Below, in pieces: positions 1 through 26,994 of a stretch of DNA of 26,994 nt. Each line of letters opens with the position of its first letter. Position 1 is the stretch's first letter. Location: the IMG/VR virus record IMGVR_UViG_3300023192_003943, positions 1 to 26,994 of that record. One strand, given 5' to 3'. The stretch comes from a virus. The notes beneath the pieces were generated by a model. That model searched no databases. It was not told the DNA's origin and worked only from the letters and a program-made list of their open reading frames with translations. Both the position numbers and the translations under genes were made by a program.

Positions 1-404
1 CTTCTTTTTTTAATGGGTTTTCTAATTTCAGGTAATCTTTCAACATGATGTCTTTGAACACTAAAACCCACCCCACAACCTGAGAGCAATAAAAACATGA
101 TTTCAGAAAAAGCATAAAAATCATCAATAGGCAAAAAGGAGCAATTAAATATTCTTGAATTATTTATTTCAATGGGTTTACCCGAAAATTGCAAACTTCT
201 CATTGAGGGTAAAACTTTTTTGCTATAAACAAATTTATAAGCTTCATCTATTTCCTTTTTAAGTTGTGGAAACATTTTAAGATGCATCTCTTTATTTCTT
301 GTAACTATTTCTTTCCAAGTTTCTCTCCGTTGTTTTTTAGAATCATATTTTGCATATTTGTTATAAACTACTATATCAGATAAAATTTGTTGGGAAGTAT
401 CCAT
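1..404 (-). CDS. nrdJ: Class II (adenosylcobalamin-dependent) ribonucleotide reductase, N-terminal part, cut by window edge
   Basis: The frame starts with ATG at 404 and runs off the left edge, giving about 134 residues. The segment KVLPSMRSLQFSGKPIE, followed by NCSF and then LLLSGCGVGFSVQRHHVE, is typical of the first part of the catalytic barrel of monomeric B12-dependent reductases. The Cys of NCSF is the expected first member of the redox cysteine pair. No ATP-cone is visible before the barrel. The enzyme would reduce ribonucleotides to deoxyribonucleotides in the host cytoplasm for phage DNA synthesis. It is separated from the helicase gene by a terminator-like hairpin and has its own TATTTAT promoter-like box 21 nt before ATG. 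The catalytic Cys/Glu residues and B12-binding part lie outside the window, so class II is assigned from N-terminal resemblance only. Confidence 0.85.
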   Translation of the reverse strand, partial: MDTSQQILSDIVVYNKYAKYDSKKQRRETWKEIVTRNKEMHLKMFPQLKKEIDEAYKFVYSKKVLPSMRSLQFSGKPIEINNSRIFNCSFLPIDDFYAFSEIMFLLLSGCGVGFSVQRHHVERLPEIRKPIKKR

Positions 405-424
405 TTTTAATGGGTGTTAAGATT

Positions 425-432
425 AATAAATA
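425..432 (-). promoter_or_regulatory. Promoter-like box TATTTATT upstream of nrdJ
   Basis: On the sense strand the box reads TATTTATT and lies 21 nt before the nrdJ ATG; AACA follows 6 nt later. It differs by one base from the TATTTATA box seen upstream of six other units. A second relative, TATTTATG, lies at 516-523 just after the helicase gene. The function is inferred from recurrence and position. Confidence 0.45.
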
Positions 433-466
433 TTAAAAACTTTAAAAAACCGACGATATATCTTTA

Positions 467-496
467 GACAAAAAAAGAGAAGCTTTAATCTTCACT
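467..496 (-). terminator. Rho-independent terminator-like hairpin after the helicase gene
   Basis: The sense strand shows AGTGAAG, a 7-nt loop, then CTTCTCT (one mismatch in the stem), followed by TTTTTTT. It sits 46 nt after the helicase stop and before the nrdJ promoter-like box, so it would close the replication operon. Confidence 0.55.
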
Positions 497-542
497 TTGA
501 TTGGGTTTGTTCAAACATAAATATAATATATACAACAAAAAC

Positions 543-1907
543 CTAATCAGTTCTAATGAAATTTTCATGAGCACTAAAAGCCCTTCTCCTTTCTGCGGAA
601 GTTAAACCCCCCATAGGATTTCGTACACCATTTTCAGAAACTACTATAGTTTCATCCAATATATCTATACTCCCTATAGAAATATCTATAGTAGAATTAA
701 AAGTCATCCCATCAGGTCCGTATCTATTTTTCATTATGTGCCATCTACCGGTTCCATTTTCTTTATCTTCATTTGTTCTTGAAAGAGACATTGCAAAATC
801 TGAGATCATCATTTTAGAATATGATTCTGCTATTCTGTCTCCTTGAATGATTTCTTCTCTTGATCCTGCTCTGTTTACTTGAGAAGCAGTCCAAATTGGT
901 AATCTTACTTCACCAGCTAACCCTCTTAAATTCAAATAAACATCATCTAATCGATCTCTTCTTTCTTTTCCTGATCCTTTTAATAAATCAGCATAGTCAA
1001 CAATTATTAAATCCGGACTTATGCCTTGACCTTTACATTTTTCTATATGGGCATACAAAGTATTTACCCCCGCTCCATTGGTTGGGTATTTTTTTAAATA
1101 TAATTTTCCTCTTAAAGTTTTAATTTTTTCTTCTACTTTATCCTTATGTTCTAAAATTCCATTAACAGGGATTCGAGTAAAACAAGCATCATATCTTCTA
1201 CCAACATAAATGTCATCTAATTCTAAAGTATAATGTAATACACTGTATCCTAAATTAACTGCATGGGCTCCTAAAGCAACTAAAGACCAGGATTTACCTG
1301 TACCAGGCCCCCCTACAATTAAACCTAAATCACCTTTTCCTAACCCTCCCCCTAAAAGTTTATTTATGTTATCCCAAGGGGTTTCAACAACAGATCTACT
1401 ATCTTCTCTATATCTATCTTCAAATTCTGTTATATATTCATGTCCTATTGATTTTTCAACTCCTGCTTTTAAAGCATTACCAATTAAAGTTCTAATATCA
1501 TCATAACCCCCCATTTCTAAAAGATCAACTGATCTTATTAAGGCGCTTTTAAGTGTTTGGTTTTTGCAAAAATCTAAAAAAGTAGCTTCAACAAATTTTA
1601 AATCTTTTGCTTTGGTTGCCTTGTATGTTTCTCTAAGTTGTTCTTTTACAGCAACACTTATAATTTCATTTTTTATTTTATCTAATTCAACCTTAAACAC
1701 CTCCATAGTAGGAGTAGTTCTGTATTCTCTGTAGTATTTGATTGTTTGTTCTGCAATCCATTTATTAGCATCTGAGTCAAAATATTCAGGATGAACAATA
1801 TCAGATACTTGTTGTAAAAATTCTTTATCACTTACAAGTAAAGCTAATGATTTAGTTTGAAACTGATGTCCGTATTTAGTTAATTTATTTGGATTTTTCT
1901 TTTGCAA
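543..1907 (-). CDS. Replicative DNA helicase, DnaB/T4 gp41 family
   Basis: This 454-aa protein is a hexameric 5'-3' helicase that would unwind DNA at the phage replication fork. Residues 1 to about 150 form the helical N-terminal region. The RecA-like core carries Walker A GGPGTGKS (199-206), a conserved Glu after the next strand (TLELDD, near 229), Walker B LIIVDYADLL (300-309), the sensor Gln in ASQVNRAG (near 343) and a candidate arginine finger in KNRYG (near 395). The start is TTG at 1907: a stop lies three codons upstream in frame and the next Met is residue 68, which would remove part of the N-terminal domain. The start overlaps the exonuclease gene by 23 nt, pointing to translational coupling. 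It is the last gene of the ssDNA-binding protein, recombinase, exonuclease and helicase cluster. Confidence 0.93.
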   Translation of the reverse strand: MQKKNPNKLTKYGHQFQTKSLALLVSDKEFLQQVSDIVHPEYFDSDANKWIAEQTIKYYREYRTTPTMEVFKVELDKIKNEIISVAVKEQLRETYKATKAKDLKFVEATFLDFCKNQTLKSALIRSVDLLEMGGYDDIRTLIGNALKAGVEKSIGHEYITEFEDRYREDSRSVVETPWDNINKLLGGGLGKGDLGLIVGGPGTGKSWSLVALGAHAVNLGYSVLHYTLELDDIYVGRRYDACFTRIPVNGILEHKDKVEEKIKTLRGKLYLKKYPTNGAGVNTLYAHIEKCKGQGISPDLIIVDYADLLKGSGKERRDRLDDVYLNLRGLAGEVRLPIWTASQVNRAGSREEIIQGDRIAESYSKMMISDFAMSLSRTNEDKENGTGRWHIMKNRYGPDGMTFNSTIDISIGSIDILDETIVVSENGVRNPMGGLTSAERRRAFSAHENFIRTD

Positions 1908-2922
1908 AGCTGTTTAATTTTAAAAAATGTTGGTTTAACCACATATCTACACTACCTAATGCATCCCCCATTTTATCTTCTACATATAACATAATAAAAT
2001 CATTTTTGGAGAGCCAATTTATTGGTGAAGTTGTTTGATCTTGAATTTTCATTTTTATGTTACCCGAAATGTCTACTTCCTTAAGATCCATTAATTTTTC
2101 ATTTAAGTGAAGTTGATCTTCAGATTCTATAACTCTTGTATACATTGGTCCTTCTTGGGTTGAAGAATAGTTTATAACTTCATTTAGAGTAAATTTCTTA
2201 TCTATAATATCTGGGAATACTTTAGGAATCTTTTTAGGTCCTAAACCTTTAACCCCTTCAATATTATCTGATTTATCCCCTAACAATATTTTATATGTTA
2301 AAAAATTATAAGCGGGAACTTTAAATTCCTCTAAAATTTTCTCCGGCGTATAAAATATTCTTTTAATAGGGCTCCAGACGGTGATTCTGTGATCCACCAA
2401 TTGTAAAAAATCTCGGTCTGTTGACATGATGATTATTTCACCTTCCCTAATAACATTCTGAGAAATGTAAGCTATTGTATCATCTGCCTCAATGTTGTCA
2501 ATAGTAATAACATCTAGTGGCAAGTAATCCAGATATTCTGACAAACGAGAAAATTGGGCTTCCATAGCTGCCCTCTCATCTCTAACAGAACGGAAAGCAT
2601 CCCATTTAGTCACACGTTTACCTGGCTTTCTATTGGCTTTATATTCAGGGTGGATTTTTCTTCTTCTGTAAGAACCACCAACACCATCAAAAACAATAAT
2701 CACTCTTGTGGGAGTTAATGTTCTTATAGTATAGGCCAAAGATTTCAAAAAACCTATTAACCCCCCAACAGGTACCCCTAAATCGTTTAAACTTCCGTTT
2801 ACACTAAAGGTTCTTAAAAACAGATTTAACCCATCTATTATTAGTACTTTTGAGTTTTTATTTTGGTTTTCTGATTCTTGAACTTTGTTTAAAATGTCTA
2901 AGATTGAATCATTCATCTTCAT
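1885..2922 (-). CDS. 5'-3' exonuclease / flap endonuclease (T4 RNase H-like, Pol I N-domain family)
   Basis: The 345-aa protein would remove RNA primers and 5' flaps during lagging-strand synthesis. Metal-binding acidic residues of the family are visible in order: Asp30 in LIIDGLN, Asp79 in VFDG, Glu145/Asp147/Asp148 in NIEADDTIAYI, and Asp169/Asp171 in STDRDF, then GDKSDN (Asp216, Asp219). The basic stretch YRRRKIHPEYKANR (85-98) is the helical-arch region, and GVKGLGPK (223-230) is the helix-hairpin-helix DNA-binding turn. The polymerase encoded upstream has no 5' nuclease domain, so this separate protein supplies it. The ATG at 2922 overlaps the recombinase stop by 14 nt; a second ATG two codons later is an equal alternative. 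Confidence 0.92.
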   Translation of the reverse strand: MKMNDSILDILNKVQESENQNKNSKVLIIDGLNLFLRTFSVNGSLNDLGVPVGGLIGFLKSLAYTIRTLTPTRVIIVFDGVGGSYRRRKIHPEYKANRKPGKRVTKWDAFRSVRDERAAMEAQFSRLSEYLDYLPLDVITIDNIEADDTIAYISQNVIREGEIIIMSTDRDFLQLVDHRITVWSPIKRIFYTPEKILEEFKVPAYNFLTYKILLGDKSDNIEGVKGLGPKKIPKVFPDIIDKKFTLNEVINYSSTQEGPMYTRVIESEDQLHLNEKLMDLKEVDISGNIKMKIQDQTTSPINWLSKNDFIMLYVEDKMGDALGSVDMWLNQHFLKLNSFAKEKSK

Positions 2923-4072
2923 TTATTCCGCCTTCTTCTATAACCACTTCATCAACATTTCTGTCAAATTCTTTAACTTCATGTCTGTATAACATTATAT
3001 AGTGTTCGCAAATTTGTTCGTACATTTTTGTTTTAACATCTTCACGAGTTTTTAAAAGAGTTTTAAGTTCACTTACCCCTTGAAATTTGATTTCTTCTTC
3101 CTCAAATTTGTAAGTGTACCAACCTGCACCCCCACCAGATATTATTTTATAACTTTTCATTAAATCTAACCACCCACTATAATCATCTATACCTGAGTTG
3201 AAATAAATTTGGTATTTGGCTTTTCTTTGGGGAGGAGCTAAACGATTTTTTACAATGTGGGCCTCTACATTACTACCTACAATTTCTTCTACTCCGTTGA
3301 CTTTTTCTTTTAATTTACCTATATTTTTAAGTCTTATTCTTACAGAAGCATGAAATTGAAGTGATTTACCTCCGGATGTTGTATATTGATCCCCAAAAGG
3401 CATTGCATTTAGTTTTTGTCTTAATTGATTTGTAAAAATCAAAAGTATTTTCTTTCGACCAATTAAATTTGTGATTTTACGTAATGCTTTACTCATTATA
3501 ATTGCTTTATGAGTAGCATAACCATCCTTTTCAAAGTCAGCAGCTGCTTCTATTTTTGTAGTTGCAGCAGCAACAGAATCAACCACTATAGTAACTAATT
3601 TATCTGGATCTCTTTCCCTAATTTTTAAAATCACATCCTCAATAGCATCAAATACTTCTTCAATTGTTTCTAAAGGAACATAAACCATTTTTTCAACATC
3701 AACCCCAATAGCTCTCAAAAATCGAGAATCCAGAGATGATTCTGTATCTATATAAACGGCTATACCCCCTTTCTTTTGGGTATTTGCTACTACGTGAGCA
3801 GCTAAAAGAGATTTACCACTTTGTTCTAAACCTGTGATTTCTACAATTTTAGATACGGGCAAACCCCCATTAGGTCTATTTGAAATAGCTAGGTCAAGAA
3901 TCGTAGATCCTGTGGAAATCCATTCAGGCACGTCCGTTGGTGACTCCGACCCACCATCCAAAAAATACGCGGTTTTCTTATGTTCTTTTGCGAATTTTTT
4001 GTTGAGTGATTGCGCTAAGATATCTGTTAGGTCTTCTTTCAGACCATTTTCATTTGCTTTTTTTCTTGCCAT
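2909..4072 (-). CDS. uvsX: RecA/UvsX-family strand-exchange recombinase
   Basis: The 387-aa protein would form filaments on single-stranded DNA and drive recombination-dependent replication and repair. Walker A is GLEQSGKS (81-88), the catalytic Glu lies in IDTESSLD (Glu111), and Walker B is TIVVDSVAA (161-169). The L2/DNA-binding segment follows TNQLRQK and reads TTSGGKSLQFHASVRIRL (231-248), diagnostic of RecA/UvsX. The first 60 residues include the polymerisation helix and STGSTILDLAI. The C-terminus is acidic (EEGGINEDE), as in recombinases that modulate access by a charged tail. It lies 2 nt after the ssDNA-binding protein, its functional partner. The phage context and the phrase GLPVSKIVEITG favour the UvsX name over host-type RecA. 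Confidence 0.93.
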   Translation of the reverse strand: MARKKANENGLKEDLTDILAQSLNKKFAKEHKKTAYFLDGGSESPTDVPEWISTGSTILDLAISNRPNGGLPVSKIVEITGLEQSGKSLLAAHVVANTQKKGGIAVYIDTESSLDSRFLRAIGVDVEKMVYVPLETIEEVFDAIEDVILKIRERDPDKLVTIVVDSVAAATTKIEAAADFEKDGYATHKAIIMSKALRKITNLIGRKKILLIFTNQLRQKLNAMPFGDQYTTSGGKSLQFHASVRIRLKNIGKLKEKVNGVEEIVGSNVEAHIVKNRLAPPQRKAKYQIYFNSGIDDYSGWLDLMKSYKIISGGGAGWYTYKFEEEEIKFQGVSELKTLLKTREDVKTKMYEQICEHYIMLYRHEVKEFDRNVDEVVIEEGGINEDE

Positions 4073-4074
4073 AA

Positions 4075-4827
4075 TTAATCAAAAACTTTATCTAGTTTTG
4101 AGTCTAGATCTTCTTTACCTTTAGATTCAGTATGTTCTACTGTTGTGCCTTCTTCATCTGGTTTTAACCAAGATTGAAGGTTTACCTTCATTTCATCAAA
4201 GGTAAATCGATGGAAAATCTTAGTAACATCTTTTTGTTCTTCGAGTAATTTTTCAGCCAAAGCAGCATCATCAACCAAAGCAGATGTGTTAGGTTTAACA
4301 CGCACTGTAGTAGTATCATATAATTTACCTGTTTCAGCTTTTGGAATTACTTCAACAGTAATATCACGGCCTTTAGTTATATCTGTTATATCACCATAAT
4401 CATCATCACCAATTACTCCAAGTAATTCTTGATATACTAATTTACCAAACTCCCAAAATCTAACTCCTTTATCTTCTTCTCCTCTTACAATTACAGGAGC
4501 AAAAGTTCTCATTTTAGGGTATAACTTTTTAGCCAAATCCTTATTATCAGCATCATTAGTTTTCATAAGTTCATTTGCAAACTCCATAATAGGATCCGAT
4601 TCATCAAAATTTGTTAGTGCAATCATTCTGGGAACTTTAATCCCAAAATAAAAGTATAATTCAGTGAATGGGTATTCTTTATTATATTTGTAAGGTACGA
4701 TTCGAGCCACAGACTTTATGCCCGCTTTAGGTTTCCAAAAACTAGCAAGATATTCAGCTTTATCATTACTACCTGATTTATTGTTCTTGAATTTCTCAAG
4801 ACGTTTTTTTACTTCATCTATATTCAT
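4075..4827 (-). CDS. Single-stranded DNA-binding protein, T4 gp32-like, no cysteines
   Basis: The 250-aa protein would coat ssDNA at the fork and load the recombinase and helicase. The N-terminus is basic and helical (MNIDEVKKRLEKFKNNK), like the cooperativity domain of gp32. It is followed by FWKPKAGIKSVARIVPYKYN, matching the first strand of the gp32 OB fold, then PFTELYFYFG and ending with an acidic tail (ESKGKEDLDSKLDKVFD) of the sort that recruits replication partners. T4 gp32 holds a zinc ion with one His and three Cys; this protein has no cysteine and only two histidines, so that zinc site is absent. T4 gp32 is 301 aa, so this version is short. Position immediately before uvsX supports the call. 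No clear promoter box precedes it. Confidence 0.8.
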   Translation of the reverse strand: MNIDEVKKRLEKFKNNKSGSNDKAEYLASFWKPKAGIKSVARIVPYKYNKEYPFTELYFYFGIKVPRMIALTNFDESDPIMEFANELMKTNDADNKDLAKKLYPKMRTFAPVIVRGEEDKGVRFWEFGKLVYQELLGVIGDDDYGDITDITKGRDITVEVIPKAETGKLYDTTTVRVKPNTSALVDDAALAEKLLEEQKDVTKIFHRFTFDEMKVNLQSWLKPDEEGTTVEHTESKGKEDLDSKLDKVFD

Positions 4828-4876
4828 GTTGTTAAAAATTTAAAATTTAAAATTGTTTGATTGACTGTAATAACAG

Positions 4877-4898
4877 AAAAACTAATGACCAAGTTTTT
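4877..4898 (-). terminator. Weak A/T hairpin after the 131-aa gene
   Basis: The sense strand has AAAAACT, an 8-nt loop and AGTTTTT, ending in a U run. The stem has only one G-C pair, so it may be a weak terminator or nothing. It starts at the stop codon of the 131-aa gene. Confidence 0.3.
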
Positions 4899-5293
4899 TA
4901 GTTAAGGTTTATAACTTCTTGTACTTTTGTGTTTACTTTTTGTAAACCTTCAGTTTGGAACAATAAAATACAATTACGGTAATTATTCCAATCCACTATA
5001 TAGGATTTATCTAATAAACCATTATTCAAAGACCTAATTAATGCGTTAAGAGCATTTATGGTATATAAAGTATTTGTATGTTTTTTTCTATGTACTAAAA
5101 TAGTATTAGGTACTTTAAAATCCCCAGACGTATTATTCATATCAATATTGTAAGTGAGCATTGTTTTTTCCTTATCTTCTGAAACAAGGACAAAAATTTT
5201 TTTAAAGACAACAGTATAAGATGTACAAATATTATCTACTGTTTCTTTAATGTCTGAGGGAGAAACAAACGTACAATAAAGACGATTATTCAT
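4898..5293 (-). CDS. Unknown protein between polymerase and ssDNA-binding protein genes
   Basis: I do not recognise this 131-aa protein. It is soluble, with no signal peptide or membrane span, and appears to be a mixed alpha/beta fold: a hydrophobic strand KKIFVLVSE, another in TMLTYNIDM, then a helical run TLYTINALNALIRSLNNG and a last strand NCILLFQTEG. It has its own promoter-like box TATTTATA 30 nt before the ATG and sits between DNA polymerase and the gp32-like gene. A role in replication or its control is plausible from context only. It is not visibly related to T4 RegA, which sits in the replication region of T4. Confidence 0.75.
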   Translation of the reverse strand: MNNRLYCTFVSPSDIKETVDNICTSYTVVFKKIFVLVSEDKEKTMLTYNIDMNNTSGDFKVPNTILVHRKKHTNTLYTINALNALIRSLNNGLLDKSYIVDWNNYRNCILLFQTEGLQKVNTKVQEVINLN

Positions 5294-5323
5294 TTAATCA
5301 ATTATTACAAAAACCATATTTAA

Positions 5324-5331
5324 TATAAATA
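5324..5331 (-). promoter_or_regulatory. TATTTATA box upstream of the 131-aa gene
   Basis: This exact sense-strand TATTTATA begins 38 nt before the ATG (30 nt gap) in a 47-nt gap behind the polymerase stop. It would start the unit of 131-aa protein, ssDNA-binding protein, recombinase, exonuclease and helicase. Confidence 0.5.
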
Positions 5332-5340
5332 TAGAAAAAT

Positions 5341-6714
5341 CTATAAAACCCCCAAAGTATTATAATTTTTATCCTTTTTAAGTTTTAAAGGAAATTTTCC
5401 GTTTGAAATAATTTTATTTAATCCTATTAATGTTTCTTTCCCATCCATTTTATCAAAATCAAAAAGAAAAGAATCATACACATATAATACTAATTTAGTT
5501 CTTTTACTTTCCAAAAATCTAAATATTTTACCCATTACCTCTATATTATTTTCAGTTTCTATGCTTTGAATGTAATAATTAAACAATTTTTGTGGTGTGA
5601 TATTAAGGTGGTGTTTTTTAAATATCCTTTTCTTTGCAAAAGGAGTTTCAATGTGTTCGTAATCTTTTCTTATAGGCCTCTTTTTATTAAATTCTTCCCA
5701 TAATTTATTTATAAAATCTTGTGTTAATCTAAAATAATCATGTTTTAAATACTTTTTATTAATCCCCCCATACATTTGTTTAAATGTAAATTCTTTTGAT
5801 TTCTTGTATAATTCATCTGTAATCTCATCTGTTTCAAAATATATTTGGGCTAATTGTTTGTGTACACTTTCATTTCCAAATTCATACCCTACCAAATCAG
5901 CAATTATTCTTGGGTGGTACCCTTCATAATCAACTTCAATAAAAAAATCATTACTAGCTTCAAAGCACCCTCTTTCTCCATTATCCTTTTTTAAAGCAGA
6001 AAAATTAACACCATTAAAATTATTTGTGGGTCTTCCTGTGGTTGTTTCGTAATTGTATTGGCCAAATATTTTAGTATTTCTAATATTGAACTTTTTTTCT
6101 ACATCAAAATATTCATCAAATTTATCATTAATTTGTAAACCTTGTTGTTCAAGTTTATACAAAACAGGAATCAAAACCTTATTATACCAATTAATACTTT
6201 CCAACCCTATTTGGGGGACCTTACCCATAGTTCTTGCATAAACAACGTGTCTCCTACGTTCACACACATCGTAGTGCTTCCCAATAGGTATCATTTTATT
6301 TACGTTTGTCTTACCGAATTTGCGCTGAAAAAATGTGTGGGCGGTGGTGGTGAAATTATCTTCAAAAGGCTTACCTGTTAGTAGATAAGATCGAGATCTT
6401 AAATCAACCATACAATAAGAAGGGTATAAATGTAATGATTTTTTCTTATCTAAAACACATAATATTTTGTATTTTTCTATAAGTTTATAAACATCTTCCC
6501 TCCATTGAATACTATCATTTATACATTCAGGATGATCTAAACCAATCATAAACCCCTCATTTAAGTGATAAGAGTAAATATAAACCAAAATAGATTCATC
6601 TAAAGCAGGATGTTTTTTATCATTACCTTGAATGAACTCAATATAGCATTCATCAAAATTCTCTTCTTGTTCAAATTGTTTGAGCTGTTTTAAAGTCTCT
6701 ATTAAATAAAACAT
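5341..6714 (-). CDS. Compact family A (Pol I-type) DNA polymerase
   Basis: The 457-aa protein is the likely phage replicative polymerase. The C-terminal half has the family A palm and fingers: ETTTGRPTN (223-231), motif A FIEVDYEGYHPR with catalytic Asp262, motif B YKKSKEFTFKQMYGG with Lys307, Phe311 and Tyr315, NYYIQS (379-384) matching the Asn/Gln of the Q helix, and motif C LYVYDSFLFDF with Asp414. Motif C has YDS where Pol I has HDE, so the usual second acidic residue is Ser. Motif A has His where Pol I has the steric-gate Glu. Residues 1-190 resemble the 3'-5' exonuclease fold (YLIETLKQLKQF, ILVYIYSYHLNEGFMIGLDHP), but the first catalytic DxE motif is not evident, so proofreading is doubtful. 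There is no 5' nuclease domain. It lies after the tail genes, beginning the replication block. Confidence 0.88.
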   Translation of the reverse strand: MFYLIETLKQLKQFEQEENFDECYIEFIQGNDKKHPALDESILVYIYSYHLNEGFMIGLDHPECINDSIQWREDVYKLIEKYKILCVLDKKKSLHLYPSYCMVDLRSRSYLLTGKPFEDNFTTTAHTFFQRKFGKTNVNKMIPIGKHYDVCERRRHVVYARTMGKVPQIGLESINWYNKVLIPVLYKLEQQGLQINDKFDEYFDVEKKFNIRNTKIFGQYNYETTTGRPTNNFNGVNFSALKKDNGERGCFEASNDFFIEVDYEGYHPRIIADLVGYEFGNESVHKQLAQIYFETDEITDELYKKSKEFTFKQMYGGINKKYLKHDYFRLTQDFINKLWEEFNKKRPIRKDYEHIETPFAKKRIFKKHHLNITPQKLFNYYIQSIETENNIEVMGKIFRFLESKRTKLVLYVYDSFLFDFDKMDGKETLIGLNKIISNGKFPLKLKKDKNYNTLGVL

Positions 6715-6740
6715 AACCTACTTTAAGAAAAAAAAGTCAG

Positions 6741-7313
6741 TTAACCAAATCTATTTGAAAACTCTCCAGGATTTGTAAAATATTTGCTTATATTAGGATA
6801 AGTTTGTTCATATATTCTTAAAACCCTAATGTTTATACCATAACTATCTGTTTTTAAACTCCATTCAATTTTACCAGGAATAAACATATTAATATCAAAT
6901 TCAGATTTTTTAGCTTTTAATGAATCATATGTTTTTTTATTAATTTCAAAATATACATTTGGGTTATTTGCTTTTTTAGCAAAATATCTAATATATTTAC
7001 CCTTTTGGTAATCTTCTTCTGTAGGTTTGGGTCTAGTTGGGGTAATAGGTTTGATTTCTTTTAACTTTTCAAAATAAGGTTCGTTTAATATATTATAAAC
7101 GTGATCGTTTGGGGTACTCCCCATAACAAAACCATCATCAGTAATAGGGATAAGTTCTTTCCCCAGGTTTCGTACGTCACCACCCGCAAAATAGGTTCCA
7201 TTACTTAATTTAAGGTAAGCTCCTATATATTCAGTTTTATTGCTTTTTAAAGCCAATTCTCCCCCTGAAGTGGTTTTAACTAATATTTTAGATTTTGGAA
7301 AATATTGTGCCAT
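6741..7313 (-). CDS. Unknown protein, likely virion/baseplate-associated
   Basis: The 190-aa product is not recognised by function. The N-terminal 70 residues are beta-rich (KILVKTTSGGELAL, YIGAYLKLSNGTYFAGG), then comes a proline-rich linker (PITPTRPKPTEEDY, 88-101), and a C-terminal part with YFEINKKTYDSLKAKKSEFD and ending in EQTYPNISKYFTNPGEFSN. Proteins with this layout are, to my memory, common next to baseplate genes in marine T4-like phages and lack an assigned role. It follows the hub-lysozyme gene by 25 nt and precedes the polymerase by 26 nt, so it looks like the last gene of the tail operon. No membrane span or signal peptide is visible. Confidence 0.75.
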   Translation of the reverse strand: MAQYFPKSKILVKTTSGGELALKSNKTEYIGAYLKLSNGTYFAGGDVRNLGKELIPITDDGFVMGSTPNDHVYNILNEPYFEKLKEIKPITPTRPKPTEEDYQKGKYIRYFAKKANNPNVYFEINKKTYDSLKAKKSEFDINMFIPGKIEWSLKTDSYGINIRVLRIYEQTYPNISKYFTNPGEFSNRFG

Positions 7314-7338
7314 TTTTTATGATATAGATTCAATGATT

Positions 7339-10300
7339 TTATGCGAAGTATTTTTTATAAAACTTTTCTGAGTCTTTTGCTCTTCCATCTCTTGTACTTT
7401 CATATTCTTTTTTTCTTTTTGCAAAAGTTGATTCCGGGGCATTACCACCACCATTACGATATGAACCGGTGGAATTATGAAAGTCTCTCCAACGAAGAAA
7501 AGACCCAGGTCTTAAATTTGATAAGATTACTGCAGAGGCATCTGTAGCGCTGGTAATATCGTTTAGAGAATTTAGGCCTAATTTCGTTAATTGTTTTTTC
7601 ACCTGAGAATCTTTACCTAATTCATTCCAATAAAAATCTATTGAACCTTTGAGAGTGACTTTTTCTTTTACTATATCTTGATATTTAAATACATTTTCAA
7701 GGGTAGTAAAACCTTTTTTCTCGCCCCCCTCTTCAACTATAAAATGTCCCAATAACAGTTTTCTTTTACCGTAAGTATTTGCTATATCAAAATGTTTTTC
7801 GAAAGTTACCCTTCTATCCTTTGTCCATTGCGCTAAACCTATCCCCCCATGATGTGATTTATTTTCATAAAAAGTGGACCATTCTAATATATTAACTACC
7901 ATACCACTTTCTTTATTAAAATTACCCATTATACCAGCAGCTAGATATTTATTAGATCCTTTTTCGTTTATAAGATAACCCATACCCTCTGTTATAAGTT
8001 TGTCTTTTTCTGCTGTGGATAATATTTTTATATTTTGTTTTTGAGGTCTGTCTGTTGGGGTTGTGCCTGTATCTGTTGATGTACTGTCCTCAGTTGTATC
8101 AACATTATCTAAAGCTTTTGATTTGCTACTTTTAATTATTGGTTTGGGGATAGGTATACGGGTTTCATTTTTTCCCAACATATTCATCTGCCCCGTTATT
8201 TTGGTTGTCCAATCCCCGCCTGCAGTAATGTTTTGCTCTTCCCCCATTACTATAAAACCTACTTTAGAGCTATGATAAGCTTTAGGTAATCTTCTTTTAT
8301 CTATTTTAAAAACATTACCTATAATAATTCCAGAAATTCCATCTAAAGTAATATTAAGTTTTAAAGGGATGATTGAGGGGGTTTCTGTGTTCTCAGAGGG
8401 GGATGTTATTGATAATTTTGTTGGGTTTGGATTATTTGTTAACCATAATCTTAAAGTTTGGGTTGACTTTAAATGATTTATTGCCCTGCTAATTTCTTTA
8501 TCTTCAACCTCTTCTTTCGCTATATTAACTAAATAATTTGAAAGAGCTATACAAGCGTTAGTGTATTCTGTATATTTCTTTGTATACCTGATTTGTAAGT
8601 GTTTTAAAGTCTCTTCAGTAGTTTTCTCCTTAGTTTTAACGGGATCTGAGGGGTCTAAAAATCTATTTCTAATGCTTCTATTAAAAGCTTTAAAAGTTAA
8701 AGCATCAAGATCATCTACATCATCTGGGTTTTGGGCCGCAATAGATACTGTATTTAATATATCTTTTGTTATAGCCGAATTGTAACTATAATCTCTAACA
8801 ATAGTCGCTGTTCCATCAACATTTAATTCAAACGGATTTAACCCAAATTTTGAATCTTTAGAATCATATAATAAATCTATTATTCTGATAATATGAAGCC
8901 TTTCTGGATCTGTGTGTAATATAAAATTATGGGCGCCCCCACATGCAATATTTACTTTATCCCATACTGTTTTTAAATATACCCCTATATTAAAACCCTC
9001 TTTTAGATTACCCCCTCCTTTGCCTGCTAAAGAATAATAAGTGTCTAATAAAAGATTTATATTTAACCATATAAACCCTATTGATCTACTTTGTTGGTCT
9101 TCTGTTAGTTCTAGCTTATTCATCTTAAGACTTTTTTGGAGGGATGACCTACTCCCAACAAACCCATCAAGCCAACATGGGTGCATGGTTTTTAGAAGGT
9201 CAGAATCTATTATACCCTTTAATTGAGCAGGTAATAAACAAACCCTAGGGTCTGCTGAAACATTTAGGTTAAGTTCACCAATAACCTCGTCTACTATAGA
9301 TGTGCCTTTACCCATATCTTTAAATAATAAAGGGCTAAAATGGGCCCCACTTTCAAAAGAATCTCCATCCAATATTTCTTTTTCTTCGTTAACTATATAT
9401 TTATCTTGGATAGATACTACGGGAAGACGAATATTAGCAGGAAGTTCATTTATATCTTTACGAACAGTAGGCAATACATAACTGTTTAATAATTGGCAAA
9501 AAGTATCCCACCTAATATAGGATTGATCATTCCAAATTTTAAAACTATTCTTTCCATCTTTGTCTCTTATAACTGCTTCAGGTCTTAATATTAGATTATG
9601 TATAATGGGGAGATTAGGGATTATATTACCATTATCAGCTTTAAATTTTATTTTTAACCTTTCACATAACTCTTTCAATATTAAATTTTTTAATTGGGAT
9701 TGGTTTTTACCTTGATTATGCCAATACCCTACATTAAAAGCAGAAGGGTTTTCGGCCCCTGAGATGGACTTTTGATCAAAACCTACGGCATCCCCAATAT
9801 TATCATCAATATCATTCCACCAATCCCCAATAACATCCGCCCAAGTAGTAAAACTTATATGATCTACAGATGAACCCGTCATATCTATAGATTCATCCTC
9901 TAATATATTAACAAACACTTTTAAAGTAGTTAATAATAACTCTAAATTACTAATATTTTTAGTACTCGATTTTTCTTCTGCTGGCACTTCAGATGAAGCA
10001 TTTGCAATTGCAAGTGCAATCACCTTCCCCACCCCCCCTGTATGGTAAGCAGCTACATAGGGGGCTGCTGCTGATACTATTTCTGTAATATCTTCTGTGA
10101 TAGTAGTTGGGGTTACATCAAAAAGAAGAGAAGCTGCATCTAATTCATCCCCCTCAAACTCTGAATCTATATACGCTACTAGTGAATTTGTATCATCGTC
10201 CGGTGTGGAATTTTCACCTGTAAGGTTTTCAAGGCCAAAAGTTTCATTCCAATATTTCTTAACCTTTTGTAATTTTTCAGTTCCATTTTCCCCCAGAAAT

Positions 10301-10539
10301 ATTGGAACTGTAATTCCCCAAAACTTTTTTTCATCAGTACCTAATCCAGTCAATCCAGGATCTACCCGAGCCCCCCACATGGTCTGGCATATAAACTTAA
10401 TAGTAGAAATTTTATTGGTAGTAGTATCTTTATCCCATAACTTTACATACTCAGCTATTTGTTCTGTGAGAAAATTGGGATTTGACTTTATTTCATCTTC
10501 AAATTCTTCATTATAATATTCTAAATAAGTGTTCGCCAT
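7339..10539 (-). CDS. Baseplate hub protein fused to C-terminal tail lysozyme
   Basis: This is the largest gene, 1066 aa. The C-terminal about 227 residues (840-1066) match phage tail lysozymes: a helical start, AAGIMGNFNKESG with the probable catalytic Glu877, then GGIGLAQWTKDRR (899-911). It would cut peptidoglycan as the tail crosses the envelope. Before it, a Thr/Ser/Asp-rich linker (about 795-840) follows a hub-like region with GFIVMGEEQN, GGDWTTKITGQM and the earlier YLKTVWDKVNIACGGAHNF. The N-terminal part (1-300) is acidic with Gly/Ala-rich segments and is unassigned. T4 divides these jobs between gp27 (hub) and gp5 (lysozyme); here they appear joined. It follows the 290-aa hub-type gene by 16 nt; the two may form one hub in two chains. 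Confidence 0.85.
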   Translation of the reverse strand: MANTYLEYYNEEFEDEIKSNPNFLTEQIAEYVKLWDKDTTTNKISTIKFICQTMWGARVDPGLTGLGTDEKKFWGITVPIFLGENGTEKLQKVKKYWNETFGLENLTGENSTPDDDTNSLVAYIDSEFEGDELDAASLLFDVTPTTITEDITEIVSAAAPYVAAYHTGGVGKVIALAIANASSEVPAEEKSSTKNISNLELLLTTLKVFVNILEDESIDMTGSSVDHISFTTWADVIGDWWNDIDDNIGDAVGFDQKSISGAENPSAFNVGYWHNQGKNQSQLKNLILKELCERLKIKFKADNGNIIPNLPIIHNLILRPEAVIRDKDGKNSFKIWNDQSYIRWDTFCQLLNSYVLPTVRKDINELPANIRLPVVSIQDKYIVNEEKEILDGDSFESGAHFSPLLFKDMGKGTSIVDEVIGELNLNVSADPRVCLLPAQLKGIIDSDLLKTMHPCWLDGFVGSRSSLQKSLKMNKLELTEDQQSRSIGFIWLNINLLLDTYYSLAGKGGGNLKEGFNIGVYLKTVWDKVNIACGGAHNFILHTDPERLHIIRIIDLLYDSKDSKFGLNPFELNVDGTATIVRDYSYNSAITKDILNTVSIAAQNPDDVDDLDALTFKAFNRSIRNRFLDPSDPVKTKEKTTEETLKHLQIRYTKKYTEYTNACIALSNYLVNIAKEEVEDKEISRAINHLKSTQTLRLWLTNNPNPTKLSITSPSENTETPSIIPLKLNITLDGISGIIIGNVFKIDKRRLPKAYHSSKVGFIVMGEEQNITAGGDWTTKITGQMNMLGKNETRIPIPKPIIKSSKSKALDNVDTTEDSTSTDTGTTPTDRPQKQNIKILSTAEKDKLITEGMGYLINEKGSNKYLAAGIMGNFNKESGMVVNILEWSTFYENKSHHGGIGLAQWTKDRRVTFEKHFDIANTYGKRKLLLGHFIVEEGGEKKGFTTLENVFKYQDIVKEKVTLKGSIDFYWNELGKDSQVKKQLTKLGLNSLNDITSATDASAVILSNLRPGSFLRWRDFHNSTGSYRNGGGNAPESTFAKRKKEYESTRDGRAKDSEKFYKKYFA

Positions 10540-10555
10540 TTATTTATAGTTTTAA

Positions 10556-11428
10556 TTATTCTTCTACTTCTTCTGTTTCAATTTCATAAACAACAATAGG
10601 TGTTATTTTACCTTTTATAGATTCTAAAACTTCCCCCATAGAAATTAATTCAGTAACGCAAGTAAATCCTCCATCTCCCCTAGATGTAAATGAAAAATTC
10701 TTAATTATCCCAAATAACCCATCATAGTTTCCATTAGAATCTTTTTTGGTTTTTATTATTTGGTTTGTCAAATTCTCTTGACTTTGATTTTTTAAGAAAA
10801 AATATTTATTATAGGGGAAATCATTTTCAATCTGACCCTTATTAGTAATATAAGGGGACCACCCCCATTCTAATAAAACGGGATAGCCAGGTCTCATATA
10901 AAGTAGTTCAAGTATTTCTAACTGCCTTAAATTATGACAAACCCAATCAATTTTAGCTGATCTTAAAGAACCATAAGCAGTTTCTGTTCTTACATTAGCT
11001 GAAAGAATACCAGGCATAGGAACAATACCATAACCATCAGAGGTAGCATCGGAACGGATATAAGGGTCTCCGTAAGCTTTTCCTTTTTCTTTTCCTAAAC
11101 CCCCCCTTAATATATTTTGGTTTTTGACTCCTCCTTCTAAAACCCATCTTTTAGCTAAACCTTCAGCTTTTAAGTCTTCATAATCTTCATAAGGGGGGCC
11201 ATCTAAACCAAAATCTTCAATCAAATCAACTCCAGAAGACATTCTTAAAGCACAGGTTTTGTTTAAAGTATAAGTATAAAACGCTCCTGTGGATACTTCA
11301 TGGAGTTTATTTTTACTATCTATTAATTTTTTATTTCCAAACCTATCTGATTTTTGGCCTACTAAAGCCTCTCTAACTCCAATTTGACCAACAACATAAT
11401 CTTTAAAACTTTCCTTAAATATAGACAT
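10556..11428 (-). CDS. Baseplate hub-type structural protein
   Basis: The 290-aa protein shows a pattern typical of N-terminal hub regions in T4-like marine phages: MSIFKESFKDYVVGQI at the start, SGVDLIED, GYGIVPMPGI (134-143), NLRQLEILELLYMRPGYPVLLEWGWSP (about 170-196), and a final barrel FGIIKNFSFTSRGDGGF leading to ISMGEVLESIKG. The Pro/Gly turns and the repeated aromatic strand ends suggest beta-barrel hub domains. It ends with an acidic tail (IETEEVEE). It starts 1 nt after the LysM protein gene and is followed by the hub-lysozyme gene, so the three are probably co-translated and assemble together. Assignment to hub rests on resemblance and position, not on a catalytic motif. Confidence 0.72.
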   Translation of the reverse strand: MSIFKESFKDYVVGQIGVREALVGQKSDRFGNKKLIDSKNKLHEVSTGAFYTYTLNKTCALRMSSGVDLIEDFGLDGPPYEDYEDLKAEGLAKRWVLEGGVKNQNILRGGLGKEKGKAYGDPYIRSDATSDGYGIVPMPGILSANVRTETAYGSLRSAKIDWVCHNLRQLEILELLYMRPGYPVLLEWGWSPYITNKGQIENDFPYNKYFFLKNQSQENLTNQIIKTKKDSNGNYDGLFGIIKNFSFTSRGDGGFTCVTELISMGEVLESIKGKITPIVVYEIETEEVEE

Positions 11429-11429
11429 A

Positions 11430-11741
11430 TCATCTAGATTCGTTTATTTGTTCATAACTATTTAATATAGAAGGGATATCTGTGGGGATTCTTATTTGTA
11501 AACCTGGTTTAACTATAAAAGTATCTCTTTGAATTTTATCTGGGTTTGCTCTTGAAATGATCCACCATAAAGTTAAATCTTGATAGAACTCAAAAGCCAA
11601 AGTATCTAACCTATCACCTTCCTTTGATCTTATATACATATCATCTACGCTTAAAGGTATTTCCGGATAAACAACATTGACATAATATCTATTTTGTTTA
11701 GGACTTCTTTTACTTCTTATATCTAAAAATCTGTTTGGCAT
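11430..11741 (-). CDS. LysM-domain baseplate wedge protein, T4 gp53-like
   Basis: The 103-aa protein contains a LysM-like module at about 38-92: RSKEGDRLDTLAFEFYQDLTLWWIISRANPDKI followed by KPGLQIRIP. T4 gp53 is a baseplate wedge protein with this fold, and small LysM proteins adjoin hub genes in many contractile tails. The 37 residues before it, with YYVNVVYPEIPLSVDD, would be the interface segment. It lies between the third piece of the broken baseplate gene (12-nt gap) and the hub gene (1-nt gap). The role would be to tie hub to wedges inside the virion, not to bind peptidoglycan. Confidence 0.75.
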   Translation of the reverse strand: MPNRFLDIRSKRSPKQNRYYVNVVYPEIPLSVDDMYIRSKEGDRLDTLAFEFYQDLTLWWIISRANPDKIQRDTFIVKPGLQIRIPTDIPSILNSYEQINESR

Positions 11742-11753
11742 TTTGTATAATTT

Positions 11754-12461
11754 TTAATAATCAAAATCAGCAAACCCACCACCACCAAAACCTGAATGTT
11801 GGGCTCTGGCTTTTGCCTCTCTATCTGCTTGTCGTTGGTTATATGATTTTTTCCCATCCGCCCCTACAGAAGGATTTGTTTTAACCGTATTTGGTAAAGC
11901 GGCAGGATCAGTATTTTGTGAGTTTGTATTTTGTTTAGCATTATTATCAGGATTAGTAGAAGCCGCATCAGGGTTACCCGATGATACTGTATTACCTGCT
12001 GCTTTATCTTCAGCTGCTTCTTTTTCTGCATTTGTTTCTGCATTAATCACTGTTTCCAACATCTCCTCCTCAGTAGCAGGTTGAGGTCCCCAAGGATCAT
12101 TCCCCCTAGTAAGCCATGAAGATTTTTCGGGTAATATAAATGGTGATTTTTCTATTGACTTTTGTGGCAAGAAAGTATGGATTGGAGTAAAACTCATCTG
12201 AACATCTAATACATGAGGTAATACCAACATTTCAGCAGAAGGCCCATTAACCGTGTTAGGTCCATCTTTTCCTTTAGAATCTAATTTAATTTCCCAAGGA
12301 TAATCAGTTTTCCAAGATAAACTAATTGAATCAATTATTCCTGGGGTTCTGCTTATTAAATCTCCAATAGTTAATCTTATAAAAGCCCCCCTTAATCTTG
12401 TATTTTTATATTCAGGAGCAGTATTACTTACTAATTTCGATAAAGAGGTCTCATTTCCCAT
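11754..12461 (-). CDS. Baseplate/tail structural protein, third piece of an apparently split gene
   Basis: This 235-aa frame begins at ATG 12461, inside the preceding gene (31-nt overlap, frame -1). A stop lies directly before the ATG. The first 110 residues hold conserved structural motifs: RGAFIRLTIGDLISRTPGII, SLSWKTDYPWEI and VLPHVLDVQMSFTPIHTFLP, which in the family I remember follow directly on the end of the preceding product. Reading across with one -1 shift gives PLYRKLVSNTAPEY, a natural continuation. Residues about 125-210 are low-complexity (Ala, Asn, Glu, Thr) and the end is HSGFGGGGFADFDY. No Shine-Dalgarno precedes the ATG. It may be made separately, by frameshift, or be intact in reality if the sequence has a missing base. 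Confidence 0.7.
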   Translation of the reverse strand: MGNETSLSKLVSNTAPEYKNTRLRGAFIRLTIGDLISRTPGIIDSISLSWKTDYPWEIKLDSKGKDGPNTVNGPSAEMLVLPHVLDVQMSFTPIHTFLPQKSIEKSPFILPEKSSWLTRGNDPWGPQPATEEEMLETVINAETNAEKEAAEDKAAGNTVSSGNPDAASTNPDNNAKQNTNSQNTDPAALPNTVKTNPSVGADGKKSYNQRQADREAKARAQHSGFGGGGFADFDY

Positions 12462-13360
12462 CTAGTTTGGGCTGCTATTTTGAAACTAAAACTTATTTTT
12501 CTATCAAATGTGTTGTAAGTATAAAAACTTTCAGCTCTACCACTATATTTATATTTATTCCAGCCAGCAGTATAATTATCTGTAAAAGTATCTAAAAAAG
12601 CTCTAAACACCATCATGTCTGATGCTGTTGGGTTATTAGAATCTATAGCTTCAATTCTAAAATTAATTAAATCTTTATAAGCAGGATCATTAAATTCTTT
12701 ATCTCCATTTCTCTTTAAACTAACAATATTTAAATGATTAATTTGGTCTATAGTACCACCATCTAACCCCCCATATGCATGATAGGGTAAAAGTTTTAAA
12801 TTTAATTTTCCTGGATTACCTGTTCGGAAATTTTGTTCTCTAGTTTGGTTTCTATAAGTAGCCAGGTCTCTTTGTTGGTAATCAGAAACTTGAGATGCTA
12901 TTCCCTTATCTTCATATTTTAATTTTCTAAAATCTACTATAGAAAAAGCTTCATCTGGAACCCTTAATCTAGAATATATAGAAGTATCAATTATTTGAGG
13001 AGGAGTTTTGGCAAGTTCTGTAAAAATTGGTTTATGTTCATTAGTAGCATCTTGATGGGGTGATGGTTTATATTTTTTAATTTGTGTTCTGCCTATTCCT
13101 AAAATACTTCCGGGACCCCCTGAATAATCTAATAATTCATTTTCGTTGGAAGAAATGGGAGATAATCCTGGAAGATCCTTTATGCCCCATATTTTACTAT
13201 AAAATAATTTAGTTAATCTGTTCTTCGATAGAGATTTACTTGCATCCCAATAAAAATTACCATATTTTTTAAGATTTGCACTATCAACTTTAGAACCCAT
13301 CTCAACACCATAACCAACAAAAGGAATTAATCCTGCTCTTTCCATATGTTGACCTAACAT
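12431..13360 (-). CDS. Baseplate/tail structural protein, second piece of an apparently split gene
   Basis: The 309-aa frame starts at ATG 13360, but the same frame is open to 13399 and the extra upstream residues (NSGVNTIAQVPIN) look like conserved protein, not leader. Landmarks are LLDYSGGPGSILGIG (about 96-110), DFRKLKYEDKG, INFRIEAID, and the end FRAFLDTFTDNYTAGWN with FYTYNTFDRKISFSFKIAAQTRWEM. These are typical of a conserved structural protein of marine and Bacteroidota myoviruses that is normally one chain with its neighbours on both sides. It shares frame with neither neighbour. The role is probably in the baseplate or tube-baseplate junction; no enzyme motif is seen. Confidence 0.72.
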   Translation of the reverse strand: MLGQHMERAGLIPFVGYGVEMGSKVDSANLKKYGNFYWDASKSLSKNRLTKLFYSKIWGIKDLPGLSPISSNENELLDYSGGPGSILGIGRTQIKKYKPSPHQDATNEHKPIFTELAKTPPQIIDTSIYSRLRVPDEAFSIVDFRKLKYEDKGIASQVSDYQQRDLATYRNQTREQNFRTGNPGKLNLKLLPYHAYGGLDGGTIDQINHLNIVSLKRNGDKEFNDPAYKDLINFRIEAIDSNNPTASDMMVFRAFLDTFTDNYTAGWNKYKYSGRAESFYTYNTFDRKISFSFKIAAQTRWEMRPLYRN

Positions 13361-13377
13361 ATTTATAGGAACTTGAG

Positions 13378-13848
13378 CTATAGTATTAACTCCGGAATTT
13401 TAGGATTTGAAAGTTGAAGAGAAACTTGTTTAACTATAAAAGTAATACCTTTAGGTGAAATCATAAATTTCCCTATCCTTTTAGTATCTAAAAGTGCTCT
13501 TTTGGCAGCAGTTATAATACCCCCCCTCATAAATCCCCCTGTAACTGTGTCTATCATTCCTAAAACTGCATTGCCTTCCTTACTGTGAGGGGCAGGTAAA
13601 CCAATTGTTACTAACGGGGCACCCGAAAAAGGATAACTTGTATCCCCATAGGAAGGCATTCCTGGGTTTGATATGGCTGCTGATCCTTTTTTAAGATGGT
13701 AAGTTCTTTGTCTTAGAGATTTACTATTAAAAGGACTATGTCCTGTATTCCCATAATTAGCCCCCCCGACATAAATAGCTGGGGTATTATTAAAGGGGTA
13801 AGCTGATAAAGCTCCTTGTAAATCTGTAAGTAGTTGTTTTAAAGCCAT
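13378..13848 (-). CDS. Baseplate/tail structural protein, first piece of an apparently split gene
   Basis: The 156-aa frame starts at ATG 13848, 9 nt after the repeat protein. It carries YVGGANYGNTGHSPF, a Gly/Pro-rich region, MIDTVTGGFMRGGIITAAKRALLDTKRI and SPKGITFIVKQVSLQLSNP, a stretch conserved in myoviral structural proteins. In those proteins it leads straight into a segment like NTIAQVPIN, which is found here in the next frame 20 nt on. The stop at 13378 therefore looks premature. A single extra A in the AAAA at 13398-13401 would join the two as PKNSGVNTIAQVP. Confidence 0.68.
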   Translation of the reverse strand: MALKQLLTDLQGALSAYPFNNTPAIYVGGANYGNTGHSPFNSKSLRQRTYHLKKGSAAISNPGMPSYGDTSYPFSGAPLVTIGLPAPHSKEGNAVLGMIDTVTGGFMRGGIITAAKRALLDTKRIGKFMISPKGITFIVKQVSLQLSNPKIPELIL

Positions 13849-13857
13849 ATTTAAAAA

Positions 13858-15468
13858 TTAATCATTCCATAAACCCGGAATTTGGGCAACATATGGTGTT
13901 GATTGTTTAGGGTTTGAAGGAGTTATTGTAGGCCATCCAGCTCCTTTAGGTTGTCCGGCTCCATAACTAAATAATGAATTTACATTACTATTATAGGGCA
14001 CATTTGAGATTAATTTTTCAGATATAGTATCTACTCCTCCACCTTTTGGTTCTCCCCCAGCATTTCCTAACCTATTTTTATATTTTGCAAATAAAGGACC
14101 ATGCTGTCCCTTTAAACTTAAAGATGTATTTTTTGCTTCTCCTAATGTATCTCCATGCTGGTAAGAATAAATAGGCCCAAAATCATCATGTAAACTTCTT
14201 TCTGCTATGGTATCAAAAATATTTTTTGCGGCTTCCTGTCCTGGGTGAAATTTATCAAACTTTGGGGGTTTTGTATGGTTTGGTAAATCTAATTGGGTAG
14301 CAGCAAGTATTTCAGTTGAATTCCCATAAGTATATGAATAAGGAAGACCTAAACTTCTTTCTGCTATAGTATCATATGCATCATTAGGGTTACCTGGTTC
14401 TTTTCCTATATTAAAAAATTTATTTCTATATTTAGCAAATTGGGGGCCTGATTGCCCATCTAAACTCCATTCAGATGGGGTTGCTTCTCCTGGAGTATCT
14501 CCATGGGTATAGGTATGGGGCTGGGTTAAACTTTCTTCATGAAGAGTATTTATTAAATTCTGACCTGAGGGGCCCTGTGTTTCTTCTCCCCTATTAAAAA
14601 TAGGAGGTGTAGTATGATCTGATAAATCTAAAGTAGTAGCTAGAGCTTCTCCCGGAGTATCTCCATGAGTATAGGTATGGGGTTGGGTTAAACTTTTTTC
14701 ATGAATGGTATCAATAATAGGATTGTTTGTATCCTGTGTTACTTCAACCCCTTTATCAAAAATAGGGGGGGTACTATGATCTGGTAGGTCTAAAGTAGTT
14801 GCTGGGGCTTCTCCTGGAGTGTTTCCATGTTGATAATTATAAATTTGGGTTAAACTTTTTTCATGAAGAGTATCAATAATCGGGGCATTTTTATCCTGTG
14901 TTACTTCAACCCCTTTATCAAAAATAGGAGGGGTACTATGATCTGGTAGATCTAAAGTAGTAGCTTTGGCTATTTCTGAAGAATTTCCATGTTGATACGA
15001 ATAGTCTGAATTTAAACTTTTTTCATGGAGAGTATCAATAATAGGGCTATTTTTATCTTGAGTTACTTCAACTCCTTTATCAAATTGAGGACCTGGTTGT
15101 CCATCTAAATCTTGATAGGGAGATGTTGTTGGGAGATTACCTAAAGAATCTGGTTGTAAGGTTGATTGTTTACCTAAATCAAATTGGGGGCCTGGTTGCC
15201 CATCTAAATCTTGATAGGGTGAAGTTGTAGGAACATCCCCCAATGAATCTTGCTGTAAAGTTGAAGTACTCCCTAAATCAAATTGAGGGCCTTGTTGTCC
15301 ATCAATATCTTGATAAGGGGAAATAGTAGGGATATTAGCTAAAGAATCTTGCTGTAGAGTTGATTGTTTACCTAAATCAAATTGAGCAGGGTTTACATTT
15401 TTCATTTCAGATACAGGAGATTGCCCTCCTACTAAATCAAATTGTGATTTTAAATTTTTTAGTCCCAT
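13858..15468 (-). CDS. Repetitive tail protein with two families of tandem units
   Basis: I do not recognise a function for this 536-aa protein. Residues 29-127 are three exact-length 33-aa units (QFDLG, STLQ, DSL, PT.SPYQD.DGQ.GP). From 129 to 459 there are six longer units of 53-60 aa beginning F(D/A/N) and containing a (D/N)T(L/I) HEKSL or AERSL segment, Y(S/N/T)Y.(H/Y)G and DLP(D/N)H or an equivalent; the first three are exactly 54 aa and nearly identical. A seventh degenerate unit forms the C-terminus, which ends in PGLWND. No membrane span, cysteine pattern or catalytic motif is visible. It sits between the tape measure and baseplate genes and has its own TATTTATA box 16 nt before ATG. 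A repeated docking or cross-linking role in the tail is possible, but is guesswork. Confidence 0.85.
   Translation of the reverse strand: MGLKNLKSQFDLVGGQSPVSEMKNVNPAQFDLGKQSTLQQDSLANIPTISPYQDIDGQQGPQFDLGSTSTLQQDSLGDVPTTSPYQDLDGQPGPQFDLGKQSTLQPDSLGNLPTTSPYQDLDGQPGPQFDKGVEVTQDKNSPIIDTLHEKSLNSDYSYQHGNSSEIAKATTLDLPDHSTPPIFDKGVEVTQDKNAPIIDTLHEKSLTQIYNYQHGNTPGEAPATTLDLPDHSTPPIFDKGVEVTQDTNNPIIDTIHEKSLTQPHTYTHGDTPGEALATTLDLSDHTTPPIFNRGEETQGPSGQNLINTLHEESLTQPHTYTHGDTPGEATPSEWSLDGQSGPQFAKYRNKFFNIGKEPGNPNDAYDTIAERSLGLPYSYTYGNSTEILAATQLDLPNHTKPPKFDKFHPGQEAAKNIFDTIAERSLHDDFGPIYSYQHGDTLGEAKNTSLSLKGQHGPLFAKYKNRLGNAGGEPKGGGVDTISEKLISNVPYNSNVNSLFSYGAGQPKGAGWPTITPSNPKQSTPYVAQIPGLWND
14092..15084 (-). repeat. 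Tandem coding repeats, long family (six units)
   Basis: Unit spans are 14923-15084, 14761-14922 and 14599-14760 (162 bp each, 54 aa), then 14440-14598, 14260-14439 and 14092-14259 (159, 180 and 168 bp). The first three are very similar at DNA level; later ones diverge and differ in length, which fits expansion by duplication at the 5' side. Confidence 0.85.
15088..15384 (-). repeat. Tandem coding repeats, short family (three 99-bp units)
   Basis: Three consecutive 33-codon units (residues 29-61, 62-94, 95-127). A partial copy of the unit start, QFDL, lies at residues 9-12. The unit end GQPGPQFD merges into the first long unit, and a similar GQSGPQFA and GQHGPLFA occur at ends of long units, so the two families appear related by a shared boundary. 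Confidence 0.88.
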
Positions 15469-15484
15469 AATGTTTATGTTTTAT

Positions 15485-15492
15485 TATAAATA
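15485..15492 (-). promoter_or_regulatory. TATTTATA box upstream of the repetitive tail protein
   Basis: Exact sense-strand TATTTATA, followed by ATAAAACA, 16 nt before ATG. It abuts the tape-measure stop (15493), which leaves only a very short leader. Confidence 0.5.
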
Positions 15493-17988
15493 TTAACCAT
15501 ATATTTTAGATTGATGGTTGTTTTCCATAAACTGAACGTTCAATCCATGAGGAGAATTCAATGCTCTTTGGCTAAAGTCTATTGTTGGTGGTTTTGATTT
15601 TTCATTTGCCATTACCATAGCATCAACCATATCTTCTTTTGTTAATCCCAAAGTATTCCCTCCTCCTTGGGCCAGAGCAAATAAATTTGCTTGTTGGTTT
15701 TTATTCAATATCATTTCTCCTGAATTTACCATAGCTGGGACCTTATCGCCTGTTTCTGAATCCCCTGGTACAATACCACCTTCTGCAAACATATATTTAG
15801 CAGCCATACCCGCTACAGTAACCCCAGCAGCCAAACCTAAAGCCCAACCAATAAAAGGTATAGAAGAAAGAGAAGCAATAACTTTAAACACAGCCGTCCC
15901 TACAGCTCTTGTTAAACCAGTTGCTTCCCGTATTGCTCTTCTAGCAGCAAATCCTTGTTCTACCATCAGATACCCTAAATAAACTCCTTTCATAATATTA
16001 CTTGCTGCCTGAATTATTTTTATAGCTTTCATAGTCCCCCATATAGTTAACATAGCAATTGATATAGTACCTACAATACCCTCCATTACACTTAATTCCT
16101 TATTACTCCCAGTAAATAAACCTACCATTTTAGATACACTTGTAATAATATAATTTATGGGCTCTAATGCTAACGTTAATAAATTTAAAAACATAGAAAG
16201 TGGCCCTCCAACTAAATCAACAAATATTCCTTTCAATTTTAAAACAGCATCTGCCATTTTTTCTTCAATAGATCTAGCTTCTAATCTTTTTGCTAAATCT
16301 TCATTTCCAGCAGCTCTTGCTTCTTGAGCTAATTGGGCTAAATTTTCTTTCTTTAAAAGAGCATCAGATAATTCATTTACTTCCATACCAACAGCTGTTG
16401 CTAATGCTTTTTGTTGAAGAACATTCATTTTAGTAAAATCTCCCCAATCCCCTACATTGGCTGCTATTTCTTTAGTTAAAGTTTCATAATCCCCAGTTAA
16501 TGCTGCTAAACGAGCTTTTTCAAGGTTAAGTTGTTTTCCTGTAAGTAGTTCTGCTTGTAATTCAGCTTCAATACTTGATTGAAAATCCAAAAATTGTCCC
16601 CCTGCGGATGCAATCTTTTCTAATTCAAACCCTAATTGTTTTGCTACTGCAACTGCTTTAGCAATTGCCTCTGGGTTTGCCCCCAATTGAGCCCTAATTT
16701 GGCCTGTGATTTTTCCCGTAGCCTCTAAAATTTCTTTAATATTTAACCTAACTCCAAACTCCGCTTCAGCAGCAACAACCGCCCCAATCATATCTTCTTT
16801 TATTTGCCCTAAGGGCTTACCAGCAACAATAGCGGCTTTTGCTAATTCAGCTGTTGATTCAGCTGATAAACCCATTTTTTCTGATAAAATGGTAGCCTGA
16901 GTAACTACTTCAGGATAACTGGTTAAAAGGATAGTAGAAGAGGTTCCAAAAGAAGCATTTAAAGAATTAAAAGTTTTTAATAATCTTTCAGAATTAACCG
17001 CCATATCACCTGAAACATTAGCTGCCATTCCCATTTGTTCTCTAAGAACAAATGCTTCTGTTGCTGATAAACCTAAATTCTTTTGTAAAGCGGTTGTTTG
17101 TTTATTAAAATCTAAAGCTGCTTGGAGATAAACTAAAGGATCATTAATGTTTGATATTATAGATTTACCTATTTCTTCGGTAAGGATTCTAAAACCATCC
17201 AATTTAGTAGCATTCTCTCCATGTAGTTCTTTTTCTTTTTGTAAAACCAGTAATTTTTCTCTAGATTTGTTTAATATACTATCTGTGTTTCCTAAAGCCC
17301 CCCCTAATAATTTATTAATTACTTTAAGTCCTTGCCCAGAAAGCCCCATGGCTTTTTCTACCGCTAATAATGTTTTCTCTTCTTTTTCTAAAGCTGCTAC
17401 TATCTCATCTGATACCCCTAAAATTTTCTTTGAAGTCATAAGTTGTACTTCATCATTTGACATGGCTTTAACTCTAGTAGCTAAACTTCTTTCATGGCTT
17501 TGTATTTGTCTTGCAAGGTTTTTTTCTGTTTTTTCATCAACTACTAATCCAGCTTTTTTCTTATCTTGCATTAATGCAAGTTCTTTTTTCTGATTTACAA
17601 TTCCCCTTTCTATATTAATAGCAAAATTAATTCTCTTTTCTTCGAGTGATAATACATCTTTATTAGCCCCCCTAAATATACTAATTAAATTATTATTGGT
17701 TTTTTGAATTTGTGATTGTTTATCTCTAAGAGTATTTAAACTTTTACTAATATCCTTTAAATCAGTATATTCACTTTTTAATTTACGAGAAGCATTAACT
17801 AATTGGTTTGAAACGTTTAATGAATCCTTATCTATTCGATAAGAACCTTCTTTTATAATATTAATGTGACGAAGTTGATCATTTAAATCAACTGATCTAT
17901 CATAATACTGTTGCATTAAATCAACAGTTTCTCTATCGGGGGGTAAAGAACCACCAGAAGGGGAAGGGGTTTTGGGATCGTCTGCCAT
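15493..17988 (-). CDS. Tail tape measure protein
   Basis: The 831-aa protein would set tail length and occupy the tube lumen before DNA passage. It is largely helical: residues about 20-290 are charged coiled coil rich in Lys/Glu/Leu, 300-570 are Ala-rich helices, and about 590-735 are hydrophobic helices with GGPLSMFLNLLTLALEPINY and SSIPFIGWALGLAAGVTVAG, typical of the membrane-active part of tape measures. The C-terminal region from 735 starts AEGGIVPGDSETGDKVPAMV and NSGEMILN, a very common tape-measure motif. Its place directly after the tail-assembly chaperone frames is the conserved one. It has its own TATTTATA box 21 nt before ATG. T4 gp29 is 590 aa, so this tail should be longer than that of T4 if the length rule holds. 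Confidence 0.92.
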   Translation of the reverse strand: MADDPKTPSPSGGSLPPDRETVDLMQQYYDRSVDLNDQLRHINIIKEGSYRIDKDSLNVSNQLVNASRKLKSEYTDLKDISKSLNTLRDKQSQIQKTNNNLISIFRGANKDVLSLEEKRINFAINIERGIVNQKKELALMQDKKKAGLVVDEKTEKNLARQIQSHERSLATRVKAMSNDEVQLMTSKKILGVSDEIVAALEKEEKTLLAVEKAMGLSGQGLKVINKLLGGALGNTDSILNKSREKLLVLQKEKELHGENATKLDGFRILTEEIGKSIISNINDPLVYLQAALDFNKQTTALQKNLGLSATEAFVLREQMGMAANVSGDMAVNSERLLKTFNSLNASFGTSSTILLTSYPEVVTQATILSEKMGLSAESTAELAKAAIVAGKPLGQIKEDMIGAVVAAEAEFGVRLNIKEILEATGKITGQIRAQLGANPEAIAKAVAVAKQLGFELEKIASAGGQFLDFQSSIEAELQAELLTGKQLNLEKARLAALTGDYETLTKEIAANVGDWGDFTKMNVLQQKALATAVGMEVNELSDALLKKENLAQLAQEARAAGNEDLAKRLEARSIEEKMADAVLKLKGIFVDLVGGPLSMFLNLLTLALEPINYIITSVSKMVGLFTGSNKELSVMEGIVGTISIAMLTIWGTMKAIKIIQAASNIMKGVYLGYLMVEQGFAARRAIREATGLTRAVGTAVFKVIASLSSIPFIGWALGLAAGVTVAGMAAKYMFAEGGIVPGDSETGDKVPAMVNSGEMILNKNQQANLFALAQGGGNTLGLTKEDMVDAMVMANEKSKPPTIDFSQRALNSPHGLNVQFMENNHQSKIYG

Positions 17989-18009
17989 TTTATAATAGTA
18001 TTGTTCTTA

Positions 18010-18017
18010 TATAAATA
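18010..18017 (-). promoter_or_regulatory. TATTTATA box upstream of tape measure gene
   Basis: Exact TATTTATA on the sense strand, followed by TAAGAACA, 21 nt before ATG and immediately after the U tract of the hairpin at 18019-18048. Confidence 0.5.
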
Positions 18018-18018
18018 T

Positions 18019-18048
18019 TAAAAAACAAAAGGCATCTACGACACCCTT
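18019..18048 (-). terminator. Terminator-like hairpin after the chaperone frames
   Basis: Sense strand AAGG(G)TGTC, loop GTA, GATGCCTT, then TTGTTTTTTA. The stem has one bulged G and two G-U pairs. It starts 4 nt after the 89-aa frame stops. Confidence 0.5.
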
Positions 18049-18052
18049 ATGT

Positions 18053-18322
18053 TTAAAAATTATATGTTGATGATGGTTTTACATTAGGACCTCTAACATC
18101 TTTAGAATCTGGGGATTGGCCTTTAGAAACGTTTTCATATTCTGTATTCTGTTTTTCAATAAATTGATTTATTCTGTGAATATGAAATCTTCTAAGCCAT
18201 ATGGGCATGTGGTATACTTCAGAATGAATAAATCCTCCTCCTCCATGATATGTTAAATCATGAATTTGATTAAAAATCTCAATTCTATATTTAGAGGTCA
18301 GGCCAAAAAAAGCTAACCCCAA
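18053..18322 (-). CDS. Second tail-assembly chaperone frame, possibly made by frameshift from the gp26-like gene
   Basis: The frame encodes up to 89 aa: GLTSKYRIEIFNQIHDLTYHGGGGFIHSEVYHMPIWLRRFHIHRINQFIEKQN. The VYHMPIWLRRF segment is the hallmark of the small T4-like protein (gp51-type) encoded after gp26. There is no ATG at a useful position; the only start codon is a TTG at 18322, with AGGAGG 15 nt upstream, and a stop lies 9 codons before it. The frame overlaps the gp26-like gene by 32 nt in the +1 frame, and a run of seven T in the overlap (18305-18311) would allow a +1 or -2 slip giving a fused product. Either internal TTG initiation or frameshift could express it. The position just before the tape measure gene matches tail-assembly chaperones in general. 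Confidence 0.75.
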   Translation of the reverse strand: MGLAFFGLTSKYRIEIFNQIHDLTYHGGGGFIHSEVYHMPIWLRRFHIHRINQFIEKQNTEYENVSKGQSPDSKDVRGPNVKPSSTYNF

Positions 18323-19070
18323 TAGGGATTTGTACGTCCTCCTCTACGTATCCATCTTCGGATTCAAAATCAAAAGTTAAATTTACATCAGGCATTATCT
18401 GTTTTGCATATTCCCTTAATGACCTAGAATCTCTTGCTAATAAAGCATTATCAACAAAATCCCTTATGGTTTTTTGTTCATAATCTCCATTTACTGAGAG
18501 TATTACATGCTTTAAACGAGTAGTTAATTCTGCCCCCCCTTTATTAAGTTTTTGAAGGCCCTTTAATTCTTGTTCAATTTTTCTTTCAACACCATGAGTT
18601 AAAAGTTGAAAAGTAATATTAACTTTTGAATGAGGCAAAATAAATTCAAATTCATTTTTACCCCCTATAATTAAATCTTCATTAATTACTTTATCTTCAA
18701 CCCCCGATAAATCTATTGTTGTTTCTTCTTCAATTCCTGTTTTGGGGTGAGGGTATTTAAAAGTATATGAAGAACCATAACCTAAAATACGGGCAGCAAT
18801 TAATATTGCATTTTTATCTCCTATTAAAAGATCATTATAATCTATAGAAGTTATAATTAATGATTGTAATAATTTATCAATTACTGTTCCTTTTGTGATT
18901 AAATTTTGATTTGTTAAAATATCCTCTTCCCTTGCTGTCATATACTTCATCTCAATAGTGCCTTTTGAAAGCGGACTATCTTTAGAATATAGTAATCCTT
19001 TTGAGGGTAATGTGACTTCTTCTGTTGGGAATTTAAATTTTGATTCTGCTTGTTGTGTTTGTGCTTCCAT
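18291..19070 (-). CDS. T4 gp26-like baseplate/tail-assembly protein
   Basis: The 259-aa protein fits the T4 baseplate gp26 family. It begins with FPTEEVTLPSKGLLYSKDSP, then GTIEMKYMTAREEDILTNQN, and TVIDKLLQSLIITSIDYNDLLIGDKNAILIAARILGYGSSY, all family features. The C-terminal part is helical and charged and ends in IPIGVSFFWPDL. In T4 this protein is needed for hub/baseplate assembly; the gene order tube, gp26-like, overlapping small frame, tape measure suggests a tail-assembly chaperone function. It has its own promoter-like box (TATGTATA) 25 nt before ATG and follows a strong terminator. Its last codons carry the T7 run discussed under findings. Confidence 0.85.
   Translation of the reverse strand: MEAQTQQAESKFKFPTEEVTLPSKGLLYSKDSPLSKGTIEMKYMTAREEDILTNQNLITKGTVIDKLLQSLIITSIDYNDLLIGDKNAILIAARILGYGSSYTFKYPHPKTGIEEETTIDLSGVEDKVINEDLIIGGKNEFEFILPHSKVNITFQLLTHGVERKIEQELKGLQKLNKGGAELTTRLKHVILSVNGDYEQKTIRDFVDNALLARDSRSLREYAKQIMPDVNLTFDFESEDGYVEEDVQIPIGVSFFWPDL
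18305..18311 (-). other. Candidate slippery run (T7) in the gp26-like / small-frame overlap
   Basis: Zero frame reads AGC TTT TTT TGG CCT GAC CTC TAA. A +1 or -2 slip on the T run continues as GGC CTG ACC TCT AAA TAT and enters the 89-aa frame. A -1 slip meets TGA at once. AGGAGG lies about 25 nt upstream. The frameshift itself is inferred. Confidence 0.5.
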
Positions 19071-19095
19071 AAACTATTTTATTATAACTGTTTGA

Positions 19096-19103
19096 TATAC
19101 ATA
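19096..19103 (-). promoter_or_regulatory. Promoter-like box TATGTATA upstream of the gp26-like gene
   Basis: Sense TGATATATGTATAT followed by CAAACA, 25 nt before ATG. The 14-mer is repeated exactly upstream of the coiled-coil gene (23224-23237). The core differs from TATTTATA by one base. It lies just after the U tract of a strong terminator. Confidence 0.45.
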
Positions 19104-19108
19104 TATCA

Positions 19109-19139
19109 GAAAAAAAGAAAGGCGCCTAAAAGGCGCCTT
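19109..19139 (-). terminator. Strong rho-independent terminator after the 74-aa membrane protein gene
   Basis: Sense strand AAGGCGCCT, loop TTT, AGGCGCCTT, then TCTTTTTTTC. The 9-bp stem is perfect and GC-rich, and stands out in this AT-rich DNA. Confidence 0.88.
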
Positions 19140-19161
19140 AACCAAGCGAGGGACTCAGTTT

Positions 19162-19386
19162 TTATTTTTTATCAAATAAACTCCAAAGAACAATTAATGC
19201 AATTAGTCCTACAAATCCACCTTCTCCTAATTGTCCTACTATACTCATTACATTCCCTATAATATCCCACCCAAAGGCAGCTTCAGCAAATGTAATTTGA
19301 ACCACTATGCCTAAACATAGTATTTTCATTAGTATTTGAGTTAAATTCCCTACAAAGGAACTGATGTTGTTAAATACACTTTCCAT
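19162..19386 (-). CDS. Small two-span membrane protein between tube and chaperone genes
   Basis: The 74-aa product has two hydrophobic segments: about 13-37 (VGNLTQILMKILCLGIVVQI and on) and about 50-71 (VGQLGEGGFVGLIALIVLWSLF), joined by a short loop with FGWDIIGN and ending in DKK. The Gly-rich second span and the charged C-terminal tip resemble small phage membrane proteins, including some holins, but nothing proves lysis function and no endolysin gene adjoins. It is enclosed by two terminators (19425-19448 before it, 19109-19139 after it), and has no TATTTATA box, so it may be expressed by read-through from the tube gene. The start is ATG at 19386, without a Shine-Dalgarno. Confidence 0.75.
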   Translation of the reverse strand: MESVFNNISSFVGNLTQILMKILCLGIVVQITFAEAAFGWDIIGNVMSIVGQLGEGGFVGLIALIVLWSLFDKK

Positions 19387-19424
19387 AATAAATTGGTTTA
19401 GTTAATAAAATGATTAAATGAAAC

Positions 19425-19448
19425 TAAAAAGGGACTGAATAGCCCCTT
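19425..19448 (-). terminator. Rho-independent terminator after the tail tube gene
   Basis: Sense strand AAGGGGCT, loop ATTC, AGTCCCTT, then TTTAG (one G-U pair, five T in all). It begins 5 nt after the tube stop codon. Confidence 0.72.
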
Positions 19449-19452
19449 CATA

Positions 19453-19941
19453 TTAGTAGTTTAATATTGCGTAATCCATTCGTATAACAATACTAATGTT
19501 CATTGGGGTTTCACCTACTGACCAGTCAGCCTCCCCAAAATTCGCAGATTTTACATAGGCACCTTTACAAATCCATTCTTCAACTACATCCCCAACAGGG
19601 CCAAGCGCATTAAATCTAATATCTTTTTTATAGAAATCAGAATAACCATCTCTACCTGTTACGGATTCATGTGATAAACGAACCCATTCCATTACTGATT
19701 GTGCTCCTGAAGGAGTTACGGGATCATATAATTCAGCAGTTATATCTTGCCAATCGGCTTTGCCTTTTAGTTTTCTTTTAATATTAATATGTTCTAATGT
19801 TACATCACCAAAGGATACATTAGGGCGACCTACTTTCCTAACTAAATAAGCAGGAATACCATCAATGTACATTATAAACCTATTTTGCATTTTGGGTTCA
19901 AATGCAGTGAAAAACATTTCGTTTGTATCTAAAATTGCCAT
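19453..19941 (-). CDS. Tail tube protein, T4 gp19-like
   Basis: The 162-aa protein would form the inner tube of the contractile tail. It matches the T4 gp19 family in length (163 aa in T4) and motifs: FFTAFEPKMQNRFIMYIDGIPAYLVRKVGRP at the start, LEHINIKRKLKGKADWQDITAELYDPVTPSGAQSV in the middle, and SANFGEADWSVGETPMNISIVIRMDYAILNY at the end. It is the second gene of a sheath-tube pair, the universal order in contractile tails, and has its own TATTTATA box 22 nt before ATG plus a terminator after it, so it can be made in excess of neighbours, as needed for a major virion protein. Confidence 0.93.
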   Translation of the reverse strand: MAILDTNEMFFTAFEPKMQNRFIMYIDGIPAYLVRKVGRPNVSFGDVTLEHINIKRKLKGKADWQDITAELYDPVTPSGAQSVMEWVRLSHESVTGRDGYSDFYKKDIRFNALGPVGDVVEEWICKGAYVKSANFGEADWSVGETPMNISIVIRMDYAILNY

Positions 19942-19963
19942 TTTTTATGTTTTATGTGTTTAC

Positions 19964-19971
19964 TATAAATA
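19964..19971 (-). promoter_or_regulatory. TATTTATA box upstream of tail tube gene
   Basis: Exact TATTTATA on the sense strand, followed by GTAAACACATAAAACATAAAA, 22 nt before ATG, in the 46-nt gap after the sheath gene. Confidence 0.5.
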
Positions 19972-19987
19972 TCGGTTTTTTAAATTT

Positions 19988-22792
19988 TTATGATGGGAAA
20001 GTTGCTCCTGTTGGGAGAACATTGAAATCCAAGATAATAAATTCAGCTGTTTTTGTTGGTTGTAAATAAATCTGTCCAACTAATTCATTTCTATCAATAA
20101 CAGCAGATGTGTTGTTTGATTCATCCATAACAACCCTAAAAGCATACAATCCTTGTCGTTGTTGAATTGTTTCTAAATATGGGTTTACTATGTTTAAGAA
20201 TCTGTTACGAGTTTGAATAGTATTTTGTTCAAATATTAAATACCTAGAAGAACTTGCAATGTATTTCTTAACTGTTATTAATAATCTTCGTACATTTACT
20301 CTATCAAGAGCTGATGATTTTTGTTGTAATGTTTTCTGACCCCAAATTGCAACTCCTGTTTGTGGGAATGTAGCTATTGGGTTAACATTAGCATCATATA
20401 ATTTATCCCTTTCAGCATGATTAAGTCTAATTTTGGCTTCTAATACTCCACCTAAAGCGCCTCTATTTAAACCTGCTGGGGCAAACCATTCAGCCGATAA
20501 ATTATCACTTGCAGCAATAGCACCGGGTACAATTACTGAAGGTGGAACATATATAGGCTTATTAATATTGTCATCTAAAATCTTAACCCAAGGGAAATAA
20601 GTTGCAGTATAACTTGAATTTAAACCACTAGAATCATTAACCGCAGTATTGACTGAAGAATCAACAGCATCCAAATCCATTACATAAAATGTATCACCTC
20701 TTGCTTCTGCCATATTGATTGCATGAGTTGTAACTGGTGTGTGTAAACTTTTAAGAACACCAGGTAATACTACCATATTAATATCATATTCATCTTGATT
20801 TGAAATTATATCAAGAGCTTTTTTATATGCTTTTGATCCTACGGCTCCACCGCTTGATAAATCCATTCCATATAAGTTACTATCTTCAATGTATTCACCT
20901 ACTTGTTTTACAATATCCGGATTCATACCATCTGAACCTCCTTGAAGAGCTACTGAAAATTGTAATTGTCCTGCTGTAGGGCCTGCCATTCCTGTTGGAT
21001 CAATTGATTCACTTAAACTTCCAACCCATAAACTAGAACTTGGGTGGCCTGAATAATTTTCAACATTAAATACTCCTTGAACACTTACAACTGGAGCATC
21101 AGGTACTGGTTTAAAATAATTTTCATTATCTTTAGCAGTATAATCGATTCCTAAATATGATTTAGCATTATATGCACTATCAATTTCTTGAGTTGATTGA
21201 TAAGACATTGAGGGCAAATATGCTATTGTAGCTCCTATTGCGGCTGTTCCTCCTTCTAAAGTTAATACAGGACTAAAAAGAAGTCCAGATCCTGTATCTA
21301 CCGTAATAGCATTACCTGATGTTCCCGCAGATGAAGCTGTTACTTCAATAGCGGTTCCTGAAGCGTCTGTGGTATCAACTCCAATTGCTGCTGAATCAAT
21401 TTCCAAGACTAAGTTTGTTATATAAGTAGCAGCATCAGAACCTGTTGCTAAGAAATATATAGGAGGAGAATCAACAGGCAAACCACCAGCAGGATCCGCT
21501 GCTATAAATCTATATGTAGTACTTCCAACTGTAATTTGGAATTCATCATCTACAGTTTCACCGAAACTATTAACTATCGTTAATGAGCCGGTTGCTACAG
21601 CAGCAGCAGTTGTTGGTAATCCTGCAAATCCTTTAATTGTTTGGTTCATTGCTTTAAATCCTTTAGGAGATAATTTTGGAGAATATGAACCTCCATCTAC
21701 ACCAGGAGCAACTTCTATCCTACAATATTCTGAATTGTTAGGATAATCTCCTAAGAAATCAACCTTACCTGTGGTTGAATTATATTGTTGGTATCTATCT
21801 CCTATTACTCTTGCAACATAAGTAACATCATTTGGGTCTAAAGTACAATTATTAAATTGTTCAAGAACTAAAGGAGTCTTATCAGAATCCCCAAATTGTC
21901 TTATAATTATAGAAAATTTACTATATTGTTCTACTCCTTCAATATCCCCAGGTTCTTGGAGATTAGTTACTGAAATTTTGTAATCTTTGTTTGTGCTGGT
22001 TCCATCTGCCAGAGTATGAACTTTAAATAAGTTTGATGTGGTTTTGTTTGAATCTAAAAATTGTGAAGTAACCCATGGGGTAGAAGCTCTATTATATCCT
22101 TCATCAGCATATGAACTTTTAAATATAATATCTGATGTATTAACAGACAATATTATATTCGAACCTGTTAAGGCTGCTTGTCTTACTTTAAAATTTAAAT
22201 ATGGGTAACCAGATTCTTCATAAGTATTAACTCCTGTTTTTGAGTTATTAGCATCTTTACCCAAAGATTTTTCAATATAATCTGTAGCTGTAGGGTTGAT
22301 TGAAGCAGATAATTGTTTTCCTCCGGGTTCAATATTAGACCCACTAAGAATTAAACCAAATGATCCTGTAAGAGATACTGTAGTTGGGGAGATTGATGAT
22401 TTCCCCAACCCTTGAGAATTACCATTAATTGTAGATTTAGAAGGATGAAATACTGTTAAAATCTCACTTGAACCTGAATCTATAAGAGCTGCTAATAATT
22501 TTTCTCCTGTTTTAAAGCTCCATCCACCTCCACCAAGTACTCTAATTACAGTTACTGTTCCTGCGCTTTTTAAATATTCTCTTACTGTATATGGGATATA
22601 TGTTTCTTGACTTAGTCCGCCAAATTTTCTTTCAAACTGCCCAAATCCATTTTGTATTACCATAGGAATGAATGCGGGACCCTTTACTGTTGGGCCTATT
22701 ACTACTGCTCCTATCGCTCCGATTCCTTGGGGTAAAAAACTTTGGTCGTTTTCACGTGTGAATACACCGGGGGAAATAATTTGTTCTGCCAT
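19988..22792 (-). CDS. Tail sheath protein, T4 gp18-like, with inserted domain
   Basis: The 934-aa protein is the contractile sheath subunit. The N-terminus reads ISPGVFTRENDQSFLPQGIG and GAVVIGPTVKGPAF, followed by YTVREYLKSAGTVTVIRVLGGGG, all sheath features. The conserved C-terminal domain includes LYDANVNPIATFPQTGVAIWGQKTL, INVRRLLI-like VNVRRLLITVKKYI, and FRVVMDESNN ending in IYLQPTKTAEFIILDFNVLPTGA. T4 gp18 is 659 aa; the excess lies in the surface-exposed middle, including a Gly/Ala/Thr-rich insert at about residues 400-520 (21233-21595) with ITVGSTTYRF and SSAGTSGNAITVDT. Its own TATTTATA box and an upstream terminator isolate it as a strongly expressed unit. Confidence 0.94.
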   Translation of the reverse strand: MAEQIISPGVFTRENDQSFLPQGIGAIGAVVIGPTVKGPAFIPMVIQNGFGQFERKFGGLSQETYIPYTVREYLKSAGTVTVIRVLGGGGWSFKTGEKLLAALIDSGSSEILTVFHPSKSTINGNSQGLGKSSISPTTVSLTGSFGLILSGSNIEPGGKQLSASINPTATDYIEKSLGKDANNSKTGVNTYEESGYPYLNFKVRQAALTGSNIILSVNTSDIIFKSSYADEGYNRASTPWVTSQFLDSNKTTSNLFKVHTLADGTSTNKDYKISVTNLQEPGDIEGVEQYSKFSIIIRQFGDSDKTPLVLEQFNNCTLDPNDVTYVARVIGDRYQQYNSTTGKVDFLGDYPNNSEYCRIEVAPGVDGGSYSPKLSPKGFKAMNQTIKGFAGLPTTAAAVATGSLTIVNSFGETVDDEFQITVGSTTYRFIAADPAGGLPVDSPPIYFLATGSDAATYITNLVLEIDSAAIGVDTTDASGTAIEVTASSAGTSGNAITVDTGSGLLFSPVLTLEGGTAAIGATIAYLPSMSYQSTQEIDSAYNAKSYLGIDYTAKDNENYFKPVPDAPVVSVQGVFNVENYSGHPSSSLWVGSLSESIDPTGMAGPTAGQLQFSVALQGGSDGMNPDIVKQVGEYIEDSNLYGMDLSSGGAVGSKAYKKALDIISNQDEYDINMVVLPGVLKSLHTPVTTHAINMAEARGDTFYVMDLDAVDSSVNTAVNDSSGLNSSYTATYFPWVKILDDNINKPIYVPPSVIVPGAIAASDNLSAEWFAPAGLNRGALGGVLEAKIRLNHAERDKLYDANVNPIATFPQTGVAIWGQKTLQQKSSALDRVNVRRLLITVKKYIASSSRYLIFEQNTIQTRNRFLNIVNPYLETIQQRQGLYAFRVVMDESNNTSAVIDRNELVGQIYLQPTKTAEFIILDFNVLPTGATFPS

Positions 22793-22824
22793 TATTTTTT
22801 TATGTTAAATTATAGTTATTCCTA

Positions 22825-22832
22825 TATAAATA
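22825..22832 (-). promoter_or_regulatory. TATTTATA box upstream of tail sheath gene
   Basis: Exact sense-strand TATTTATA followed by TAGGAATAAC, 32 nt before ATG and 26 nt after the U tract of the preceding hairpin. Confidence 0.5.
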
Positions 22833-22858
22833 TTGATTTCTTTTTTAAGCCAAACTAG

Positions 22859-22888
22859 AAAAGGCGACCAGTCCAATAACTAGTCACC
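22859..22888 (-). terminator. Rho-independent terminator-like hairpin after the coiled-coil gene
   Basis: Sense strand GGTGACTAGT, 6-nt loop, ACTGGTCGCC (10 bp with two G-U pairs), then TTTTCT. The U tract is short, so termination may be partial. Confidence 0.65.
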
Positions 22889-22914
22889 CATACATATTTG
22901 TAAATATCTTAAAC

Positions 22915-23202
22915 CTAAGATTGGGGAGTAAACTTCCCACTTTCTATATCCAATGTACCTACACCATACTTATCTGAGAGAGTTTTTGCAAGAGTAGATT
23001 CTTCTTGTTGAGTTTTAAAAAATTCATTTTTCAACTCATTTTCAGTAGATTCAATTTGGATTTTTTGAATAGATATTTGCCCTAACTTAACAATAATTTC
23101 ATCTAATTTAGATTGTAACCCTCTAATTTTATCTAAATCAGTTTTTTCAAATTGTTTTTCTATTGTTTTGGTAGGAGCTTCTGGTACTTTTTCTTCAATC
23201 AT
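22915..23202 (-). CDS. Small coiled-coil protein upstream of the sheath gene
   Basis: The 95-aa protein is almost wholly helical: residues 18-80 are rich in Lys, Glu, Gln and Leu/Ile in heptad-like spacing (DKIRGLQSKLDEIIVKLGQI and onward), and the end LSDKYGVGTLDIESGKF forms a short strand turn. Proteins with this helix plus YG.G.(L/I)D...G.F ending occur beside neck or tail genes in marine T4-like phages to my memory; no role is established that I can cite. It could be a small structural or assembly factor. In T4 the small terminase gp16 lies between gp15 and the sheath operon, but this protein is shorter (gp16 is 164 aa) and lacks a visible DNA-binding motif. It has its own promoter-like box and a terminator. 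Confidence 0.75.
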   Translation of the reverse strand: MIEEKVPEAPTKTIEKQFEKTDLDKIRGLQSKLDEIIVKLGQISIQKIQIESTENELKNEFFKTQQEESTLAKTLSDKYGVGTLDIESGKFTPQS

Positions 23203-23224
23203 AACTTAAAATTTATTTGTTTTA

Positions 23225-23232
23225 TATACATA
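23225..23232 (-). promoter_or_regulatory. Promoter-like box TATGTATA upstream of the coiled-coil gene
   Basis: Sense TGATATATGTATAT followed by AAAACA, 22 nt before ATG. It shares an exact 14-mer with the box before the gp26-like gene. Confidence 0.45.
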
Positions 23233-23244
23233 TATCAAAAAAAT

Positions 23245-24102
23245 TTATTCCGTTGTTTCTTTTATACTAATTACAGATTTACTAAAATATCTAGGGGGTT
23301 GTTGTTTTAAATGCTTATTAAGCACGTCAGGAATGATATATCCTTGCATATCTAAACCGAAATCGGTTTTTACAGACCGTTGTGTGCCTTTGGCAAGCTC
23401 CGTTTTATTGCTAAAGGTATCAATTTTAGCCATAAATTTAAAACGCTCAGGATCACCCCAATATGAATCAGAAGCGTAATTGATTGCTTCTATCAAACCA
23501 TTCATTTGCGCCACAAAATCAGTCCAGATTATACAACTATATTTTATGTGAACATAGTCTGGTACTACAACAGCATGGAATTCTTTTTGAGGGATTCTGT
23601 TTGTTATTGCTGTAAAACTATCATATTGGTTTCTTCTTGTATATTGTTCTTGAAATGTAACATATAGTTGTGGGTTATTCGCGTCTAATTTATTACCTAA
23701 ATCTCTTCTTTTAGCTACAGAATCCCTTTTATACATAATTAAAGGGGTTTGAAGTTTTCCATTTTTATCTCTATAGTATCCGTCTTTTTGAACTGATTTC
23801 CACCTTTCAGGAGAACCATAAACTATAGGTACCTGTATTCTTTCCCCATTTGTTACTACTGAGGGTTTTATAACATTATTAAAATAATAGTAAATAGCTT
23901 CATCATGATCTTCTAACCCTATTTTTAAGTCTCTAGTTTTATCTTCTTTCTGAGTAGTAGTTGTTCCTCTATTAATATTAGCTCTATTATCTGGTGGGCG
24001 TTGAGATTTAGACATGTCCCCTAAAGAATTTGCTTTTAAATTCTTTCTAAGAAGATCATATTGATCTGATGGGATTGGTCTTTTTGGGGTTCTCTTAGCC
24101 AT
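23245..24102 (-). CDS. Tail terminator / proximal sheath stabiliser, T4 gp15-like
   Basis: I take ATG at 24102 (285 aa); a TTG at 24111 in frame would add three residues and overlap the previous gene. The pattern follows T4 gp15: helix DEAIYYYFNNVIKPSV, strand IQVPIVYGSPERW, then IPQKEFHAVVVPDYVHIKYSCIIWTDFVAQMNGLIEAINY, and finally FGLDMQGYIIPD. In T4, gp15 caps the end of the sheath and tube and joins the tail to the neck. The first about 60 residues are basic and Asn/Arg-rich, probably disordered. It follows the connector-type gene with a 2-nt gap and lies before sheath, as in T4 order. Relation to gp15 is by pattern and not by a high identity. Confidence 0.7.
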   Translation of the reverse strand: MAKRTPKRPIPSDQYDLLRKNLKANSLGDMSKSQRPPDNRANINRGTTTTQKEDKTRDLKIGLEDHDEAIYYYFNNVIKPSVVTNGERIQVPIVYGSPERWKSVQKDGYYRDKNGKLQTPLIMYKRDSVAKRRDLGNKLDANNPQLYVTFQEQYTRRNQYDSFTAITNRIPQKEFHAVVVPDYVHIKYSCIIWTDFVAQMNGLIEAINYASDSYWGDPERFKFMAKIDTFSNKTELAKGTQRSVKTDFGLDMQGYIIPDVLNKHLKQQPPRYFSKSVISIKETTE

Positions 24103-24104
24103 AT

Positions 24105-24653
24105 TTAACAATTAATAGGATTTTTGGTTTTACCTTGGGCTATATTAGTTTTGGGATACTTGCCCGATCTGAATGGTATTAGGTTGAGTTTTTCAACCCT
24201 ACTTACATGGGCATTGCAAATTATAGATAAACTTGAACCAAAATCTCTTGTAGGGGTTGAAATACTATAATCAGGATCTTTACCTACTACAAATTGGTTT
24301 TCTACTCTATCATTAATTTCATAAAAATTATTAATCCACAACACATAATCTCCTACTTCAGGAAATAAATTAATGTTTTGTAAAGATTCTTTAAAAAACG
24401 CTAATTTTATACTTTGATTTACATCGGGTCCAAAATCATCATCACTCCATGCTTGGTCTTCTCTTTTAAGTAAACAAGCAATTCTTACGGGTTCATAGTA
24501 TACTTTATCCAAAGCTTCTCCATACAAATTTGTAACATTTTTTTCTGTGACGAACTTATAATATCCAACTTCTTGTTGAACAATATCATTTATTAACTCT
24601 TTATTAAGATGAGAAAATAATGATATATCTCTTGAACCACCGAATAATGACAT
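24105..24653 (-). CDS. Neck / head-tail connector-type protein
   Basis: The 182-aa protein starts MSLFGGSRDISLFSHLNKELINDIVQQEVGYYK, a beginning shared by a family of neck-region proteins in marine T4-like phages. It continues with NLYGEALDKVYYEPVRI, FPEVGDYVLWINNFYEINDRVENQFVVGKDPDY and SLSIICNAHVSRVEKLNL, a small beta-barrel pattern of connector or head-completion proteins. It lies between the neck-type gene and the gp15-like gene, where T4 has gp13/gp14. Its ATG has a clear Shine-Dalgarno AAGGAGG 6 nt upstream, formed by the last codons of the 115-aa gene. No enzyme motif is present. The exact T4 counterpart is uncertain. Confidence 0.68.
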   Translation of the reverse strand: MSLFGGSRDISLFSHLNKELINDIVQQEVGYYKFVTEKNVTNLYGEALDKVYYEPVRIACLLKREDQAWSDDDFGPDVNQSIKLAFFKESLQNINLFPEVGDYVLWINNFYEINDRVENQFVVGKDPDYSISTPTRDFGSSLSIICNAHVSRVEKLNLIPFRSGKYPKTNIAQGKTKNPINC

Positions 24654-24672
24654 TTATATCCTCCTTAAAGTC
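24640..24672 (-). promoter_or_regulatory. Strong Shine-Dalgarno for the 182-aa connector-type gene
   Basis: Sense CTTTAAGGAGGATATAAATG: a perfect AAGGAGG with 6-nt spacing. The AGG AGG codons also encode the final Arg-Arg of the upstream protein. Most other starts in the window lack any such site. Confidence 0.7.
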
Positions 24673-25001
24673 TTTGGTTTAAATTCTATAAATTTCAATC
24701 CCTCTATTTTCATATCATTAATTTTACCTTCAAAATCAGAAGTTAACATATCATTTTTAAACTGGATTAAATCATTTTGGGGATTTGATCGAGTTATAAA
24801 TTTTATAGTAACTATGTGGGTTTGTACCTCTCCAGGATTTATGATTCCCTCTTCTGGAGTAATATTTCTTACAATTGTAATTTTTTTAATTGCTCTTATT
24901 TCATCTAATATGTTTGTAATAGCTGATTTTCTATCAATTTTTAAAATTGATGTAACTTGATAAGTATTTAATATTTCTGTGAGTAATTTTTTTAACTTCA
25001 T
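24654..25001 (-). CDS. Small protein in the neck operon, unknown function
   Basis: The 115-aa protein is a mixed alpha/beta fold: helix MKLKKLLTEILNTYQV, helix ITNILDEIRAIKK, strand KITIVRNIT, strand QTHIVTIKFITR, a helix QNDLIQFKNDML, and a last strand LKFIEFKPK. The beta-alpha-beta spacing resembles a ferredoxin-like module. It overlaps nothing but starts 1 nt after the neck-type gene and ends next to the start of the connector-type gene, so it is probably co-translated with them and a virion or assembly component. I do not recognise a family with known function. Confidence 0.7.
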   Translation of the reverse strand: MKLKKLLTEILNTYQVTSILKIDRKSAITNILDEIRAIKKITIVRNITPEEGIINPGEVQTHIVTIKFITRSNPQNDLIQFKNDMLTSDFEGKINDMKIEGLKFIEFKPKTLRRI

Positions 25002-25002
25002 T

Positions 25003-26151
25003 TTAATAAATATAAATGGGATAAGGAACTTTATAGAATATTTTTTCAGTAAAGTCTGCTTCTTGATGTTGTCTTTCTAATTGTTTTACTCTTGAAGTTT
25101 CTTGTAAATCACTTCTTAATTCTTCAATTAAAGATTTTTTCTCTTCTGAAGCTTCACTCAATAATCTAGAAAAATCCAAAATCACAGCATCACCGGGGAT
25201 GGGTACTGAAGCATATTTTCCCCTTACACTTCCTAACATTTCTTTAGCTAAAGCTAATGCATATCTTCTAATCCATTGTTTTCCAATAGCATTAATATAT
25301 TGGTATATTGGTAAATTATAAGGTACATTTGATATATCAGAAATTAAACCGGTGTTTTTATCTCTAACAGCAGCATTTCTTTCCTTTTTTACTAAATAAT
25401 CAAAGTATAAAGTAAAATTTCTAGTTGGGATAGGAAATAACCTCAACATACTATTATCATACAATTCAAAACTATACCCTGATTTTCTAATCTGATCATT
25501 AAGTTCAATGGCTTGAATTTTAGCTATATCAAAACTTAAAGGCATCAACATAAAGTTAACTCCTGGTGAATAATTACCAAATCCAAAAGTTTGCATTAAA
25601 GATTGAATTCCTGTACCTGTGCCTGCATAAGGGTCAAAATATCTTACAATAGCAGGTGGTGGTTGGTGGTGTAGTCTTTTTATTTCTATTGCATTACCAC
25701 TTTCAGATATATTTGTCCATAAATTGGTTAGGTTGTAGTTTTGTTGGGTTTTTGCTATTTTAATTGAACCTGTTTTGTATTCAATACTTCCCCCAGAACC
25801 CGCTTCTGTTCCATAACCTTCTCCAATTTCAATTGTACGACCTAAATTTGGGGTGATTACTTGTTGGTTTAAAATAGAACTGGTTTCGTTACCTTCTAAA
25901 GTGTGAAAGTTTTCTATTATTTCATATTGATAAACTTGGGTACCATATTCTGTTACTGCTTCTTCAAAGCAAGCATAGAAATTAATAGATTGAAGCTCAA
26001 TATCAACCAAAGGATATCCTAATCTTTTAGCACACCAATTAGCAATTTTATCTGCATCGGTTTGAAAAGTTAAATCTGAATCGTAAAATTCAAAAGGTGT
26101 ATCCCCTGGAAAGAATGAGCTTGAACCAGGCCATATTGCAATATTCGCCAT
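25003..26151 (-). CDS. Neck-type virion structural protein
   Basis: The 382-aa protein shows motifs of a structural protein of T4-like marine phages: FFPGDTPFEFYDSDLTFQTDADKIANWCAKRLGYP near the start, INFYACFEEAVTEYGTQV, YGTEAGSGGSIEYKTGSIKI, then IEIKRLHH, PPAIVRYFDPYAG, FELYDNSMLRLFPIP, and a helical C-terminus from about 285 (YINAIGKQWIRRYALALAKEMLGSVRGKY) ending in EKIFYKVPYPIYIY. Its position first in the neck block, before connector, gp15-like and sheath genes, suggests a neck or head-completion role like gp13/gp14 of T4. A TATTTATA box lies 25 nt before ATG. Confidence 0.72.
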   Translation of the reverse strand: MANIAIWPGSSSFFPGDTPFEFYDSDLTFQTDADKIANWCAKRLGYPLVDIELQSINFYACFEEAVTEYGTQVYQYEIIENFHTLEGNETSSILNQQVITPNLGRTIEIGEGYGTEAGSGGSIEYKTGSIKIAKTQQNYNLTNLWTNISESGNAIEIKRLHHQPPPAIVRYFDPYAGTGTGIQSLMQTFGFGNYSPGVNFMLMPLSFDIAKIQAIELNDQIRKSGYSFELYDNSMLRLFPIPTRNFTLYFDYLVKKERNAAVRDKNTGLISDISNVPYNLPIYQYINAIGKQWIRRYALALAKEMLGSVRGKYASVPIPGDAVILDFSRLLSEASEEKKSLIEELRSDLQETSRVKQLERQHQEADFTEKIFYKVPYPIYIY

Positions 26152-26176
26152 ATTTTATCGATAAATTATGTTCAGG

Positions 26177-26184
26177 TATAAATA
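26177..26184 (-). promoter_or_regulatory. TATTTATA box upstream of the neck block
   Basis: Sense GGTATTTATACCTGAACATAA, 25 nt before ATG. Here the box is flanked by GG and CC so that GGTA/TACC could also pair. It would start the neck operon. Confidence 0.5.
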
Positions 26185-26200
26185 CCAAAAAGACTATAGT

Positions 26201-26251
26201 TCAATAAGAGTATTATTTTTTGATTAAATAAATTAATTTTTGTCTTATTGA
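26201..26251. repeat. 9-bp inverted repeat with 33-nt spacer
   Basis: TCAATAAGA (26201-26209) and TCTTATTGA (26243-26251) are perfect inverted copies flanking an A/T-only-rich spacer, in the 145-nt gap before the neck operon. It could be a regulatory hairpin or operator; no factor is known. Confidence 0.45.
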
Positions 26252-26267
26252 GATTTTTAATTTGGGT

Positions 26268-26295
26268 AAAAAAACTTTGGTCTTTAAGACAAACA
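26268..26295 (-). terminator. Terminator-like hairpin after the 134-aa gene
   Basis: Sense TTTGTCT, loop TAA, AGA(C)CAAA, then GTTTTTTT. The stem is A/T-rich with a bulged C; the U run is long. It starts 2 nt after the stop. Confidence 0.5.
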
Positions 26296-26296
26296 T

Positions 26297-26701
26297 TTAA
26301 TTACCCTTCCAAAGTACCCAAGTTGTTGGGGACATGGGGCCATCTATCTTTTTTATATATCCTACTTGATAAGGATTAAAATAAACCTCATCAACACTAG
26401 AGCCATTATGTAACAAAGTTGTACTAGCAGCGTGTTGTAGCGAACAGGTCATTCCGACAACAAGATCATCTTTATTCATAAACCAAATTTCAGTACCAAT
26501 TGGGAATATTTGACCTACTAAACCACTCTCTCTTGGTATTTCTAAATCACATTCTACACCATGTCCGTCAAATATATACCAAGCGTCAGCGTCATTTGCG
26601 TCTAGGCGATGAGTTGTGGATGATGCATTAATTATTGGTAAATGAGTTTGTGCTGATCCAGCTACAACTAAATCATGATTCATTACTAATTTGTTTGACA
26701 T
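26297..26701 (-). CDS. Unknown protein, probably virion-associated
   Basis: The 134-aa product looks like an all-beta protein: LVMNHDLVVAGSAQTHLPII, ADAWYIFDGHGVECDLEIP, GQIFPIGTEIWFMNKDDLVVGMTC, then VGYIKKIDGPMSPTTWVLWKGN at the end. The alternation of short strands with Gly/Asp turns and the final Trp-rich strand recall small fibre or decoration modules, but I cannot assign a family. It lies between another small beta-rich gene and the neck block. A GGGA lies 8 nt before ATG, at best a weak Shine-Dalgarno. No membrane or signal sequence is visible. Confidence 0.7.
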   Translation of the reverse strand: MSNKLVMNHDLVVAGSAQTHLPIINASSTTHRLDANDADAWYIFDGHGVECDLEIPRESGLVGQIFPIGTEIWFMNKDDLVVGMTCSLQHAASTTLLHNGSSVDEVYFNPYQVGYIKKIDGPMSPTTWVLWKGN

Positions 26702-26730
26702 TTCTTTTCCCTAATTATATTAATATTTTA

Positions 26731-26991
26731 TTAAGGCATTGAACCTGAAGACCAAGCTTCTGTTGCCATCAAAGTCAAGCAATCAGCATGACTTCCACTC
26801 CAAGTAGGAACCATACTTCCTGAAGGAGATATAAATGATGGCCAATTTACTGTTTTCCATTTAAGGACAAATTCTGTGTCATCAACAGATTTTCTAACTG
26901 TGTCTGCTGAAGTTTCCATTACTTGGGAAAAATCTACACTTCCTAAAGTTGATGTGTTTGCTGTTGCGTATGTTCTATCTGAGTAATCCAT
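26731..26991 (-). CDS. Small conserved marine-phage protein of unknown function (start near window edge)
   Basis: The 86-aa frame begins MDYSDRTYATANTSTLGSV, then DFSQVMETSADTVRKSVDDTEFVLKW, and ends GSHADCLTLMATEAWSSGSMP. This pattern (a segment SADTVR.S.D...F..KW followed by a short helix with MATEAWS) is one I remember from marine myoviruses, without a function. The ATG at 26991 is only 3 nt from the edge, so a more upstream start cannot be ruled out. It precedes the 134-aa gene by 29 nt and is likely in one unit with it. Confidence 0.68.
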   Translation of the reverse strand: MDYSDRTYATANTSTLGSVDFSQVMETSADTVRKSVDDTEFVLKWKTVNWPSFISPSGSMVPTWSGSHADCLTLMATEAWSSGSMP

Positions 26992-26994
26992 TGT

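Follow-up and report, generated by a model that had tools for sequence, protein, structure and literature searches.

Sequence and gene order place a 536-aa repeat protein in a modular family at the tape measure-tube cap junction of phages

The sequence under study, hereafter the window, is a virus record of 26,994 bases from a contractile-tailed phage. On its minus strand it encodes a 536-aa protein built from tandem repeats, whose gene, as judged from its sequence and synteny, is a member of a modular family located at the junction between the tape measure and tube cap genes. Contractile tails are generally considered to be conserved where tape measure, tube and baseplate meet. To find at this place a gene whose product ranges from 52 to 536 aa, has no functional profile match and changes its modules between close relatives was unexpected. 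The window protein is the longest free-standing form found; many junction proteins are short, such as gp036 (74 aa) of Flavobacterium phage vB_FspM_immuto, and others are long arrays resembling that of the window. The original prediction for this gene mentioned neither its minus strand nor a family extending across a phage group, with many members much shorter. We give an even chance to the reading that the protein is a flexible chain studded with short binding motifs and tethered to the tail tip, at the tube-baseplate junction. The features of the window on which the argument draws are listed here in the order of transcription.

19988-22792, minus strand: sheath gene, 934 aa, with a PHROG match
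19453-19941, minus strand: tube gene
18291-19070 and 18053-18322, minus strand: overlapping ORF pair, the former matching a hub PHROG
15493-17988, minus strand: tape measure protein gene, 831 aa
15480-15491, minus strand: promoter-like box ATTTATAATAAA, its TATAAT kept upstream of the modular gene in relatives
13858-15468, minus strand: modular repeat protein, 536 aa (ORF list and translation)
15385-15468, minus strand: N-terminal segment MGLKNLKSQFDLVGG..., carrying the motif common to the downstream tube-cap-like protein
15088-15384, minus strand: three units of 33 aa each, S1 (15286-15384), S2 (15187-15285) and S3 (15088-15186), from Tandem Repeats Finder and unit delimitation
14095-15087, minus strand: six units of 53-60 aa, L1 (beginning at 15087) to L6 (ending at 14095), of 54, 54, 54, 53, 60 and 56 aa in order, from Tandem Repeats Finder and unit delimitation
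13858-14094, minus strand: degenerate last unit and C-terminus (...STPYVAQIPGLWND), including the stop codon
13378-13848, minus strand: tube-cap-like gene, frame piece 1, 156 aa
12431-13360, minus strand: tube-cap-like gene, frame piece 2, 309 aa
11754-12461, minus strand: tube-cap-like gene, frame piece 3, 235 aa
11430-11741, minus strand: baseplate wedge (phrog_7145) gene, 103 aa

Transcription thus runs from sheath and tube through the overlapping ORF pair and the tape measure gene to the repeat protein and the tube-cap-like gene. The original prediction had put the gene between tape measure and baseplate genes, rightly according to the PHROG and structure matches of the neighbours, and its location in the tail region is borne out by constant synteny with the tape measure and tube-cap-like genes. 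Two further observations concern the upstream genes. The sheath protein is large, its PHROG match covering residues 2-932 against a profile of 496 positions, which implies a big insertion. The ORFs 18053-18322 and 18291-19070, directly upstream of the tape measure gene, overlap by 32 bases, an arrangement that we take to resemble the tail assembly chaperone pairs expressed with a frameshift.

Downstream of the repeat protein, the three ORFs of 156, 309 and 235 aa (11754-13848) lie in three different frames and correspond to one continuous gene of the relatives, with frame breaks near 13396 and at 12437-12443; the gene is a single ORF in the relative L090 and in 84 others of one alignment. The split may be due to sequencing or assembly errors, or to decay of the gene. 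With the 85-row alignment, AlphaFold gave a confident model of the L090 protein over about residues 400-600. In Foldseek this model matched baseplate proteins from phages and from contractile injection systems, 6j0n_b being the best (E 1.3e-6), and the matches in BFVD included predicted viral proteins named "baseplate tail tube cap". A second aligner (VIA) gave Z 9.9 with an rmsd of 3.1 over 144 aligned residues for 6j0n_b, and Z 9.5 with an rmsd of 3.4 over 150 aligned residues for T4 5iv5_BE. T4 gp48 and gp54 are described as the platform for the tube (PMC3004832). From these matches of the C-terminal domain and the platform role of gp48 and gp54 we named the neighbour tube-cap-like; tube-like domains are widespread in tails, and the name therefore leaves its exact role unsettled.

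Tandem Repeats Finder independently recovered two adjoining arrays in the gene, one of period 99 (3.1 copies, 15079-15386, score 404) and one of period 162 (3.7 copies, 14483-15084, score 645), so the tandem repeats that had been predicted in the 536-aa product are real. The prediction had spoken of three exact 33-aa units. There are three, and their length is exact, but their sequences are not, with 25, 27 and 28 of the 33 residues, and 76-83 of the 99 bases, identical in the pairwise comparisons. The six units of 53-60 aa and the degenerate end that were said to follow were recovered by unit delimitation; among the first three of them, 36-43 of 54 residues and 123-133 of 162 bases are identical pairwise. 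At identical residues a differing codon is used in 9 of 25, 8 of 27 and 12 of 28 cases in the S pairs, and in 9 of 43, 8 of 36 and 10 of 43 cases in the L1-L3 pairs. Since overall 21-43% of conserved residues in these comparisons are encoded by different codons, the copies have drifted at synonymous sites, and to call the array recent was an overstatement. The longest exact DNA repeat in the array is 37 bases, which makes collapse of the array during assembly unlikely. Units with LDLPDH are without the D.DG core. This core resembles a Ca2+-binding motif and might conceivably bind Ca2+.

The gene had also been credited with a promoter-like box of its own, and such a box is present at 15480-15491 on the minus strand. 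Among the relatives, 59 of 91 distinct stretches preceding the modular gene contain TATAAT within 45 bases of it; the corresponding numbers are 1 of 100 for the cap-like gene, 21 of 94 for the tape measure and 121 of 624 for the remaining ORFs. Across the whole window, promoter-like boxes showed no excess over shuffles. Boxes like ATATTTATA stand upstream of positions 15468, 17988, 19941 and 22792 on the minus strand, that is, of the modular, tape measure, tube and sheath genes, and the box is possibly a late promoter of this phage group. With such a box in front of it, the modular gene could be transcribed together with the cap-like gene but separately from that of the tape measure.

Used as a query, the window protein found no relative in the IMG/VR viral contigs or among 50,697 phage records, and no PDB sequence below E 0.1; the 309-aa piece of the tube-cap-like gene alone likewise found no relative in the IMG/VR viral contigs. 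Relatives were reached with the conserved C-terminal domain of the tube-cap-like protein as the query, which retrieved 144 IMG/VR relatives in one search and 433 in another, the latter number of stretches encoding a relative of the cap-like protein giving the breadth of the group. Among the phage records this domain matched only four immuto records, Mel-JY01 and one uncultured record, and no relative of the cap-like protein was confirmed in cellular genomes. The best 80 of the 144 and the best 80 of the 433 were kept, yielding 141 loci, 80 from the first search and 61 from the second; L135, L136, L139, L141, L142, L144, L145, L147 and L149 were left out since their contigs were already in the set. 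L081 and L128 are one contig, present in both sets, and identical proteins were merged before distinct proteins were counted. A complete ORF directly precedes the cap-like gene in 125 of the 141 loci, representing 98 distinct proteins. In the other 16, the cap-like ORF is open at the contig end (L011, L015, L027, L030, L083), the cap-like ORF is short or broken (L127, L152), or there is no ORF at the junction (L047, L051, L056, L057, L058, L060, L061, L072, L133). The last nine loci indicate that the gene is not universal.

Several lines of evidence connect the junction proteins to one another. By blastp, the window protein matches 30 of the 98 distinct junction proteins at E<=1e-3 (best 1.3e-29), while 100 shuffles and the reversed sequence gave 0 matches. 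The other 68 have no direct match to it, some being linked via intermediates. A profile of 42 short members matches 19 of 57 long proteins, all at E<=0.0069, with 0 matches in five shuffles of each; the window protein is not among these 19, and the long proteins of L090, L094, L031, L114 and L103 are matched both by this profile and by the window protein. In 99 junction proteins there are 157 occurrences of the motif D[LIM][DN]G, spread over 66 of them, compared with a mean of 3.0 in shuffles and only 4 occurrences in 99 cap-like proteins. The window protein itself combines the junction position, matches to other members and the N-terminal MGLKNL. For the remainder of the 98, probable membership rests on synteny and likeness by eye.

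The original prediction saw no known fold or role for the protein, and this has held, none having emerged by profile, sequence or structure prediction. Pfam gave no match to the window protein and PHROG no functional match; phrog_19710, of unknown function, reached E 2.3e-4, with no single stretch passing alone. DUF1543 matched 4 of 38 relatives (best E 1.8e-4) and left the window protein unmatched. The profile search that had been proposed as a check thus returned no profile of known function. In the literature searched, which took in a minority of the subscription journals, we found no account of this protein or of any variable repeat protein encoded between the genes for tape measure and tube cap, and the junction family, as delimited here from sequence, appears to be without a description there.

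Length is the most variable property of the family. In a set of 87 distinct members whose neighbours are complete, half do not exceed 107 aa and the longest has 459 aa, and the coefficient of variation of length is 0.69 for the modular protein compared with 0.23 for the tape measure and 0.20 for the cap-like protein. A spread so far above that of its neighbours, with so many short members, is what near-neutral expansion would produce, if only the termini and one module mattered and the extras accumulated by unselected slippage. We rank this as the least probable of the explanations considered, since nine boundaries in the window protein retain the core, since the units differ at synonymous codons yet keep that core, and since in a separate clade long arrays are found at this junction too, as part of the cap-like protein. 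The array could alternatively lie inside the tail tube as a second ruler or lumen filler, its length helping to set that of the tail; the gene does adjoin that of the tape measure, and an array of tandem units could be a means of adjusting length. However, in the 87 distinct loci, uncorrected for kinship, longer modular proteins go with shorter tape measures (Spearman -0.41, p 8e-5), and the number of motifs shows no relation to tape-measure length (Spearman -0.14, p 0.19). The modular proteins of L110 and L112 differ by 122 aa, and their tape measures by 5 aa. No long helix is predicted either. On the length correlations and the L110/L112 comparison we reject a ruler as the main explanation and hold it to be very unlikely. 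That the protein is itself a tape measure protein was likewise rejected, no long helix being predicted and a separate tape measure gene being present. The length of the modular protein is positively related to that of the cap-like protein (Spearman 0.59, kinship uncorrected).

Close relatives show how the modules change. We compared 99 distinct pairs of modular and cap-like proteins, binned by the identity of the cap-like proteins. The modular proteins were equally long in 10 of 11 comparisons at a cap-like identity of at least 95%, in 7 of 9 at 85-95%, in 5 of 18 at 70-85% and in 9 of 41 at 60-70%. A single 38-aa module separates L092 from L098, the module types at matching places are not the same in L086 and L093, and in L107 and L117 both the type and the number of modules differ. 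The modular proteins of L111 and L117 are 98.4% identical, whereas their cap-like proteins are only 68.6% identical, and in L114 one module is present twice side by side, the copies agreeing in 86 of 93 bases. Together these cases indicate that modules are gained, lost and exchanged. The repeats are therefore not invariant among relatives, and the expansion and contraction that the original prediction expected is observed between them. In L079 two modular-type ORFs adjoin (5738-6055, 105 aa, and 6057-6452, 131 aa), as if by whole-gene duplication.

Frequent module swapping would also fit a host-facing or ejected protein, with modules that touch the host envelope or are delivered into the cell and that are shuffled as the host changes. 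Swaps between relatives with cap-like proteins 84-89% identical are in line with such a role, as are near-identical modular proteins beside the diverged cap-like proteins of L111 and L117. The neighbours, however, are tube and baseplate core genes and not fibre genes, and no adhesin-like fold or family was found; we consider a host-facing role improbable.

The predicted structure bears on the nature of the chain. With a 38-row alignment, AlphaFold gave the window protein a mean pLDDT of 46 and no secondary structure but one short helix, while the block-mean pLDDT of its first 30 residues was 76-82. The repeat alignment is shallow and hard to align, and within this limit no confident fold is predicted for the repeat protein; its neighbour has a predicted tube-like beta domain. 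The low-confidence model fits an extended, disordered chain, although the shallow alignment may hide a real fold. The N-terminal pattern M[AGSP][LI]..., which was drawn up once the sequences had been seen, is carried by 85 of the 125 modular and 74 of the 129 cap-like proteins; among the remaining ORFs of these loci the figure is 4 of 968. This common pattern suggests a shared docking site, or that the gene is a copy of the N-terminal arm of the cap-like protein.

A disordered chain would be compatible with an assembly factor, in which the repeats bind tape measure or tube-cap subunits when the tail is initiated and which is absent from the finished virion. The position of the gene and the regulation that it presumably shares with the cap-like gene would suit such a factor. 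Tail assembly chaperone genes, however, usually precede the tape measure gene, and this gene follows it; moreover, the chaperone-like overlapping ORF pair already lies upstream of the tape measure gene. We regard an assembly factor as unlikely. A tail assembly chaperone proper was rejected as the identity of the protein, its gene being downstream of the tape measure gene.

In the tethered motif array that we favour, the protein would be part of the virion. Its N-terminal motif (M[GA]LK.L.S.L), also present on the tube-cap-like protein, would dock both proteins at the same place in the tail tip, and the remainder would be an extended chain, with a core (about DLDG..GP.F, then an SL or LHE..L stretch) returning at intervals of 33-60 residues. 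Each copy of the core would weakly bind one of the repeated subunits of tube, tape measure or baseplate. Since the copies would work independently, the number and kind of modules would be free to change, as they do in the relatives, and tandem gain and loss and the exchange of modules would be tolerated with assembly unbroken. A bolder proposal, which we put forward tentatively and with some doubt, is that this tunable tether is a new tail component of a large uncultured group of contractile phages, a free-standing copy of the tube-cap N-terminal arm, and that in a second clade this arm acquired an unrelated array of its own. Two cultured phages, immuto with a short form and Mel-JY01 with a fused array, open the location, copy number and role of these proteins to direct testing.

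The immuto protein gp036, annotated as a hypothetical protein, occupies the same place between the tape measure and cap-like genes. It has an N-terminus of the type found in the window protein and one copy of the STLHN...SSLDLDG module, and the profile of its family matches proteins closely related to that of the window. It differs in being without a repeat array and in having no significant direct match to the window protein (best E 0.12). In Microcystis phage Mel-JY01, the hypothetical protein WWT39329 (2255 aa) carries a long tandem array at the same tail junction, preceded by an N-terminus of the same type and followed by a C-terminal cap-like domain of the same kind. Here, by contrast, the array consists of 44-aa units inside the cap-like protein, and no separate junction ORF is annotated. 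Both kinds of unit have a G....P..(Y/F) core, and homology between the 44-aa units and the window modules was rejected, 2 weak matches being found with the real sequences and 2 with shuffled ones. The Mel-JY01 clade (L003, 12572-19339; L154-L163) comprises ten further contigs with 44-aa arrays, outside the 141 loci, in which the number of units varies and the proteins have 2059-2976 aa.

Two better-known systems invite comparison. The likeness to T4 gp48 and gp54, at the junction of baseplate and tail tube, concerns the predicted C-terminal domain of the neighbour and not the repeat protein, and T4 presumably has no gene between gp29 and gp48. Some tape measure proteins are built of repeated units that were gained and lost in evolution, and they resemble the present family in being products of tail genes with such changing units; they differ in that here the tape measure has a separate gene, no helix is predicted and repeat length is uncoupled from tape-measure length.
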